A stretch of 64,000 bases of DNA, taken from positions 1-64,000 of the forward strand of contig CALMNL010000006.1 of the NCBI GenBank assembly GCA_937868765.1, in the 5' to 3' direction. The stretch is from an uncultured Desulfatitalea sp. (GTDB taxonomy: Bacteria; Desulfobacterota; Desulfobacteria; Desulfobacterales; Desulfosarcinaceae). This document shows, piece by piece, positions 1-64,000 of the stretch. The notes below the pieces were generated by a model, which saw only the letters and a list, made by a program, of their open reading frames with translations, was not told where the DNA came from and did not search any database. Numbering within the stretch: position 1 is the first letter of the stretch; each line of letters begins with the position of its first letter. A program made the translations under genes and the position numbers.

Positions 1-118
1 TTTCCTGAAGCCATTGGATGATGCCGATGTGCGCCATTCCGCGCGCACCGCCGCTGCCCAGTACAAGGGATACTGTCTGGGGCGGATTTCGGGATGTCGA
101 TCCGTTTTTTTCTTGCAT
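1..118 (-). CDS. Patatin-like phospholipase, N-terminal fragment (cut by window edge)
   Basis: Only the first 39 codons are inside the window. The reverse strand starts with ATG at 118, seven bases after a GGAGG ribosome site (126-130). The peptide contains VSLVLGSGGARGMAHIGII, which carries the glycine-rich oxyanion-hole motif (GxGGxRG) that opens patatin/RssA-type phospholipases, followed by the conserved AHIG step. The family hydrolyses acyl esters of lipids with a Ser-Asp dyad; the GxSxG serine would lie beyond the window edge, so activity cannot be judged. The motif makes the family call fairly safe; the substrate is unknown. Confidence 0.75.
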   Translation of the reverse strand, partial: MQEKNGSTSRNPPQTVSLVLGSGGARGMAHIGIIQWLQE

Positions 119-864
119 GATATGGCCTCCAATGGATCGCAATGGTGGTAAGGAAGGGAATAGGGACGGCCCTAAAAGATTAAATAATTTCTGAATTGCC
201 GTCTTTTATGTTTGAAACCTTACCCAAATTTTTTTTAGAGAGAGCATATCACAGAATTCCCTAACTGTGCGTGCTACCCTCTGTTCCTATAATATATAAA
301 ATTATCAAGAAAATATCCTCTTCCTGTTTCTCCTGGGCCGCTACGATTGGCCAGGGCCTTCGGTTTTGGCAGAGCACTACCTCAATAGCATTGATGCGCC
401 ATTAAGCGGCTCATCTGGCTCAAGAGGTCTGCGCAAACCCACCTTGAAGAACCTGAGCGATTCGCCCATGCTGTGGTTGATGGGGTATTGACAATAATAA
501 CAACCTGTTCGCGGGGGCGGACCAATTCAACGAACTGAACTTACTTGCTATCGAACCAAAATCAGCCCCGCTATGCTCCTCAAAACGATCTTTTTAACCT
601 CGATATATGCCTGGTTGCTCAGACCCAAAAAGGAATCTTTTGGCAAATGGGCCGGGACCTCGAATAAAAAGATCAACAATCACCGCCTCAAGTATGCCAG
701 CAGCGAAGCGGCAACGCGCTTTTTGAATGAACGCAGGGGCACCCTTAGCCTGAAAAAAATAAGGGCGGCCCGCATTCGTGGCATAGAAGCTCTTGACTAA
801 CTGGTCTAGACCAATTAGTTTATTTCCAAAATTCAACCTGATCATGCCATAGGAGATGAATACT
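119..864. other. Intergenic region, AT-rich, no convincing gene
   Basis: About 750 bases with clearly lower GC than the rest of the window. A short frame at 573-800 has a start but no ribosome site, no recognisable motif and ends inside the palindromic operator at 797-818, so I do not call it. Apart from the patatin ribosome site at the left end and the operator and promoter at the right end, I see nothing functional. The composition suggests acquired or decaying DNA. Confidence 0.5.
797..818. promoter_or_regulatory. Palindromic operator, probably for the adjacent TetR regulator
   Basis: A 22-bp near-perfect palindrome with the perfect 12-bp core TGGTCTAGACCA (802-813); the outer arms match except for one symmetric pair. 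A -35-like TTGACT (794-799) abuts it, so the palindrome fills the promoter spacer, where a bound repressor would block RNA polymerase. It sits about 50 bp upstream of a membrane-protein gene followed by a TetR-family gene, the usual arrangement for a TetR autoregulatory operator. Binding by that regulator is inferred. Confidence 0.6.
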
Positions 865-1296
865 ATGAAAACTAATATATTTAAAATCAGTGTATTGCGG
901 TCAATCTTCGAAATCTTTGGGATCTCTTTCGTGCGGTTCCGCCCAATGCAAAAAATCTGGGTTATGTGGCTTGTTGCTGTCAACTCGGCGAGCTTGCTGT
1001 TCATCGGGCACATAGAGGCTCAAATCGCGCTGGGCGCAGTAGGTGTGGCCGTGCTCGCCCAAGCGTTGATTTACCAGCGCAAGCGCTTCATTCGGCTGTT
1101 AGGAGGAACACACATTATCTGGATGCCAATGCTCGCATGGATTGTCCTGCGCCTCGAGACACTACCAACGGGGCAAAGCGCATTTCATGTCTGGCTCATC
1201 ACGCTAATCGCCACCAATTTGATTTCTTTGGCAATAGACGCGTTGGATTTTACACGCTTCATACTTGGTGAGCGAAAACCGCATTATGCGTGGTAA
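865..1296 (+). CDS. Small integral membrane protein of unknown function
   Basis: A 143-residue protein rich in hydrophobic stretches: about four transmembrane helices (roughly residues 28-42, 48-66, 80-97 and 108-126) and short charged loops, ending HYAW. I chose ATG 865 over ATG 856 because the AGGAG at 851-855 is correctly spaced only from 865. I recognise no family. It lies directly downstream of the palindromic operator and 59 bp upstream of a TetR-type gene, so the two are probably one unit and the membrane protein a likely regulated target. Its base composition is lower in GC than the main part of the window. Confidence 0.6.
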   Translation: MKTNIFKISVLRSIFEIFGISFVRFRPMQKIWVMWLVAVNSASLLFIGHIEAQIALGAVGVAVLAQALIYQRKRFIRLLGGTHIIWMPMLAWIVLRLETLPTGQSAFHVWLITLIATNLISLAIDALDFTRFILGERKPHYAW

Positions 1297-1355
1297 TGAT
1301 AAGGTATGGCCTGAAAGAGTCGCTTGCATTGCGACAAAGCAATTACGGAGGTTTC

Positions 1356-1934
1356 ATGAATACTCCCGAAAAGCTCGTTTGTGCCGCAGAGGAGCTGATG
1401 CTCCGCGACGGCTATTCCGCAACGCGCGTAGACGAAGTCATACGCAAAGCAGGGCTCAGCAAAGGCAGCTTCTATCATTTTTTCGACAGTAAGGAGGCGC
1501 TTGGGCTCGCTGCGCTCGAGCACTACTACGCAGATCGAGTGAAGCGGTTGGCAACCGGTAGCCATGCCACCGAACCCGATCCGCTGCGGCGAGCCCATGC
1601 CTTCGTGGAGCATGCTTTCCATGTTGCTGAAGACTTGTGGGCGAAGGGGTGCCTGCTCGCCAACTTTGCAGCCGACGCTGCTGGATCGAGCCGAGTCATT
1701 TCGGAGGCCATTAGAAAGCGAACAAACGAATTACGGGAGTTCCTAACGGACTTGCTTAGTCCATGTGTAACGCAGGAGATCACCGCAACCGACTTGGCAG
1801 ACCAATTCCTCATTTGCATCGAAGGGTCCATCGTGCTTGCACGTATCTATGACGATCCAGCCTATTTGCGGCGCGGGCTCACCCAATACCGGCGCTGCCT
1901 TGAGAAGCTCAAAGATGACGGCGCGTCAACGTAA
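1356..1934 (+). CDS. TetR/AcrR-family transcriptional regulator
   Basis: A 192-residue one-component regulator. Residues about 5-50 form the TetR helix-turn-helix, seen as GYSATRVDEVIRKAGLSKG followed by the family hallmark SFYHFFDSKEAL. The C-terminal part is the ligand-binding and dimerisation domain, with a Cys in KGCLLANF resembling the C-terminal region of NemR/AcuR-type regulators. The start at 1356 follows an ACGGAGG ribosome site; an in-frame upstream start at 1290 lacks one. It probably represses its own unit through the palindrome at 797-818. The ligand is unknown. Confidence 0.85.
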   Translation: MNTPEKLVCAAEELMLRDGYSATRVDEVIRKAGLSKGSFYHFFDSKEALGLAALEHYYADRVKRLATGSHATEPDPLRRAHAFVEHAFHVAEDLWAKGCLLANFAADAAGSSRVISEAIRKRTNELREFLTDLLSPCVTQEITATDLADQFLICIEGSIVLARIYDDPAYLRRGLTQYRRCLEKLKDDGAST

Positions 1935-2573
1935 GGCACAGCATCCAATATGTGCATGCATGGGGCAGGTCTAAAATCTGATTTAAGATTTGCCGACCTT
2001 GCCCCTTCATGCCGCCTCAATACAATGGTTGCAGCGGTCACAGGATGTAAGAGTGAAGGTGTCTGAATCGGTTTGTGCGGTATCTCCAAACATATCTGTA
2101 ATTCTGCCAAAGCTGTGATTAGCTCGATCTACCTCAGGTTTCATAAAACCTGCGATATGAGAATACTCTCTGCACTTATGGGAGGCCGAAAAACAATTGT
2201 GGCCTGCATTCCCATCATTGTTCAAATCATTGAAAACACTCTGGCCAGATGAGCTTGAAGACTTCAAAAGCAATCATAGGGAGTAAAATGACTGCGCATA
2301 TGATCACTATGCGCTTGACAAGTCGTGGCTCATTTTCCGTGAAATATGGGGTAACCTGATGAGGAGATTGGATGTCCCTAAAAATCTTTTAGTTTTTACA
2401 AAACCTCCACCAATGATGGAACGGTCAAGAGGGATCCACTGCGCCGGCTGCGCCAAGCTCATGTACAGCCCCGGCAATCCATGCTAATAGGAAAATTTTT
2501 CCGCGCGCCCCGCCGCCCGGCGGGCGCATAGGCTGTCGTCACATTGAAACAACGTGAAAGGAGCGACTTTCCT
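1935..2573. other. Intergenic region without recognisable gene
   Basis: About 640 bases between the TetR gene and the Hsp70 cluster. Short frames on both strands lack ribosome sites and protein-like composition. The left two thirds are AT-rich; the right end (about 2500-2530) is a GC-rich self-complementary stretch around CGCCCGGCG. A GGAG at 2560-2563 serves the next gene. I see no CIRCE-type inverted repeat (TTAGCACTC...GAGTGCTAA) in front of the chaperone genes. Confidence 0.5.
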
Positions 2574-3323
2574 ATGGATATTGCCAAACCCACGGTCCGA
2601 CCCATGGTGATCCGGGTTGTCCTCTTTAATCTGCTGGCCTGCCTCGCGGTGGATGGCGGCCTCTGGTGGGCGCTGGGGGTGGTGTCGCGGCGGGTCGCTG
2701 CGGCGGCCGGTGCGGCCCAGCCCGGGGCCGAGATCGCGGCGCTCGACGCCTGGATGCAGTCGGCGGCCCAGGGCTTCTGGCCTTATGTGGTGCCCGGGTC
2801 GGTGATTTTCTTTGCCCTGGTCAGCCTGCTGACGGTGCTGTCATTGCGCCGTTGGATCTTCAAGGCCATGCCCAAAGCGAAAAAGGCGGCGCCGAAACAA
2901 GAGGAATCCAGGGCCGAACGCGAACGGCAGGCCCTGGAGATTCAACAGCGGCTCTACCTGCATCTGGTGACCGTGCTGCAGAAAGAGGGGCGGCTGCTCG
3001 ATTTCTTCGTCGAGGACCTGAGCCAGTACGACGACGCCCAGATCGGCGCAGCGGTACGCGACATCCATCAGAACTGCAAAAAGGCGCTCGAAAAACTTGT
3101 GGCGCCCCAGGCCGTACTCACTCAGAACGAGGGCGACCCGATCACCGTGGCAGAAGATTTCGACCCCAACACCATCAAACTGATCGGCAACGTGACCGGA
3201 CGGCCGCCGTTCAACGGCGTGGTCCAGCATCGCGGCTGGCGCGCCGGCAAGCTGGCGCTGCCGACCTTTTCCGGCCGCCAGGTGCCGGAGATCATCGCCC
3301 CGGCGGAGGTAGAGGTAGGGTAG
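2574..3323 (+). CDS. DUF2760 domain protein linked to Hsp70 genes
   Basis: A 249-residue protein. Two N-terminal membrane segments (about residues 10-35 and 65-90) are followed by a basic, Lys/Ala-rich linker and a soluble domain (about 110-249) with HLVTVLQKEGRLLDFFVEDL and a C-terminal GWRAGKLALP, the signature of DUF2760. DUF2760 proteins are habitually encoded next to divergent Hsp70 genes, as here (5-bp gap). ATG 2574 is preferred to TTG 2544 because GGAG at 2560-2563 is well placed for it. It may anchor the Hsp70 pair at the membrane; that is inference and no biochemical role is established to my knowledge. Confidence 0.8.
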   Translation: MDIAKPTVRPMVIRVVLFNLLACLAVDGGLWWALGVVSRRVAAAAGAAQPGAEIAALDAWMQSAAQGFWPYVVPGSVIFFALVSLLTVLSLRRWIFKAMPKAKKAAPKQEESRAERERQALEIQQRLYLHLVTVLQKEGRLLDFFVEDLSQYDDAQIGAAVRDIHQNCKKALEKLVAPQAVLTQNEGDPITVAEDFDPNTIKLIGNVTGRPPFNGVVQHRGWRAGKLALPTFSGRQVPEIIAPAEVEVG

Positions 3324-3328
3324 ACAAA

Positions 3329-5140
3329 ATGTGTGACGCTAAATATATCATCGGCATCGACCTGGGCACCACCAACAGCGTGGTCGCCTATGTGGCGGCG
3401 CAGAGCGCCCGGCTGGAAGAGGCCGATATCCGTATCTTCGAGATTCCCCAACTGGTCGAGGCCGGGGTGGTGCAGGCGCGGCCCATGCTGCCTTCTTATA
3501 TCTTGATGCCGCCCGAGCCGGGGCTGCCGGGAGAAGATCTGGCCCTGCCCTGGGATCCGGAGCCCGGGCTGGCCGTGGGCGAATTCGCCCAGCGGCGCGG
3601 CCAGGAGGTGCCCAACCGGTTGATTGCGGCCTCCAAGTCGTGGCTGTGCAATACGCTGGTGGACCGCCGGGCGCCGATCCTGCCCTGGAGCGGCACGGCG
3701 GGCGATGCCGGCGCAACGGCCAAACTTTCGCCGGTGGCGGCCTCGGCCGCCATTCTGCGCCACATCCGCCAGGCCTGGAACCACGTCATGGCTACCACGG
3801 AGACCGGCTTGGATGAAACCCTGGCCATGGAAAACCAGCAGCTCTTCCTCACGGTACCGGCCTCGTTCGACCCCGCAGCGCGCGAATTGACGGTGGAAGC
3901 CGCCCAGGCGGCGGGTCTGCCGCGGGTGACCCTGCTCGAAGAGCCCCAGGCCGCTTTCTACGCCTGGATCGCCCGCAGCGGGGAGCGGTGGCGCGATGCG
4001 GTGGCGCCCGGAGATATGATCCTGGTGTGCGACGTGGGCGGCGGCACCAGCGACTTCAGCCTGATCCAGGTGGCCGACGCCCAGGGCAACCTGGCCCTGG
4101 AACGGGTGGCCGTGGGCAACCACCTGCTGGTGGGCGGCAACAACATGGACCTGACCCTGGCCTATGCCCTGGCCGGCCAACTGGCGCAGAAGGGCACCAA
4201 GCTCGATACCCGCCAGATGAATGGCTTGTGGCACAGCTGCCGCAGTGCCAAGGAGCGCATCCTGTCCGATTCCGAGGTCTCCCAGCTGCCGGTGACCATC
4301 CTGGGCCGCGGCAGCCGCCTGATTGGCGGTACTATCTCCACCGAACTGACCCGTGCCATGGTGGAAAAGGTGCTCAACGAAGGCTTTTTCCCGGCGTGCC
4401 GCCGCGACGATCGGCCCCAGGCCGCCCGGCGCAGCGGCATCCAGGAGTTCGGCCTGCCGTTCGAGGCCGACCCGGCCATCACCCGCCACCTGGCGGCGTT
4501 TCTCGATCGCACCGATGCAAGCGGTGCGGCCATGCGGCCCACCGCCGTCCTGTTCAACGGCGGCGTGATGAAAGCGGCGCTCTTCCGGCAGCAGGTGCTC
4601 GCCATCCTGAACGAGTGGGCGCCCGAGGTCCACCTGCGCGAGATCGAGGGGGCGGATTACGATCTGGCCGTGGCCCGCGGCGCGGCTTGCTACGGTCTGG
4701 CCCGCCAAGGCAAGGGGGTGCGCATCCGCGGCGGTCTGGCCCGATCCTACTACATCGGCATTGCCGCGGCCATGCCCGCCGTGCCGGGCCTGCCCACCCC
4801 CACCAAGGCGCTGTGCGTGGCCGCTTTCGGCATGGAGGAGGGCACCACGGCAGCTATCCGCGACCGTGAATTCGCCCTGCTGGTGGGCGAGCCGGTGGTC
4901 TTCGATTTTCTGGGTTCGACCACCCGCCAGGAGGATGCGGTGGGCACCATCGTGGAAGATTGGGAAGGGCAGATCCAGCCCGTCACCACCCTGGAGACGA
5001 CCCTTGCGGGGGAAAGGGGCGAGACGATCCCGGTCACCCTGGAGCTGCAGACGACCGAGGTGGGCACCCTGGCGGTGTGGTGCGTGGCCAAGGAGGGCGG
5101 GCGCCGCTGGAAGCTGGAGTGGAATGTACGGGAGCGGTAG
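3329..5140 (+). CDS. Divergent Hsp70-family protein (ATPase domain, short form)
   Basis: A 603-residue DnaK-like protein. The phosphate-1 motif GIDLGTTNSVVAY lies at the N-terminus, phosphate-2 appears as CDVGGGTSDFSL and the adenosine region as VLFNGGVMK. Acidic and substrate-interface residues typical of actin-fold ATPases are present, but the C-terminus is much shorter than in DnaK and lacks a recognisable lid and EEVD-like tail. The gene follows DUF2760 by 5 bp and precedes a second, longer Hsp70 by 1 bp, so the three are one operon. No GrpE or J-protein is nearby. It probably acts as a specialised chaperone with the neighbouring paralogue; its client is unknown. Confidence 0.9.
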   Translation: MCDAKYIIGIDLGTTNSVVAYVAAQSARLEEADIRIFEIPQLVEAGVVQARPMLPSYILMPPEPGLPGEDLALPWDPEPGLAVGEFAQRRGQEVPNRLIAASKSWLCNTLVDRRAPILPWSGTAGDAGATAKLSPVAASAAILRHIRQAWNHVMATTETGLDETLAMENQQLFLTVPASFDPAARELTVEAAQAAGLPRVTLLEEPQAAFYAWIARSGERWRDAVAPGDMILVCDVGGGTSDFSLIQVADAQGNLALERVAVGNHLLVGGNNMDLTLAYALAGQLAQKGTKLDTRQMNGLWHSCRSAKERILSDSEVSQLPVTILGRGSRLIGGTISTELTRAMVEKVLNEGFFPACRRDDRPQAARRSGIQEFGLPFEADPAITRHLAAFLDRTDASGAAMRPTAVLFNGGVMKAALFRQQVLAILNEWAPEVHLREIEGADYDLAVARGAACYGLARQGKGVRIRGGLARSYYIGIAAAMPAVPGLPTPTKALCVAAFGMEEGTTAAIRDREFALLVGEPVVFDFLGSTTRQEDAVGTIVEDWEGQIQPVTTLETTLAGERGETIPVTLELQTTEVGTLAVWCVAKEGGRRWKLEWNVRER

Positions 5141-5141
5141 C

Positions 5142-7994
5142 ATGACCGACACGAACCAGACCTGTGCGCCGGATGCGGCTTTCGATCCCGGCAGCCGGCG
5201 CTTCATTATCGGTATCGACCTGGGCACTACCAACTCGGCGGTGGCCTATGTGGATCTGGCGGCGCCGGCGGCCAAACAGCCGATCCAGCTCTTCAAGGTG
5301 CCCCAGCTCACGGCCCCGGGGGTGTTCCAGCCCCTGCCGGTGCTGCCCTCGTTTCTTTATCTTCCCGGACCCTACGATATCGATCCGGCTGCCGCGCGCC
5401 ATCCATGGCCCAAGCCCGAGGATGCCTTCGTCGGCACCTGGGCCCGCGACCAGGGCGCCAAGGTGCCGGCACGGCTGGTTTCGTCGGCCAAAAGCTGGCT
5501 GTGCCACGCCAAGGTGGACCGTCAGGCGCGCATCCTGCCGTGGGGCGCGCCCGAAGAGGTGTACAAGGTCTCGCCGGTGCAGGCCAGCGCCGCCTACCTG
5601 GACCACATCCGCAAGGCCTGGAACCACAGCCGCGGTGACGAGGAGGAACTGTTCCTCGAAAACCAGTCAGTGGTGCTGACCGTGCCTGCCTCGTTCGATG
5701 AGGTGGCCCGCGAGCTGACCCTGATGGCCGCCCGCCAGGCCGGTTACCGCCATGTCACCTTGCTGGAGGAGCCGTTGGCCGCCTTCTACAGCTGGCTTGC
5801 CCGCCACGAGCAAAAATGGGAGGACCATGTCCAGCCCGGTCAGTTGATCCTGATCTGCGATGTGGGCGGCGGGACCACCGATTTCACCCTGGTCACGCTG
5901 ACCGCCGTGGAAGGGGGCACGCCGCGCTTCAACCGCATCGCGGTGGGCGACCATCTGCTGCTCGGGGGCGACAACATGGACCTGGCCCTGGCCCGCGGCG
6001 TGGAAACCCGCTGGCGCGGCGAGCAGCGCGCGGGCCTGGACACCAACCGCTGGAAGGCCCTGAGCCACCAGTGCCGCCAGGCCAAGGAGCGGGTGCTCGG
6101 CGGCGAGGTCGACAGCCAGCGCATCACCCTCATGGGCGCGGGCCGCCGCCTGATCGCCGGTACGTTGAGCGCCGATCTCGACCGGGGCGTCATCGAAAAG
6201 AGCATTCTCGACGGCTTTTTCCCTCTCCTTTCGGCCGAGGCCGACCGACCGGCCGCCCAACGTCCCGCCATCGCGGAGTTCGGGCTGCCCTATGAATCGG
6301 AACCGGCCGTCACCCGCCATCTGGTGCGCTTTCTGGAACGCCACCGCACGGACGTGGCCGAACTGGTCGGTAAATCCGATCCGGTGCCCGACCGGGTGCT
6401 GTTCAACGGCGGCGCCCTCACACCGGAACCCATCCAGCAGCGCATCCTCGATGCCATCACCCATTGGTACGGCGCCCAGGCGCCGTCGCGCCCCGGCATG
6501 CTGGAGAACCGGCACCACGACCTGGCCGTGGCCCTGGGGGCGGCCTACTACGGCCTGGTCAAGATCGGCAAGGGCGTGCGGGTGGGCAGCGGCAGCCCGC
6601 GCAGTTACTACCTGGGCGTGGCGCCCGGCAGCGATGCAGCCGCCGTCGCGCCCCAGGCCATCTGCCTGATCGAGCGCGGCCTGGACGAAGGCAGTGCCAT
6701 CCAGTTGGGCGAGCAGCGCTTCGAGGTCTTGACCAACCAGCCGGTGCGCTTCGATCTGTTCAGCTCCAGCTTCCGCAACCGCGACCGCACCGGCCAGCTG
6801 GTCGCCATCGACGACAGCTTCATCGCCCTACCGCCGTTGACCACCGTGATCCAGTACGGCAAGAAAGGCACCCGCAGCCGCATCCCGGTGCGCATCGAGG
6901 CCGAATATACCGAAATGGGCACCCTGTCGCTCTGGTGCCGCTCGCTGGCCAGCGAGCATCGCTGGCAACTACAGTTTCAGCTGCGCGACAGCGAACCCCA
7001 ATCAACGGTGCGGGAAGAGATCGTGCTGGAAGAAAAGGTCCTGGCCGCAGCGGCCGAGGCGCTGTTGGGCGCCTTTAACGGCAGCGATAAAAAGCAGCTC
7101 GAAGCGGTGGCCAAAACCATTGTCACCGCCGTGGATCTGCCCCGCGAACAGTGGCCGCTGCGCTTGTTGCGCCACCTGGCCGACCGGCTGCTCGATCAGA
7201 TGACGGTTCCCAACCAGAGCCCGGAGCATGCGGCGCGCTGGATGAACCTGTTGGGGTTCTGCCTGCGTCCGGGATTCGGCGATGCCCTGGACGCCGAGCG
7301 CCTCAAGCGGCTCTGGAAAATCCAGAATGCGGGCCCCGTCTTCCCCAACCAGCCCCAGGTCCAGATCGAGTGGTACGTGATGTGGCGGCGGGTGGCCGGC
7401 GGTCTCACCCCCGGCCAGCAACGCCAGCTCAGCCAGGAGTGGGGGCGGGTGCTCCAGCCCAAGAAGGGCAGGAAGACGCGCTTGTCAATGCAGCACCAGG
7501 TGGAAATCTGGATGGCGGTGGCCAACCTGGAGCGGCTTTATGTCAAAGACAAGATCCAGTGGGGCCGCCTGCTCTTGGAACAGTTGAGCCCCGGCCAGGC
7601 GCGGCCCCAGCACTTGTGGAGCCTGGCGCGCCTCGGCGCCCGGGAGCTGCTCTACGGCTCCAACGACCGGGTGATTCCCCCCGGAGCGGCAACCGGCTGG
7701 ATCGAAGATCTCCTCGCCCGCACCTGGCCCCACCCCAAGCCCGTGGGTGCCGCCCTGGCCCAGCTGGCCCGCAAGACCGGCGACCGCACCCGAGACGTGA
7801 GTACAGCGGTGCAGGCCCGGGTCCTGGAATGGCTGGCATCCCACCCCGACCTTGCGGACCAGCGGCGCTACCTCGAAGAAATAGTGCCCATCGCCCAGCA
7901 GGAAGAACAGGCGCTCTTCGGCGAATCGCTGCCGGTGGGGCTGATTCTGCATGGAAGGGGGCAGGAAGCGTCAGGATCGGCTTCATCAGCATGA
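5142..7994 (+). CDS. Hsp70-family protein with C-terminal DUF3731 (DnaK-related) domain
   Basis: A 950-residue paralogue of the preceding gene. The ATPase domain (about residues 15-600) shows GIDLGTTNSAVAYV, CDVGGGTTDFTLV and VLFNGGALTPEP. The last 330 residues, beginning near the EEIVLEEKVLAAAAEALLG region and rich in Trp and Arg, match the DnaK-related domain DUF3731 that is found only behind this Hsp70 type. The ATG at 5142 follows the upstream stop by one base, so translation is probably coupled. The pair with DUF2760 is a recurrent bacterial module. The two proteins may form a heteromeric chaperone; that is inference. Confidence 0.9.
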   Translation: MTDTNQTCAPDAAFDPGSRRFIIGIDLGTTNSAVAYVDLAAPAAKQPIQLFKVPQLTAPGVFQPLPVLPSFLYLPGPYDIDPAAARHPWPKPEDAFVGTWARDQGAKVPARLVSSAKSWLCHAKVDRQARILPWGAPEEVYKVSPVQASAAYLDHIRKAWNHSRGDEEELFLENQSVVLTVPASFDEVARELTLMAARQAGYRHVTLLEEPLAAFYSWLARHEQKWEDHVQPGQLILICDVGGGTTDFTLVTLTAVEGGTPRFNRIAVGDHLLLGGDNMDLALARGVETRWRGEQRAGLDTNRWKALSHQCRQAKERVLGGEVDSQRITLMGAGRRLIAGTLSADLDRGVIEKSILDGFFPLLSAEADRPAAQRPAIAEFGLPYESEPAVTRHLVRFLERHRTDVAELVGKSDPVPDRVLFNGGALTPEPIQQRILDAITHWYGAQAPSRPGMLENRHHDLAVALGAAYYGLVKIGKGVRVGSGSPRSYYLGVAPGSDAAAVAPQAICLIERGLDEGSAIQLGEQRFEVLTNQPVRFDLFSSSFRNRDRTGQLVAIDDSFIALPPLTTVIQYGKKGTRSRIPVRIEAEYTEMGTLSLWCRSLASEHRWQLQFQLRDSEPQSTVREEIVLEEKVLAAAAEALLGAFNGSDKKQLEAVAKTIVTAVDLPREQWPLRLLRHLADRLLDQMTVPNQSPEHAARWMNLLGFCLRPGFGDALDAERLKRLWKIQNAGPVFPNQPQVQIEWYVMWRRVAGGLTPGQQRQLSQEWGRVLQPKKGRKTRLSMQHQVEIWMAVANLERLYVKDKIQWGRLLLEQLSPGQARPQHLWSLARLGARELLYGSNDRVIPPGAATGWIEDLLARTWPHPKPVGAALAQLARKTGDRTRDVSTAVQARVLEWLASHPDLADQRRYLEEIVPIAQQEEQALFGESLPVGLILHGRGQEASGSASSA

Positions 7995-8405
7995 AGGCCT
8001 GACCCGGCGGCTGCCTCCCAATCAAACCGACTGGGAATTCTTTGAGTATTTGAAGCGCCTTGGCGCGCTCATAACAGGACGCGTTGTTAAACGCCTGCGC
8101 AAAACGGCTTCAATTGACACACAGTGGTTCGATTTCGCTCGCGTCGGTGATCTGGCATTCGATTACACGGATGGCATTTTGGGGTACGCGTTCTCAATGC
8201 GAGATCAGGCATTCGCATCATAACCGCGAGACAAATAATGTCGAATGGATGGGGTTTAGATCAACATGATCGTCCTGGAAAACCGGACCAGGCCGATTGA
8301 TTTTTTAGGCCCACACACTATATATGCTTTTTCGAACCGAGCGTTGAGCGCGTTCAATTCGGCCTCGGGGCAGGCTAACCATTTGCAATGAAACAGGATA
8401 GGTTC
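7995..8405. other. Intergenic region with trpS promoter candidate
   Basis: A frame at 7951-8223 overlaps the end of the Hsp70 gene and shows no family motif or ribosome site; it may be a gene remnant, and I do not call it. A plausible sigma-70 promoter for trpS is TTGATT (8297-8302) and TATATA (8319-8324), with a 16-bp spacer. No riboswitch or T-box pattern was recognised. Confidence 0.45.
8297..8324 (+). promoter_or_regulatory. Candidate sigma-70 promoter of trpS
   Basis: TTGATT at 8297-8302 and TATATA at 8319-8324, separated by 16 bp, about 80 bp before the trpS start. Assigned by similarity to the consensus only. Confidence 0.45.
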
Positions 8406-9419
8406 ATGTCCAAAGAAATCGTACTGACCGGGATCACCACCACTGGCACACCGCACCTGGGAAATTATGTGGGCGCCATCCGGCCGGCTATTGAAGCCAG
8501 CCGCAATGAGGACGTGCAAAGTTTTTATTTTCTGGCCGACTACCACAGCCTCATCAAATGCCAAGACCCTGAACGGGTCAACCGCAGCAGCATGGAAGTT
8601 GCCGCCGCTTGGCTCGCGTTGGGGCTGGATACAGACAACGCCATTTTCTACCGCCAGAGCGACATCCCGGAGATCCTGGAATTGACCTGGATTCTGACGT
8701 GCATGACTGCCAAGGGCCTGATGAACCGGGCTCACGCCTACAAGGCTGCCGTCGCCGATAACGAAACGGCCGGCAGCCGCGATCCGGATCAGGGCATTAG
8801 CATGGGGCTTTATAGCTACCCCATCCTGATGGCCGCTGACATTCTCATGTTTAAGGCGCGCAAGGTGCCGGTAGGCCGGGATCAGGTACAGCATCTTGAA
8901 ATGGCCCGTGATATCGCCCTGCGTTTCAACCACCACTTCGGCGACCTGCTGGTGCCGCCCGAGGCCGTGGTCGACAAAAACGCGGCCGTGTTGACCGGCC
9001 TGGATGGCCGCAAGATGAGCAAAAGCTACAACAACACCATCCCGCTGTTTCTGCCCGAGAAGAATCTGCGCAAGCTGATCATGAAAATCAAAACCGATAC
9101 ATCGCCCCCCGAAGCTCCCAAGGATCCGGAGACCAGCAGCTTGTTTAGCATCTACCAGGTATTTGCCGATGCCCAGGCTGTGGCGGATATACGACGACGC
9201 TATATGCAGGGGATCTCCTGGGGCGAAATGAAGCAAATTCTCTTCGAAACCATAAATGCCGTTTTGTCCGAACCCAGAAAGCGTTACCAGGAATTGATCT
9301 CCGACCCAGCCTATATCGAATCAGTACTGCGCAAGGGCGCCCGCCGTGCACGGGAATACAGCGCGCCGTTCATGGCGAAGATTCGCTATGCCGCAGGTAT
9401 CAGGCCCATCGGCGAATAA
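8406..9419 (+). CDS. trpS: Tryptophanyl-tRNA synthetase
   Basis: A 337-residue class I aminoacyl-tRNA synthetase that charges tRNA-Trp. The HIGH-type signature reads TPHLGNYVGAIRPA near the N-terminus and the KMSKS loop is intact in GLDGRKMSKSYNN (about residues 200-212). MGLYSYPILMAADIL matches the tryptophan-binding core. Length fits bacterial TrpRS. ATG 8406 follows an AGGA at 8395-8398; an in-frame ATG at 8388 would add six residues but has no ribosome site. It stands alone between two intergenic gaps, so it is probably its own transcript. Confidence 0.97.
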   Translation: MSKEIVLTGITTTGTPHLGNYVGAIRPAIEASRNEDVQSFYFLADYHSLIKCQDPERVNRSSMEVAAAWLALGLDTDNAIFYRQSDIPEILELTWILTCMTAKGLMNRAHAYKAAVADNETAGSRDPDQGISMGLYSYPILMAADILMFKARKVPVGRDQVQHLEMARDIALRFNHHFGDLLVPPEAVVDKNAAVLTGLDGRKMSKSYNNTIPLFLPEKNLRKLIMKIKTDTSPPEAPKDPETSSLFSIYQVFADAQAVADIRRRYMQGISWGEMKQILFETINAVLSEPRKRYQELISDPAYIESVLRKGARRAREYSAPFMAKIRYAAGIRPIGE

Positions 9420-9918
9420 ACTGCAAGAAAGCAAGGCTCTAAAGCAATTGCCGTGTTCGGTCTGGCCCGCTATGCATATAGAAAGCTTTGCTGGTGAGGC
9501 ATTCTATGCATGAGCCTTAACCTCAGCGGGTTTAAAAACTGCAAACCATCTCAAAATAAAGATTTTGGGCCAAAAGATTATTTTTAGATGGCTTGTAGTA
9601 CCATTTGGGTGGTTGCATTCCGGCCCGCATACCGGTACCTGCATCCATGCCCTCAGGGCCCCAAGTTGAGTAATACCGGATCGGCTTTCGGGACGCGGCG
9701 CATTCAGCGGTGCCGGCGCGACGCTGTGCGCTGTCGGTTCGTGGTCCGGCACCCCGGCGGACCTCATTTCTTGACATTGAACCCATTTTCAAGTTTAGTG
9801 CGCTCATTGCAACCACCTGTTTTGAATTGATTCTTGATTGGGTGCGGCCTTGGCCCGGCGGATTCGGCTTACGACGGTGGTATTCGCGTTTTTTGAATTG
9901 CCCAGGGAGGTTAAACGA
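9420..9918. other. Intergenic region; promoter of the SDR/UROD-like pair
   Basis: About 500 bases. A long reverse frame crosses this region but is the shadow of the downstream genes. I see a good sigma-70 promoter at 9771-9799 and otherwise nothing recognisable. Confidence 0.5.
9771..9799 (+). promoter_or_regulatory. Candidate sigma-70 promoter
   Basis: A perfect -35 box TTGACA (9771-9776), a 17-bp spacer and TTTAGT (9794-9799) as -10. It lies 120 bp before the SDR start. The spacer contains the small inverted repeat TTGAA-N6-TTCAA, a possible regulator site. Confidence 0.5.
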
Positions 9919-10707
9919 ATGGATATCAAAAATAAAGTGGTCGTTGTGACCGGCGGCGCCTCCGGAATCGGCGAAGCGCTCTGCAGAAGGTTCGCCCAGG
10001 CGGGGGCAAAAGGGGTCGTCGTCGCGGATGTGAACGAGGCGGGGGCAGCGCTTGTTTCCAAAGGGATCGAGGGATCGGTTCCCTTCCGGTGCGATGTCCG
10101 CAAGGAAGAGGATATTATCGGCCTGGTCCGTTTTTCGGAGGCAAAATTCGGCCCCATCGATCTGTTCTGTTCCAACGCGGGGATTCTCGCCATCGGTGGC
10201 TACGAGGTCTCCAATGAAGAATGGCAGCGCATCTGGGAGATCAACGTGCTGGCCCATATTTTCGTGGCCAGGGCCGTCATCCCCGGCATGATCGCCCGGG
10301 GCGGCGGCGGCATCATCATCACGGCATCGGCCGCCGGACTGCTCAGCCAGATCGGGTCCATTCCCTACTCGGTCACCAAGCACGCCGCTGTCGGCCTGGC
10401 GGAAAGCCTGTCGATTACTTATGGAGACCAGGGGATCAAAGTCTTTGCGCTCTGCCCCCAGGCGGTCCGCACGGCCATGACGGAAGATACGGGTGGCGGC
10501 GTTGCGGCCGTGGACGGTATGATGGAACCCGATCAACTGGTCGATGCAGTATTTGCGAGTCTGCAGAAAGAAGAATTTCTGATCCTGCCGCATCCGGAAG
10601 TCAAGCAGTACATGCAGAGAAAAACCGCCGACTATGATCGCTGGCTGTCCGGCATGCGACGGCTGCAGACCCGGTTTGTCACGGGGGCACCGCTGAAGAA
10701 GGATTGA
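9919..10707 (+). CDS. Short-chain dehydrogenase/reductase (SDR)
   Basis: A 262-residue classical SDR. The NAD(P)-binding motif TGGASGIG lies at residues 12-19, the structural motif NAG follows the NxD region, and the catalytic Tyr-Lys pair is in YSVTKHA with the upstream Ser in ITASAAGLL. ATG 9919 is preceded by GGGAGG at 9905-9910. Enzymes of this shape oxidise or reduce hydroxy/keto groups; the substrate cannot be read from sequence. It shares a likely transcript with the UROD/MetE-like gene 75 bp downstream. Confidence 0.9.
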   Translation: MDIKNKVVVVTGGASGIGEALCRRFAQAGAKGVVVADVNEAGAALVSKGIEGSVPFRCDVRKEEDIIGLVRFSEAKFGPIDLFCSNAGILAIGGYEVSNEEWQRIWEINVLAHIFVARAVIPGMIARGGGGIIITASAAGLLSQIGSIPYSVTKHAAVGLAESLSITYGDQGIKVFALCPQAVRTAMTEDTGGGVAAVDGMMEPDQLVDAVFASLQKEEFLILPHPEVKQYMQRKTADYDRWLSGMRRLQTRFVTGAPLKKD

Positions 10708-10782
10708 CGAGAATGGCTGTTTTCCGCGGATGGCCACCAGGCCTTCCACGGGAGAACTGTTGAAAAAAGTCAAGAGGTAGCC

Positions 10783-11850
10783 ATGGCTGAATCCAGAATT
10801 AGACCGTGTTTTGCCGCAACGATGATGGCCTCGGTGCCCATCCGCGACGTGTCGCAGATGGTGCGTCTCATCCTGGACCACTGTCCCCAGGCGCCCCGGT
10901 TGCCGATCATGACCCGCTCCTTTCGCTGGATGTATGAAGGCTTGCCTTGTCTTCACCTGGATCATGGAAAAAAGCAGGCGTATATGGTGCCCCCGGAAGA
11001 GCGGGAGGCGGAGGTTCTGGAATTCTATGATCGGGTGGAGGCCGATGACCTGGATTACTTCGCCACCAGCGAAGATGCGGCGCCCTTTTATTACCGGGTA
11101 ATTGAAGCACTGCAAAAGGCTTCCCGCCCGGAAATGAAGTGGATCGGCCTTCAATTCCCCGGGCCCATGGTCCTGGGCGATACGTTCAGACAGACCAACG
11201 GTATGCCGGTGGCCCAGCACGAGACCCTTGCGGACATTGTCGTCAAGTTTGTGGCCATGAAGAGTCGCTGGCTGGCAAGAATGTTGCGCCAGGCGTTTCC
11301 CGACGCAACTGTGATCGTGGACCATCCCGAACCGACCCTGGTCGGTTTCACATCGGCGCTCGGCTACGGATCGCCGGAGAGGGTCATCACCCGCGTCAAT
11401 GAAGCCTTTGCAGGCGTGCAAGGGGTGCGCTGGGTGCACTGTTGTTCGAATATCGATTGGTCCCTTTTGACCCGATCGGAAATCGATGTGATCAACTTCG
11501 ACGCCTTCGATCACGCCGAGAAGGTGGCCTTGTACGGCTCCGAGATCCAGCGTTTCCTGAAAAAGGGCGGCATGCTCGGATGGGGCATCGTGCCGGTGCG
11601 CGAGGACATTATCGTGCATGAGGAGGCCGTTTCGCTCGCCGATCGACTGGTCAAAGGGTTCGAACTGATGGTCAAAGCCGGCGTGGATGCTGACCTCTTG
11701 GCGGCATCGTCGTGGATACTCACCTCCTGTGAAACCTCGCTGTTGAGCCCCGAGCAGGCCGTCAGAGCTTTCAGGCTTGCGGAACAGGTATCGCAAAGGA
11801 TGAGGCGAAGCTTCCATCCGGCAACCGTTGCGGGCGTGTCTGAAGCCTAG
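10783..11850 (+). CDS. UROD/MetE-like protein (cobalamin-independent methionine synthase C-terminal fold)
   Basis: A 355-residue single-domain protein with the TIM-barrel layout of the uroporphyrinogen decarboxylase / MetE C-terminal superfamily. VHCCSNIDW has the position and form of the zinc-binding His-x-Cys of MetE/MtaA-type methyltransferases, and SSWILTSCETSLLSPEQA supplies a later Cys typical of the third zinc ligand. The family transfers methyl groups to thiols or decarboxylates porphyrins; the zinc motif favours a methyltransferase. Pairing with an SDR suggests catabolism of a methylated substrate, but this is speculative. The ribosome site is AAGAGG just before ATG 10783. Confidence 0.7.
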   Translation: MAESRIRPCFAATMMASVPIRDVSQMVRLILDHCPQAPRLPIMTRSFRWMYEGLPCLHLDHGKKQAYMVPPEEREAEVLEFYDRVEADDLDYFATSEDAAPFYYRVIEALQKASRPEMKWIGLQFPGPMVLGDTFRQTNGMPVAQHETLADIVVKFVAMKSRWLARMLRQAFPDATVIVDHPEPTLVGFTSALGYGSPERVITRVNEAFAGVQGVRWVHCCSNIDWSLLTRSEIDVINFDAFDHAEKVALYGSEIQRFLKKGGMLGWGIVPVREDIIVHEEAVSLADRLVKGFELMVKAGVDADLLAASSWILTSCETSLLSPEQAVRAFRLAEQVSQRMRRSFHPATVAGVSEA

Positions 11851-12243
11851 CACCTTCCGTATTCCGGGGTGATACTCAAGTAATTCGACAAATATACCGA
11901 AAATAGGATGCAGGCAGGTTCCCGCAACGCTGCGAGGGAACTGCCGCTCGGCGGATTATTGCAAATTGCAGCCCCTTGAAAGGGACGGAGCGATCGGCTG
12001 GAAATTGGGATTGGATTCAATGGGTGTGTCCGTTAACAGTTTGCCGGATTTAACGATAACATGTCCAAACGCTTAGATAATGGAACCTGTGCCGTGAGAA
12101 TGGAAGCGGACCTGCATGGTTTGGGCAAAACCTGGGACGAGGACTGTATCACGGCGGCCACACATTATGTAATTATATGATAATATGATAATAATGATCG
12201 AATATTGTTTTTGGGGGGTTGTGAGAAAAGGCGTGGTGGTGCT
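11851..12243. other. Intergenic region, AT-rich upstream of HEAT/HD-GYP operon
   Basis: About 390 bases. The right half (12160-12215) is very AT-rich (runs of TAATTATATGATAATATGA) and probably contains the promoter of the HEAT/HD-GYP operon, but I could not fix unambiguous -35 and -10 boxes. No gene seen. Confidence 0.45.
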
Positions 12244-13917
12244 GTGAAGACTGAGCTCAGCGTAGAAAAATCGGCCGAGCGGATCCTGCTTGGGCTGATC
12301 GGCGTCTATAAAAAGCTTCATCTTTATTCGGAATCCCATGCGGTTTATCATAACGGATTGAAACAGTTAAAAGAATTGTTTGAAGAGCACTCCCCGCGAT
12401 ACGGAAATCTCAGGATTCAGATCGAAAGAAAGAATATCTTGTTTCAAGGCGAACTGCTCTATGAAGGGGGGGCGGAGCCGACCGATCCGGCATTTCTTCT
12501 GCACCGTGATGGCATCCTGTGGCTGGAATTCCAAAATGGTATAGAACTGTGGGAAATTGATACTTTTTTAAAGATTTTGCGCGACAATTGCATATTGGAT
12601 GAAGATCCGGAGGACGATATCGTCACCGCCTTGTGGGCAGTCAATTTGCCATCCATCCTTTATGACGCCGCTGATCTGGAATTGGGTTTGCCGGACGATG
12701 TCGATTTTTCCCAATTGGCCTGTTCCGGCAGACAGGCCTCGGATTCAGCACAAAATGAGGAGCCCGTCCGATGTGAAACCATTTACTCCGCCATGGCGAC
12801 CAATGTCTTATCGCGCGAGGGCCAGGATGAATTGTGGAAATTGACCGCCACCGAGCGGGACCAGCTTCGAAAAACGATCGCCGCGGAAGAGCAGGTGGAT
12901 GGTTCCGACTATGTGATCGATGCGCTGCTGTATATCCTTGAAAATCACTGCCTGCCAGAGGACATCGCCGAGCTGCTCGATACGTTGCTGCAGGAATTGA
13001 ATGGCGCGTTCGCCAATGCTCGTTTTGCCTATTTGTTGGAGGCGGTTACCCGCTTAAAAAAAATTGCGGCCGCAAATCCGCCCGCCTCACCGTGGCTCAA
13101 GCCCCATATCGAGCAGTTCCTGGCAAACCTGGCGGCCGAACCCTTTTCGAACGGGCTGAAGCAAATTGATGGCAAAAAACAGAAATTCGATGCGGCGCAG
13201 CTGAAAAACCTGAAACGTTTTCTGCTGCTGCTCGATAGATCGGCAATTCCTGCCCTCGGGGCCATCTTGATGGAGATGTCATCCCCCGAGCTCCAGCGCA
13301 TCATTCTGGAGACAATCGGCACCATGGCCATGACCGATTTCGAACCGCTGGAAAAGTTCATCCAGGAGGCCGATCCGCCCCTGGCGGCCCGGCTGGTCTT
13401 CTTATTACGGTTCCTGAAAGATCCGCGGTCAAGGCAATCCCTTTCAAATCTGATCCGCCATCCTTCGAAAATAGTCCGTTTGGCGGCGCTCAAAGCCGTT
13501 ATGTCCCGGGATGATCGCGCCATCGATGAGATTCTGTCGCTGATCGATGATCCGGACGAAAAGATCCGGAAACTGGTGCTGAACCGACTGGGGCGCGATC
13601 GAAGTGCGCACGTCGAGGGCAGGCTGCTGGGGTATCTGGATCGATATGGCCAGGGCTTGAGGAATGCGGAACATTTTATCGCGGTCTGCCGTACGTTGGG
13701 CAAATGTGGTTCCGAGCGCTCCATCCCCTACTTGATCAAGCTGCTCTTCAAATGGCCGGCTATCGGTGTGTTGCGGTCCCGCGGCAGCGATCTGCGCAGG
13801 GGCGCCGTCGTGGCGCTGCAAACGCTGCGGACAGAAAAAGCGGCGCGCCTGATCGACAGAAATCATCGCGGCTTTCTGAGAAACCTTTTCAGGTCCGCCG
13901 TGCAATCTTCAGATTGA
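12244..13917 (+). CDS. HEAT-repeat scaffold protein
   Basis: About 557 residues. The N-terminal third resembles the uncharacterised domain in proteins paired with HD-GYP phosphodiesterases (LLGLIGVYKKLHLYSESHAVY). The C-terminal half contains HEAT-like helical repeats, clearest at SRQSLSNLIRHPSKIVRLAA and RAIDEILSLIDDPDEKIRKL. There is no signal peptide, so a cytoplasmic protein-interaction role is likely. GTG 12244 is my choice; TTG 12205 in the same frame is possible and ribosome sites are weak for both. It lies 22 bp before the HD-GYP gene, so the two are one operon and probably one signalling complex. Confidence 0.75.
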   Translation: MKTELSVEKSAERILLGLIGVYKKLHLYSESHAVYHNGLKQLKELFEEHSPRYGNLRIQIERKNILFQGELLYEGGAEPTDPAFLLHRDGILWLEFQNGIELWEIDTFLKILRDNCILDEDPEDDIVTALWAVNLPSILYDAADLELGLPDDVDFSQLACSGRQASDSAQNEEPVRCETIYSAMATNVLSREGQDELWKLTATERDQLRKTIAAEEQVDGSDYVIDALLYILENHCLPEDIAELLDTLLQELNGAFANARFAYLLEAVTRLKKIAAANPPASPWLKPHIEQFLANLAAEPFSNGLKQIDGKKQKFDAAQLKNLKRFLLLLDRSAIPALGAILMEMSSPELQRIILETIGTMAMTDFEPLEKFIQEADPPLAARLVFLLRFLKDPRSRQSLSNLIRHPSKIVRLAALKAVMSRDDRAIDEILSLIDDPDEKIRKLVLNRLGRDRSAHVEGRLLGYLDRYGQGLRNAEHFIAVCRTLGKCGSERSIPYLIKLLFKWPAIGVLRSRGSDLRRGAVVALQTLRTEKAARLIDRNHRGFLRNLFRSAVQSSD

Positions 13918-13939
13918 TGGTTCGCAGGAGAACCGGCCG

Positions 13940-15406
13940 ATGGCCAATGAATACTACAAAGAAATTTTCCAAACCGGAGAAGCCCTGATCAATACGATCG
14001 GCGGATTGACCCAGATCGCCAGGATGCATTCCGATAATAATCCCCTGCTGGTGGATGCCGCCAACAAGCTGATCGGCCTGATGGTGCAGGCCAGGCAAGG
14101 AGAAGATGGCGTGACCATCGTGCATTCCGATGGGCGCTATTATTTCCAGGGGAAAAGATTACACATCCGCCCCGAAAGCAAACGAATCTTCAATCGCATG
14201 CTGCAGTATCTGGAAAAGCGCGGCATCTTCTCGTTGCGCTTTGATGCCGGCGCGGGAAATATTGCGGGCAGCGAAGTCATCACGTTCGCGCGCCTTATGG
14301 ATGAGGCGGAGCAACACGCTGCGCCGCCCGATTGGCTCAAGGAACAGCTCGAGCATAATGGCATAAAATGGGTCGATATCAATGGCAATGCCGTCGCTCA
14401 ATCCAACGAACCGGCCACGCAGGCCGATGAGGCGCCGGATGAGCTGGAGCTGAAAAGGGGCCAGGTTCGAAAACAGTATTCCAACGTATTGGGGTCCCTC
14501 AAGGAGGTGTCCCGCAAACTGTCGTCGAACATGAATGTCGGCATGCGCAATTCCGTCCGGTTGGTTCAGAAGATGGTCGACATCATCACAGAAGATGAAT
14601 CGCTTTTTTCCATCCTCAGCACGGTTCGCGTCTACGATGACTACACCTATGTCCACTCGTTGAACGTCGCTATTCTCTCCATGTGTCTGGGCAAACAGAT
14701 CGGCCTGGACCATTCGATGCTGGAAAGACTCGGGCTGTGCGGCCTTTTCCACGATCTGGGCAAGGTGGAAGTCTCCAGGGCGATACTGAACAAGAGAGAC
14801 CGCCTGACCGATGCCGAATTTGCCGAAATAAAGACCCATCCGGCTCACAGCGTCCGCTTGATACTCAAGCTGAGAGCCAGGCGGGACCGCAAAGCGAAAT
14901 TATTGATGGCGCCCTTCGAACACCATATGGGGTATAATCGAGCGGGTTATCCGCAAATTTGGGGCAATCGGCCTGTAAGCCTTTTCGGCAGGATTCTTGC
15001 CATTGCGGATGTATACGACGCGATCACTTCTCCGAGAATCTACCGCGCCCATACCCTCAGTCCCGATAAAGCCCTGGGGTACATGCTCGAGCAGTCCGGC
15101 ACCAGCTTCGACCCCATCCTCTTGAAAGTGTTCATCAACATGCTGGGCGCCTATCCCGTCGGCACCTTGTTGAAACTGGACACCGGCGAGATGGGCATCG
15201 TCGTCGGCCGCTCCAAGGGACAAGACGGTGCGCGGCCCATAGTGCAGCTCTTGGTCGCCGCTGCCGATCAGAAATATAAAAAAGGCGACTTGGTGGATCT
15301 TTCCGCACAACAGCCCGGCGGCGGCACCAGGAAACGTAATATCGTAGAGAGTATGCACCCTTCGGACATGGGCATCCAGGCAGCGGAATTTCTGATGCAA
15401 GGATAG
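13940..15406 (+). CDS. HD-GYP domain protein (probable cyclic-di-GMP phosphodiesterase)
   Basis: A 488-residue protein. Residues 1-200 form an N-terminal domain of unknown type; the HD-GYP domain spans about 225-420. Metal ligands are seen in HSLNVAIL, the HD pair in LFHDLGKVE, the His pair in EHHMGYNRAGYP and the Asp in IADVYDAITS. The GYP loop is changed: the usual HHExxDGxGYP reads HHMGYNRAGYP, so the Glu after the His pair and the Asp-Gly are absent, although GYP itself is kept. This could alter metal loading or activity. It is cotranscribed with the HEAT-repeat gene. The reaction would be hydrolysis of cyclic-di-GMP, by family knowledge. Confidence 0.85.
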   Translation: MANEYYKEIFQTGEALINTIGGLTQIARMHSDNNPLLVDAANKLIGLMVQARQGEDGVTIVHSDGRYYFQGKRLHIRPESKRIFNRMLQYLEKRGIFSLRFDAGAGNIAGSEVITFARLMDEAEQHAAPPDWLKEQLEHNGIKWVDINGNAVAQSNEPATQADEAPDELELKRGQVRKQYSNVLGSLKEVSRKLSSNMNVGMRNSVRLVQKMVDIITEDESLFSILSTVRVYDDYTYVHSLNVAILSMCLGKQIGLDHSMLERLGLCGLFHDLGKVEVSRAILNKRDRLTDAEFAEIKTHPAHSVRLILKLRARRDRKAKLLMAPFEHHMGYNRAGYPQIWGNRPVSLFGRILAIADVYDAITSPRIYRAHTLSPDKALGYMLEQSGTSFDPILLKVFINMLGAYPVGTLLKLDTGEMGIVVGRSKGQDGARPIVQLLVAAADQKYKKGDLVDLSAQQPGGGTRKRNIVESMHPSDMGIQAAEFLMQG

Positions 15407-15474
15407 GCCGCAGAAACCGGATCCCTCCTGGAAAACGCGAGCGTTTCGGGATGGTTTTGAACGGGACCGCAAGC

Positions 15475-16194
15475 ATGAGCGATACCGGGTTGATGACCCT
15501 TCTGGTGGCGGTTTGCGCCCTGACCTATTCGTTCGAGATCGTATTCGGCCTGGCTGGCACGATCCTGATGCTGCCGATTTTGGGTTTCTTCTTCGACAGC
15601 AAGACCCTGGTCGTTTATTCGCTGTTGCCCCAGTTGCTGGTGGCCGGCATCGCGCTGTTGCGTTCCCATCGGAAGCTGGAAGTCAAACTGCTTCTATCCA
15701 TGTTGGGTATGGCCGCTTTGGGGAGTGTGCTGGGCGGCGTCTGCTTTTCCTGGATTCCGCTGCCGATCTTTCGACGGATTCTGGCGGTGGTGATCATGCT
15801 GGCCGGCGTCTTTCTGATCGTGTCGCCCCGCTTTCACCTGGGGGCCGTGGAGCAGCGGGTCATGGACTTTTCGGCCGGCGTCTCCCACGCACTGTTCGGC
15901 ATCAGCGGCCCCATCGTCATGACCCGCCTGTTGGGCAGCCTGGCAGACAAGACCCTGATCCGCAACAGCGCGCTGGCCTTTTTCAGTGGCCTCAATTGCA
16001 TGCGGGCGGGGTACTACCTGGTCAACGGCGCGATCACCCCCCAGATCCAGAAAATGTTTCTGGTATCGTTCCCGTTCTTGATCCCGGTACTGTTTTTCGC
16101 CCAGGGCTTGCATTTCAAGATCAAGGATTCCCTGTTCAAAGGGGTGGTTTCCTGGGTCATCTTCCTCTGCGGCCTCCTTTATCTGTTGAGATAG
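15475..16194 (+). CDS. TauE/SafE-family membrane permease
   Basis: A 239-residue membrane protein with about seven to eight predicted helices. The paired glycine-rich motifs typical of the TauE/SafE family appear as VFGLAGTILMLPILGFF and ALFGISGPIVMTRLLG. Members export or import sulfonates, sulfite or other small organic anions; in a sulfate reducer sulfite or a sulfonate is a reasonable guess but not shown. Starts at 15451 and 15475 are both weakly supported. It stands 70 bp after the HD-GYP gene and may be read with it. Confidence 0.75.
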   Translation: MSDTGLMTLLVAVCALTYSFEIVFGLAGTILMLPILGFFFDSKTLVVYSLLPQLLVAGIALLRSHRKLEVKLLLSMLGMAALGSVLGGVCFSWIPLPIFRRILAVVIMLAGVFLIVSPRFHLGAVEQRVMDFSAGVSHALFGISGPIVMTRLLGSLADKTLIRNSALAFFSGLNCMRAGYYLVNGAITPQIQKMFLVSFPFLIPVLFFAQGLHFKIKDSLFKGVVSWVIFLCGLLYLLR

Positions 16195-16317
16195 GACTGC
16201 CGGAATAGGGGCGGATTCGCTCCATGCGGCCCGGCGCGACGGAAACAGCCCCGTGACCTCTTGAAATAAGGATGGCGCGCGAAAGGCAGCGCGCCATCGA
16301 TCATGGTTGTAAACCGC

Positions 16318-16491
16318 TTACCATTCGATCAGCCAAAGCAAGACGAGCATGCCCGCGCCGATGGCGATCAGTTTTACGCCAAAGAAAATCTGGTCGCGCA
16401 GGCTGTGATCCTTGGGTGCATAATCGACTTCCGCCGCTGGAGCGGCTTTTTTTTCGAGCAGTTTTTGTGATTGGGCATGGTTGTTTCCCAT
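16318..16491 (-). CDS. Small single-span membrane protein
   Basis: A 57-residue protein beginning MGNNHAQSQK, with a polar Ala/Lys N-terminal half and one C-terminal transmembrane helix (IFFGVKLIAIGAGMLVLLWL). GGAGG at 16496-16500 precedes ATG 16491. No family is recognised. It resembles short tail-anchored proteins in size and shape. A longer in-frame version from 16563 is unlikely because its extra part reads like random sequence. Confidence 0.6.
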   Translation of the reverse strand: MGNNHAQSQKLLEKKAAPAAEVDYAPKDHSLRDQIFFGVKLIAIGAGMLVLLWLIEW

Positions 16492-16575
16492 ATGGCCTCC
16501 TTCGGCACACCGCCGTGGCCCCACCCGCATTGGTTCATATGGGGCCGGAATGTGGTTTCGCAATTTCAGGGGAGA

Positions 16576-16944
16576 TCAGAAATGACAATCGGGGGGCAGC
16601 GGCGGTGCCCTGACAGGAGCAGTGGCGCGCTCCGCGCGGTGGGTGCAGCGATCCTTGAATTCTATGAAAAATTGAGAGGATTCGTGGTAGAAAACGGGGG
16701 GGATCGGTTCGAAAAGCGAAAGATCGTAAAAGAAGCCGTTAATAGGGGAACTGCCGCTTCGGCTCTCGAGAGTGAAAAGAGAAGCCGAACCGTCCGCCAG
16801 GTCAGGTGATCTGAGGGTGTTCCGGTGGTCTGGCCCGGCACCCTGCATGGCAAAGGACAAGCGGCTGGGGGCCGATACCGTCAGCAGGCAACACACCAGC
16901 ACCAAAGAGATACTGGACAGTACTTTTTTCCGAGTCGTTGCCAT
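16576..16944 (-). CDS. Hypothetical exported protein
   Basis: About 122 residues. The N-terminus is a good Sec signal peptide: positive MATTRKK, hydrophobic ISLVLVCCLLTVSA, then SFA before the mature start. A Cys pair in the hydrophobic core (LVCCLL) could also hint at a lipoprotein, but no lipobox fits well. The mature part has no recognisable domain and a Pro/Arg-rich tail. The ribosome site is weak and an overlapping plus-strand frame exists, so confidence is moderate. Confidence 0.45.
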   Translation of the reverse strand: MATTRKKVLSSISLVLVCCLLTVSAPSRLSFAMQGAGPDHRNTLRSPDLADGSASLFTLESRSGSSPINGFFYDLSLFEPIPPVFYHESSQFFIEFKDRCTHRAERATAPVRAPPLPPDCHF

Positions 16945-17316
16945 GGCGGGCACCCTGGAATGTAGCGGCTATGATTGCCGGCCGGTCTGCTTGCTCCGAA
17001 AAGATGCGCATCGACAATATCAGAGGCAAGGGACGAAAACAATCACTGCCGAAAAGTGGCGGCAATTCACTGTAAAGAATTGATTCGCAGGCCTTGAGCG
17101 TACGCCACCTCCGGGCCGAGAGGGATAACCTGCTTCGGGAACACTATGGGTTCTCTTTATAACTGTTTGTTAAATTATCAATAATTGATCGAAGATAAAA
17201 TTTTAGAACAAAGATGAAGCGACTCGGCGAAATGGCCGCAACCTGCGGTTGACGGCCCATGGCCGGATCAGCTACAAGGCGAGCCAGCGATTCTTGCCTT
17301 TATCCAAGGAGCCCCT
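16945..17316. other. Intergenic region upstream of aroE
   Basis: About 370 bases. The stretch 17150-17215 is AT-rich with the small palindrome TCAATAATTGA and probably holds the aroE promoter; no clear -35/-10 pair stands out. No gene seen. Confidence 0.45.
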
Positions 17317-18186
17317 ATGAAACCCTCACGAACCATCGGCTGCGGCACGCAGTTTTGTTCGGTCATCGGCAACCCCATCGCCCACAGCCTTTCTCCGGCC
17401 ATCCACAACGCCGGCTACGAGGCGCTGGGCCTGGATTTCGTCTATGTGGCCAACCGCGTGCAAGATGTAAGGGCCGCCCTGGCCGGCATGCGCGCCCTGG
17501 GCAACTTCCGGGGGATGAGCATCACCATCCCTCACAAGATCGAGGCCATGAAGTATGTGGATGAAATCCGCGAGGTGGACCGCGCCATCGGGTCGATCAA
17601 TACGGTGGTGCACGAAGGCGATCGCCTCATCGGGCTGGGCACCGACGGTCCCGGGGCCTTGAAAGCGCTTTCGGATGCGGGCGTGACCGTCTCCGGTAAA
17701 CAGGTGCTGATGTTGGGCGCCGGCGGCGCGGCCCGGGCGATCGCCTTTACCCTGGCGCGCGAGGCAACGCCTGCTGAATTGACGTTGCTGGATATCAACG
17801 AAGGTCTGCTGCAGGGGCTGCGGGCCGACTTGACTCAGGGCAGCGCCATGGCCGTGACCGCCGCGCCGCTGGACGGTGGTTCCCTGGCCACGGCCATGGC
17901 CCGGGCCGACGTGATCATCCACTGCACCTCGGTGGGCATGCATCCCAAGTCCGATGCTTCGTTGATTCCGGCCGATCTCTTCCGGCCCGGGCAAGTGGTC
18001 TTCGACATCGTCTACACCCCTCTGGAAACCAAGCTGCTGGCCGATGCCCGGGCCCGCGGGGTGCAGGTGATCTCCGGGGTGGAGATGTTCGTCAACCAGG
18101 CCGTTCTGCAGTTCGAACAGTTTACCGGCCAGGCGGCCCCGGTGGCCGTGATGCGCCGGGTGGTGATGGAGCATTTGCGGGCATGA
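17317..18186 (+). CDS. aroE: Shikimate dehydrogenase
   Basis: A 289-residue enzyme of the shikimate pathway that reduces 3-dehydroshikimate to shikimate with NADPH. The substrate-binding motif GNPIAHSLSPAIHN is at residues 20-33, the catalytic Lys lies in SITIPHKIEAMKYVDE, and the nucleotide-binding loop is LGAGGAARAIAF. TSVGMHP and DIVYTPLETKLL are further family signatures. Length is normal. CCAAGGAG precedes the ATG. The last four bases overlap aroK (ATGA), so both are translated together. The arrangement suggests local coupling of two consecutive aromatic-biosynthesis steps. Confidence 0.97.
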   Translation: MKPSRTIGCGTQFCSVIGNPIAHSLSPAIHNAGYEALGLDFVYVANRVQDVRAALAGMRALGNFRGMSITIPHKIEAMKYVDEIREVDRAIGSINTVVHEGDRLIGLGTDGPGALKALSDAGVTVSGKQVLMLGAGGAARAIAFTLAREATPAELTLLDINEGLLQGLRADLTQGSAMAVTAAPLDGGSLATAMARADVIIHCTSVGMHPKSDASLIPADLFRPGQVVFDIVYTPLETKLLADARARGVQVISGVEMFVNQAVLQFEQFTGQAAPVAVMRRVVMEHLRA

Positions 18187-18713
18187 ATATCGTATTGATC
18201 GGATATCGCGGCACCGGCAAGAGTCACGTGGGGCGCCTGGTCGGCAAGCGCCTCAAGATGGGGTGCATTTCCATGGACGGCCGGATCGTGGAGAAGGCCG
18301 GCATCACCATTCCCGAGATCGTTCAGCGGTGCGGTTGGCCGGGGTTCCGGGACCTGGAGAGCGAAGTGGCCCGGGAACTGGCCGGCCGGGACAATCTGGT
18401 GATCGACACCGGCGGCGGGGTCATCGAACGGCCGGAGAATATCGAAGCGCTCAGCGTCAATGGGATGGTGGTGTGGCTCAAAGCCTCGGTGGCCAATATC
18501 GTCGCCCGTATCCAGAGAGGCACCGAGCGGCCGGCCCTCACCGAAGGCAAGAGTTTCACCGATGAAGTGGCCGAGGTGCTGGGGCGGCGAACACCCCTGT
18601 ACCAGGCGGCCGCGGCCTTCGAAATCGATACCGATGCCAGCTCGGTGCACGAGGTGGCCGACCAGGTGGTGGCCTTGTGGCGGCGCCATGGGGGCAGCCA
18701 GCAACCCTCCTGA
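18183..18713 (+). CDS. aroK: Shikimate kinase
   Basis: A 176-residue P-loop kinase that phosphorylates shikimate with ATP. Walker A is GYRGTGKSHVGR at residues 7-18, the shikimate-binding Asp is in SMDGRIVEKAGITIPEI, and GWPGFRDLE matches the conserved FRxxE region; the glycine-rich DTGGGVIER loop follows. It overlaps aroE by four bases. The Arg of the lid (RPALTEG) is in place. There are no odd features. Confidence 0.95.
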   Translation: MNIVLIGYRGTGKSHVGRLVGKRLKMGCISMDGRIVEKAGITIPEIVQRCGWPGFRDLESEVARELAGRDNLVIDTGGGVIERPENIEALSVNGMVVWLKASVANIVARIQRGTERPALTEGKSFTDEVAEVLGRRTPLYQAAAAFEIDTDASSVHEVADQVVALWRRHGGSQQPS

Positions 18714-18730
18714 ACCGGCATCTGCCGCGG

Positions 18731-19258
18731 CTACGTTTCCAGTTCGATCTGCAGGGCTTCCAGGATGCGCGAGACCATGCCGTAGTAGCCGATGGTGGTG
18801 GTCAATTCCACGATCTGCGGGTCGTTGAGGAAGGCGCGGACAGCGCCGAAGATCTCGCCCGGGACGCGGATCTGCTCGGCCACGGCGTCGGTGTAGGCGA
18901 GTACGGCGCGCTCCTGGTCGTTGAAGCGATCCAGGGAGCTCCGCCAATCCGCCAGGGCGTCGATCTGCGGCTGGGTGACCCCCACCCGCCGGGCGATGGG
19001 CACGTGCTGGGTCCATTCGTAGGTGGCTTGGGCCAGGGCGCCGACGCGCAGGATGGCGATTTCGCGCAGGCGCGGGTCGAGGCTGCTTTTCATCAGGATG
19101 GTGTTGCCCAGCTTGAGGAAGGCGCGGCCTACCTCCGGGCTGTTGGCCATGACCTTGAAGAGGTTGAGGATTCTGCCGCCGCGGGCTTCCATCTTCTGAA
19201 AGAGCTCTTGCAGTTCCGGACTGGTTTGCTGCTTCTCCAGGATCGTAACTCTGGCCAT
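18731..19258 (-). CDS. Carboxymuconolactone decarboxylase / AhpD-like family protein without the redox cysteines
   Basis: A 175-residue all-helical protein of the CMD/AhpD fold. The family core is visible as REIAILRVGALAQATYEWTQHVPIARRVGV. The CxxC pair of peroxidase-type AhpD is absent; the motif reads EWTQH, as in decarboxylase-like members whose His takes part in catalysis. A redox role is therefore unlikely. It probably acts on a small organic acid or is a partner of the SDR gene that lies 85 bp upstream in the same direction. Confidence 0.85.
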   Translation of the reverse strand: MARVTILEKQQTSPELQELFQKMEARGGRILNLFKVMANSPEVGRAFLKLGNTILMKSSLDPRLREIAILRVGALAQATYEWTQHVPIARRVGVTQPQIDALADWRSSLDRFNDQERAVLAYTDAVAEQIRVPGEIFGAVRAFLNDPQIVELTTTIGYYGMVSRILEALQIELET

Positions 19259-19343
19259 ACGATTTCTCCCCGAAATTTATTGTTTGCAGCTTAGTATGAT
19301 TGGTTACCGGCCGCGCCTGCCTCCCTGCTGATTTGGCGCTTGG

Positions 19344-20144
19344 CTACCCGATCCGCGCACTCTGTCCGCCGTCGATGGGCAGCATTACGGAAGTAATGAA
19401 CCTGGCTTCGTCCGACGCCAGGAAGAGGGCGCCGTAGGCCGTGTCCCAGCCGTCGCCCATGCCGCCTTTGAGCGGCACGGCCTTGCTGCGGCGCTTGATC
19501 AGTTCTTCCTTGTCGATGTTCATGGCCTTGGAGATGCCTTCGATGGCCATGGGGGTGTTCATCAGGCCGGGCATGATGCAGTTGGCCCGGATGCCCTTGG
19601 CGGCGTACTGCATGGCGATGGTGTGGGTGAAGGCGTTGACCCCGGCTTTGGAGGTCTTGTAGGCCAGCATGGGGGTGGCGCACACGGCGGCGATGGAAGA
19701 GATGTTGACGATGGCGCCGCTCTCCTGTGCTTCCATGTGGGGCAGCACGTATTTGCAGGTGAGGAACATGCTGCGCAGGTTGATGTCGAAGACCCGGTCC
19801 CAGGTCTCCTCGGTGACCTGCACCGGTGTGCCGTCCCGTCCGCCGGTGCCCACGTTGTTGACCAGGATGTCGATCCGGCCGTAGCGTTCCATGCAGGCGG
19901 CGGCCATCTTTCGGCAATCATCGGGTTTGGTGATGTCGGCCTGGCAGACAAACGCCGTGCCGCCCTCTTTTTCGATGATCGCCAGGGTCTCTTCGGCCGA
20001 GGCCGGGTTGCGGTCCACCAACATCACCCGGGCGCCCTCCCGGGCGAACAGGATCGAAATGGCCCGACCATTGCCGACGGTGTCGCCGGGGGTCTGGCCG
20101 GCTCCGGTGACGATGGCTGCTTTGCTTTTCAAACGATTGGGCAT
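19344..20144 (-). CDS. Short-chain dehydrogenase/reductase (SDR)
   Basis: A 266-residue classical SDR. TGAGQTPGDTVGNGRAIS is a variant nucleotide-binding motif with a longer insertion between the glycines than the usual TGxxxGxG. NNVG replaces NNAG, the Ser is in IVNISSIAAV and the catalytic pair is in YKTSKAG. ATG 20144 follows GAGGAG (20153-20158). It probably forms an operon with the downstream CMD-like gene, which suggests a shared catabolic route; the substrate is unknown. Confidence 0.88.
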   Translation of the reverse strand: MPNRLKSKAAIVTGAGQTPGDTVGNGRAISILFAREGARVMLVDRNPASAEETLAIIEKEGGTAFVCQADITKPDDCRKMAAACMERYGRIDILVNNVGTGGRDGTPVQVTEETWDRVFDINLRSMFLTCKYVLPHMEAQESGAIVNISSIAAVCATPMLAYKTSKAGVNAFTHTIAMQYAAKGIRANCIMPGLMNTPMAIEGISKAMNIDKEELIKRRSKAVPLKGGMGDGWDTAYGALFLASDEARFITSVMLPIDGGQSARIG

Positions 20145-20374
20145 GTCTGCTTCTCCTCGCTGCCGATTGAAGGAGCTATAACCAGGGGTGTCAAAAGAGG
20201 TGAGATCGAACATGGATTGAAATTGTCATACAAATGGGCAAACCGCTTGTCAATCGCGATTCCGGTCGAGTGCCCAGGGCCCCGGATGGCATTGAATCCA
20301 GCAAAGGGTTGTCCACGGCTTCGAAAGCGTATAAGCCTTATCAAAAGCAAGGTCCCTTCAAAAGGAGCCCTCCC

Positions 20375-23254
20375 ATGCCCCTGCTGGAAGAACCGTATGG
20401 CGGACTATGCCGTGATCTGGCGACATCCATCCCGGCCGGCCGTTTGATCACCGATCCCCTGCGCACCCTGGCCTTTGGGACCGATGCCAGTTTCTACCGG
20501 CTGATTCCCAGGCTGGTGGTCAAAACCGAAGATGAGGAGGAGGTCGTGGCCGTGCTCCGGGCGGCGGACCGCCGTCGCCTGTCGGTGACCTTCCGGGCGG
20601 CCGGCACCAGCTTATCCGGTCAGGCGGTCAGCGAATCGATTTTGATGATCGCCGGCAGCGGCTGGCAGCGATACCGGATCCTGGATGATGGCCGGCGCAT
20701 CCGGTTGCAGCCCGGCATCATCGGCGCCCATGCCAACCGCTGGCTGGCGCCTTACGGTCGCAAGATCGGGCCGGACCCGGCCTCGATCAACGCGGCCATG
20801 ATCGGCGGCATCCTGGCCAATAACGCCAGCGGCATGTGCTGCGGGGTCGCCCAGAACAGCTATCACACGGTGGAAAGCCTGCGGTTGATCCTGGCCGATG
20901 GCACGCTGCTGGATACGTCCGACCCGCGCAGCCGGGAGGCCTTTTCCCAGAGCCACGGCGAGGTGCTGGCGCGGCTGGCCCTGTTGGCCGAGAAGGTGCG
21001 CCGACGGCCCGAACTGGCCGAGCGCATCCGGCACAAGTTCAAGATCAAAAACACCACCGGCTACAGCCTCAATGCCCTGGTGGATTACACCGACCCCTTC
21101 GACATCCTGGTGCATCTGATGGTGGGCTCCGAGGGTACTTTGGGGTTCGTCTCCGAAGTGGTCTACCGCACAGTGGTGGAACACCCCTTCAAGGCCAGTG
21201 CGTTGCTGGTCTTCGACGGCGTCGAGGGCGCCTGCCGGACCGCCGCGGTGTTGAAGGCGGCACCGGTGGCGGCCGTGGAACTCATGGACCGCGCCGCCCT
21301 GCGCTCGGTGGCGCACAAGGAGGGCATGCCGCCGATGCTCAAGGCCCTGCCGCCCGCCGCCGCCGCGCTGCTGGTCGAGACCCGGGCCGAGGGCAGCGAT
21401 GCGCTGGCCGCCAACGTTGCCGCCATCGCGGCCATCCTCGGGGGAACCAGCCGGTTGGCGGACCCGTCCGGTCCGGAGTGGCTGATCGAGAGCCCGGCCA
21501 CGGCGCTGCCCATTCGCTTCACCGCCGATGGCCGGGAGACTGCCCGTCTGTGGAACATCCGCAAGGGGCTCTTCCCTTCGGTGGGGGCGATGCGGCGCAG
21601 CGGCACCACCGTGATCATCGAGGATGTGGCCTTTCCCATCCAGCGTCTGGCCGCCGCCACCCTCGACCTCCAGCAAATGCTGCACCACTACCGATATGAT
21701 GAGGCCATCATCTTCGGCCATGCCCTGGAGGGGAACCTGCATTTCGTGTTCACCCAGGATTTCGGGACCCCCGAGGAAGTGGAGCGCTATCGCCGGCTCA
21801 TGGCGGCGGTGAGCGACATGGTGGTGACGCGCTACGACGGTTCGCTCAAGGCCGAGCACGGCACGGGCCGCAACATGGCACCGTTCGTGGCCCTGGAGTG
21901 GGGGCAGGAGGCCTACGACCTGATGCGCGAGATCAAGGCGATCTTCGACCCCAAGGGCCTGCTCAATCCCGGCGTAATCCTCAATGCCGATCCCCAGGCC
22001 CATCTCAAGCACCTCAAACCGTTGCCCCAGGCGCACCCCCTGGTGGACAAATGCATCGAGTGCGGCTTTTGCGAAGAGACCTGTCCTTCAAAAGCGCTGA
22101 CCCTGACGCCCCGGCAGCGCATCGTGGTGCAGCGCGAGATCGCGCGCCTTTCGCGCAGCGGCCGGGAGCCGGGCCGGCTCTCCCGGCTGCGGCGGGATTA
22201 CGACTACCAGGGCGAGCAGACCTGCGCCGCGGACGGGTTGTGTGCATTGAGCTGCCCGGTGAACATCAACACCGGCGACCACACCAAATACCTGCGGGGA
22301 CTGAAGGTGCACGGTGGCAGGGTGCAGCTGGCGGCCGACCTGGCGGCGCGCCACTTCGCTCTCTTGACCAGCGGCCTCCGGCTGGGGCTGGGCGCGCTCG
22401 AGATGGCCCAACGACTGTTGGGGCCGAAAGTCATGCAGCGGGCAGCCGACGCCGTACGGCGGTGTTCGGGCAACCGCGTGCCCCGCTGGACCCCCTGTTT
22501 GCCGGGAGCGGCTGCTCCCATTGGTCCGCTGCCCGCCGTCTCTGCCGATGGGCCCAGGGTGGTGTACTTCCCCAGCTGCGTCAGCCGGACCATGGGGCCG
22601 GCGCCGGGGGACCGCCGATCCGAATCCCTTGTCGAGGTCACCCGGCGGCTGCTGTCCAAGGCAGGGTTCAACATCGTCTACCCTGCCGACATGGCGAGTC
22701 TTTGTTGCGGCATGCCCTTCGAGAGCAAGGGGTTTGAGCGCCAGGCCGATGAAAAAGCCGCAGAGTTGAACCGGGCTTTGCTGGCAGCCTCCGAAGGAGG
22801 CCGCTATCCGGTATTGTGCGATACGAGCCCCTGCACCGAGCGCATGCACCGGACCCTGGACAAGCGCCTGCAGCTTTACGAGCCGGTGGCTTTCATCTGG
22901 CACCATCTGCTGCCGCGCTTGCATGTCTCAGCGGTCGACGCCGCCGTGGCCGTGCACGTGACCTGTAGCTCCCGCAAAATGGGCCTGGCCGAGCTGTTCT
23001 TGGCCGTGGCCCGGCGGTGCGCCGTCCGGGTGGTGGTGCCCGAGGGGGTGGATTGCTGCGGTTTTGCCGGCGACCGCGGCTTCAGCCATCCCGAGTTGAA
23101 CCGTTCGGCGTTGACCCATTTGCGGCCGGCCGTGGCAGCGGTCTGCCGCGACGGCTATTCCAACAGCCGCACTTGCGAAATAGGCCTGTCCGAGCATGGC
23201 GGTATCCACTACCGGTCGATTCTCTACCTGCTGGACGAATGCACCCGTGCATAG
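20375..23254 (+). CDS. FAD-linked oxidase / Fe-S oxidoreductase fusion (D-2-hydroxyacid dehydrogenase, D-lactate or 2-hydroxyglutarate type)
   Basis: A 959-residue fusion protein. The N-terminal FAD_binding_4 domain (about 40-260) contains FRAAGTSLSGQAV and PASINAAMIGGILANNASGM; the FAD-oxidase C-terminal domain follows to about 540. Two ferredoxin-type clusters come next: CIECGFCEETCP near residue 559 and a variant CAADGLCALSCP near 615 in which one cysteine position is Asp-Gly. The C-terminal part has two CCG domains (CCGMPFESKG; CCGFAGDRGF). This layout is that of YdiJ-like D-lactate / D-2-hydroxyglutarate dehydrogenases that feed electrons to quinones or Etf. AAAGGAG at 20361-20367 fixes ATG 20375. 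Confidence 0.92.
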   Translation: MPLLEEPYGGLCRDLATSIPAGRLITDPLRTLAFGTDASFYRLIPRLVVKTEDEEEVVAVLRAADRRRLSVTFRAAGTSLSGQAVSESILMIAGSGWQRYRILDDGRRIRLQPGIIGAHANRWLAPYGRKIGPDPASINAAMIGGILANNASGMCCGVAQNSYHTVESLRLILADGTLLDTSDPRSREAFSQSHGEVLARLALLAEKVRRRPELAERIRHKFKIKNTTGYSLNALVDYTDPFDILVHLMVGSEGTLGFVSEVVYRTVVEHPFKASALLVFDGVEGACRTAAVLKAAPVAAVELMDRAALRSVAHKEGMPPMLKALPPAAAALLVETRAEGSDALAANVAAIAAILGGTSRLADPSGPEWLIESPATALPIRFTADGRETARLWNIRKGLFPSVGAMRRSGTTVIIEDVAFPIQRLAAATLDLQQMLHHYRYDEAIIFGHALEGNLHFVFTQDFGTPEEVERYRRLMAAVSDMVVTRYDGSLKAEHGTGRNMAPFVALEWGQEAYDLMREIKAIFDPKGLLNPGVILNADPQAHLKHLKPLPQAHPLVDKCIECGFCEETCPSKALTLTPRQRIVVQREIARLSRSGREPGRLSRLRRDYDYQGEQTCAADGLCALSCPVNINTGDHTKYLRGLKVHGGRVQLAADLAARHFALLTSGLRLGLGALEMAQRLLGPKVMQRAADAVRRCSGNRVPRWTPCLPGAAAPIGPLPAVSADGPRVVYFPSCVSRTMGPAPGDRRSESLVEVTRRLLSKAGFNIVYPADMASLCCGMPFESKGFERQADEKAAELNRALLAASEGGRYPVLCDTSPCTERMHRTLDKRLQLYEPVAFIWHHLLPRLHVSAVDAAVAVHVTCSSRKMGLAELFLAVARRCAVRVVVPEGVDCCGFAGDRGFSHPELNRSALTHLRPAVAAVCRDGYSNSRTCEIGLSEHGGIHYRSILYLLDECTRA

Positions 23255-23344
23255 GGTCCCTTTTTTACGCATTGGCAACGCCTGGAGGCCGTCCTATCTT
23301 TCAGGCATCAATAACCCCGCACCCAGACACAAAGGAGGTGTCCC

Positions 23345-23926
23345 ATGGCCCAGAAGAAAATCCTGATGATCGTCGGCGATTATGTCGAGGACTACGAGGT
23401 GATGGTGCCGTTCCAGGCGCTATTGATGGTCGGCCACCAGGTGCATGCCGTGTGCCCGGACAAGAAGGCCGGCGAAGCGGTCAAGACCGCCATCCATGAT
23501 TTCGAAGGCGACCAGACCTACAGCGAAAAGCGCGGCCACAACTTCGCCCTCAACGCCACCTTCGATGAGGTCAAGGCCGAAAACTACGATGCCCTCGTGA
23601 TCCCGGGCGGCCGTGCTCCCGAGTACATCCGCCTCAACCAGCGCGTCCTGGAGATGGTGCGTCATTTCGCCTCGACCGGCAAGCCCATCGCCGCCATCTG
23701 CCACGGCGCCCAGTTGCTGGCCGCGGCCGGCGTGCTGGAGGGCCGCAGCTGCTCCGCCTATCCGGCCGTAGGGCCCGACGTGAACCGGGCCGGTGGCAAA
23801 TACGTGGAGATCGCCGTGGACCAGGCTCACGCCGACGGCAACCTGATCAGCGCCCCGGCCTGGCCGGCCCATCCCCAGTGGCTGGCCAAGTTCCTGGCGG
23901 TATTGGGTACTCGAATCACCTTATAG
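23345..23926 (+). CDS. DJ-1/PfpI-family protein
   Basis: A 193-residue protein of the class I glutamine-amidotransferase-like fold. The nucleophile elbow is [14 protein letters not shown] with the reactive Cys, and the acidic partner lies in [12 protein letters not shown]. Family members are chaperones, glyoxalases or proteases; the motif does not separate these. AAAGGAGG precedes the ATG. It follows the FAD/Fe-S gene by 90 bp in the same direction, so co-expression is possible, for example to handle reactive aldehydes. Confidence 0.88.
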
Positions 23927-24236
23927 CACCGAGATCCCCGGGCCGGCCCTGGCTGACAGCAGATCGCCCGCCGCGCGGTCCCATCGGCCGGACCGGGGAG
24001 GCTCCGGCAGCGAGCCAAAGCCCCTTCGCAGGTTCCAATTTGTTGCATAAGCTGTTGACAGCGCAGAAACGGCTGGACTATAAATTCATAAAACCTGACA
24101 AACGTCTGGCAGCCTACCTGAAGAATGATACATCGGGAGCACAACCGTATCATTCGATGATCAGATATTGCGTTGATACAAGTCACGTATCTTTGGAAGA
24201 TAGATAAACAAGCGCCTTGCTTCGAAGGGTAAGGTG
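23927..24236. other. Intergenic region with repeated GTATC half-sites
   Basis: About 310 bases with no gene. The part next to the TetR gene carries several inverted repeats, annotated separately at 24124-24191. The left half looks GC-rich and featureless. Confidence 0.5.
24124..24191. promoter_or_regulatory. Cluster of inverted GATAC/GTATC repeats before a TetR gene
   Basis: AATGATAC (24124-24131) and GTATCATT (24147-24154) are a perfect 8-bp inverted repeat with a 15-bp spacer. A second smaller repeat follows, GATAC (24175-24179) and GTATC (24187-24191). Four half-sites in 70 bp directly upstream of a TetR-type gene suggest its own operator region. This is inferred from position and symmetry only. 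Confidence 0.45.
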
Positions 24237-24860
24237 ATGCGCAAGATAAAGACGAAGATCAAGAACCCCGATCTGGTGGAGAAGCGGCGGAATCAGATTT
24301 CACAGGCGGCGTTGGCGCTTTTCAGGGAAAAGGGCTTCCACGCCACGAGCATGCGGACGATATGCCAGAAAGCCAAGGTCAACCTTGGTAGTTTTTACGA
24401 TTACTTTGGCAGCAAAGAGGATATCCTGGTTCATCTCTACAAGGAGATAATGAACCGGAAACTTCACTGGGCCCCGGCCGATGGAAAGCCGGCTGACTTC
24501 AAAGATATCGAGGACCTGCTGCGCCTGTCGATGTCCAACGCATGGAGCAGGGATAACAACGCCATCCAGCTGCTCTACCAGGAAACGACGAGCCTCGACA
24601 AGAAGACCAGGAAGGAAGTATTCCAGATCGAATCGAACTTTGTCAAGTGGGTGGCTGAAAAATTCCGGGAGGGGTTGTCGCTTCCTTCCGTGAGCACCGA
24701 ATTGGAGCTGGCCGCCAATATGCTCGTCTATGTCAATGCGTTCATCCCGTTGCGCGGCTGGAACATGAGCCACATTAAACAAGAAGAAATCCTCGATTTT
24801 GCGGTCGGCATGTTCATGACGATCCTCAAGGCGCTGTCCCAACGGGAGGCGATCAGATAA
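24237..24860 (+). CDS. TetR-family transcriptional regulator
   Basis: A 207-residue regulator with helix-turn-helix residues ALFREKGFHATSMRTICQKA followed by the hallmark NLGSFYDYFGSKEDIL. The C-terminal domain is helical, with aromatic residues lining a likely ligand pocket. It is the gene immediately upstream of the Liv transporter operon (150 bp), so it probably regulates it; the repeats at 24124-24191 are candidate binding sites. A GTG three bases upstream is possible, but ATG 24237 is the simpler start. Confidence 0.88.
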   Translation: MRKIKTKIKNPDLVEKRRNQISQAALALFREKGFHATSMRTICQKAKVNLGSFYDYFGSKEDILVHLYKEIMNRKLHWAPADGKPADFKDIEDLLRLSMSNAWSRDNNAIQLLYQETTSLDKKTRKEVFQIESNFVKWVAEKFREGLSLPSVSTELELAANMLVYVNAFIPLRGWNMSHIKQEEILDFAVGMFMTILKALSQREAIR

Positions 24861-25010
24861 CGGCCGGGAGAAAACGATTTTTGTTTCCCGAAGCGCGCAG
24901 GAATCCGGCCGGGTGCCGCAAGGCTAGATTTCAGATCCAAAATGGCGGTTGGCGCAAAAGCCGGCTAGGACAGTACCATTGTAAGCTCTAATAAAATAAA
25001 GGAGGGTGCA

Positions 25011-26405
25011 ATGAAGACGATGAGGTTTTTGTTCATGGCGACGGCGGTGCTCTGCTCTCTTGGATTGGTGCTTCAATCGGCCTCCGCCGCGGACATGGTT
25101 CCCAAGGCGGCCTTTGATTTCAAAAATTTCCCCGACATGTCCGATTTCGATCCAAACAAACCGATGCCATTGAAGGGAGATACCATCAAGATCGCCGTGG
25201 TGGCTTCCCATTCCGGTCCCGCTGCGTCCGTGGGTGAGATCTACTGGATCAGCGTGCTGTGGGCGGCCCACATGGTCAACAAGCAGGGCGGCATCATGGT
25301 GGACGGCAAGAAGAAGATGGTGGAGGTGCTCAAGGCCGATACCCAATCCAAACCGGATATCACCAAAAAAGTGTGCGAAAGGATGATCCTGCAGGAGAAA
25401 GTCGATTTCCTGTGGGGCACCAACGGCAGCCACCTGCAAAAGGTGATCAACCAGGTGGCGGACAAGTACAAGAAAATTTCGGTGAACGCGGCCTCCCTCT
25501 CCGACGAGTTGCAGGAAGTGCCGGATTTCTCCCGCTATGCCTTCATGACTACCTTTTCCACCGAGCAGATCGGGCGCGGCCTGGCATACTACTACGGCCA
25601 GATCCGCAAAAAGGAGAAAAAGTTCTACATCCTTTGCCAGGACTACCTTTTCGGGCACTCCATGGCCGAAGGGTTCAAGAAGGGGCTCAAGGAGTACTAC
25701 CCGGATGCCGAGATCGTCGGCGAAGACTACCACAAGCTGTTCCTGACCGATTTCGCCCCTTACCTGACCAAGATCAAGGCCTCCGGCGCCGAGGTGGTCT
25801 ACACCGGCGACTGGATTCCGGATGCGGCCAATCTGCTCAAGCAGGCTCGCCAGATGGGCATCATGCTGCCGTTTGCCGACATCTTCATGGATGAACCCCG
25901 CTTCCTCACCGAGGTGGGCGTCGAAGGCACCAAGGGCATCATCAACCTGGCCCAGTACGGCAATGGCAATCCGGCCTTCAAGAACGATGACCAGATCAAG
26001 GTTTACAGGGCGTGGAACGATTTGTGGAAGAACAAATGGAAAGAGCCTTACAACACCGTGCTCTACACCCATCCCTTCGGCAATATCGGCGCTTACATCG
26101 GGTCGACCTACTGGCTGCTGAGCGTGGTGACGCGTGCGGGCAGCACCGATCCGGAAAAGATCATCAAGGTCTGGGAAGGCGATACCTATCAGTTGCCCAG
26201 CGGCCAGATCCTGGAAATGCGCGCCTGCGACCACAAGCAGATTACCCCATTGACCGTCAATGAATTTGTGCCGCCGGCGGAGCAGAAGCAATCGTTCAAT
26301 ATTCCGCCTTATTACTGGTTCGAAGGCTGCTCCAACGTCGGGCCGTCGACCCTGCTGCCCATGGACAAGGTCGTACCCAAGGCGGATCCCAAACTCTGCA
26401 AATAG
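25011..26405 (+). CDS. Branched-chain amino acid-type ABC transporter, substrate-binding protein
   Basis: A 464-residue periplasmic protein. A Sec signal peptide (MKTMRFLFMATAVLCSLGLVLQSASAA) precedes a type I periplasmic-binding domain (LivJ-like), seen in KIAVVASHSGPAASVGE and the later FYILCQDYLFGHSMAEG. AAAGGAGGG at about 25000-25006 fixes the start. It is longer than LivJ (about 365 residues), typical of relatives that bind aromatic acids, amides or urea, so the ligand may not be an amino acid. It opens a five-gene liv operon. Confidence 0.9.
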   Translation: MKTMRFLFMATAVLCSLGLVLQSASAADMVPKAAFDFKNFPDMSDFDPNKPMPLKGDTIKIAVVASHSGPAASVGEIYWISVLWAAHMVNKQGGIMVDGKKKMVEVLKADTQSKPDITKKVCERMILQEKVDFLWGTNGSHLQKVINQVADKYKKISVNAASLSDELQEVPDFSRYAFMTTFSTEQIGRGLAYYYGQIRKKEKKFYILCQDYLFGHSMAEGFKKGLKEYYPDAEIVGEDYHKLFLTDFAPYLTKIKASGAEVVYTGDWIPDAANLLKQARQMGIMLPFADIFMDEPRFLTEVGVEGTKGIINLAQYGNGNPAFKNDDQIKVYRAWNDLWKNKWKEPYNTVLYTHPFGNIGAYIGSTYWLLSVVTRAGSTDPEKIIKVWEGDTYQLPSGQILEMRACDHKQITPLTVNEFVPPAEQKQSFNIPPYYWFEGCSNVGPSTLLPMDKVVPKADPKLCK

Positions 26406-26536
26406 GGACCGCGGCGCCGCCCGGCGTCGGTGATAGAACAGAAGCATTTGCAAGGTGATCCTGAGGGTGGCCCGCCTGGCCATGTTCCACAGGTGGGCCG
26501 CCCGTTTGCCAAGGCAGTACAAGGAGTTGTCTTTCT

Positions 26537-27409
26537 ATGGATGCATCCGTTGCGATGTACGTGGCCCAGGGTATCCACGGGCTGGCTTACGGCATGGTGC
26601 TGTTTCTGGTGGCCTCGGGTTTGACGCTGATCTTCGGCATGATGGGCGTGCTCAACCTGGCCCATGCGTCGTTTTTCATGCTTTCGGCCTACTTCGGCTA
26701 CCAGATGGTGGCCTGGACCGGCAGCTTCTGGGCGGCCCTTTTGGTGGCGCCGGTGATCACCGCGGTTTTCGGGATCTTGCTCGAGCGCTTTTTGCTCAAA
26801 AAGGTCCACGCCTTCGGCCACATGGGCGAACTGATCCTCACCGTGGGGGTTTCGCTCATCGTGCTCGACGGCGTCAAGGCGGTCTGGGGCACCGAGAGCC
26901 TGCCGCTCAAGATGCCGCCGGTGCTCGAAGGCCTGGTGCAGATCGCCGGCATGCAGTACCCGATCTACCGGCTGTTCATCATCGCCATGGCCCTGGTGCT
27001 TTTGGGCATCCTGTCGCTGGTGCTCTTTAAGACCCGCCTGGGCATGGTGGTGCGCGCGGCGGTCTCGGACGCCGAGATGGTCAACGCCCTCGGCATCAAC
27101 GTGCCCCTGGTCTTCATGTTCGTGTTCGGCGTGGGCACCTGGATGGCCGGCGTGGCCGGCGTGGCCATCGCCCCGATTCTCACAGTGTTCCCCGGTCTGG
27201 CCGACCAGATGGGCATGGACGCCTTCATCGTGGTGGTGGTGGGCGGCTTCGGCAGCCTGGGCGGCGCCTTCCTGGTATCGATCATCGGCGGGCTGATCAG
27301 CTCCTACGGGGTGCAGTTCCTGTCCCAGTACGCCGCGGTGCTCATGTTCGTCTTCATGGCCGTGGCCCTTGCCATCAAGCCCAAAGGTCTATTCGGAGAA
27401 CGCGACTGA
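26537..27409 (+). CDS. livH: ABC transporter permease, LivH type
   Basis: A 290-residue inner-membrane permease with about eight helices. The LivH core reads GLAYGMVLFLVASGLTLIFG at the start and GGFGSLGGAFLVSIIGGLI towards the end, the conserved region that contacts the ATPase. AAGGAG at 26521-26526 serves ATG 26537. It overlaps livM by one base (TGATG). It forms the transport channel with LivM. Confidence 0.95.
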   Translation: MDASVAMYVAQGIHGLAYGMVLFLVASGLTLIFGMMGVLNLAHASFFMLSAYFGYQMVAWTGSFWAALLVAPVITAVFGILLERFLLKKVHAFGHMGELILTVGVSLIVLDGVKAVWGTESLPLKMPPVLEGLVQIAGMQYPIYRLFIIAMALVLLGILSLVLFKTRLGMVVRAAVSDAEMVNALGINVPLVFMFVFGVGTWMAGVAGVAIAPILTVFPGLADQMGMDAFIVVVVGGFGSLGGAFLVSIIGGLISSYGVQFLSQYAAVLMFVFMAVALAIKPKGLFGERD

Positions 27410-28392
27410 TGAACAACAAGAGCAGATGGGCACTGTGGATCGCAGGGGCGGTCGCATTGTTTTTATACCCCCGGCTTTTCGGCATCTACTACGCCAATAT
27501 CTTCGTTACCTTCGCCATCTACGCCCTTTACGCGGTCAGCTTGAATCTTTTGCTGGGCTACACCGGGCTGCTGAGCTTCGGGCACGCCATGTACTTTGGC
27601 ACCGGCGCCTACGGCACGGCTCTGGCCCTGACCCATATCAAGGGGCTGCCCTTGGTCCCGGCCCTGCTGGCCGGCTTTTTCGCGGCCTTTTTCCTGGCCA
27701 TCTGCGTCGCCCCCCTGGTGGTGCGGGTGGGCGGCAACGCCTTTGCCATGATGCACCTGGCCTTCGGCCAGTTGATGTTCGTGCTGGCGCTCAAACTGCG
27801 GCACATCACCGGCGGCGAGGACGGCGTGGGCGGCTTTCCCATCCCGCCGCTGTCGATCCCGGGCCTTTTCTCCCTGGACATGGGCGACCCGATCCTTTTC
27901 TACTACTTCGCCGTGGCCGTGATCGCAGCCAGCCTCTGGCTGCTGTGGTTCTTCACCAAGACCCCCTTTGGCCAGATCATGGTGGCCGTGCGGGACAACA
28001 CCAAGCGCGTGGACTACCTGGGCTTTAGGGTGCCCCACACCAAGGCCGTGGTCTATGTGATCGCCGGCGCCTTTGCCGGCATGGCCGGCGCCGTCTACGC
28101 CCTGTTCCAGAACCTGGTGGCCGCCTACGACGCCTACGGCATCCTAACCTCGTTCGTGCCCGTGATGATGACCATGGTGGGCGGCATCGGCCAGTTCTTC
28201 GGCCCCATTTGCGGCGCCGGCATCTTCGGTGTGCTCGACGAGCTCACCACCCGCTACACCGACCGGGTGGAGCTGGTGCTCGGCCTGGTGCTCGTGCTGG
28301 TGATCATGTACGCCCCCTATGGCTTTACCGGCTTTTTGACCTATCTGCGCATGCGCTGGAGCGCCAGCCGTGCCCAAAGGAGCCCTGCGTGA
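27409..28392 (+). CDS. livM: ABC transporter permease, LivM type
   Basis: A 327-residue inner-membrane permease with about nine to ten helices. Family signatures are NLLLGYTGLLSFGHAMYFGTGAYG and, for the ATPase contact, GGIGQFFGPICGAGIF. Its ATG shares the base A with the TGA of livH, and its own stop overlaps the GTG start of livG, so the permeases and ATPases are translated as a coupled chain. Confidence 0.95.
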   Translation: MNNKSRWALWIAGAVALFLYPRLFGIYYANIFVTFAIYALYAVSLNLLLGYTGLLSFGHAMYFGTGAYGTALALTHIKGLPLVPALLAGFFAAFFLAICVAPLVVRVGGNAFAMMHLAFGQLMFVLALKLRHITGGEDGVGGFPIPPLSIPGLFSLDMGDPILFYYFAVAVIAASLWLLWFFTKTPFGQIMVAVRDNTKRVDYLGFRVPHTKAVVYVIAGAFAGMAGAVYALFQNLVAAYDAYGILTSFVPVMMTMVGGIGQFFGPICGAGIFGVLDELTTRYTDRVELVLGLVLVLVIMYAPYGFTGFLTYLRMRWSASRAQRSPA

Positions 28393-29135
28393 ACATCCTG
28401 GAGACCAGAAGCTTATCCCACGACTTTGGCGGGTTGCAGGTGCTAAAGGACGTCAACCTGCAGGTGCTCGCCGGCGAGCGCCACGCCATCATCGGGCCCA
28501 ACGGCGCCGGCAAGACCACCCTGTTCAACACCATCACCGGCACCTACACCCCCAGCCAGGGGAGCGTCTACTTCAAAGGCAGGAACATCACCGGCGCCGG
28601 CCCTTGCAAGATCCAGCGTCTGGGCATGGGCCGCTCGTTTCAGATCACCAGCACCTTCGACCGCCTCACGGCCTTCCAGAACATCCGCCTGGCCGTGCTC
28701 TCCCAAAAAGGTATCCGCTTCAACCTGCTGCGCTTTGTGGACAAGATGGACACAGTGACCCGCGACACCGAGGAGATCCTAAAGCGCATCAACCTGTTCG
28801 AGGATCGGTTGACCCTGGCGGGCAACCTCTCCTACGGTAAGCACCGCTCGCTTGAAATCAGCATGTCGCTGGCCACCAACCCGGACCTGGTGATGCTCGA
28901 CGAGCCCACCGCCGGCATGTCCGTGGACGAGACCCACTACGCCGTAGAGCTGATCCGGCGCCTGACCGAAGGCAAGACCGTGGTGATCATCGAACATGAC
29001 ATGGACGTGGTCTTCTCCCTGGCCGATCGCATCACGGTCCTGCACCACGGCACGATCCTGGCCACCGGCACCCCCGACCAGATCCAGCAAAACGAACAGG
29101 TGCAAAGCGCCTACCTGGGGGAGATGGAGGATTAA
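28389..29135 (+). CDS. livG: ABC transporter ATP-binding protein, LivG type
   Basis: A 248-residue ATPase. Walker A is GPNGAGKTTLFN, the signature motif is degenerate (LSYGKHRSLEI where LSGGQ/LSYGQ is usual, as in LivG proteins), Walker B is LVMLDEPTAGMS, and the switch His is in VIIEHDMDVV. GTG 28389 is chosen because it overlaps the livM stop and gives the normal N-terminus NILETRSLSHDFGG. It energises the transporter together with LivF. Confidence 0.95.
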   Translation: MNILETRSLSHDFGGLQVLKDVNLQVLAGERHAIIGPNGAGKTTLFNTITGTYTPSQGSVYFKGRNITGAGPCKIQRLGMGRSFQITSTFDRLTAFQNIRLAVLSQKGIRFNLLRFVDKMDTVTRDTEEILKRINLFEDRLTLAGNLSYGKHRSLEISMSLATNPDLVMLDEPTAGMSVDETHYAVELIRRLTEGKTVVIIEHDMDVVFSLADRITVLHHGTILATGTPDQIQQNEQVQSAYLGEMED

Positions 29136-29849
29136 ATGCTGCTGGAAGTGACCAACCTGAACACCTACTACGGGCACAGCCATGCCCTGCAGGACATGTC
29201 GCTGACCGTGGCCCCGGGCGAAGTGGTGGCCCTTCTGGGCCGCAACGGCATGGGCAAGAGCACCACCCTTAAAAGCATCATGGGCCTGCTCAAGCCCCGA
29301 TCGGGCAGGGTGCTGTTCGACGACCGGGAGATCACCGGCCTGGCCCCTTTTAAGATCGCCAAAGCCGGCATCGGCTATGTGCCCGAAGAGCGGCGCATCT
29401 TTCCCACGCTTTCGGTGCTCGACAACCTGATGATGGGGGTCAAGGGCGGCAAAATAGACAAGTCCAACCCCGAGGCCTGGACCATCGAGAAGATCTTCGA
29501 GCACTTTCCCTTCATGAAGGAGCGCACCCACCAGAAAGGCGGGCACCTGTCCGGCGGCGAGCAGCAGATGCTCACCATCGGGCGCACTTTGATGGGCAAC
29601 CCCAAGCTGCTCATGGTGGACGAGCCCACCGAGGGGTTGTCGCCGATCATGGTCAAGGAGGTGCGCGACGTGCTGCGCAAGATCAGCCAGTCGGGCATCG
29701 CCATCCTGCTGGTCGAGCACAACCTGAAGGTGGCCATGTCGGTGGCCACCCGGGTCTACCTGATGGCCAAGGCGCGTCTGGGCTTTGCCGGTACCGTGGC
29801 GGAGCTGGCGGCCAACCCCGAGGTCAGGGCCAAATATCTGGAAGTGTAG
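29136..29849 (+). CDS. livF: ABC transporter ATP-binding protein, LivF type
   Basis: A 237-residue ATPase. Walker A is GRNGMGKSTTLKSI, the signature motif is LSGGEQQMLTIGR, Walker B is LLMVDEPTEGLSP and the switch His is in LLVEHNLKV. It starts directly after the livG stop codon and ends six bases before the convergent exported-protein gene. It completes the five-gene Liv-type importer (binding protein, two permeases, two ATPases). Confidence 0.95.
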   Translation: MLLEVTNLNTYYGHSHALQDMSLTVAPGEVVALLGRNGMGKSTTLKSIMGLLKPRSGRVLFDDREITGLAPFKIAKAGIGYVPEERRIFPTLSVLDNLMMGVKGGKIDKSNPEAWTIEKIFEHFPFMKERTHQKGGHLSGGEQQMLTIGRTLMGNPKLLMVDEPTEGLSPIMVKEVRDVLRKISQSGIAILLVEHNLKVAMSVATRVYLMAKARLGFAGTVAELAANPEVRAKYLEV

Positions 29850-29855
29850 TCCCCC

Positions 29856-30752
29856 TCAAGCTTTGGTGGACGAGAGAGCCGCCGGTCCGAAGATGGATTT
29901 TAGCACCACTTCGACCTTGGCCCCCACGGGGGGCATGCGCTCCCAGTCGACCTTGTAGTAGTTGACCGTGGTCTTGAGGGGCAGCACGTTGTCGGTGATG
30001 ATGCCGCCGTTGCAATCCGAGGGGCAGAGGATGCAGCCCGAGGGGAAGTGGATGGCCTCACCCGTGCCGTGGTAGATGAAGTGCGGCGTGTAGGGTTTGA
30101 TCACCTCTTTGCCTTCGACCTCGATCTTCTCCATGATGAAGTCTTCCAGCGCGCCTTCCACGATCTTGCCGTCCTTTTCAAAGCGGATGGTGCAGATGAT
30201 GGGGTCGCCATCCAGGTAGTCGTCGCGGGTGGTGGTGGCCTTGAGCCCCTTGCGCTGCTCGACCTCGTTCATGGGGATCTGGCGCCGGGAGCGGATGCCG
30301 ATCTCCTGGATGGCTCGATCGATGTCGACCCTGGAGACGGCGGTGGTGAAGACGAAGAAACCTTCCATTTTGCCGGCCCAAACACCGAAGAAGGCCTGGA
30401 AGCGACGGCCCCAGTCGGCCACCGAGGGCTTGGTGACATCCTTGGTCACCGTGGCCGAAATTCGCAGTTCGCGCGCCACGGCATCCAGGACCATGACATC
30501 TTGCTTGCCGCCCTGGTTGCCTTGCACCACGCGGGTGGCGGCCTGGGCTGGCACGGCCGCATCGGCCCGGCCGGTTCCCAGGGCGCTCAAGCCCAGGGCG
30601 CCCACAGCCAGCGTCTTCAGAAAATCGGAGCGGGTCAACCCGCTGCGGGAAGCTTGGGCGGCCGCGCCGGCTGTGCGGCCGGCGGTGAGGTTGTCGAAGG
30701 CATTGCCGGAACAGCAGCTGCATCCAGGTTTCTTCACGCCTTGAATTTTCAT
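29856..30752 (-). CDS. YdjY-like exported protein with cysteine clusters
   Basis: A 298-residue protein. An unusual N-terminus GCSCCSGN precedes a Tat-like segment (LTRSDFLKTLAVGALGLSALG) in which the second Arg of the twin-arginine motif is Ser. The C-terminal 130 residues fit the YdjY domain: GLKATTTRDDYLDG, HFIYHGTG, FPSGCILCPSDCNGG and RMPPVGAKVEVVL. The C-terminal CILCPSDC could bind metal. It is translated eight bases after the stop of the MerB-like selenoprotein, using an AGGAGG inside that gene, so the two are coupled. E. coli ydjY sits between ydjX and ydjZ (TVP38/TMEM64 proteins); a TVP38/TMEM64 domain is also in this operon. Function unknown. Confidence 0.75.
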   Translation of the reverse strand: MKIQGVKKPGCSCCSGNAFDNLTAGRTAGAAAQASRSGLTRSDFLKTLAVGALGLSALGTGRADAAVPAQAATRVVQGNQGGKQDVMVLDAVARELRISATVTKDVTKPSVADWGRRFQAFFGVWAGKMEGFFVFTTAVSRVDIDRAIQEIGIRSRRQIPMNEVEQRKGLKATTTRDDYLDGDPIICTIRFEKDGKIVEGALEDFIMEKIEVEGKEVIKPYTPHFIYHGTGEAIHFPSGCILCPSDCNGGIITDNVLPLKTTVNYYKVDWERMPPVGAKVEVVLKSIFGPAALSSTKA

Positions 30753-30759
30753 GGTGATC

Positions 30760-31404
30760 TTATTCCTCCTGTGTTTCCGAAAAGAGCATTCTGGCCGCCC
30801 CCAGGGCTTCCTGGAGGTTCAAGCCGAGGATCGGACGCGCCTCGAGGTGCATCTTTTGTACGTATTGATCGTAATGCTTCTTCGTACAGAAGAAGTTCAT
30901 GACGTTTCAGCAGCTGGCCGCCCAATCGTCCAGCTGATTCAAATCCATATGCAGCACATGCACGCCGGCCGGTGCGGCTGATGCGATGCGTCCATCCTGC
31001 AAGCGCAGGTAAATCGGTTCACCGCAGCGGCTGCATTTGGATTGGATCTGTGTATCCTGCGCGAAGGTGAAGGCGGCCCCGAGGGCATCGATGGCGCACA
31101 TGGCCGAAAAGGTTCGGCCTTCGGCCAGGGTCACCCGGTGATGGGTCGGCAGGGCCGATACCGGGTAGATAAAGGGTACGTCGCCCCGGGCATCGGCCAC
31201 CATGGCTTTTTGGACCAGCAGCTCTTCGATCTCCCGGGCGGAAGCCAGGCCGTGATTCCGGACGATGTTGAACGGCCGACCCTGGACCAGGGTGTGGACC
31301 AGGATGCGTTGACGGGCACGGCGAGCGTCCGGGCTCAAGCGGGAGGCGATGCTGTGCATGGCAAACGGTGCGTCGGCGAGCGGGGCTGTCAGTTCAGTCT
31401 GCAT
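30760..31404 (-). CDS. MerB-like organomercurial lyase, selenoprotein with in-frame TGA (Sec166)
   Basis: Read through the TGA at 30907-30909 this is a 214-residue protein; MerB has 212. Up to the TGA it shows YPVSALPTHHRVTLAEGRTF then SAMCAIDALG; after it NVMNFFCTKKHYDQY and a C-terminal helix. MerB cleaves carbon-mercury bonds using C96, D99 and C159. Here C103, D106, C124 and U166 have the same spacing as MerB C96, D99, C117 and C159, and FF follows at +5/+6 in both. A SECIS-like hairpin starts 11 nt after the TGA. A GGAG ribosome site (31413-31416) serves ATG 31404. A plain stop (165 residues) would remove the essential third catalytic residue. The MerB numbering is from memory. Alternatives: a nonsense-mutated gene, or a relative with another organometal or selenium substrate. 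Confidence 0.85.
30877..30895 (-). promoter_or_regulatory. Bacterial SECIS-like hairpin of the MerB-like gene
   Basis: In the reverse-strand mRNA, CUUCUUC (30895-30889) pairs perfectly with GAAGAAG (30883-30877) around the five-base loop UGUAC (30888-30884). The loop begins 18 nt after the UGA (30909-30907) and has G in its second position. Known bacterial SECIS elements have the loop about 16-37 nt after the UGA, with a G in the first two loop bases. Fit is by eye, not by a folding program. Confidence 0.75.
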
Positions 31405-31438
31405 TTTGCTTTCTCCGCATGCATTGGATTCGATTCCA

Positions 31439-33949
31439 TCACGTGACCGATGGCAACAGCAGTTCCCAGATCAGGCGCAGCACGAGGGACGCGGCCATGA
31501 GCAGGGTCAGCGACTTGAAGCGTACCCGGGTGACGGCCCCGAGAAAGGCGGGCAGCGCCACCGGGACATAGGGCACGGCGAGCATCAGTGCCAGGGAGGG
31601 GTAGACCCATCCCGTCAACGGCGCCTTGGACCGGCGCAGCAGGGGCAGCAGATCCCCGAGCACATAGCGGCCCACCCCGAAGGCCAGCCAACCGACCAGC
31701 AGATAACTGATCAGGGTGAGCAGCGTCCCGATCAAGGGGCCGAAGGCCTGAAGTGCGGCCGGTGTCAGGATCGGACGCGCAAACGGCACCACCAAATTCT
31801 GGAAGAGATGGGCCATCATCAGATTGGGCATGCCACCCAGCGGTCCTAATGACTGGAAGTATTGAGCGAACAGATCCGCGTTTGCCTTCCGAAGATTGTT
31901 CTCCATGAACATGCCATGGAATTCGGCCGTGTAGACATAGCTGTCGAGGATGTACATGAAATGACGGATGGCGAAGAAAAGACCAGTGCAGGCCAGGGCG
32001 GCGACAGCGGCGACCATGGCCTTGCGGCATATCACCCGTTTGCAATCGTCGAGGGTGCAGGCATCTTTCTCGGCCTGGGCCAGCTTGTCGCGGCAGAAGG
32101 TGCGCACCCGGCTCACCGCCGGTCGCAGCGTCTCCTTGAAGCGCTTCTTGAGCTTGATGCGGTTGAGATAGGTCCAGGGGGCGGAGCTCACCTTGGGCCC
32201 GCCGTTCAAAGACTGTGCCGGGTTGAAGAGCAGATCGGTGATGTGCACCGTGGGCGTGATCCGTGATAGGAATCCGGTGCACCCCGCGCAGTAGGTGACG
32301 ACCCGCCGCCCCCTGGCCTCCTCCTTGCGTCGCAGCCCCCAGCCCTTGGCCAGATCCGATCGGACGAATCCCACACTGCCGCCTTCGCCGCAGCACAAGG
32401 TGCGCTGTCGGCTGTGTTTCATCTCCGTTAGGCCGATGCCCATGCGTCCGAGCAACGCACGGACGGCCTCCTGGGGGCCGCTTTCGGTGCGCAGGGGGCA
32501 GGGATCATGAACCGTCCAGTGGCCGGACGGTCTGCCGCTCACCCGGGCGCCATCGGGCAAAGGGTGGCCCACCAGGTGCTCGTAAACGGTCTGCACCGCC
32601 AGGTTTTCGCCATACTGCTTGAACATCTTGTGACAGTTGGGGCAGGCTACCAGCACCCTGCGGATGCCCTGACCGGCGAGATAGCCGTGCATCTCACCGA
32701 ACATGGCTTCGAAATGCTCCTGGCGCCCCAGATCGTGGGACGGCTTGGTGCAGCAGTCCAGAACGATGCCCAGGTTGGGAATGCTTCTCTGCAGGTGCCT
32801 GAAAAGCTGCCAGGTGGTCTCCGGACGCGTGCCGGGAAGGGTGCAACCGGGAAAGAAGATCGTGTCGCAGCCGGCGGGCAATCCATAGTAGGAGAAGAGC
32901 GGCGAACTGCCGCGCTTTTCATAGTTCAGAACAGTGCCATAGCGGGAGAGAGCGGCGCGGCCATCGGCCATGGCATCCCGCCGAACCGCCAGAAACAGAT
33001 CGGCCGGCGCCAGTTTTTCAGGGCACACCGCCGTGCACAGGCGGCACAGGCTGCACGCGAAGGCCACGGTCCGGCCGCTCTCCTGGGAGAAATCGCAGCG
33101 CTCGACAATATCCCTGGGCAAGCCGTGCTTCTGCAGGAATGCGCACTGAGTCTGGCAAGCGCCGCACGCAGTGCATTCGGAACGCACTTTCGCCACTTGG
33201 GCTAGCAGGGCCGGGCTTTGGCCGATGGCCGGATTTTCTTCGGCCGCGGTGGAACAGCCGGCGCGGCGGCGGTAGGTTTGCAGCAGCTTTTTGGCCACCA
33301 GGGGAAAGATGCCCAAAAGCGCCAGGGAGAGAATCAGCCTGGGCGCGACGATGCCCGACAGGGACTCGATCTGCGCCAGTTGGCTGCCGGCATTGACGAA
33401 TAGAATGGTGCCGGGCAGCATCCCCAGCTGGGAGACCCAGTAGAAAGTCCAGAGGCGGATGGGGGTCAGTCCCATGACCATATTGATGATGAAGAAGGGA
33501 ATAATGGGGATCAACCGCAGTGAGAAGAGGTAGAACGCACCCTCGGCGCGGATGCCGTCGTTGACCCGCAGCAGCCGGTCGCCGAATTTGCGCTGGACCC
33601 AATCCCGCAAGAGATAGCGGCACAACAGGCAGGCCAGGGTGGCACCCAGGCTGCTGGCGAATGAGATGATCACGGTGCCGGTGAGGGTGCCGAACAGGGC
33701 GCCGGCGGCCAGACCCAGGATCACTGCGCCCGGCAGGTTCAGGGCGATCACCGGAATGTAAACCGCCACGAAAAGGGTGATCACCGTGACGGGGTGCCGG
33801 CTGTAAAGTTCATGGAAGCGTGCCTGGGACCCTTTAAGGGCCTCCAGGGTCAGGTGCCGGTGCAGACCGGTGGCGAAGAAGAGGGTGACGACGATGGCGA
33901 GAAGAAGAATAAGGAGCAGCTTTTTGACGGCACTTCGATTCATGGGCAT
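31439..33949 (-). CDS. Triple fusion: TVP38/TMEM64 membrane domain, HdrD/GlpC-like Fe-S domain, C-terminal membrane domain
   Basis: An 836-residue protein. Residues 1-230 form a TVP38/TMEM64 (DedA-superfamily) membrane domain, with GAVILGLAAGALFG and SLRLIPIIPFFIINMVMG. Residues 255-310 carry two [4Fe-4S] ferredoxin motifs (C259, C262, C265, C269 and C299, C302, C305, C309). Residues about 360-560 hold two CCG-type halves: FFPGCTLP, LDCCTKPSHD and VACPNC, then DPCPLRT, LCCGEGG and YCAGC. From about 640 to the end there are four or more transmembrane helices of a type I cannot name. The open frame is continuous, so this is a true fusion. It is first in the operon with the MerB-like and YdjY-like genes and divergent from selD. 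It could move electrons across the membrane to, or for, a transported substrate. Confidence 0.85.
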   Translation of the reverse strand: MPMNRSAVKKLLLILLLAIVVTLFFATGLHRHLTLEALKGSQARFHELYSRHPVTVITLFVAVYIPVIALNLPGAVILGLAAGALFGTLTGTVIISFASSLGATLACLLCRYLLRDWVQRKFGDRLLRVNDGIRAEGAFYLFSLRLIPIIPFFIINMVMGLTPIRLWTFYWVSQLGMLPGTILFVNAGSQLAQIESLSGIVAPRLILSLALLGIFPLVAKKLLQTYRRRAGCSTAAEENPAIGQSPALLAQVAKVRSECTACGACQTQCAFLQKHGLPRDIVERCDFSQESGRTVAFACSLCRLCTAVCPEKLAPADLFLAVRRDAMADGRAALSRYGTVLNYEKRGSSPLFSYYGLPAGCDTIFFPGCTLPGTRPETTWQLFRHLQRSIPNLGIVLDCCTKPSHDLGRQEHFEAMFGEMHGYLAGQGIRRVLVACPNCHKMFKQYGENLAVQTVYEHLVGHPLPDGARVSGRPSGHWTVHDPCPLRTESGPQEAVRALLGRMGIGLTEMKHSRQRTLCCGEGGSVGFVRSDLAKGWGLRRKEEARGRRVVTYCAGCTGFLSRITPTVHITDLLFNPAQSLNGGPKVSSAPWTYLNRIKLKKRFKETLRPAVSRVRTFCRDKLAQAEKDACTLDDCKRVICRKAMVAAVAALACTGLFFAIRHFMYILDSYVYTAEFHGMFMENNLRKANADLFAQYFQSLGPLGGMPNLMMAHLFQNLVVPFARPILTPAALQAFGPLIGTLLTLISYLLVGWLAFGVGRYVLGDLLPLLRRSKAPLTGWVYPSLALMLAVPYVPVALPAFLGAVTRVRFKSLTLLMAASLVLRLIWELLLPSVT

Positions 33950-34067
33950 CCAGTCCGGGCCTCCATTCCCACATGTGCGACCCTTTTAGCGGCGTTCGCC
34001 TTGGGTGCAGGAACTTACAGCTTCCATTTGAATTTGGAATTTGCTACTTACATTAAGCCCGGTAATA

Positions 34068-34100
34068 ATTCAAATATGTGAAAGTAATAGATATTTGAAT
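34068..34100. promoter_or_regulatory. Perfect inverted repeat between divergent selD and fusion operons
   Basis: ATTCAAATAT (34068-34077) and ATATTTGAAT (34091-34100) form a perfect 10-bp inverted repeat with a 13-bp spacer, in the AT-rich 224-bp gap between the two divergent operons. A third copy of its ATTTGAAT core is at 34026-34033. Position and symmetry suggest an operator shared by both directions. The regulator is not in this window. Confidence 0.6.
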
Positions 34101-34173
34101 GCGTATAGAAAATCTCTATGGAAAGCGCCGCCTGCCTTGGTGCCAAGGTGGCAGGGGCGATACGGTAAACGCA

Positions 34174-35223
34174 ATGGCGGATGAATCGAAAACGCGGCTG
34201 ACCCAGACGGTCAAGGGCGCCGGCTGAGCTTCCAAGCTGGCGCCAGGGGACCTGGACAAGGCACTTTGCGGGATGATCTTTCCCAAGGACGACAATGTGT
34301 TGGTGGGGCTGGAGCGCGCCGACGACGCCGGGGTCTATCGCATCACCGATGATCTCGCCCTGATTCAGACGGTGGATTTTTTCACGCCCATTGTGGACGA
34401 TCCCTACTGGTTCGGGCAGATCGCGGCTGCCAATGCCTTGAGCGACGTCTACGCCATGGGCGGCGTGCCCAAGACCGCCATGAATCTGGTGGGGTTCCCC
34501 ATCAAAGAGATGGATATCGATGTGCTGCGCCAGATCATCCAGGGGGGCATCGATAAGATCCGCGAGGCCGACGCCGTGCTGGTGGGCGGCCACAGCATCG
34601 AAGACAGCGAACTCAAATATGGGCTGTCGGTCACCGGCTTCGTGCATCCGGCGCGGGTGCGGGTCAAAAACAACCTGCGGCCCGGCGATCGTCTGATTCT
34701 CACCAAGCCGCTGGGTACCGGGATCATCAACACGGCCATCAAGGCGGCCATGGCAGCGCCGGGGGTGATCGACCGGGTGACCCGGCTCATGGCCGCCCTG
34801 AATCGCACGGCAGCCGAGACCATGGCCGATTTTCCGGTGCATGCCTGCACCGATATCACCGGTTTCGGCCTGTTGGGGCATTTGGCCGAAATGGTTTCGG
34901 GTTCGGGTTGCAGCGTGCGCATCGAGAGCCGCAAGGTGCCGATCCTGCCGGAAACGGCTGCCTTCGCCGGCATGGGTCTGGTGCCGGGCGGCGCCTTCAA
35001 GAACAAGAGCTTTCGGCAGGCCATGACCATCTTCGATGCCGATGTGGACGCCGTCATGCAGGACATGCTCTTCGATCCCCAGACATCGGGCGGCCTGCTC
35101 ATCAGCATCGCCTCCGAGGAGGCCGATGCTTTGGCCGCGGCACTGGGCCGTAAGGGCGTGCCCGCGGCCGACGTGATCGGCGAGGTGCTGGACGGTCCGC
35201 TTGAAAAGATTTTCGTAAGCTGA
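34174..35223 (+). CDS. selD: Selenophosphate synthetase, selenoprotein with in-frame TGA (Sec18)
   Basis: A 349-residue enzyme that makes selenophosphate from selenide and ATP, the selenium donor for Sec-tRNA. From ATG 34174 the frame reads VKGAG, TGA (34225-34227), ASKLAP, which is the conserved SelD motif G-(C/U)-x-x-K with Sec at residue 18 and the catalytic Lys at 21. The rest (LVGLERADDAGVYRITDDLA, ALSDVYAMGG, HACTDITGFGLLGHL, DPQTSGGLL) is standard SelD. An ATG-only call would begin at 34273 and lose the active site. A SECIS-like hairpin follows the TGA. yedF lies downstream; selA and selB are not in the window. Confidence 0.95.
34243..34255 (+). promoter_or_regulatory. Bacterial SECIS-like hairpin of selD
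   Basis: CCAGG (34243-34247) and CCTGG (34251-34255) pair around the loop GGA (34248-34250). The loop begins 20 nt after the TGA and has G first, within the bacterial SECIS range. Judged by eye. Confidence 0.6.
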
Positions 35224-35288
35224 TGATATCAACCACCTGCCCATTGGAAATTTCATCCCGGTCCAGGCTTTTACAAGGAGATCATACC

Positions 35289-35888
35289 ATGAGAGAGATC
35301 GATGCCAGGGGCCTGTCCTGTCCCGCGCCGGTGCTGCATACCAAGGCGACTCTCGAGCAGGAGCGCCCCGAAGCCGTCAAAGTGCTGGTGGACAATGCCG
35401 CTTCCCAGCAAAACGTCGAGCGTTTCTTACGCTCCCAGGGGTACGAGGTTCGTCTGGCACAGGAGGGCGTTGATTTCGCCGTGATCGGCCGGAGCGGCGC
35501 GTCCGGTACGATCCCCGAATCCGAACCCGCACCGTCCGCCCCGGAAGCCAGTCAGAAGATAATGGTGATGTGCGCCACCGACCGCATCGGCTTCGGCGAC
35601 GAGAGCCTGGGGTTGAAGCTGATGGTGAACTTCATCCGCACCCTCAAGGAAATGGGGCCGGAGTTGTGGCGGCTGGTACTCGTCAACAACGGCGTGAAGC
35701 TCAGCGTGGCCGGTTCGCCGGTGCTCGAAGAACTGAAAGCCTACGAGGCCGGCGGGGTGACCATCCTGGTGTGCGGCACCTGTCTGGAGCATTTCAAATT
35801 GCTGGACCAGAAGCAGGCGGGTCAGACCACCAACATGCTCGATATCGTCACGGCCATGCAGCTGGCCGACAAGGTGATCAATCTGTGA
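35289..35888 (+). CDS. yedF: Selenium metabolism protein YedF (TusA domain plus DsrE-like domain)
   Basis: A 199-residue protein. Residues 1-75 are a TusA-like domain with the CPxP motif in DARGLSCPAPVLHTK; residues about 95-199 form a DsrE/DsrF-like domain with VMCATDRIGFGDESLG and the conserved Cys pair in ILVCGTCLEHF. The fusion is the YedF type found almost only beside selD, and is thought to handle selenium or sulfur for SelD. AAGGAG at 35275-35280 precedes the ATG. It follows selD by 65 bp in the same direction and is part of the same operon. Confidence 0.92.
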   Translation: MREIDARGLSCPAPVLHTKATLEQERPEAVKVLVDNAASQQNVERFLRSQGYEVRLAQEGVDFAVIGRSGASGTIPESEPAPSAPEASQKIMVMCATDRIGFGDESLGLKLMVNFIRTLKEMGPELWRLVLVNNGVKLSVAGSPVLEELKAYEAGGVTILVCGTCLEHFKLLDQKQAGQTTNMLDIVTAMQLADKVINL

Positions 35889-35969
35889 TGGCGCCGACGC
35901 TTCCGCTGAACGATATGCGGGGAAACCATGGCCTGCCGGAGGGCCGCGGCATGGGCAGCTGTTGTGACA

Positions 35970-37097
35970 TCAAGGCCGGCGTTCCATCCGCTCCCAGTTC
36001 TGATTGCCGCCGATATTGGGATTGAAGTCGCTCTCTTCGCTGAAGAGATACTCGCTGCCGTTGGTCCAGGCGTTGCGCATGCCCGTGGGCAGCTGCACCT
36101 GCCAATCGTTCACCGGGTCGCGGTAGGTGTCCACCCCGCGCACGGCCTCGCTGTACTTGTCGAAGATGCGGTCCTGGGCCGCACTGCGGGCCTGGTAGCC
36201 CTTTACGATCATGTCGCTGACCTCCTGCTGGGTGCGGCGGATCTGCTGCATCTGGTTGAAGATGGCCTGCTGATTGCGCAGCTGGTTGCGGGTGATGGTG
36301 GCCGACAGCCGCGTACCGGCCAGGGCCCAGGCCGGATTCTCCTGGTAGGTGTCGAGCATTACCTTGAAAAAGGGCGCCCTGGCGTTCATTTCCTGGGCCG
36401 GCGCCGAGAAATGCTTGACCTGCGGCATCCACGAAATCGCCGTTACCGGGCCATTCATGCCCGGAAAGTAGGCCGACATGTAATTGATGGTGGCGGTCAG
36501 CTCCTCGACCCGCGTTTGACCCTGGCTGCGGTACTGCGCCCGGAGATGGCCGGCATCGGCCTTGAGCTCGTATTGGAAGGTGAACGGCGAGATCTGGTTA
36601 AACACGCTCATGTGGTAGGCCATGATCTCCCTTGTCCGTTGGGCCAGTTCGGGCAGCGGCCCGCTTTCGATCACCTTGAGGTCACCGGTCCCCTGGCGCT
36701 GGCGCTGCAGAAAGACGTTGCGCAGGTAATCCACGGCGCTCATGGGGGGCAGGATCTCCGCACCGGTTTGGGCATACGACGCCCGCAGGTTGGGATCCTG
36801 GGACCAGAAACATACCTGGTGGGGTAAATGCTCCAACCGGGCGCGCCCATCCGGGCTGTTGACTTTGAAGGCGATCACCGCCTCGGCCGGGAACTTGTTC
36901 ATATTCCAGGCGACGCCCCCCTGAAACCGCCACTGCACCGGAATCAGCAGGCGAAAAGCCTCCATGCCGAAACCCTGCTGATCGACCGCCACCTGCATCC
37001 TGAACTGCATCGATTGGGGCTGCGCCGCCCAAATCGTTGCACCGTCTATCAGGCTGAAAACGGATATCCAAAGTAAGATGTATTTTATCAGGCGCAT
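35970..37097 (-). CDS. Secreted protein of unknown function
   Basis: A 375-residue protein with a Sec signal peptide (MRLIKYILLWISVFSLIDGATIWAAQ). The mature part is rich in Gln, Asn and Arg and mostly alpha/beta; TRNQLRNQQAIFNQMQQIRRTQQ looks like a coiled coil (about residues 270-295). No family is recognised. ATG 37097 follows the strong ribosome site GGGGAGG (37103-37109), so the GTG at 37103 is rejected. It stands between yedF (convergent, 80 bp) and the acs operon terminator, and has no clear functional partner. Confidence 0.8.
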   Translation of the reverse strand: MRLIKYILLWISVFSLIDGATIWAAQPQSMQFRMQVAVDQQGFGMEAFRLLIPVQWRFQGGVAWNMNKFPAEAVIAFKVNSPDGRARLEHLPHQVCFWSQDPNLRASYAQTGAEILPPMSAVDYLRNVFLQRQRQGTGDLKVIESGPLPELAQRTREIMAYHMSVFNQISPFTFQYELKADAGHLRAQYRSQGQTRVEELTATINYMSAYFPGMNGPVTAISWMPQVKHFSAPAQEMNARAPFFKVMLDTYQENPAWALAGTRLSATITRNQLRNQQAIFNQMQQIRRTQQEVSDMIVKGYQARSAAQDRIFDKYSEAVRGVDTYRDPVNDWQVQLPTGMRNAWTNGSEYLFSEESDFNPNIGGNQNWERMERRP

Positions 37098-37192
37098 GGC
37101 CACCTCCCCTCGTCAAGATGGACCACAGTATGTCTCATCCGGGGGACATGCGTCAATCCAAGGGAACAGGAAAAACCGGCTCAATGCAAATG

Positions 37193-37230
37193 AAAAGCCC
37201 CATCCGCGCGCGAGCGCAGAAGGGGCTTTT
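37193..37230 (-). terminator. Rho-independent terminator after acsE
   Basis: AAAAGCCCC (37193-37201) and GGGGCTTTT (37222-37230) form a 9-bp stem with a 20-base loop, ending in U-runs in either direction. It lies 24 bp after the acsE stop and would end the Wood-Ljungdahl transcript. Confidence 0.75.
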
Positions 37231-37253
37231 GATCTTGAGAAAGCAGATGGTGC

Positions 37254-38150
37254 TTAGACTTCCAGCCAGGAGTCGGAGTACAGGCTTTTCCCCAGGATAA
37301 CGTTGACGGTCTTGGCGTAATCCTGCATCTCTTTGGGGAGGCTGGCGATGTTGGGCGTATTGCCGTCCATCATGCCGTAGATCAGGTCCACGATGTCCGG
37401 GCGCTTGCCCTTGGCGATGGCGGTGAGCTGGTCGTCTCTGGGGTCGGAGATGACCGAATGCATGCCGCACTTTTGCAGCATCACCATGTAGGTCTGGTTC
37501 ATGATCGGCCGCAGGTGATCGGGCGGTCCGTTGGAAATGTTGGACAGGCCGCAGGTGCTCTTGGCACCCGGGCACATGTCGGGGATCATCTTCTGGAACT
37601 CCATCAGGCTGATGGCCTGGGGCTGCTGGATGTTGACGGGGGTCACGATGCCGTCGATCCAGATTTTTTCGTTGGGAATGCCGGCCTCGTTGGCAAAATA
37701 GACCAGTTCCACACAAAGGGCGGCGCGCTCGTTTTCGTCGCGCGGCAAGCCTTCCGGACCCCACATCAGAGCGATGAAGTCGGCGTTGTACTGGGCGGCC
37801 ATGGGCACCATGCGCTCGTAGCGTTCCGGACGGCACATGATGGAGTTGATGATGTGCGGCGTTCCGCTGGGGACCTGTTTGATCACCTTCAGCGACGCTT
37901 CGATGGCATCGATATTGGAGGTGTCGAGGGCCAGGGGGATGTCGGGCACGACATCCTGGACCACCTGGACCACCCAGGGCATCAACTCGACGCCGTCTTT
38001 CTTGGCCGGTCCGAGGTTGATGTCGATGTAATCCATGCCTTTGCTTTTCTGGAAGAGGGCTTCTTCCTGGATCGGTTTGGGATCGCGCTCTTTGAAGGCG
38101 CGGCCGATCTTCTTGGAGATGACATTCAAGCTTTCGCCAATGAGTAACAT
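37254..38150 (-). CDS. acsE: Methyltetrahydrofolate:corrinoid/iron-sulfur protein methyltransferase
   Basis: A 298-residue TIM-barrel enzyme of the pterin-binding (DHPS-like) family. In the Wood-Ljungdahl pathway it moves the methyl group of methyl-tetrahydrofolate to the cobalt of the corrinoid protein AcsCD. MLLIGESLNVISKKIGRAF opens the protein; DYIDINLGPAKKDG, LALDTSNIDAIEASL and STCGLSNISNGPPD are pterin-binding strands. It is last in the acsD-cooS-acsB-acsC-acsE set, separated from acsC by a terminator-like hairpin, so its level may be set separately. Confidence 0.95.
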   Translation of the reverse strand: MLLIGESLNVISKKIGRAFKERDPKPIQEEALFQKSKGMDYIDINLGPAKKDGVELMPWVVQVVQDVVPDIPLALDTSNIDAIEASLKVIKQVPSGTPHIINSIMCRPERYERMVPMAAQYNADFIALMWGPEGLPRDENERAALCVELVYFANEAGIPNEKIWIDGIVTPVNIQQPQAISLMEFQKMIPDMCPGAKSTCGLSNISNGPPDHLRPIMNQTYMVMLQKCGMHSVISDPRDDQLTAIAKGKRPDIVDLIYGMMDGNTPNIASLPKEMQDYAKTVNVILGKSLYSDSWLEV

Positions 38151-38281
38151 AAGACCTCCCTTAAGAATATGCGTTCATTATAAATCTATGAATTTCGCGG
38201 CTTGTCGGTTGCGCCGGACGTTTTTAAATGAATGACGGCTTACTACTAAATTTTTCCGGCCGGTGCAAACAGTTTGTCCTT

Positions 38282-38317
38282 AAAAAAGGCGGGGATGACC
38301 CCGGGGCCACCCCCGCC
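38282..38317 (-). terminator. Terminator-like hairpin between acsC and acsE
   Basis: On the reverse strand the GC-rich stem GGCGGGG/CCCCGCC is followed by a run of U (AAAAAA at 38282-38287). It lies just downstream of the acsC stop at 38325. It may attenuate read-through into acsE. Confidence 0.7.
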
Positions 38318-38324
38318 GGAAGGA

Positions 38325-39671
38325 CTACATGAACCGCTCTCTGAGGAAGCCGGGAATGTGGGCGGCTTCCCGCGGACCCACGGTGATGGTCCAGCCGGGC
38401 AGCTCTTCTTCGATGTCGCCCACAATGGCGGCCGCATAACCAGGGATGATCAGTTCGGTGTGTTTGACCTTCTCCATGATGCCGCTCTTCTTGACGAAGG
38501 CGCCGACATCGTCGCCCGCGAATTTGCCGGCAGCCCAGGCCGTGAGAACCGACAGGCCTTCGGAATCCTTGATCAGCAACCAGGAGGGGACGCGGCTGCT
38601 TTCGATTTCACCTGAGACGATGAAGTAGGTCAGGGCGAAGTTGGTGGTCACCAGCACCGGCGAATTCTCGTTGGGCGTACCGATGGGGTAGATGCCCTGG
38701 GTAACGGTCATCGGGCGCTGCGGGTCGGTGAAAATGTTGAGGCGCTCGAGCAGCAGCGGGAAAACGCTCTCGCCGGCGAAGTCCGACATGACCACGATGC
38801 CGCCGTACTTGGCGACGAACATGGCGGCCAGCATGGTCTCCACATCCAGGTTGGAGGCCATTTCGCACGGGAAGGTGATGGTGGGGAAGCCCACCGAGCG
38901 GTTGCCGTTCTTCAGGGCCGCGCGACGGATGGCGATCATGTCGGCGTTGGCCTGTTTGGGTTCGCGGCTGCCCGGATCGAGCACCAGGTCCTTGAGGCCC
39001 ATGCCGGTCAGCTTGTCGCTCAGCTTGGCCACGGCTTCCACCGACTCGGCCTTGACGGCCAGGGGCAGGTCTTTCTCTTTGGCCAGGGCGCCCATGGCAT
39101 CGGCATTGGCCGCGGTGGCGGCATACAGCAAGGGGCGTTTGAACCCGGCGGCGGCCACGCCGGCCTTCATGACATCGGCTTTTTCGGTCATCAGGATCAG
39201 GTTGAATTCGGAGGTTTCGGCGATCTGCTTGGCCAGCTTGCCGAAGGTGTCGGCGTTGCCGTTGACATCCTTCAGGGCGACCAGTTCGGGGCGCAGGTTG
39301 AGGCCCACGCGCTCATACTGCAGGGCGTTCCAGCCCTTAAGCTTCTTGGCCAGGGCGTCGGCGGAAATGTCCGAGGGGACCAGTGCAGCCAAAAGGGTCG
39401 GGCTGTAGAAGGTCTTCTCGTGTCGGTACTGCACGGTTTCGCCGCCGGTGGTGGCTTTGCGCACGCCTTTGCCCACCACGACCGGACGGATGGGGGGGGC
39501 CGAAGCTTCGGCCAACTGGGCCCGGGCTTCTTCCGATACGTAGGGGCAGGCGTCCAACTCGGCCTTGCCCGACGCCAGGTTCATGGCAAAGGCGAGACAG
39601 GTGGGCACGCCGCACTCCTTGCAGTTGGTCTTGGGCAGGAGTTTGAAAATCTGAATACCGGTTAATGCCAT
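38325..39671 (-). CDS. acsC: Corrinoid/iron-sulfur protein, large subunit
   Basis: A 448-residue subunit of the corrinoid Fe-S protein that carries the methyl group on cobalt to acetyl-CoA synthase. The N-terminal [4Fe-4S] motif is seen as C17, C20, C25 and C42 (LPKTNCKECGVPTC), which keeps cobalt reducible. The remaining TIM-barrel and B12-binding regions include EMASNLDVETMLAAMFVAK and VTTNFALTYFIVSGEIES. Length is normal. It lies 78 bp downstream of acsB and is clearly in the same operon. Confidence 0.95.
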   Translation of the reverse strand: MALTGIQIFKLLPKTNCKECGVPTCLAFAMNLASGKAELDACPYVSEEARAQLAEASAPPIRPVVVGKGVRKATTGGETVQYRHEKTFYSPTLLAALVPSDISADALAKKLKGWNALQYERVGLNLRPELVALKDVNGNADTFGKLAKQIAETSEFNLILMTEKADVMKAGVAAAGFKRPLLYAATAANADAMGALAKEKDLPLAVKAESVEAVAKLSDKLTGMGLKDLVLDPGSREPKQANADMIAIRRAALKNGNRSVGFPTITFPCEMASNLDVETMLAAMFVAKYGGIVVMSDFAGESVFPLLLERLNIFTDPQRPMTVTQGIYPIGTPNENSPVLVTTNFALTYFIVSGEIESSRVPSWLLIKDSEGLSVLTAWAAGKFAGDDVGAFVKKSGIMEKVKHTELIIPGYAAAIVGDIEEELPGWTITVGPREAAHIPGFLRERFM

Positions 39672-39749
39672 TGGTTTCTCCTTATCCTATTTGAAAGGTG
39701 TCGATGGGGAGGCGGTGCATGCCGCCTCCCATCCCATCATCGTTTCATA

Positions 39750-41963
39750 TCAACCCACCAACGGAGGCATCGAGAGGGCCGGATGGCCCTTTTCCTGCAG
39801 GAAGGGCAGGATCTCCTCTTCGGTGGTTCCCACGGTTTCGTCGGCGATCATATCGTAGAAGTTGGGCACGCCCAGCTCCTTACCGCGTTTGATGAGGCGT
39901 TCCTTGATCTCTTCTTTGAGGATCTTGGGCATCCACACCATGCGCAGCAGGCCGCCGTCGCCGACGATGAACTTCTTCTGGGTGATGTTGAACTTGGAGT
40001 GACCCACGAAACCCGGCGAAGAAGCGCCGCCGCCCATGACACCGGCCAGGGTGGTGAACTTCATGCCGCAGGGGGTCTCGCCGGCATACTCGCGGTTGAC
40101 CGTCATGACGCCGTTGCAGGCCGGCAGCATGGCCGCGATGGCTTCGCAGCAGCCGCAGGTGGTCATGGGGGCGTTGACCATCGAGTAGAAGTTGTAGGTC
40201 TCGATGGCGCCGCGGGAGGCTTTTTTGATGAAATCATCGACGCCGGCGAAACGCCCCAGCTTGGGATCCACCACTGCGCCCTTTTCGATGGGCTGGTTGG
40301 GGCCGGTGGGGTTGATTTCATAGGAGGCCTTGCAGTCCATCCAGTTGTAGGCGCCGCACAGACCGGTTCGCTCCGGGCTGACGGTGCAGACATGGGTGGG
40401 GGCGAACGACTGGCACAGGGTGCAGGAGTAGTAGATTTCCACATCCTCGTCGGTCATGTTCTCGACGCGCTCGTCTCTGTGCTTGTAGGCCGCGCGGGCT
40501 TCGGCGGTGATCTTGTCCACGTCTTCTTTCTTGGTGTAGATGGTGACCTGGACCTTGTCGAGGATCTTGCCGAAATCCTGATGGAACTTGGCATGCAGCA
40601 CCACGCCGATGTCTTTCAGGGTGAAGCCTTTCTCCACGGCCTGTTTACTGATGCGCACCCAGGCGATGTCGCGCTGGCCCATGTGCATGATGCCCTGGAT
40701 GTAGTTGACCAGGTGGTGGGTCTGGCGTTCCAGGATCGGCTCGAAGTCTTCCTGGAATTCGCGGCCGGCCACCTGCATGAAGATCGCCATGGGGAAGGCG
40801 CCGCCCTCCTTGATGTCCTTGATGTCCGGACCGACGACGGTGACTTTGCCGTCTTCGATCTCGTTCATCTGAGCCATCTTCAGATACTCGGTGCATTGGG
40901 TCTTGCCGCCGCCGGACTGGCAGTAGAGATCGGCACCGCGCACGCGCTCGCCCTCGAAGGCCGGACCGAAGGCGCAGGGGATGTCGATCTTGCTGACCGT
41001 GGTCTTCAAGCCGCGCACTTCCACGGACTTTTGCACCATGTCTTCGTGTTTGACGTTGGCCACCACGTGCTCGTAGGTGCAGATACCGGTGGGCAGGATT
41101 TCGGGAATGTCGGTGTCGGCGATGGTGGGGAAGCCCCAGTTCACGCAACCGGCGGCCGCCGCGGCCCATTCGGCGTTCACATCGCCCAGGGCGTTGACGA
41201 AGGCGAAGATGCGGTCCTTGTTGTACTTGAGGATTTTCTTGTAGTCGCCGGGCTGCACGCCGCCGAAGGCCATGGCCGCGCGGTTGGCGAACCCCAGGGC
41301 GAAGATGGCCGAGGAGATGTCCGGGCCGAAGGGCACGATACGGGTGTTCCAGCCCACCTGCACGCCGGCCTCGCGCAGCTGGTCGATGACGGTGGTGCCG
41401 TTCTGGTTGGCGGCGCAGAAGATATACAAGCTGCGGCGCTGGTACTCTTCCACGATCAGCTTGGCGGTTTCGGCATTGGGGGCGGCGCCCACGATGGCGG
41501 CGAAGCCGGGGGCCGAGCCGTCGACGAATTCGACACCGCGCTTGCGCATGATGGTGTCGTCGGCCGCGCCCAGCCAGATCTTGCCGGCTTCTTCGTCCAC
41601 TTCCTCGGTGGGCAGGTAGAAATCGGGCTCTTCCAGGTAACGCAGGGCCTCTTCAAGCTCGAAGGCGAACAGGGCGGCGATGCCGGCGTCCAGCAGGGGC
41701 CCCAGGTAGGGCAGATGGTTCTGGCCCTTTACATGGGGCGGCAGCAGTTTGCGGGCGAAGGCCAGCGGCTTCTGCATATCTTCCAGCTTTTCGACCTTTA
41801 TGCCCAGCAGGGAGTAGATCACCGGCAGGAAGTAGGCGGTGTTGGGGAAGCCCACCTTGGTGTCGGCGTTGTAGGTTTGCAGTGCTCTCTTATACTTACC
41901 TTCCACCTTGGAGACGATGTTGTAACCGCCCTGGATGGCGGCGAATGCTACGAGTCGTGACAT
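39750..41963 (-). CDS. acsB: Acetyl-CoA synthase (CODH/ACS complex, beta subunit)
   Basis: A 737-residue enzyme that joins CO, the corrinoid-bound methyl group and CoA into acetyl-CoA. The A-cluster cysteines are present: the [4Fe-4S] ligands at about residues 509-545 (TLCQSFAPTHVC, GLCGAYNWMDC) and the nickel ligands in TTCGCCEAIA (about residue 600), followed by GGGASSPGFVGHSKFN. The N-terminal domain that docks CODH is retained, which marks the bacterial rather than archaeal form. It lies between the CODH and corrinoid-protein genes. Confidence 0.96.
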   Translation of the reverse strand: MSRLVAFAAIQGGYNIVSKVEGKYKRALQTYNADTKVGFPNTAYFLPVIYSLLGIKVEKLEDMQKPLAFARKLLPPHVKGQNHLPYLGPLLDAGIAALFAFELEEALRYLEEPDFYLPTEEVDEEAGKIWLGAADDTIMRKRGVEFVDGSAPGFAAIVGAAPNAETAKLIVEEYQRRSLYIFCAANQNGTTVIDQLREAGVQVGWNTRIVPFGPDISSAIFALGFANRAAMAFGGVQPGDYKKILKYNKDRIFAFVNALGDVNAEWAAAAAGCVNWGFPTIADTDIPEILPTGICTYEHVVANVKHEDMVQKSVEVRGLKTTVSKIDIPCAFGPAFEGERVRGADLYCQSGGGKTQCTEYLKMAQMNEIEDGKVTVVGPDIKDIKEGGAFPMAIFMQVAGREFQEDFEPILERQTHHLVNYIQGIMHMGQRDIAWVRISKQAVEKGFTLKDIGVVLHAKFHQDFGKILDKVQVTIYTKKEDVDKITAEARAAYKHRDERVENMTDEDVEIYYSCTLCQSFAPTHVCTVSPERTGLCGAYNWMDCKASYEINPTGPNQPIEKGAVVDPKLGRFAGVDDFIKKASRGAIETYNFYSMVNAPMTTCGCCEAIAAMLPACNGVMTVNREYAGETPCGMKFTTLAGVMGGGASSPGFVGHSKFNITQKKFIVGDGGLLRMVWMPKILKEEIKERLIKRGKELGVPNFYDMIADETVGTTEEEILPFLQEKGHPALSMPPLVG

Positions 41964-42002
41964 ATGATCCTTCCTCCTTCGTTGAGGATATTGGGTTGAC
42001 GA

Positions 42003-44042
42003 TTAAGCCTCGAGTTTCTGTCGGTCGGCCATATCCATCAGTACGCGGTCGCGGGCCTTGTCGATGCCCAGCTCTTTGCGTTTCTTATCGATGTGGGCGA
42101 TCATCAGGTGGGCGTGCTTGATCGGGTCGGCTTCCAGATCCCACTTGCCGCCGTACAGCTTCTCCAGCTCCTTGGAGAGGTAGTTGTGGAACACCGGCGC
42201 GCCGGAGGTCGGCAGGTGCAGTCCGAAGACAGTGTAAACGCCCGAAGACACGAAGTATTGGCCGATGCTGATGGCTTTCTCGCTCATCCACTCGGGGGCC
42301 GAACCGGCCGCAGGCAGGTCGCAGATGTCTTTGCCCAGGCCGCCGGCCTTGACCACCTCGGTGGCCGCCAGCAGGATGCGGCTGTTGTCCACGCAGGAGC
42401 CCATGTGCAGCACGGGCGGGATACCGACGGTCTCGCACACTTCCTTTAGGCCGGGTCCGCAGTAAACGGCCGCCGATTCCGGCGTCAGCAAACCTTCCAT
42501 GGCGCAGGCGATGCCGTTGCAGCCGGTGGTCAGCACGATGACGTCGTTCTTGATCAGCTCTTTAACGACCGCGATGTGGGCTTCGTTGTGGCGGGTGCGG
42601 GCGTTGTTGCAACCCACGACGCCGGCGATGCCGCGGATGCGGCCGTTGATGATGTTGTCATTGAGGGTGTAGTAGGTGCCGCGGAACGTTCCGCCCAAAT
42701 GATATTCGATGGACTCCACGCCGAAGCCGCCGATAGCGGTGGCTTTATACTGCGGAATCATCACTTCACCCTTGCGGTTCTGGAAATTGTCGATGGCCAG
42801 GCGCACGATCTTTTCGGCGTCTTCCAAGGCATGGTGCTCGTCGAACTCGATGTGGACCACGTTGTCCTGCTCCATCTTGGCGATGGGGTGGGTGGTGATC
42901 AGCTTGGTGTGGAAGCACTTGGCCACGTTGGCCAGGTTCTGGAACACGCACTGGATGTCCACCACCATGGCATCGCAGGCGCCGGTGATGATGGCCAGTT
43001 CCTGTTGCAGGTAGGTGCCGGCCTGGGGCACACCATGACGCTGGAAGATCTCGTTGGCCGTGCAGCAGATGCCGCCCAGTTGGATGCCCTTGGCGCCCTT
43101 GCTCTTGGCGTACTCGATGATCTCCTTGCGCTGGGCCATGGCCACGATCATCTCGGAGAGCACCGGCTCATGGCCGTGGACGATGATGTTGACATGGTCC
43201 TGCTTCATGACGCCCAGGTTGGCTTCGGCTTGCAGGGGGTAAGGGGTACCGAACAGGATGTCCTGCAGGTCGGTGGCCAACATGGAGCCGCCCCAGCCGT
43301 CGGCCAGGGAGGCGCGGGTGCACTGCTTGACGATGTTTTTGTAGTCCTGATCCACGCCCATATGGGTGCGGTGCATGATTTCGACGATCTCGCGGTCTAT
43401 GTTGCGCGGCTTGACGCCGGCCTTGGTCCATTTTTCATACAGCGGCTGGGGCGCACGCTTCAAGTAGACCAACTCGCCCTCGGCCTTGCCCCACTCGTTC
43501 AGGGCGATTTCACCGACTTCCAGGGCGATCTCATCGATATTGCGATCTTTGACCGCGCCGTCCACTTCCACGGTGGTGGCGACGCCCAGGGCCGCCGCCA
43601 CGGAAAGCAGCTTGGTGGTGTCTTTGATTTTATAGGCATCGCTCTCCTTGCGGGCCGCGGACATGAAGACTTCGGCCACGCAGCGGCCGTGATCGGAGTG
43701 GGCGGCAGCGCCGGCGGCCACCATGCGGGCGAAGTTGCGCGCGGCGATGGTGTTGGCGGTGGCACCGCAAAGGCCTTTACGGGTGTCCTCGCCTTCGCTG
43801 ATGCTCTTGGTCAGCGGCAGGCGACAGGGGCCCATGGCGCAGTTCTTACAGCAGATGCCTTGAATACCGATATTACAGGGTTTCATCTGCACGGCCCGAT
43901 CGAAAACTGTGTCGATACCCATCTGCTGGGCCCGGGCGATCATCTGTTGGGTGGCCGGATCGATTGAGGCGGCTATGGGATCGGCCAGTTTCGCGGCCTT
44001 CTCCTCCGCCTTGTCCTTTACTGCTTTGGTGATTTCTGCCAT
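42003..44042 (-). CDS. cooS: Carbon monoxide dehydrogenase catalytic subunit
   Basis: A 679-residue Ni-Fe-S enzyme that interconverts CO2 and CO, here the CODH partner of AcsB (also called acsA). The B/D-cluster cysteines are in ICCKNCAMGPCR with further ligands before and after it (C56, C64, C65, C68, C73, C92). The C-cluster region follows in HGHEPVLSEMIVAM, GICCTANEIFQRHG, GCNGIACAMEGLL and HMGSCVDNSR. It starts 42 bp after acsD. No nickel-inserting CooC/AcsF gene is seen nearby. Confidence 0.96.
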   Translation of the reverse strand: MAEITKAVKDKAEEKAAKLADPIAASIDPATQQMIARAQQMGIDTVFDRAVQMKPCNIGIQGICCKNCAMGPCRLPLTKSISEGEDTRKGLCGATANTIAARNFARMVAAGAAAHSDHGRCVAEVFMSAARKESDAYKIKDTTKLLSVAAALGVATTVEVDGAVKDRNIDEIALEVGEIALNEWGKAEGELVYLKRAPQPLYEKWTKAGVKPRNIDREIVEIMHRTHMGVDQDYKNIVKQCTRASLADGWGGSMLATDLQDILFGTPYPLQAEANLGVMKQDHVNIIVHGHEPVLSEMIVAMAQRKEIIEYAKSKGAKGIQLGGICCTANEIFQRHGVPQAGTYLQQELAIITGACDAMVVDIQCVFQNLANVAKCFHTKLITTHPIAKMEQDNVVHIEFDEHHALEDAEKIVRLAIDNFQNRKGEVMIPQYKATAIGGFGVESIEYHLGGTFRGTYYTLNDNIINGRIRGIAGVVGCNNARTRHNEAHIAVVKELIKNDVIVLTTGCNGIACAMEGLLTPESAAVYCGPGLKEVCETVGIPPVLHMGSCVDNSRILLAATEVVKAGGLGKDICDLPAAGSAPEWMSEKAISIGQYFVSSGVYTVFGLHLPTSGAPVFHNYLSKELEKLYGGKWDLEADPIKHAHLMIAHIDKKRKELGIDKARDRVLMDMADRQKLEA

Positions 44043-44084
44043 CAGAGGTTCCTCCTCAATTTATGATAACTGTTGAATTCGCTT

Positions 44085-45647
44085 TTAGTATAGCGCGACG
44101 CGCCGATGGATGCGGTCCAATTGATGGGTCATCTTCTCCAGGGCGTCCATTTGGATGACGGCCGCGGTCTTTGCTACAGCGGCTTCTTTGGCGGCGGCTT
44201 TACGCTCGGCAGCCAGTTTATCGCGTTCGGCGGCCCGCTTCTGACGCAGGGCATCCTCTTCGGCTTCGCGTTTGGCAGCTTCGGCTTTGGCGGCATCGGC
44301 TTTGGCTTTGGCTTCGGCATCGGCTTTGGCTTTGGCTTCGGCCTCGGCCTTGGCTTTGGCGGCGGCCTCGGCCTTGGCCTTGGCGTCAGCTTCGGCCTTG
44401 GCCTTGGCTTCGGCATCGGCTTTGGCCTGGGCGGCGGCGTCTACGGCCGGGGCAGCAGGTGCGGCGGGTGCCGCGGGCGCGGCGGCCGGAGCCGCAGCCG
44501 GTTTGGCGGCGGCCGGGGCGGCGGGTTTGGCGGCGGCCGGAGCAGCCGGTTTGGCGGCGGCCGGGGCAGCCGGTTTGGCGGCGGCCGGGGCAGCCTTCTT
44601 TTCCTCTTCGATGGTCAGGTCAGGCTTGGGCGCGATGGCGGCCAGATCCACCGGCTTGGCGCCCAGCGCTTTTTCGATGGCCTTGACCTGGGCGGCGTTG
44701 CCGCCGTCCACCATCAGGCCGATGTAGCTCTTGGCCAGGCGGATGGCTTCGGGATGGCGCATGACCAGCACGTCGCTGCCGGCCAGCAAATAAGCCACGG
44801 CGCCCACGGCTTCCATGAGGATGCCGCGCTTTTCAGGATCGCCCAGGGTCGGGGCCTCTTCCACCGTCTGCGTGGCCTCTTTGCTCTTCCACACTTCGTT
44901 GCCCAGGTTGTTGATGATGGGCAGTTGCAGTTTGTCGTCACCCTGGGCCAGGGCCGCCATGCGCAACCGCTCCATGACCGAGTAGGAATATTCCATGCCG
45001 TAGCCCAGGCCGCCGGTGGTGGGATCGATGATGACCTTGTCCATGGGCATGCCCAGGTTCTCCAGCAGGATATTGACCTGCTTGGCCAGGTTGACGTCGA
45101 TGGGCGACGAAGAGATCAGGGTATGGCCGTACGCCATGGCAGCGGCGCCGATGCCCTTGTGGTTCTTGTCTTCCACCGGGCCCAAGATCAGATTGGCGCC
45201 CTGGTGATCTTCGGCGATCTGTTTGAGGGTGGTTTCATCCTTGGCCGGGTTGGCACAGCCCCAGACGATCAGGGGTACCTTGATGGCGCCCAGCACTTTT
45301 TTTACCGTCGCCGAAGCCTCGGCCGGAGAAGCATTCTTGCCGTTGGGGTCGGTGCTCTTGAGCTGCAGCACGATCATTTCGGCGCCGTATTTTTCAACGC
45401 ATTTTTTGGCCCAGGCAGCCGGATCGCTGACCACATCCTTGAAGAGCGCCATGACCGATTCGGGCCAATCTTCGGGGGCCATGTCCCAGATTTCCATGGC
45501 AATGCGCGGCTTGTGGGGCATTTTGCCTTCGAAAAAATAGAACGGATAGCTGGTTTCGCCGCCGACGACGACCGCTTTGTCACCCTTGCCCAGGGTGACC
45601 GCCTTTACACTACCGGAATAACTTTCTTTTTGAAATTCGAAAGCCAA
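44085..45647 (-). CDS. acsD: Corrinoid/iron-sulfur protein small subunit with long Ala/Lys-rich C-terminal extension
   Basis: A 520-residue protein starting with TTG (45647), set 5 bp after AAGGAGG. Residues 1-350 are a normal AcsD/CdhD TIM barrel (IVLQLKSTDPNGKNASP, TGGLGYGMEYSYSVMERLRM). Residues 355-405 are Pro/Ala repeats, residues 405-465 an (AKAKAEAD)n region expected to form a long helix, and the end (VIQMDALEKMTHQLDRIHRR) is another helix. AcsD proteins are usually about 310-330 residues, so this tail is unusual. It resembles linkers that tether an enzyme to a partner, but no partner domain is visible. It is first in the acs operon. Confidence 0.92.
   Translation of the reverse strand: MAFEFQKESYSGSVKAVTLGKGDKAVVVGGETSYPFYFFEGKMPHKPRIAMEIWDMAPEDWPESVMALFKDVVSDPAAWAKKCVEKYGAEMIVLQLKSTDPNGKNASPAEASATVKKVLGAIKVPLIVWGCANPAKDETTLKQIAEDHQGANLILGPVEDKNHKGIGAAAMAYGHTLISSSPIDVNLAKQVNILLENLGMPMDKVIIDPTTGGLGYGMEYSYSVMERLRMAALAQGDDKLQLPIINNLGNEVWKSKEATQTVEEAPTLGDPEKRGILMEAVGAVAYLLAGSDVLVMRHPEAIRLAKSYIGLMVDGGNAAQVKAIEKALGAKPVDLAAIAPKPDLTIEEEKKAAPAAAKPAAPAAAKPAAPAAAKPAAPAAAKPAAAPAAAPAAPAAPAAPAVDAAAQAKADAEAKAKAEADAKAKAEAAAKAKAEAEAKAKADAEAKAKADAAKAEAAKREAEEDALRQKRAAERDKLAAERKAAAKEAAVAKTAAVIQMDALEKMTHQLDRIHRRVALY
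44494..44589. repeat. Four tandem 24-bp repeats coding Pro/Ala linker
   Basis: Units starting at 44494, 44518, 44542 and 44566 are each 24 bp and almost identical (three identical, one differing at three bases). They encode the PAAAKPAA repeats of the AcsD tail. Such repeats can expand or contract between strains. Confidence 0.8.
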
Positions 45648-46299
45648 AGTTACCTCCTTGTTGCAGTACCGGTTAAAAGTTTATGTCTGGCAGGCTCAGC
45701 GCTGCCCAAAATCCAATGCAGATCGTGGTGACTGGTGCGCGAAGATTTCGGATCGGTGCCGTCAGTCCTCCTTTCCATGGAATTTATTGATTGGTATGTG
45801 GATCGATAGTTGATCGTTAATTCGCGATGGCTGCAACGCTTTACGTAACAGGTGCAAGTGGCGATCCGTTTGGATGCAAGGGGAACAGGCACGGAAATCA
45901 TGGTTGGGCGCTGCTTTCCGGTGTTGGCCGTCTGGATCGCCAATAGCCTCATTTTCAGTTGGGCCTTTTTGACGCTTGTGCGGATTTAAAACAATAAATT
46001 CAAAACTTTATGATTGCTTTCAGGCTCGACGCAAAACCAAGGGCCCACATTATCCAGAGGCCTATTTTTTGTCAATACCTATGGGACATATTAAGGTAAA
46101 ATGCGATCGAAAGTTTGGCGGTTGCGTCTGCCGCCCTCATTATGTTAAGGAAAAGTATTTTCTGAACGGGTCTAATCAAATAAAAATTCGATCAATGTCC
46201 ACAGTGCCACTTATGGAAGAATCGTGTCGGGGCGCTTGTCATCCAGATGATTTCACCGATTGATTTGCAGCCCGGAGACCGGAAGGGACAAGCGACAGC
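45648..46299. other. Divergent intergenic region between acs operon and TRAP operon
   Basis: About 650 bases. On the reverse strand, TTGACA (46070-46075) with GATAAT-like bases at 46049-46054 could be a promoter for the acs operon with a roughly 400-base leader; the 15-bp spacer is short, so this is uncertain. A plus-strand frame at 45976-46263 lacks a ribosome site and family similarity. No known riboswitch could be recognised by eye. Confidence 0.4.
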
Positions 46300-46836
46300 A
46301 TGAATTTTCTCAGGAACGTGTGCGGTTGGATCGATGGCCTCAACACCTGGGTCGGCCGTTGTGTGTCCTGGACCACGGCCCTGGTGGTGGCGGTGGTTTT
46401 CATCGATGTGGTGATGCGCTACCTGTTCAACCTGAGTTTCGTTTTCGCCCAGGAACTGGAGTGGCATCTCTTCGCCTTCATCTTCCTCATGGGCGCCGGC
46501 AATACGCTGCTCAATGACGGCCATGTGCGCGTGGACATCTTTTACCAGCGCATGGGGCCCAAGGCCAAAGCCTGGATCAACCTGCTGGGGGTGATTTTCT
46601 TTCTCATCCCCGGCTGCATTCTGATCATCCTGACCTCGATGAATTTCGTGCAAGCCAGTTTTTCGATCATGGAAGGCTCGCCCGATCCAGGGGGCATCCC
46701 TTATCGCTGGGTAATCAAAGCCTGCATACCCGCCGGCTTTATTCTGATTTTGGTCCAGGGGCTCTCTCTGGGCATCAAGAGTCTATTCATCGTGCTCGGT
46801 CTTGATGGTATCGATGCAAAAGAGAAGGGGATCTGA
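46300..46836 (+). CDS. TRAP transporter small permease (DctQ type)
   Basis: A 178-residue membrane protein with four helices. The DctQ core appears as VVAVVFIDVVMRYLFNLSFVFAQELEWHLF and the Gly-rich helix MGAGNTLLNDGHVRVD. It is the small membrane subunit of a TRAP importer. It overlaps dctM by one base (TGATG), so both are coupled. There is no clear ribosome site; GGAAGGGACAAG lies upstream. Confidence 0.9.
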   Translation: MNFLRNVCGWIDGLNTWVGRCVSWTTALVVAVVFIDVVMRYLFNLSFVFAQELEWHLFAFIFLMGAGNTLLNDGHVRVDIFYQRMGPKAKAWINLLGVIFFLIPGCILIILTSMNFVQASFSIMEGSPDPGGIPYRWVIKACIPAGFILILVQGLSLGIKSLFIVLGLDGIDAKEKGI

Positions 46837-48161
46837 TGCATTACCTGCCGGCTTGGATGTTTCTGGCATTGACGATTCTGTTGATGTTCGGCTTTCCCGT
46901 CACCTTCACATTGTTGGGCACCGCCTTGACCTTCGGCCTGATCGGCTTTGGATGGTCCTTTTTCAACCTCCTGCCCCTGCGCATCTGGGGGGTCATGAAC
47001 AATGTGACGCTGCTGGCCGTGCCGCTGTTCGTCTTTATGGGCGTGATGCTGGAGCGGTCGGGGCTGGCCGAGGAGTTGCTCGACACCATGGGGCTGTTGT
47101 TGGGGCGCCTCAGCGGCGGTCTGGCCGTTTCGGTGGTGGTGGTGGGCGCCCTGCTGGGCGCCTCCACCGGCATCGTGGGCGCCACGGTGGTGACGATGGG
47201 GCTGGTGGCCGTGCCGACCATGCTCAAGCGCGGTTACAACAAGGAGTTGGCCACGGGCACGGTCTCCGCTTCGGGAACCCTCGGCCAGATCATTCCGCCC
47301 AGCGTGGTGCTGGTGCTCATCGGTGACATCGTGGGCGTGCCGGTGGGGGATCTCTTCATGGGCGCGGTGCTTCCCGGCATGTTGCTGGTGGGGCTTTACG
47401 TCGGCTATATCGTGATCGTCTCCTGGCTCAAGCCCGAACTGGCGCCGCCGGTGCCCAAGGCGGAGCTGGCGGCCATGACCCGGGGCGCCCTTTACCGCCG
47501 GGCGTCGCGGGCCCTCTTCCCGCCCTTGTTCCTGATGGTGGCGGTGCTGGGCTCCATGTTCTTCGGTTTCGCCTCCTCCACCGAGGCGGCTTCGGTGGGG
47601 GCGGTGGGCGCCACCCTGCTGACCATCGCCAATCGCAAGTTCAGTTATCGGATCTTGCGCGAAGTGATGCATACCACCATGCAGTTGACCTGCATGGTAT
47701 TCATCATCCTGGTGGGCGCCGCCGCCTTTGGTCTGGTATTTCGAGGCATGGGCGGTGACGGGCTGGTTCGTGGGTTCCTGGGGGGTATCGCCGAAACCCA
47801 CGGCAAATGGTTTGTCCTCTTCATCGTGATGTCCTTGATCTTCGTGATCGGTTTTTTCCTGGATTTCATCGAGATTACCTTCATTCACGTGCCGGTGCTG
47901 GCACCGATCATGATCGAGTTCGGATTCGATCCGGCCTGGTTCTGCATTCTGATCGCCGTGAATCTGCAAACCTCATTTCTAACGCCGCCCTTCGGTTTTT
48001 CGCTCTTTTATCTCAAGGCCGTGACGCCGCCCGAAGTGACCACCGGCCACATTTACCGTGGCATCATCCCGTTTGTGATCGTCCAACTCATGGGTTTGTT
48101 GATCGTGGTATTTTACCAGCCGTTGGCGACCTGGCTGCCCAAAGTAGTTTTTGCCGACTAG
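46836..48161 (+). CDS. TRAP transporter large permease (DctM type)
   Basis: A 441-residue membrane protein with about 12 helices, the ion-coupled transport subunit. Signatures include GLLLGRLSGGLAVSVVVVGALLG, ASTGIVGATVVTMGLV and GTLGQIIPPSVVLVLIGD, where the Gly/Pro-rich hairpins form the substrate site. It starts within the dctQ stop codon. It works with DctQ and the following binding protein; the binding protein's relatives suggest 2-oxoacid uptake. Confidence 0.94.
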   Translation: MHYLPAWMFLALTILLMFGFPVTFTLLGTALTFGLIGFGWSFFNLLPLRIWGVMNNVTLLAVPLFVFMGVMLERSGLAEELLDTMGLLLGRLSGGLAVSVVVVGALLGASTGIVGATVVTMGLVAVPTMLKRGYNKELATGTVSASGTLGQIIPPSVVLVLIGDIVGVPVGDLFMGAVLPGMLLVGLYVGYIVIVSWLKPELAPPVPKAELAAMTRGALYRRASRALFPPLFLMVAVLGSMFFGFASSTEAASVGAVGATLLTIANRKFSYRILREVMHTTMQLTCMVFIILVGAAAFGLVFRGMGGDGLVRGFLGGIAETHGKWFVLFIVMSLIFVIGFFLDFIEITFIHVPVLAPIMIEFGFDPAWFCILIAVNLQTSFLTPPFGFSLFYLKAVTPPEVTTGHIYRGIIPFVIVQLMGLLIVVFYQPLATWLPKVVFAD

Positions 48162-48227
48162 ACCAGTCGCCACCGGCGACGACCTTTGTGTGTTCGTCAA
48201 CCCACAACGAGGAGAGGGAACAGCAGC

Positions 48228-49331
48228 ATGAAAAGACGAGACTTTCTGAAGCAGGCCGGAATCGGCGCCGCGGCTGCCGTGGCCGCGACGGCAGCGAGTG
48301 CGCCCAGCGCCAGGGCGGCGCAGACTTATAGTTGGAAGATGGTGACCACCTGGCCGCCCAACCTGCCGGTGCTCCAGACCGGTGCCGAGCGGTTCGCCAA
48401 GCGCCTGGAAGAGGTGACCGGCGGGCGCATCAAAATCCAGGTCTTCGCCGCCGGCGAACTGGTGCCGGCCTTGGGCGTCTTCGATGCGGTTTCGGCCGGC
48501 ACCGTCGAGTGCGGCAGCGGCGCCGGCTACTACTGGGCCGGCAAGGTGCCGGCGGCCCAGTGGTTCTCGGCCGTGCCCTTCGGCTTCAATCCCCAGGGGA
48601 TCAACACCTGGTTCTACGCCGGCGGCGGGCTCAAGTTGTGGGAAGAGGTCTATGCGCCCTTCAACGTGGTGCCCCGGCCCCAGGGCAACACCGGCGTGCA
48701 GATGGGCGGCTGGTTCCGCAAGGAGATCAAGACCATCCAGGACTTCAAGGGGCTCAAGATGCGCATTCCGGGCCTGGGCGGCAAGGTGCTGGCCAAGGCG
48801 GGCGGCACCGTGGTGCTCCTGCCCGGCGGTGAAATCTTCACCTCCCTGGAGCGCGGCGTAATCGACGCCACCGAGTGGGTCGGCCCCATGCACGACCTGC
48901 GCATGGGTTTTTACAAGGCTGCCAAATATTACTACTATCCGGGCTGGCATGAGCCGGGCACCTGCCTGGAAGTCATTTTCAACAAGAAGATCTATGATGG
49001 CCTGCCCAAGGATCTGCAGATGGCCATCGATGCCGTGGCCGTGGAGACCAACACCTGGAGCCTGAGCGAATTCGAGGCCGGCAACGGCGCGGCCCTGCAG
49101 GAACTGATCACCCAGCACAAGGTCAATCTGGTGCGCTTTCCCGATGAGGTGCTCGAAGATTTGCGCAAGCTCTCCAAGGAGGTGCTGGAAGAGGAGGCCG
49201 CCAAGGATCCCATGTCGCGCAAGGTGCACGAGGCTTTCAAGAAGTTCAAGGAGCAGGTCGGGGTGTGGGGCTCTGTTTCGGAAAGCCCCTACTACAGCCT
49301 GATTGCGGATAAATACAGCCTGAAGAGCTGA
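48228..49331 (+). CDS. TRAP transporter substrate-binding protein, TakP-like (2-oxoacid type)
   Basis: A 367-residue periplasmic protein with a twin-arginine signal (MKRRDFLKQAGIGAAAAVAA). It matches the TakP subgroup: FAAGELVPALGVFDAVSAG, GYYWAGKVPAAQWFSAVPFG and the substrate segment GMxFRIPGLGG-type region (GLKMRIPGLGGKVLAKAG), followed by GWHEPGTCLE. TakP binds 2-oxoacids such as pyruvate with sodium. The start is 48228 because GGAGAGGG lies just upstream and the Tat motif begins there. It closes the TRAP operon. Confidence 0.9.
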   Translation: MKRRDFLKQAGIGAAAAVAATAASAPSARAAQTYSWKMVTTWPPNLPVLQTGAERFAKRLEEVTGGRIKIQVFAAGELVPALGVFDAVSAGTVECGSGAGYYWAGKVPAAQWFSAVPFGFNPQGINTWFYAGGGLKLWEEVYAPFNVVPRPQGNTGVQMGGWFRKEIKTIQDFKGLKMRIPGLGGKVLAKAGGTVVLLPGGEIFTSLERGVIDATEWVGPMHDLRMGFYKAAKYYYYPGWHEPGTCLEVIFNKKIYDGLPKDLQMAIDAVAVETNTWSLSEFEAGNGAALQELITQHKVNLVRFPDEVLEDLRKLSKEVLEEEAAKDPMSRKVHEAFKKFKEQVGVWGSVSESPYYSLIADKYSLKS

Positions 49332-49512
49332 GTGCCGGCGGGCCGGCAGGCCTGACGTTCATAGGCTGCGGGATGGCAGGTTTCAAGAACGCCCGTGGAT
49401 CGCGCCGATGGTGCGGTCGCGGGCGTTTGCTTGGGCGTTGCCCGGCGGATCGTGCATTGATTTGTAGCCGGGAACTGGATAGGGTGGGGCCTGCAAGCCG
49501 AGGGGGCGCGAC

Positions 49513-51126
49513 GTGAATGCGGTGAATCTTAATCTGGATACTTTCGACTATCTGGCACTGGCTTCGGCGGGGGCGCTGCTGGCCCTCCTGGTGCTTGGCT
49601 GGCTGCGCTGGACCCGAACCAGGCGGGCATACGAACAACAATTGTCCACAGCGGGCGCTGAGCGAGGCGTGCTGCTGGAAAAGCTGCGGGGTCAGCAGGA
49701 GGTGGCCGAGCGGTTGAACCTGCAGGTGGCCCAATGGTGCGAACAGGCCAGCAGCCATCAGCGGCGGGCCGAGGCGCTGGCAACGGCCAATGCTTCCCTG
49801 GAGACCCGGACCCTGCGTATTCCCGTCCTGGAACAAGAACTGGCCGACGCCAAGTCCCAAGCGGAGCGCCTGGGATCGGAGCTGCGGCGGGAGTCGGCGG
49901 CCCTGGCCCAGGCCGTGGAAAGGGGGCAGCGGCTGCAGACCGTAGAGGCCGAGAAGATCCAGAAGGAGGAGCAGATCGATGCCCTTCAGCAACGGCTTTC
50001 CCAGCTTAGAAGCGAGCTGTCCGGGTTGAGCACGGTATTGGAAGAAGAACGCAAGCAGGCCGGCGAAAAAATCGCTCTGCTGCACGAGGCCCGCGATCAG
50101 CTCAAAAGTGAGTTTCAGATTTTGGCGCATAAGATCTTCGAAGAGAAGAGCGCCCGCTTCGCCGACCAGAACAAGGCCGCCATGGACCAACTCATCGTGC
50201 CCCTGCGCGAGCAGATCGGCGATTTCAAAAAGCGCGTGGAGGATGTGTACGACAAGGAGAGCCGCGACCGCACGGCCCTGCACGCCGAAATTCATCACCT
50301 TAAAGAGCTCAACCAGCGCATCAGCAAAGAGGCGGTCGACCTGACGCGGGCCCTGAAGGGCGACAGCAAGGCCCGGGGCAACTGGGGTGAAGTGATCCTG
50401 GAGCGTGTGCTGGAGGCCTCTGGTTTACAGAAAGGCCGGGAGTACGACGTGCAGGTCAGCCTGCGCGACCCCCAGGGCCGGCGCTATCAGCCCGATGCCG
50501 TGGTGCGTTTGCCCGAGGGCAAGGACGTGATCGTCGACGCCAAGGTTTCATTGAGAGACTATGAAGCCTACTACTGTGCGGATACGCCCGCAGAGAAGGA
50601 GCGGCACCTGATTGCCCACGTCGAGGCCATGCGCTCACATCTGCGCGGACTGGCGGCCAAGAGCTATGCCGACCTGGAAGGGGTGCGCACCCTGGATTTC
50701 GTCCTGATGTTCGTACCCATCGAAGCCGCCTTTCTGGCGGCCGTGGAAAAGGACGGCGCCCTGTTCTCCGAAGCTTTCGAAAAGAATATCATGGTGGTCA
50801 GCCCGTCCACCCTGCTGGTCACCCTGCGCACCATTCAGAACATCTGGCGCCACGAATACCAGAACCGCAACGCCCTGGAGATCGCCCGAAAGGCCGGCGG
50901 CCTCTACGACAAGTTCGTCGGCTTCGTGGAGGCCCTGGAGGAAGTGGGCCGGCAGCTGGACAGAGCCCGGGAGGCCTACCGCACGGCCCACGATCGCCTG
51001 GCCACCGGCAAGGGGAACCTGCTGCGGCGCAGCCAGGAGCTCAAGGAACTGGGGGTCAAGGCCGGCAAGGAACTGCCCCAGAAGTTGCTGGCAGAGACCC
51101 GGGGCGATGAAAACGGGGCTGCTTAG
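49513..51126 (+). CDS. rmuC: RmuC-family DNA recombination protein
   Basis: A 537-residue protein. One membrane helix (ALASAGALLALLVLGWLRW) is followed by a long coiled coil (about residues 40-240) and then the RmuC domain, a nuclease-like fold with DSKARGNWGEVILERVLEASG, PDAVVRLPEGKDVIVDAKVS and DFVLMFVPIEAAFLAAVE. RmuC limits DNA rearrangements in E. coli. The start is GTG 49513. Its end overlaps the convergent sensor gene by four bases. Confidence 0.93.
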   Translation: MNAVNLNLDTFDYLALASAGALLALLVLGWLRWTRTRRAYEQQLSTAGAERGVLLEKLRGQQEVAERLNLQVAQWCEQASSHQRRAEALATANASLETRTLRIPVLEQELADAKSQAERLGSELRRESAALAQAVERGQRLQTVEAEKIQKEEQIDALQQRLSQLRSELSGLSTVLEEERKQAGEKIALLHEARDQLKSEFQILAHKIFEEKSARFADQNKAAMDQLIVPLREQIGDFKKRVEDVYDKESRDRTALHAEIHHLKELNQRISKEAVDLTRALKGDSKARGNWGEVILERVLEASGLQKGREYDVQVSLRDPQGRRYQPDAVVRLPEGKDVIVDAKVSLRDYEAYYCADTPAEKERHLIAHVEAMRSHLRGLAAKSYADLEGVRTLDFVLMFVPIEAAFLAAVEKDGALFSEAFEKNIMVVSPSTLLVTLRTIQNIWRHEYQNRNALEIARKAGGLYDKFVGFVEALEEVGRQLDRAREAYRTAHDRLATGKGNLLRRSQELKELGVKAGKELPQKLLAETRGDENGAA

Positions 51127-52031
51127 CCGCTTTTACGCGAGAGCCGCTCCATGGCCGATTTGAGGCTGAAGCGCAGCCTTTCCAGCACGTCGGCGAGCCG
51201 GCCGATTTCATCTTTGGTTTTGACTTCTATTTTTTGATTGATATCGCCATCCGCCAGACGCGAGGAGATCTCGGTCAGCGTCTTGATCGGTTGCAGGGAG
51301 CGGTTTACGGCCATGAAGACCAGCAAGAATGAAATCACCAGGATCACCGCCATGATCGCGATGATCGTGACGGAAAGGCGGAATTTGGCGGCCTGGATTT
51401 TTTCCAGGGAATACCCGATCCTGAAACCGCCCCAGTGCTTGCCCTTGACAAAAATCGGCGAGGAGACATCCCACATGGTTTCGCCGGTATCCCGTTTGTA
51501 GACCTGTAGAAAACCGGGGGCGGTGTTTTTGGCGGCGGTGATTCCCACCGTATCGGCGAATATGCGCTTGGACCGGTTGAGGACCAGGTCTTTCTCCCGG
51601 TCGCCGGTGGGCGGTGCGTTGTAGCGCGTGTTATGGGTCGGCAGATAGCCGTTGACGTCCACCGCCACCGCGAAAACCACGCTTTCATCCTTGAGGAATT
51701 CATCTTCAACACTCAACAGCGCCTTGTCGAGATAGAAATCGTACTTGGTGTGAAATTTGGGGGGATTGAAATCCGGAATCGGTTCGTAGGCCGTATCAAA
51801 GGCATCCGCGACCGTGAAAACGCCGTTGTCGATCGCCTCCTCGATCAAGGAGCCCGTCATTTTCGCGCCCAGGATGGATTCCGTTTTCGCTTTTTGCAGG
51901 AGCGTATTTTCCAGATTGGCACTTTGTTCGTAGATCAGATAAGCCGACCCTATGGCCATGGCAACCAGCAGCACGAGGTTGACGTAAAGGGTCACTTTCG
52001 CGGCGATGCTTTTGGAAATGAAATCGAACAT
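51123..52031 (-). CDS. Membrane sensor: periplasmic Cache-like domain plus HAMP, no output domain
   Basis: A 302-residue protein. An N-terminal membrane helix (13-35), a periplasmic sensory domain (about 40-205), a second membrane helix (IIAIMAVILVISFLLVFMAV) and a HAMP domain ending at ADVLERLRFSLKSAMERL. It has no kinase, methyl-accepting or GGDEF output domain. The sensory part is a paralogue of the next upstream gene (shared VAVDxNGYLPTHN, NRSKR, RDTGET and HWGxxRxGYxL). It ends an operon with two roadblock-type genes, so signal transfer to them is plausible. GGGAGAG precedes ATG 52031. Confidence 0.85.
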   Translation of the reverse strand: MFDFISKSIAAKVTLYVNLVLLVAMAIGSAYLIYEQSANLENTLLQKAKTESILGAKMTGSLIEEAIDNGVFTVADAFDTAYEPIPDFNPPKFHTKYDFYLDKALLSVEDEFLKDESVVFAVAVDVNGYLPTHNTRYNAPPTGDREKDLVLNRSKRIFADTVGITAAKNTAPGFLQVYKRDTGETMWDVSSPIFVKGKHWGGFRIGYSLEKIQAAKFRLSVTIIAIMAVILVISFLLVFMAVNRSLQPIKTLTEISSRLADGDINQKIEVKTKDEIGRLADVLERLRFSLKSAMERLSRKSG

Positions 52032-52124
52032 GATAATCTCTCCCCTGTTAAGACAGCCGTTGAATAAATCGATGTTAAATTCCGGCGTATTTTGGTTTTC
52101 GGTACGCTATCCGGCAGTTGACCG

Positions 52125-52694
52125 CTACAGCCGATATCCGAACCGGATGGCGCCCCAATGCCGCTTGTGTACGAACAACGGAACGGACAGATCGTAGAGC
52201 GTTTCGCCCGTATCCCGCGCATATTTCTGGACCAGGAAGGGCTCTGTGTTGCGGGCCGCGGCAAGGCCGGTGCGGTCATTGAAGAGCCGTTTGGATCGAT
52301 CCTTGGACTTTGAATTGTGAGTGGGCAGGTAACCGTTGCGGTCCACGGCGACTACAAAAAACAACTTTGGATCCTTTTCCAAGTACTTATCCAATATGTT
52401 CTGGATGGTCTGATCGGTTAAAGCATCGTACTTGGTATGGTACTGCTGAGGATTGGTGTTGGGAATGGGGACGTAAAAGGTGTCAAACATCTGCTGTATG
52501 GTCAGCTTCCCGGAGGATACCAGCAACTCCATTTGAGAAGCCACCTCCGTCTGGCATTCCATGGCCCAGGCCTTGACTTTGTTTTCCATGTCTGCTGCCG
52601 GATCCGCCAGGATCGGACTGACCCAAATCAAGAGGTACAGGGCGGCTGCAAGGGGTGCCGCCAGATGCTTCGACAAGCGGTTGAAAGGGGGCAT
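52125..52694 (-). CDS. Periplasmic sensory-domain protein (soluble Cache-like)
   Basis: A 189-residue protein with a signal peptide (HLAAPLAAALYLLIWVSPILA) and one sensory domain. It is closely related to the periplasmic part of the downstream gene: FYVPIPNTNPQQYHTKYD, VAVDRNGYLPTHN, KRLFNDRTG and RDTGETLYDLSVPLF. It has no membrane anchor after the signal and no output domain. ATG 52694 follows AAGGA. It may act as a binding partner or decoy for the membrane sensor. Confidence 0.8.
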   Translation of the reverse strand: MPPFNRLSKHLAAPLAAALYLLIWVSPILADPAADMENKVKAWAMECQTEVASQMELLVSSGKLTIQQMFDTFYVPIPNTNPQQYHTKYDALTDQTIQNILDKYLEKDPKLFFVVAVDRNGYLPTHNSKSKDRSKRLFNDRTGLAAARNTEPFLVQKYARDTGETLYDLSVPLFVHKRHWGAIRFGYRL

Positions 52695-52707
52695 GGCAGT
52701 TCCTTTT

Positions 52708-53055
52708 TCAAGCGTTGGTTTTGATTTTACTCCCAATGATGAGTTCGCGGATCTTCGGGTTCAACTCCGCGGTGGCTGCGCCAGGCGCTTTGACAATGGC
52801 CAATACATGGCCCTCCAGCGGAAAGATGATGATGCTCTCCTTGCTTTGTCTCGATAAAATCATGTGATTGAACTGAGGGTGCCCCAGAAGCGAGCAGATG
52901 GCTTCGCCGTTCAAACTCGAAAGCGCGATGTACTGGTAGACCTCCGTTGATGCAGCGCCTTTTTCGGCCACCAGCGATCCATCGTGCTTGACGAGGCAAT
53001 AGCTTTTGATGCCTGGGATACTTGAAAGCTTATCCAAATCCAGTACCGGTTCCAT
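52708..53055 (-). CDS. Roadblock/LC7-type protein
   Basis: A 115-residue single-domain protein with the alpha/beta layout of roadblock/LC7 (MglB-like) proteins: SSIPGIKSYCLVKHDGSLVA at the start, then an amphipathic helix and IIIFPLEGHVLAIVKAPGA. Such proteins act as dimeric platforms for small GTPases. No MglA-type GTPase is seen in the window. It lies between the sensor genes and the larger roadblock gene in one operon. Confidence 0.75.
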   Translation of the reverse strand: MEPVLDLDKLSSIPGIKSYCLVKHDGSLVAEKGAASTEVYQYIALSSLNGEAICSLLGHPQFNHMILSRQSKESIIIFPLEGHVLAIVKAPGAATAELNPKIRELIIGSKIKTNA

Positions 53056-53066
53056 GGCGACATTCC

Positions 53067-53729
53067 TTATCGGGCGCCGAAAATGGGCGCGATCAACTTT
53101 TCGAAGGCTTCGATCTTTTCAGAGTCACCGATTTCGGATGAGAGCATTTTGGCGAGCATTTCCAATGTCTTTCTATTCGGCTCGTCAATGCTTTCGGTCC
53201 ATTTTTCGAGCGTATCCTTGAATATCATGGAAGCCATCGGACCCATGACTTTGGCCAACGACGTTTCCATGGCAGCAAGGACCCGGGGGAAGGGACCGGT
53301 CAAAAGGATCTGCCGGATCTTGTCCGATCCGAGGCTGGGTTTTTCCGGGGTTGCGGCCGTCGCTCCCGCAGTCGGACTCGCCGAAGGCGCAGCCAGCGCG
53401 GTCGTTAAATCTTTGACCGCTTGGGCCAGCGTCATGTTCAGCAGGTTCGGGTTCAGGCTTTGTTCATGGATGATGGTCAGGTAATGCGTTCCGGTGACCC
53501 AAATGATGAAGATGTTCCATTGGTCCACGCTTAACTGGACGCTTTGCAGATCAGCAAAGACTTGCTTGCCCCCGGAGAAGATCTTCGCCAGCATCCGGCC
53601 CACCGACGTAAGCTTTTCGTCGCTGAACTCCGGCGCGGCTATTCTGGCGACGATACCTGCGCTGGTATCGAAACAAAAAACGCATGAAACACCCGGCATG
53701 CACTTGATATCTTCGAGAACCATTTCCAT
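53067..53729 (-). CDS. Roadblock-like domain with C-terminal helical domain
   Basis: A 220-residue protein. Residues 1-110 resemble a roadblock/LC7 domain (IKCMPGVSCVFCFDTSAGIVARIA; HYLTIIHEQSLNPNLLNMTL). An Ala/Ser/Thr/Pro linker (125-145) leads to a C-terminal helical domain (150-220) with PFPRVLAAMETSLAKVMGPM that I do not recognise. An AGAGG-type ribosome site precedes ATG 53729. It is the first gene of the four-gene sensor operon. Confidence 0.65.
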   Translation of the reverse strand: MEMVLEDIKCMPGVSCVFCFDTSAGIVARIAAPEFSDEKLTSVGRMLAKIFSGGKQVFADLQSVQLSVDQWNIFIIWVTGTHYLTIIHEQSLNPNLLNMTLAQAVKDLTTALAAPSASPTAGATAATPEKPSLGSDKIRQILLTGPFPRVLAAMETSLAKVMGPMASMIFKDTLEKWTESIDEPNRKTLEMLAKMLSSEIGDSEKIEAFEKLIAPIFGAR

Positions 53730-54169
53730 GAGGCGACCTCTCGGTCCATTTCGAGCTCAAAGCGCGCACGAGATGGAAATTGGAAATCAACTGTTACCTG
53801 AGATGCCTGTCGATTCTCCCGACATATTCATATTTCGGCGATTTTCCCCATATCTTTAATATTTTTTAGATGCGAGCCCTCCCGGGAGCGATGCTGACAG
53901 GGTACAGGCACTCTTACAGCTTTTTTAGATCTGGAGCAGAAGTGGCTCTGAACAGGCGCCGTCTTAGGGGTGCGGCCGCATTTCTTTATGTAGTAGAGCG
54001 CAGACCGTGATTGGAGAGGAACACTTGGATCTTGAGAAATTTTCATAGCCGAAGCGGCCGATATTGTCAATTTTCAAAAGAAGGCTGCAGCCGTTTCCCA
54101 TGAAGCATTGCTGGCGTCCTGATCATTGATTTTCTGCAGCCTGTTGTGCAGATCGATAAGCAACAGGCG
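53730..54169. other. Intergenic region, promoter side of the roadblock operon
   Basis: About 440 bases. The AT-rich part (53820-53870) probably holds the operon promoter on the reverse strand. No gene or known RNA was recognised. Confidence 0.4.
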
Positions 54170-55132
54170 CTATGGCCAAAGGTCAAGTTCTTCGGCTGCG
54201 GCTTCCTTGACCGACGGGTAGACATCCTCTTTCACGAGCCTTTCAAGCCATTCCCGGGCCATCACATGCCGGGTCTGGGCGAGCACCTGCACCACATCCA
54301 CCTGCACGGTCTCGGGCAAGCCGCCGAAGCGTTGCCGCAGCAAGGGAATAAATCCGGCGGCCAGTTCGGGGGCATCGCCGGAAAGGTACTCCATGGTGAC
54401 CATCGCCCCCAGTCGCACCGACCAGCGTTCATGGCAGATCAGATCCGCCAGGGAAGGGAAGATACGACCGCACTCGGTCATCATGCCGGCCAGGCGCGGG
54501 GCGTCGCCGGTCTCGATGATCTGGCGCAAAGAGGCGGCGGACAATTGCGTCGGATCCCGTCGGATGCACTGGTCGACGATCTCTGCCAACTCGAGGGAGC
54601 CGGTCCAGCGCACGCGATCCTCCAGGATCAACGTCGGCACCGAGCGGATGGCATGGACCCGGACCGGCTCCGGAAACATCGCGCCGTCGATGAGGGTCAA
54701 CCGCACCTGGTCGTTGGCACCGGCCAGGGCGATCAACTGGGCCGCGGCCTGGGGGCAATGGGGGCACTGTGCGGCAATGAACAAGGTGAGGTCGGTAGGC
54801 AGTCGGATCTGCGCGGCGGCCGGCTGCGGCGGCTCCGAGGCCGCGCCATCGACCCCTTGCGCCAACGCATTGAGAAAGGGCGGCAGCTCGCGCCCGGTGG
54901 GCAAGGCCTGGTAGGCGATGTTGCGGTGGCGACCGACGATCAGGGCCGGGGCCCGGAAGAGTTCGTCCGAAGGCCGGCGGATGGTCAGTTCGGGAACCAG
55001 TGCTTGCAACCGGTCGCAGAATCGCGATAGCTGCGCGTCGGCTTCGCCGTCGCCCCTGGACAGCAGAAGCATTGCTTTCGATTTGTTTTCAGCCCTCCAG
55101 GCGCTAATGGCCTGCTCGTCGTAGGGTGTCAT
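54170..55132 (-). CDS. Tandem thioredoxin-fold protein with C-terminal HEAT-like repeats
   Basis: A 320-residue protein. The first thioredoxin-like half (1-90) has no CxxC; the second half has the redox motif CPHC (C123, C126) and the cis-Pro region SVPTLIL. This resembles the two-fold unit at the N-terminus of AhpF or archaeal PDO proteins. Residues about 190-320 look like HEAT repeats (SVRLGAMVTMEYLSGD, VQVDVVQVLAQTRHV). The combination suggests a disulfide reductase with a protein-docking tail. It is a single gene with a weak ribosome site. Confidence 0.8.
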   Translation of the reverse strand: MTPYDEQAISAWRAENKSKAMLLLSRGDGEADAQLSRFCDRLQALVPELTIRRPSDELFRAPALIVGRHRNIAYQALPTGRELPPFLNALAQGVDGAASEPPQPAAAQIRLPTDLTLFIAAQCPHCPQAAAQLIALAGANDQVRLTLIDGAMFPEPVRVHAIRSVPTLILEDRVRWTGSLELAEIVDQCIRRDPTQLSAASLRQIIETGDAPRLAGMMTECGRIFPSLADLICHERWSVRLGAMVTMEYLSGDAPELAAGFIPLLRQRFGGLPETVQVDVVQVLAQTRHVMAREWLERLVKEDVYPSVKEAAAEELDLWP

Positions 55133-55422
55133 AACTCATGAGTGTTGCTTCTCTTTCGCAGAAAAACAAGCAAAAATTTTTTGCATTTACTATCCAGCGG
55201 CGCGTTGCCCGGAGCGGTTACTCCCTTTGCCGCTTCCGGGGCTGCGTGGATATCGGTTAGAAACTTCGATCGGCCCGTCCGTGCCTGCCTTTGACATCCG
55301 GCGCGGCAACGTTTATGCTCCCCCCATCGTGCCGTTCCCGCACCCAATTCTGAACGGTGCCCACCCTTTGCCGTCCCGCCGCCCCAGGAGAACCCGCGGC
55401 GTTTTCAAGCTGGAGGTTCATT

Positions 55423-56574
55423 ATGAAAAAGACGTGGTTGCCCTGGCTTGTCGCGGCCGGGCTCATGCTGTCTGCCGCCTGGCCGGTTCCATTGCCGGCC
55501 GGTATCAAGGAAAAAGCACTGCTCATGACCATCCGCATGCCGGCGGGGTTCAAGATCAGCGCCTTTGCCGAAAATGTGTTCGGGGCGCGATCCATGGCGA
55601 TGGGACCCGCCGGCGTGCTCTTCGTGGGCACCCGGCAGATGGGCCAGGTATACGCAATCCTGGACCAGAATGGGGATGGCAAGGCGGATCGCGTGACGGT
55701 CATTGCCGACAATCTGAACCAACCCAATGGCGTGGCCGTGCTCGACGGTGATCTGTATGTGGCCGAAGTCTCGCGGATCCTGCGCTTCCGGCAGATCGAG
55801 GGACGATTGGACACCCCGGGCGTTCCCGAGGTGGTATATGCCCAGTATCCCAAAGAATTGAACCATGGCGCCAAATACATCCGGTTCGGTCCGGATGGAA
55901 AGCTGTATGTTCCCGTGGGCGCCCCCTGCAATGCCTGCCTGAGCGACGATCCGGTTTTCGCCACGATTACCCGGCTGAACCCGGATGGCAGCGCCTTTGA
56001 AATCTATGCCCGGGGCGTACGCAGCACGGCCGGTATGGATTGGCACCCCCGCACCGGCCAGTTGTGGTTCACCGACAATGGCCGCGACCACATGGGCGAA
56101 GACCTGCCGCCGGACGAGCTCAACCGGGTGTCCATGCCCGGTGAACACTTCGGTTTTCCCTACTGCCATGCGGGCACCATCCCCGATCCCGAGTTCGGTG
56201 GCACGCAATCCTGCAGCCAGTTCACCCCACCGGTTGCGCTCCTGGGGGTGCATGTGCGCGCGATGGGTATGCATTTTTACACCGGCACCATGTTCCCGGA
56301 ATCCTACCGGGAGCAGATCTTCATCGCCGAACATGGCTCCTGGAACCACCGCCGGAAGGCCGGATATCGCCTCAGCCTGGTGCGGCTGAGGCAGGACAAG
56401 GTCCTGTCCTATGAACCTTTCGCCGAAGGGTGGCTGAACGGAGAGAGCTCCTGGGGCCGCCCCGCGGATCTCGTGCAGATGGCCGACGGCAGCCTGCTCG
56501 TCTCCGACGATCAGGCCGGTATGATTTACCGCATCTCCTATCAATCGGCCCGGCAGGGCGCATCCCGGCCGTAA
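55423..56574 (+). CDS. Sorbosone dehydrogenase-type beta-propeller protein (PQQ-dependent family)
   Basis: A 383-residue exported protein. The signal peptide (MKKTWLPWLVAAGLMLSAAW) is followed by a six-bladed propeller with the GdhB/YliI signatures NQPNGVAVLDGDLYVAE, GVRSTAGMDWHPRTGQLWF and TDNGRDHMGEDLPPDE, the last of which lines the PQQ/calcium site in relatives. Relatives oxidise sugars or aldoses; an active PQQ enzyme in a strict anaerobe is unlikely, so the role may differ. A Cys pair in GAPCNAC is unusual. GGAGG precedes ATG 55423. Confidence 0.85.
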   Translation: MKKTWLPWLVAAGLMLSAAWPVPLPAGIKEKALLMTIRMPAGFKISAFAENVFGARSMAMGPAGVLFVGTRQMGQVYAILDQNGDGKADRVTVIADNLNQPNGVAVLDGDLYVAEVSRILRFRQIEGRLDTPGVPEVVYAQYPKELNHGAKYIRFGPDGKLYVPVGAPCNACLSDDPVFATITRLNPDGSAFEIYARGVRSTAGMDWHPRTGQLWFTDNGRDHMGEDLPPDELNRVSMPGEHFGFPYCHAGTIPDPEFGGTQSCSQFTPPVALLGVHVRAMGMHFYTGTMFPESYREQIFIAEHGSWNHRRKAGYRLSLVRLRQDKVLSYEPFAEGWLNGESSWGRPADLVQMADGSLLVSDDQAGMIYRISYQSARQGASRP

Positions 56575-56619
56575 TGCGCTGTACGATAGAAGCGGGCTGC
56601 GCACAAGCGAACAGGTTTC

Positions 56620-57585
56620 CTATCGGCCGAAGAGATAGGTCGTGCCCACGCTGTTCAGCACGAAGCGGTCGGGCATGGCCTTTTCGAAAGCATGGATGGC
56701 CTTCCAGCCGGTGCAATGGGTCGGCACGATGAGTTCCGGGTCGATCTGCTGCATGGCCTGTACGGTGGGTTCGATCAGCGCTTCGCTGGGGCCGCTCAGA
56801 TGAAAGCCACCCAGTACGGCGTGAATCTTCTCCGCGCCGGTCACCTTGGATAGATGTTTGACCGTGTTGATGATGCCGGCATGGGAACAGCCGCCGAGCA
56901 CCACCAGACCCTGGCCTTTCACTCGGAAGGCGATGGCCTGGTCATCCTCGAAGCTGTCCGTGGCCCACTCGCCGTTGCGTTTGGCTTCCAGGCCGGGAGA
57001 GCCCTTCTCGAAATCAGTGGTCCGTTCCACCCTTCCCGCTACGGCGATCAACCCATTGGCCACGGCGGAGGCCGCGGCACGTTTGTCCAGCACGGCACCG
57101 GCAGCTGTCAACGCCTCTTCCTCGAGTCGGGGCATGGGCACATAAAGTTCCGGCCCGAGCTTGATCCGGCGCTCCACGAAGGCGCCGGGATGCACTACCA
57201 CAGGCATCTTCCTTTTCAGTTGTCGCAAAAAATAGGGCAGCCCGCTGAAGTGATCGAAATGACCGTGGCTCAGCACGATGCTCTCAACTTCGCCGATGGC
57301 ATGCTTGACCACGCCGAATTGAACCGCCAGGCTCATGGGCATCAGCGCGGCATTGTGGCTCAGGCAACTGCCGGAGATACCGGCGTCCATCAAGATGGTG
57401 TGGCGGACATCGCCGGCCTGGACCGTCACCAGGTAGGCCAGCCCGTGTTCGGAAAACGGTGCATTGGGCGGCGGCACGCGCATGCGCTTGACCCGCTCGG
57501 TATCGGTCAGCAGGAGATCTGAATAGTTGTCCACCAAAATCGTTACTTCGGCCCGATCCACCTCGGCCAATACAAGCTGGCTCAT
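56620..57585 (-). CDS. MBL-fold metallo-hydrolase
   Basis: A 321-residue protein of the metallo-beta-lactamase fold. The metal motif is SHGHFDHFSG (HxHxDH), later metal ligands are in GGCSHAGI and a conserved HCTG follows. The N-terminal LVDNYSDLLL is typical of the subgroup annotated as pterin (methanopterin-precursor-like) synthase, a distant relative; the real reaction is unknown. ATG 57585 follows AAAGGAGG. It is divergent from the sigma-54 activator gene. Confidence 0.85.
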   Translation of the reverse strand: MSQLVLAEVDRAEVTILVDNYSDLLLTDTERVKRMRVPPPNAPFSEHGLAYLVTVQAGDVRHTILMDAGISGSCLSHNAALMPMSLAVQFGVVKHAIGEVESIVLSHGHFDHFSGLPYFLRQLKRKMPVVVHPGAFVERRIKLGPELYVPMPRLEEEALTAAGAVLDKRAAASAVANGLIAVAGRVERTTDFEKGSPGLEAKRNGEWATDSFEDDQAIAFRVKGQGLVVLGGCSHAGIINTVKHLSKVTGAEKIHAVLGGFHLSGPSEALIEPTVQAMQQIDPELIVPTHCTGWKAIHAFEKAMPDRFVLNSVGTTYLFGR

Positions 57586-57732
57586 CGTCTGCCTCCTTTT
57601 AGCGGATTTTGAAAAATGATAAAGCACAAACGAAGCGCAGATACAATGGGGCGGGCGAGCAACGGTCGTGCCAGGCTGGTGCCAGCTCAAAAGGCCGGAC
57701 CCCAAAGAAAGTTCCAAGATGGATTGACCTTG

Positions 57733-57751
57733 ATCGTGCAATGTGCAACGA
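57733..57751. promoter_or_regulatory. Enhancer-like motif, copy 1 (in front of the sigma-54 activator)
   Basis: ATCGTGCAATGTGCAACGA. The same core (ATCGTGCAA, two bases, TGCA) occurs at 59156-59173. This copy lies just upstream of the activator gene, so it may mediate autoregulation. Confidence 0.45.
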
Positions 57752-57794
57752 AATAAAAAGGATTATGAATGCAATTTGCACGAATGGAGGGGCC

Positions 57795-59156
57795 ATGGAT
57801 CAGGATCAGCGCCGCCGGCACTGGGACGTTATTTTGGACTCCTTGAACGAAGGGGTCTTTACCGTGACCCCGGACTGGCGCATCACCGCTTTCAACCGGG
57901 CCGCCGAGCGCATCACGGGGATATCCCGGCAGGAGGCCATCGGCAAAGCCTGCTGCGATGTCTTCCACGCCAGCATCTGTGAGAAAGCCTGTGCGCTGCG
58001 GCGCACGTTTCAAACCGGGCAACCGGTCTTCAACGCGACCGCACAAATCATCAACAATCAGGGCCAGCGGGTGCCGATCCGCATCTCCACGGCGATCTTA
58101 AGGGACGATCGAGGCCGCGTGATCGGCGGCGTGGAATCCTTCCAGGATCTGAGCCAGGTGGAACAATTGCAAAAGGCCCTGGAGCTTCGCTACACTTTCG
58201 AGGATATCGTGGGGCGCAGCAACGCCATGATGCAGTTGTTCAGGATGCTGCCCCAGGTCGCGGATAGCGGCAGCACGGTGCTGATCGAAGGACCCAGCGG
58301 CACAGGCAAGGAACTGTTCGCCCGGGCGATCCATAACCTTTCTCCCCGGCGGCGCCGTCGCTTTGTGGCCGTCAATTGTGCCGCCTTGCCCGACACTCTG
58401 CTCGAGAGCGAGTTGTTCGGCCATAAGGCGGGGGCCTTCACCGACGCCCGGCGGGACAAGACCGGCCGCTTCGAGTGGGCCGACGGCGGCACCATTTTCC
58501 TGGACGAAATCGGGGACATCTCGCCGGCCATGCAGGTCCGGTTGCTGCGAGTGCTTCAGGATCACGTGGTGGAACCCCTGGGGATGCTGCGGTCCAAAAG
58601 CGTGGATATCCGGGTCGTGGCCGCTACCAACAAGGATCTGGCCACTCTGGTGCGCACCGGGCATTTCCGTGAGGATCTGTATTACCGCATCCGTGTGATT
58701 CACATGGTTCTGCCGTCGCTCAAAGATCGACGGGAAGATATCCCGCTCTTGATCGATCACTTGATCGGCAAGTTCAATCGTTTGCAGGGCAAGGACATTG
58801 CGGGTGTATCGGGGGATGTGGCGGCCTGCCTGATGACCTACGACTTTCCAGGGAACGTGCGTGAATTGGAAAACATCATCGAGCAGGCCTTCGTGCTGTG
58901 CCGGGGCGGGATCATCGAGATGCACCACCTCCCGCCCGAATTGGGCGCCAAAGGCGGAAGGAGTCCGTCCCCCAGCGGCTCACTGAACCTGCAGGCCATG
59001 GAGAAGTACTTTATCGCCGAATCGTTGCGGATCTGCAAAGGCAATCGCAAAAAGGCGGCCAGGGAACTGGGGATCGACGCCGCCACGCTTTACCGCAAGA
59101 TCAAGTCCCATGCCATCGAGGTCCCCGAGGCCGACGGTCGCGGCCGGCGCCGATAA
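57795..59156 (+). CDS. Sigma-54-dependent activator with Cys-containing PAS domain
   Basis: A 453-residue enhancer-binding protein. The PAS domain (about 10-125) carries cysteines in GKACCDVFHASICEKACALR (C53, C54, C62, C66), suited to a redox or Fe-S signal. The AAA+ core has Walker A GPSGTGKELFARA, the sigma-54 loop as GAFTDA, and Walker B GGTIFLDEIGD. The C-terminal Fis-type HTH is AARELGIDAATLYRKI. GGAGGGG before ATG 57795 fixes the start; an in-frame ATG at 57765 is possible. It probably activates the sigma-54 promoter at 59247 for the Hdr-like genes. Confidence 0.92.
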   Translation: MDQDQRRRHWDVILDSLNEGVFTVTPDWRITAFNRAAERITGISRQEAIGKACCDVFHASICEKACALRRTFQTGQPVFNATAQIINNQGQRVPIRISTAILRDDRGRVIGGVESFQDLSQVEQLQKALELRYTFEDIVGRSNAMMQLFRMLPQVADSGSTVLIEGPSGTGKELFARAIHNLSPRRRRRFVAVNCAALPDTLLESELFGHKAGAFTDARRDKTGRFEWADGGTIFLDEIGDISPAMQVRLLRVLQDHVVEPLGMLRSKSVDIRVVAATNKDLATLVRTGHFREDLYYRIRVIHMVLPSLKDRREDIPLLIDHLIGKFNRLQGKDIAGVSGDVAACLMTYDFPGNVRELENIIEQAFVLCRGGIIEMHHLPPELGAKGGRSPSPSGSLNLQAMEKYFIAESLRICKGNRKKAARELGIDAATLYRKIKSHAIEVPEADGRGRRR

Positions 59157-59173
59157 TCGTGCAAAATGCATGA
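59156..59173. promoter_or_regulatory. Enhancer-like motif, copy 2 (upstream activating site)
   Basis: ATCGTGCAAAATGCATGA, sharing ATCGTGCAA, two bases, TGCA with the copy at 57733. Its centre is about 83 bp before the -24 element at 59247, the usual distance for a sigma-54 enhancer. Binding by the adjacent activator is inferred. Confidence 0.5.
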
Positions 59174-59246
59174 TCGCCTTCCTGTCTTTCTATTCGGGTT
59201 GTCTTTTTAAATAAATCATAACAGGTAGTTATAATTTTTTCGATGC

Positions 59247-59262
59247 TGGCACACGGGGTGCT
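59247..59262 (+). promoter_or_regulatory. Sigma-54 (-24/-12) promoter
   Basis: TGGCAC (59247-59252), five bases, then GTGCT: the invariant GG (59248-59249) and GC (59260-59261) are separated by exactly 10 bp, as in the sigma-54 consensus. It lies about 87 bp before the Hdr-like gene and directly behind the sigma-54 activator gene. Confidence 0.75.
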
Positions 59263-59348
59263 TATCCCCTTTTGGGATCGATGGTTTTCGTATTGGACGC
59301 GTGTTCAGCCACATATCCTTTTATTTAAAAAAGGGAGGAGAACAGATT

Positions 59349-60671
59349 ATGACCGACCTACCCATCCGGCTTGGCGCCAGAAAGGAGAGCACCACCTTTC
59401 TGGAAAAGGTCAAGCAGATACTTCCCGAAGGCGGGAACCTGAACTTGTGCCTGACGTGCGGGGCCTGTTCGTCCGGCTGTCCGGCCACGGGTTTGGAAAA
59501 CATGGATCCGCGCAAGTTTCTGCGCATGGCGGCCCTCGGCATGGACGAGGAAATCAAGAAGACCAACTGGGTATGGATGTGTTCCATGTGCCAGCGCTGC
59601 ATCTATGTCTGCCCCATGCAGATCAATATCCCCCAGTTGGTGTACAACGCGCGGGCTCTATGGCCCCGGGATCAGCGGCCCAAGGGCATCCTGGGTTCCT
59701 GCGACATGGCCCTGCGCAACGATAGCCGCAGCGCCATGGGGACCTCACCCGAAGATTTTCAGTTCGTGGTCGAAGACGTGCTCTCCGAGTACCAGGAGGC
59801 GCAGCCCGAGTTCGCCGAGATGGAAGCGCCCATCGACAAGGAGGGGGCCGAGTTCTTTCTGAATCAGAACTCCCGCGAGCCGGTTACCGAGCCCGATGAA
59901 ATGGTCCCGCTCTGGAAGATCCTGCATCTGGCAGGTGCCAACTGGACCTATGGCTCGAAAGGGTGGGGCGGGGAGAATTACTGCATGTTCCTGGCCGACG
60001 ATGACGCGTGGAAGCAGATCACCACCACGACGGCCAAACAGGCGGACGACCTGGGATGCAAAATCTATCTCAACACGGAGTGAGGGCATGTGACCTTCTC
60101 GGTCCTGGCAGGACTGAAAAAATTCAACATTCCCCACAAATTTCAGGTCAAGAACATTTACGAGTATTACGCCAAATGGATACGCGAGGGAAAACTCAAG
60201 GTCAATTCGGACTGGAACAAAGATCTGAAGATCAAGTTTACGGTCCAGGATCCTTGCCAGATCGTGCGCAAAACCTTCGGCGATCCCATTGCCGAGGATT
60301 TGCGGTTCGTGGTCAGATCGGTGGTGGGCGAGGAGAATTTCATCGACATGCAGCCCAACCGCTCCAACAATTATTGCTGTGGCGGCGGAGGTGGATTTCT
60401 TCAGTCCGGGTACAAGGAGGCGCGGCTGCAATACGGTAGTTTGAAGGACCAGCAGATACAGGCCACCGGCGCCGATTACTGCATCGCCGGCTGCCACAAC
60501 TGCCATGCCCAGATCCACGAATTGAGCGAGCACTACGGCGCGGGATACGGAGTGGTGCATCTGTGGACCCTGATCTGCCTGTCGCTGGGGATTCTGGGGC
60601 CGAATGAGCGCGCCTACCTGCGGGACGACCTCAAGGAGGTGAATGTCTTTCACCCGGAGACCGAAATGTAA
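59349..60671 (+). CDS. HdrCB-like Fe-S oxidoreductase (CCG domain), selenoprotein with in-frame TGA (Sec245)
   Basis: Read through the TGA at 60081-60083 this is a 440-residue protein. The first part has two [4Fe-4S] motifs (C34, C37, C40, C44; C78, C81, C84, C88), an HdrC-like region. Then comes LNTE, TGA, GHV where CCG-domain proteins have ECGHA, so Cys is replaced by Sec. The second part is a CCG domain (C303, C343, C344, C378, C382, C385). The frame is continuous, and a SECIS-like hairpin follows. Two separate genes are less likely: the second would need a GTG three bases from a poor ribosome site and would lose the ECGH motif. Likely role: electron transfer or disulfide reduction for a partner in sulfur or fatty-acid metabolism. 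It is driven by the sigma-54 promoter. Confidence 0.85.
60099..60117 (+). promoter_or_regulatory. Bacterial SECIS-like hairpin of the HdrCB-like gene
   Basis: TCGGTCCT (60099-60106) pairs with AGGACTGA (60110-60117) in an 8-bp stem with one G-U pair around the loop GGC (60107-60109). The loop begins 23 nt after the TGA and has G first, in the range of bacterial SECIS elements. Judged by eye. Confidence 0.75.
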
Positions 60672-60751
60672 CTTCTTCAATCATTTGTTCCGTGCCCGCG
60701 CTTTCACGCGGGCACGGAAGGGCGCCGAGTCCCACGGATGGAGGGTGGAGT

Positions 60752-61114
60752 ATGCAGATCTTGACCCTCGATGAACTCAGGCAGCAGCGCGAGGAGGCGC
60801 TGAAAGCATCGGAAGCGGCGATCCGGCAGCACTATGCGGTTTATCTGACGCTGAAAAACAGGGTCGCCAGGATCAACGCCGGTCCGCTGGATGTGGCCGA
60901 CTATTACGCTGCAGCCACGGGGCTGGCCGCCCAGTTGTCCCAGTTGTCCCAGGGGGCGGAGGTCACGATTTTCCATTACTTCGCGGAGTGCATCGATCCG
61001 GGCCGCAAGGGAGATGCGCGCTGCTTTCGTATGGAGTGTTTTGAACTGGCCTCGCAAATGCGGGAATTGGATCGGTGGCGGGCGTCGCGGCATCGGCTGC
61101 GAAGCATCAAGTGA
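60752..61114 (+). CDS. Uncharacterised small soluble protein of the Hdr-like operon
   Basis: A 120-residue mostly helical protein starting MQILTLDELRQQREEALKAS. It has two Cys (in AECIDPG, RCFRMEC) and no signal peptide. GGAGGGTGGAG precedes ATG 60752. I do not recognise a family. It lies 80 bp after the Hdr-like selenoprotein and 30 bp before the NifX-like gene in the same direction, so it probably belongs to the sigma-54-controlled operon. Confidence 0.7.
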   Translation: MQILTLDELRQQREEALKASEAAIRQHYAVYLTLKNRVARINAGPLDVADYYAAATGLAAQLSQLSQGAEVTIFHYFAECIDPGRKGDARCFRMECFELASQMRELDRWRASRHRLRSIK

Positions 61115-61144
61115 GTTCTTCGACAAATCCCAAGGACCAGGGCC

Positions 61145-61510
61145 ATGAGGGCGGCTTTCGCCATATGGAACGACCGCATCGCACCCCAGTTCGATGCGGC
61201 GCGGCAGGTGTGCATCGTTGAAACCAGGACAGGTGCCATTGTCCACGAGCACCTGGAGGCGTTCAGGAGCGGCCTGCCGGTGAACAAAGTGCGCCGCCTG
61301 GTGGAATTGGCGGTGGACACGCTGGTGTGCGGCGCCATATCCCGTCCGGTTCAGGCACTCTTAATGGCGCAGGGGATTCGGGTGGTGCCCTTCGTGGCCG
61401 GAACGCTGCCCGATGTCATCCAGGCCTGGCTGCAGGATGGCCTGGCGTGCCAGCGCTTTGCGATGCCGGGAACCGCCAAGGAAAAAACAACGGACATGAA
61501 CCGCCGCTGA
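61145..61510 (+). CDS. NifX/NifB-type (Fe-Mo cofactor-binding fold) protein
   Basis: A 121-residue protein of the dinitrogenase Fe-Mo cofactor-binding fold (NifX, NifY, NifB C-terminus). The N-terminal FAIWNDRIAPQFDAARQVCIVE and LVELAVDTLVCGAISRPVQALL fit the family, which carries metal clusters or their precursors. No nitrogenase genes are in the window, so it is more likely a metal-cluster carrier for the neighbouring Fe-S enzymes. It is last in the plus-strand operon, close to the convergent NifU-like gene. Confidence 0.85.
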   Translation: MRAAFAIWNDRIAPQFDAARQVCIVETRTGAIVHEHLEAFRSGLPVNKVRRLVELAVDTLVCGAISRPVQALLMAQGIRVVPFVAGTLPDVIQAWLQDGLACQRFAMPGTAKEKTTDMNRR

Positions 61511-61538
61511 CAAAGATGACCTTCATGCAGCAGTGCGG

Positions 61539-61907
61539 TCATCTTCGCCCATGGGTCCGGTAGAGCCTGGTCCAGGGCCGTTTGCGGCTCTCCTTCAAAT
61601 CTGTCAGGGCGCGGTAAAGCGCCCCGACGGCCAGTTCGGCGCAATGATGATGATCGGCCGGCAGCGCGGGCAGGGCCGCGATGATGTGTTCGGGCGTTAT
61701 CTGCCAGGCCCGGTCGATGCTGCACCCGGTTGCCTGTGCCACCACCGCCAGGGCACACAGGTGGGTGGCCGCGCACCCGTCGCTGCGGTAGTGCGCGGCC
61801 TTGATCCGTTGGTCCTGGGGGGCGTGGGCGCCAAGGAATATCTCCACGGTATCGCCGCATTCGCCGGTATTGATGCCGTAACCATCCGGTTGATCCATAA
61901 TCGACAT
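61539..61907 (-). CDS. NifU/IscU-like Fe-S scaffold protein
   Basis: A 122-residue scaffold protein. The three cluster-binding Cys of the IscU/NifU domain are present in GECGDTVEIFL, SDGCAATHLCALAV and HHHCAELAVGAL. ATG 61907 follows an AGGTGG-type ribosome site; ATG 61949, overlapping the stop of the HdrA-like gene (ATGA), is a coupled alternative that adds 14 residues of no family similarity. It assembles or donates Fe-S clusters, probably for the HdrA-like protein upstream. Confidence 0.85.
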   Translation of the reverse strand: MSIMDQPDGYGINTGECGDTVEIFLGAHAPQDQRIKAAHYRSDGCAATHLCALAVVAQATGCSIDRAWQITPEHIIAALPALPADHHHCAELAVGALYRALTDLKESRKRPWTRLYRTHGRR

Positions 61908-61945
61908 TTCTTTATTCCACCTGCCTGCTTGCAGATCGGCGCCGG

Positions 61946-64000
61946 TCATTTGCGCAAGGTGTAGACCGCTTCATGCTTCATATGAGAGAAATGGATGACA
62001 CCGCTTTTGACCATGTCCCACAGGCACGTGGCCACTTCCTTCTGATCCTCCTGCACCTGGCCGGTGAGCTGGTCCAGGTTGAAGGGGCCTTTGGCCTTCC
62101 GGAAGACCATCAGCAGGCGCTGCTGCAGAAACTCTTCGGCCAGCACCTTGGAGAAATCGCGATCGTAGTCCAGGGCATGGCGCTGATCGCCGCGATAGAT
62201 TTCCTCCCATGGTCTTCGCAGACCGGCCGAGAGCAGATGGCGCACCCGGGTGTTGTTGCGGATCAGGCCGTAGAGGGCGTCCAGTTTGTTTTGATTCTCC
62301 AGGCTTTTCGGAATCGGGCCCATGGCGGCGATGCTGCGGGTGAAACTGTCCATGGTCTTGACGAAATCCAGGGGGTGATTCAAATCCGCATGGGCCAGAG
62401 CGATGCGCCGCCGGTCGAAACCGCACAGGCTCAGGAGCTTTTTAATCGTGCTGACCCGGGCCCAGGCGTGATCCAGCCCGTAGGAGTGGTGGCATGTTTC
62501 GGGCAGGCATCCGACCAGCAGCAACCCCGAGGCTCCTTCCTTGAAGGCGCGGGCCATGGCGCAGGCATCGATTTGACCGACACACGGCACGCCCAGCAGG
62601 TAGATGCGTGGATCGTACTTGAGGGCCTGCTTGCCGGCCACGTCGGCAGCCGGCAATCCGCCCCACCCGCAGACAAAGGCCATGCTTTCGTCCGGGCCCA
62701 GTCGCTGGGCCAGGGCGGCCACCCGCGCTTCACGCTGATCGTTGCTGTTGTTCTGTAGCACCAGGGCGTGATAGGGGCAGGCGGCCGCGCAAGTGCCGCC
62801 GCCGGTGCACACCATGGGATCGACGATGCGCGGTAATCCGCCCCCGGGACCATCGGCCACGCCGATGCCGCCGCAGTCGCACAACTCCTGGCACTGGCCG
62901 CACCCGATGCATTTTTCCGGGTCGACCACGCAGACCACCCGGGGCACGAACAGATCGCCCTGGGCCGATTTGTGGAACATCTCGGCCGTCTTGGCCGCGG
63001 CCTTGCGGCCCTGAGCCAGGGTGTCTTGCAAGCTGCACGGCAATCGGGCGCTGCCGGCCAGATAGGTCTCTTCCCGGCCGACCATTTCCGGTCGCACGCG
63101 GGCATGATGGCCGGTGAGAAAGCGGCCGTGCTTGTGGACCAAACCGAGGATGTGGGCCGTATTCAGGGCCTGACCCGAGACCATGCGCTGAGGGGACAGG
63201 ACCAGGTAGTCCCAGAGAATTTCATGTTCCACATGATCCGACAGGTTGCAGAAGGTCAGGTACCCATCCTGGACGGTGGGCTGCATGGCCTTGTCATAGG
63301 GGACCCACAGGATGTCCAGCGCACGGTTCTGGGCCCGTTCCGCCGCGGTGAGCGGTACCTCCATCTGCTGGTTGTAAAGCATGACCACTTTCGAAGTCGG
63401 GGCGCACTGGCGGATGTGCACGCCCATCTGCCAGGCGGTTTTGGCGGACAGGGCGGCGAACTCCGGCTGCCCGATCTCGTAATCGCTGACCCAAAAGACC
63501 ACCGTGCCCTTGGGCGCCCCTGATTTCTGGATGTGCCGTTCCATTTCCGAAGGGATCATGACCTTGACACCGTCGTGACCGAAGCCGGGGCCAGGCAGAC
63601 CGAACTGGGCGTCCAGGCAGGCGATGATAGCGCCGGCGGCAAATTTTTCGGTCTCTCCGTTCGGGTTGGTGAACGTCAGATGGTAATCGCCGGTCACGCC
63701 CGAGAGCATCTCCAGTTTGTATCCCACCAGCAGGGTGGCACAGGGATTGGACAAGCCTTCTTTGACGATCTTCTTCAAACGGTCATGGGAAACCCGCTCG
63801 CCCGGATAAGTTTCATGAACCGTGTCCACGATGTCGTCCGGATCGTTGCTGGGTACGGTCAGCAGATAATCGATCTTGTGGCGGGCGAGTTCGGCGGCGG
63901 CCGGGTAGGCGGCGATTCCGTCACCCACGATCATCACCGGCCCCTGGATTTTGGCCCGGGTCAGGCTGCTGGGGTGCAGGGCGTTCATTTCGGATACTGC
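61946..64000 (-). CDS. HdrA/MvhD-like Fe-S protein, divergent (5' end possibly beyond window)
   Basis: The frame is open to the window edge; the first Met inside is at 63988 but has no ribosome site, so the true start may be outside. The N-terminal part has a weakened dinucleotide fold (MIVGDGIAAYPAAAELARH) instead of the FAD motif GGGxAG of HdrA. Then come two ferredoxin motifs, the first normal (CIGCGQCQELC), the second CTGGGTCAAAC with Gly where a Cys is expected. The C-terminal MvhD/FrhD-like domain keeps PCVG and GCLPETCHHS but has CGWG in place of CxxC. It likely passes electrons in an Hdr-type complex, but with reduced or altered cofactors. The NifU-like gene follows by overlap. Confidence 0.8.
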   Translation of the reverse strand, partial: AVSEMNALHPSSLTRAKIQGPVMIVGDGIAAYPAAAELARHKIDYLLTVPSNDPDDIVDTVHETYPGERVSHDRLKKIVKEGLSNPCATLLVGYKLEMLSGVTGDYHLTFTNPNGETEKFAAGAIIACLDAQFGLPGPGFGHDGVKVMIPSEMERHIQKSGAPKGTVVFWVSDYEIGQPEFAALSAKTAWQMGVHIRQCAPTSKVVMLYNQQMEVPLTAAERAQNRALDILWVPYDKAMQPTVQDGYLTFCNLSDHVEHEILWDYLVLSPQRMVSGQALNTAHILGLVHKHGRFLTGHHARVRPEMVGREETYLAGSARLPCSLQDTLAQGRKAAAKTAEMFHKSAQGDLFVPRVVCVVDPEKCIGCGQCQELCDCGGIGVADGPGGGLPRIVDPMVCTGGGTCAAACPYHALVLQNNSNDQREARVAALAQRLGPDESMAFVCGWGGLPAADVAGKQALKYDPRIYLLGVPCVGQIDACAMARAFKEGASGLLLVGCLPETCHHSYGLDHAWARVSTIKKLLSLCGFDRRRIALAHADLNHPLDFVKTMDSFTRSIAAMGPIPKSLENQNKLDALYGLIRNNTRVRHLLSAGLRRPWEEIYRGDQRHALDYDRDFSKVLAEEFLQQRLLMVFRKAKGPFNLDQLTGQVQEDQKEVATCLWDMVKSGVIHFSHMKHEAVYTLRK

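Follow-up and report, generated by a model that had tools for sequence, protein, structure and literature searches.

Positions 30,760–31,404 of the window (the whole stretch of 64,000 nucleotides analyzed here, from an uncultured Desulfatitalea sp.) raise the question of whether a UGA within a MerB-like gene ends the protein or encodes selenocysteine (Sec), and what kind of protein would result. The open reading frame listed at 30907–31404 on the reverse strand encodes 165 amino acids and is closed by a TGA at 30907–30909. The first-pass annotation had proposed that the frame continues beyond this codon, and translation confirmed it. The saoL-like coding sequence (30760–31404, reverse strand) begins with ATG, contains a single in-frame TGA, and ends with TAA at 30760–30762, giving 214 residues when the UGA is read as the predicted Sec166 (U166). 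In the available part of PMC8261052, the MerB signature is given as C96, D99, C117, and C159. The first three are matched by C103, D106, and C124 of the window protein, and the C159 position is occupied by the UGA. The proposed spacing of C103-D106-C124-U166 (3, 21, and 63 residues from the first Cys) was likewise found to be that of the MerB signature.

The identity of the gene is indicated by family models and by the AlphaFold model of its product. The window protein scored 165.2 bits against the NCBIfam model NF040728 (SaoL, named a MerB-like organometallic lyase), which has an equivalog cut-off of 140, and the last residue matched by this model is the one directly before the UGA. Pfam MerB spans residues 83–208 (E 1e-28) and crosses the TGA. 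The NCBIfam models of true MerB gave 57.8 bits against a cut-off of 193 and 52.2 bits against 200, and neither cut-off was reached. The protein carries a CU motif, C165-U166, with the UGA at the C159 position, and the same arrangement is present in all seven other SaoL genes found. In a tree of 41 rows, the eight SaoL rows, including that of the window, form one starred clade apart from MerB. MerB (PDB 1s6l, 3f0o, 5c17) shares with the window protein the fold and the positions of C96, D99, C117, and C159. It differs in that the window protein has a predicted Sec at position 159, an extra Cys165 before it, the motif C124-x-x-C127, and the low true-MerB score.

A MerB-like protein with Sec at the equivalent of C159 had been put forward from the sequence as a kind not yet described. 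The first part of this proposal is supported by the family scores, the alignments, and the structure model, but the second part is refuted. The novelty claim fails because the NCBIfam SaoL cut-off is passed and because two reviews, in their available parts, list a MerB-like selenoprotein: SaoL appears in PMC13188914 with one Sec and the motif CU, and an entry for an alkylmercury lyase MerB-like selenoprotein is found in PMC9312934. In two older papers cited by the reviews for this selenoprotein, PMC2398784 and PMC5029168, neither MerB nor alkylmercury was found as a term in the main text. On its family score, the window gene is a member of the already known SaoL family, placed in a different gene setting. 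It resembles SaoL in passing the equivalog cut-off, in the CU motif, in the position of the UGA, and in a tail like that of the Clostridioides genes.

The conservation of the UGA was followed in a scan of one genome per species (84,980 species), using short patterns derived from the window protein aligned with two relatives. The scan gave 86 pattern-matching stretches, and seven loci encode SaoL relatives: one each in Desulfobacteraceae, Desulfuromonas, and Syntrophobacteraceae MAGs, and four in Clostridioides difficile records. TGA stands in the U166 column in all eight SaoL genes (the window gene and the seven others), which come from two phyla. The sequence CUN[IV]MNFF and a similar continuation are also present in all eight. 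A search for homologues with TGA or TGC at codon 166 had been suggested as a check, and each of the seven has TGA and the conserved tail. A Cys form of SaoL was not found in the 84,980-species scan, though one pattern allowed Cys at the site; this absence is suggestive only, because the scan relies on short patterns. Four of the eight genes are close Clostridioides copies, so the set represents about five independent lineages. One of the loci (L026/L056), without a clear start, was used minus its N-terminus.

The alignment score of the post-TGA tail of the window gene was 110 against that of L054, compared with at most 23 among 1000 shuffles, and 58 against that of Clostridioides L057, compared with 28.5 in shuffles. 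Identity to the window protein is 14–22 of 44–48 residues in the tail, below that of the pre-UGA stretch (47–62 of 98–100). Among the comparisons with the window gene, a clear predominance of third-position differences was seen for the Clostridioides genes only.

If the UGA were an ordinary stop, the product would be a 165-residue protein ending in Cys, and the tail would be untranslated. In favor of such a stop, the NCBIfam SaoL model ends exactly before the UGA, and this suggests that the model was built on truncated forms. However, the tail is conserved in all eight genes of two phyla, the Pfam MerB match crosses the UGA, and the downstream gene begins 7 nt past the TAA rather than past the UGA. 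A truncated protein would also lack the U166 column, which holds Cys or TGA throughout the 27 aligned MerB-like proteins; an ordinary stop is very improbable. Most of saoL has been lost in a genome of the same genus (G008), which would suit a decaying gene with the TGA as a nonsense mutation, but the same TGA is found in seven other SaoL genes of two phyla and the rest of the window frame is intact, so decay is scarcely credible. Both explanations were rejected on the conservation of the TGA and on tail similarity far above that of shuffles.

The reading of the UGA as Sec places U166 in the catalytic column of the family. Across the 27 aligned MerB-like proteins, invariance was confined to the columns of C103, C124, and U166, and a 20-protein set gave the same result. 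The placement of U166 under C159, another check suggested beforehand, was borne out by both alignments and by two of three structure-chain alignments. U166 falls on the catalytic Cys in the chain alignments to MerB2 (5c17) and to the MerB C160S mutant (3f2g); in that to 1s6l, there is a one-residue gap and U166 falls on the next Cys. The AlphaFold model of the window protein has a pLDDT of 88.9, and its 11 PDB matches at E<=0.001 are MerB entries without exception. Residues 151–170, which hold U166, were modeled with lower confidence (block means 78–79).

A SECIS-like hairpin, CUUCUUC/UGUAC/GAAGAAG, is located at 30877–30895 on the reverse strand, where its stem starts 12 nt and its loop 19 nt after the UGA. 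The 7-bp stem with loop UGUAC was thus found where the first-pass annotation had placed it. Its stability compared with plain shuffles is modest (z -1.4 and -2.0). In a synonymous-recoding test, the 15 codons after the TGA were recoded with synonymous codons; the window hairpin gave z -2.0 (p 0.053), and the eight SaoL genes gave a mean z of -1.57 compared with -0.26 at 43 control sites. The SaoL gene L026 had no hairpin signal in this test (z 0.25). The minimum free energy compared with plain shuffles was not significant for L054, L025, and L057, nor for either TGA of L002, the double-TGA gene of the window genome described below. Because the folding energy is not significant in several homologues, the Sec claim rests on alignment rather than folding. 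The window hairpin agrees with a SECIS element and would not prove one. An Rfam scan of 30500–31600 returned four matches, none near the gathering score, and therefore supports no SECIS claim.

The machinery for Sec insertion is present in the window genome, which encodes, outside the window, both SelB (360.6 bits) and a tRNA-Sec whose 72.4 bits exceed the gathering score. Within the window, selD (34174–35223, forward strand) was recognized by TIGR00476 in its post-TGA part (366 bits against a cut-off of 125). SelD, too, is predicted to contain Sec: the frame upstream of the first-listed open reading frame holds a TGA (34225–34227) in the context GUASK, and the listed frame starts after this TGA. 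The motif UxxK is given for SelD in the available part of PMC13188914. The selD gene is followed by yedF (35223–35888, forward strand), encoding a selenium-metabolism protein (TIGR03527, 207 bits against a cut-off of 110). The nearness of SelD, about 3 kb away, had been offered in favor of Sec. The distance holds (2.9 kb), but the proximity says little and was rejected as evidence, because SelB occurs in 202 of the 227 genomes of the phylum that were searched. For the window gene, then, the sequence supports the fold family, the catalytic column, the conservation of the UGA, and the Sec machinery.

The gene upstream of saoL (31439–33949, reverse strand) encodes a protein of 836 amino acids in which a domain scan found a VTT membrane domain together with 4Fe-4S dicluster and CCG domains. 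The downstream gene (29856–30752, reverse strand) encodes a YdjY-domain protein of 298 amino acids with a Cys-rich N-terminus (NF040466, 72.7 bits against a cut-off of 50). In G008, the fusion gene (80% identical) and the YdjY gene (87% identical) are both in place, and between them saoL is represented by its last 29 codons alone (L113:6333-6419). This match is entirely downstream of the UGA, still reads as the SaoL protein, and has 65.5% identity. saoL is deleted in G008 and is therefore dispensable there. Among 40 genomes searched, the full-length VTT/Fe-S/CCG fusion was observed only in the window genome and G008, with its start at a contig edge in G010; the separate halves were common.

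The window gene is unlike SaoL of the SAO system in this setting, as its neighbors are the fusion and the YdjY-domain protein. No SAO ABC transporter genes were seen among the neighbors of the window saoL, and the best SaoP score in the window genome, 168.9, stayed below the cut-off of 295. ABC transporter genes (recognized by reading translations) accompany saoL in Clostridioides L057, and two of them have in-frame TGAs. Four relatives of the L057 operon genes are found near saoL in L079, a Syntrophobacteraceae MAG, and in L054 an ABC ATPase-like gene, also recognized by reading its translation, is directly upstream of saoL. The region 29856–35888 had no match in phage records. Farther along the window, 37254–38150 is a methyltetrahydrofolate:corrinoid methyltransferase-like gene below its cut-offs, and beside it the stretch 38331–38708 is weakly HgcA-like (67 bits) and is perhaps an acetyl-CoA synthase gamma subunit gene.

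In MerB, two thiols bind the metal and Asp99 donates a proton, and mercury is held more tightly by selenolate than by thiolate. This chemistry suggests that C103 and Sec166 would grip the organometal, most simply R-Hg+, and that D106 would protonate the carbon leaving group. The metal would stay between Cys and Sec until its transfer, in which the vicinal C165 or the products of neighboring genes perhaps take part. Sec should aid capture and weakening of the C-Hg bond and should hamper release, for which the vicinal C165 may serve. Organomercurial lyase activity is what we infer for the window protein, its true-MerB scores lying far below the cut-offs.

The protein might instead carry Sec as a metal-binding or delivery protein for the products of its neighbors and not be a C-metal lyase. 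The membrane Fe-S/CCG fusion and the Cys-rich YdjY protein beside it would suit this function, as would the homologues placed among transporter genes, and metal transfer would be served by the extra C165 beside U166 and by C127, close to C124. However, D106, which corresponds to the proton donor of MerB, is present in each of the eight SaoL rows of the alignment, and a pure binder would not need it; a delivery function is rather unlikely. A lyase acting on another metal or metalloid (for example, an organotin, organoarsenic, or organoselenium compound) would agree with the family name, which is organometallic and not organomercurial, and with the neighborhood, since no mercuric reductase was named among the window neighbors scanned. 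Against this, the genome encodes HgcA and HgcB, which makes methylmercury a likely native compound, and a substrate other than mercury is unlikely. As a whole, the data are probably best explained by a SaoL member with the MerB fold and Sec at the C159 position, with the UGA decoded by SelB, tRNA-Sec, and the hairpin, and with organometal chemistry as the presumed activity.

The genes hgcA and hgcB lie side by side in the window genome (L119:4014-5317, contig G000:C2), where HgcA scored 426 bits against a cut-off of 275 and HgcB 125 against 99. The genome is a predicted mercury methylator and holds SaoL, one double-TGA gene, HgcA, and HgcB. A SaoL gene in an hgcA/hgcB genome, without adjoining SAO transporter genes, separates the lyase from the transporter. 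The available part of PMC8546676 describes the mechanisms of anaerobic oxidative methylmercury demethylation as still unclear.

Double-TGA genes were found when the SaoL model was searched against 146 relatives. Matches were obtained in 21 genomes at 23 places, and 19 of the 23 places had an in-frame TGA inside the match. When read through, nearly all of these TGA-holding matches represented two MerB-like clades, A and B, with TGA at both the C96 and C159 positions. A search of the phylum, in which 30 loci of the matched places were read, added further double-TGA members. The 51 loci classified, including that of the window, comprise 24 in clade A, 13 in clade B (L004-L007, L010, L016, L020-L023, L036, L038, L050), and 14 in neither. 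Both TGAs are present in all 23 clade A and all 13 clade B genes in which the frame was followed; L051 and L047, whose frame breaks down past the first TGA, are not among the 23 clade A genes. Each clade, like SaoL, forms one starred clade in the 41-row tree. Clade A genes that are complete and carry two TGAs were counted at 27 places, distributed over 23 genomes and 12 families, and clade B occurs in 14 of 395 phylum genomes. The window genome holds a clade A gene (L002:1483-2184, equal to G000:C9:69303-69998), MerB-like with predicted U92 and U157 at its two TGAs and over no NCBIfam cut-off, and no clade B gene was found there at E <= 1e-20.

Both clades share with the window gene the TGA at the C159 position and the Pfam MerB family, whose cut-off was passed by all four clade A/B proteins scanned. 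They differ from it by the additional TGA at the C96 position, and none of the eight clade A/B proteins scanned passed any NCBIfam cut-off. Clade A also differs at the D99 position, where 22 of the 23 genes have Glu and L019 has Asp; clade B keeps Asp. The clade A model (pLDDT 94.4) matched only MerB at E <= 0.001, as did that of the window protein. L011 and L013, which are Cys-type homologues of clade A, carry Cys at each of the two sites. The synonymous-recoding test gave mean z values of -1.98 at the second site and -0.74 at the first in the 23 clade A genes, and -0.98 and -0.41, respectively, in clade B, compared with -0.24 and -0.20 in controls. These means suggest a clear RNA signal only at the second site of clade A. 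No conserved neighbors were found within 6 kb of the double-TGA genes in 17 regions (13 of clade A and 4 of clade B) beyond the gene itself and scattered pairs. A comparison of viral contigs with clade A gave 30 pattern matches, none of them a relative.

Together, these data indicate that both MerB metal-binding positions, C96 and C159, are very probably Sec in two further families from Desulfobacterota, many of which are predicted mercury methylators. It is possible, and is put forward tentatively, that these two families and SaoL act in anaerobes as Sec-based lyases of organomercury and form a methylmercury demethylase route, in which the demethylase function is the uncertain step. From the catalogues checked, the double-TGA MerB relatives would be a new variant beside SaoL. 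A double-Sec MerB was not found among the open-access papers listed or in NCBIfam scans; most subscription papers lie outside this search, and absence from print is not implied. Under the terms MerB and mercur, the available part of PMC13188914 gave only SaoL and other mercury-related families.

The relationship between these clades and mercury methylation was counted at an HgcA threshold of E <= 1e-60, at which 117 of 395 phylum genomes were positive (114 over the cut-off). HgcA-positive genomes made up 19 of 23 with clade A compared with 98 of 372 others (Fisher p 8.5e-8); the 19 include G201 and G220, which have HgcA fragments below the cut-off only. G505 and G518, with split matches and one TGA each, are outside the 23 genomes, and a 25-genome variant gave 20 of 25. 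For clade B, 9 of 14 genomes were HgcA-positive compared with 108 of 381 others (p 0.0066). The genome lists behind these counts were compiled by hand. Within the five informative families, the direction of the clade A association holds with a CMH p of 0.076, from a table tallied by eye, and relatedness may therefore explain part of the association. Sec capacity is unlikely as its cause, because SelB occurs in nearly all genomes searched, as given above. Clade A relatives without TGA were HgcA-positive in 1 of 10 genomes, and relatedness could yield the same result; this count leaves out G185, in which a Sec copy is present as well, G164, where the match covers no more than the first 81 positions, and G487, with one TGA.

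A survey of merB took Cys at positions 96, 117, and 159 together with Asp at 99 as the mark of MerB and stated that no genome encoding only MerB codes for HgcAB (PMC8261052, available part). Sec-containing MerB relatives could escape such a Cys-based definition. If the wider reading of a Sec-based route is true, surveys by Cys would miss them, because the UGA splits the genes, and the Sec-containing relatives would be a natural test of the role of selenium at the Hg-C cleaving site. Two other MerB-like genes, L029 and L031 in genomes G180 and G439, have a TGA near the C159 position and lie outside clades A and B and SaoL.
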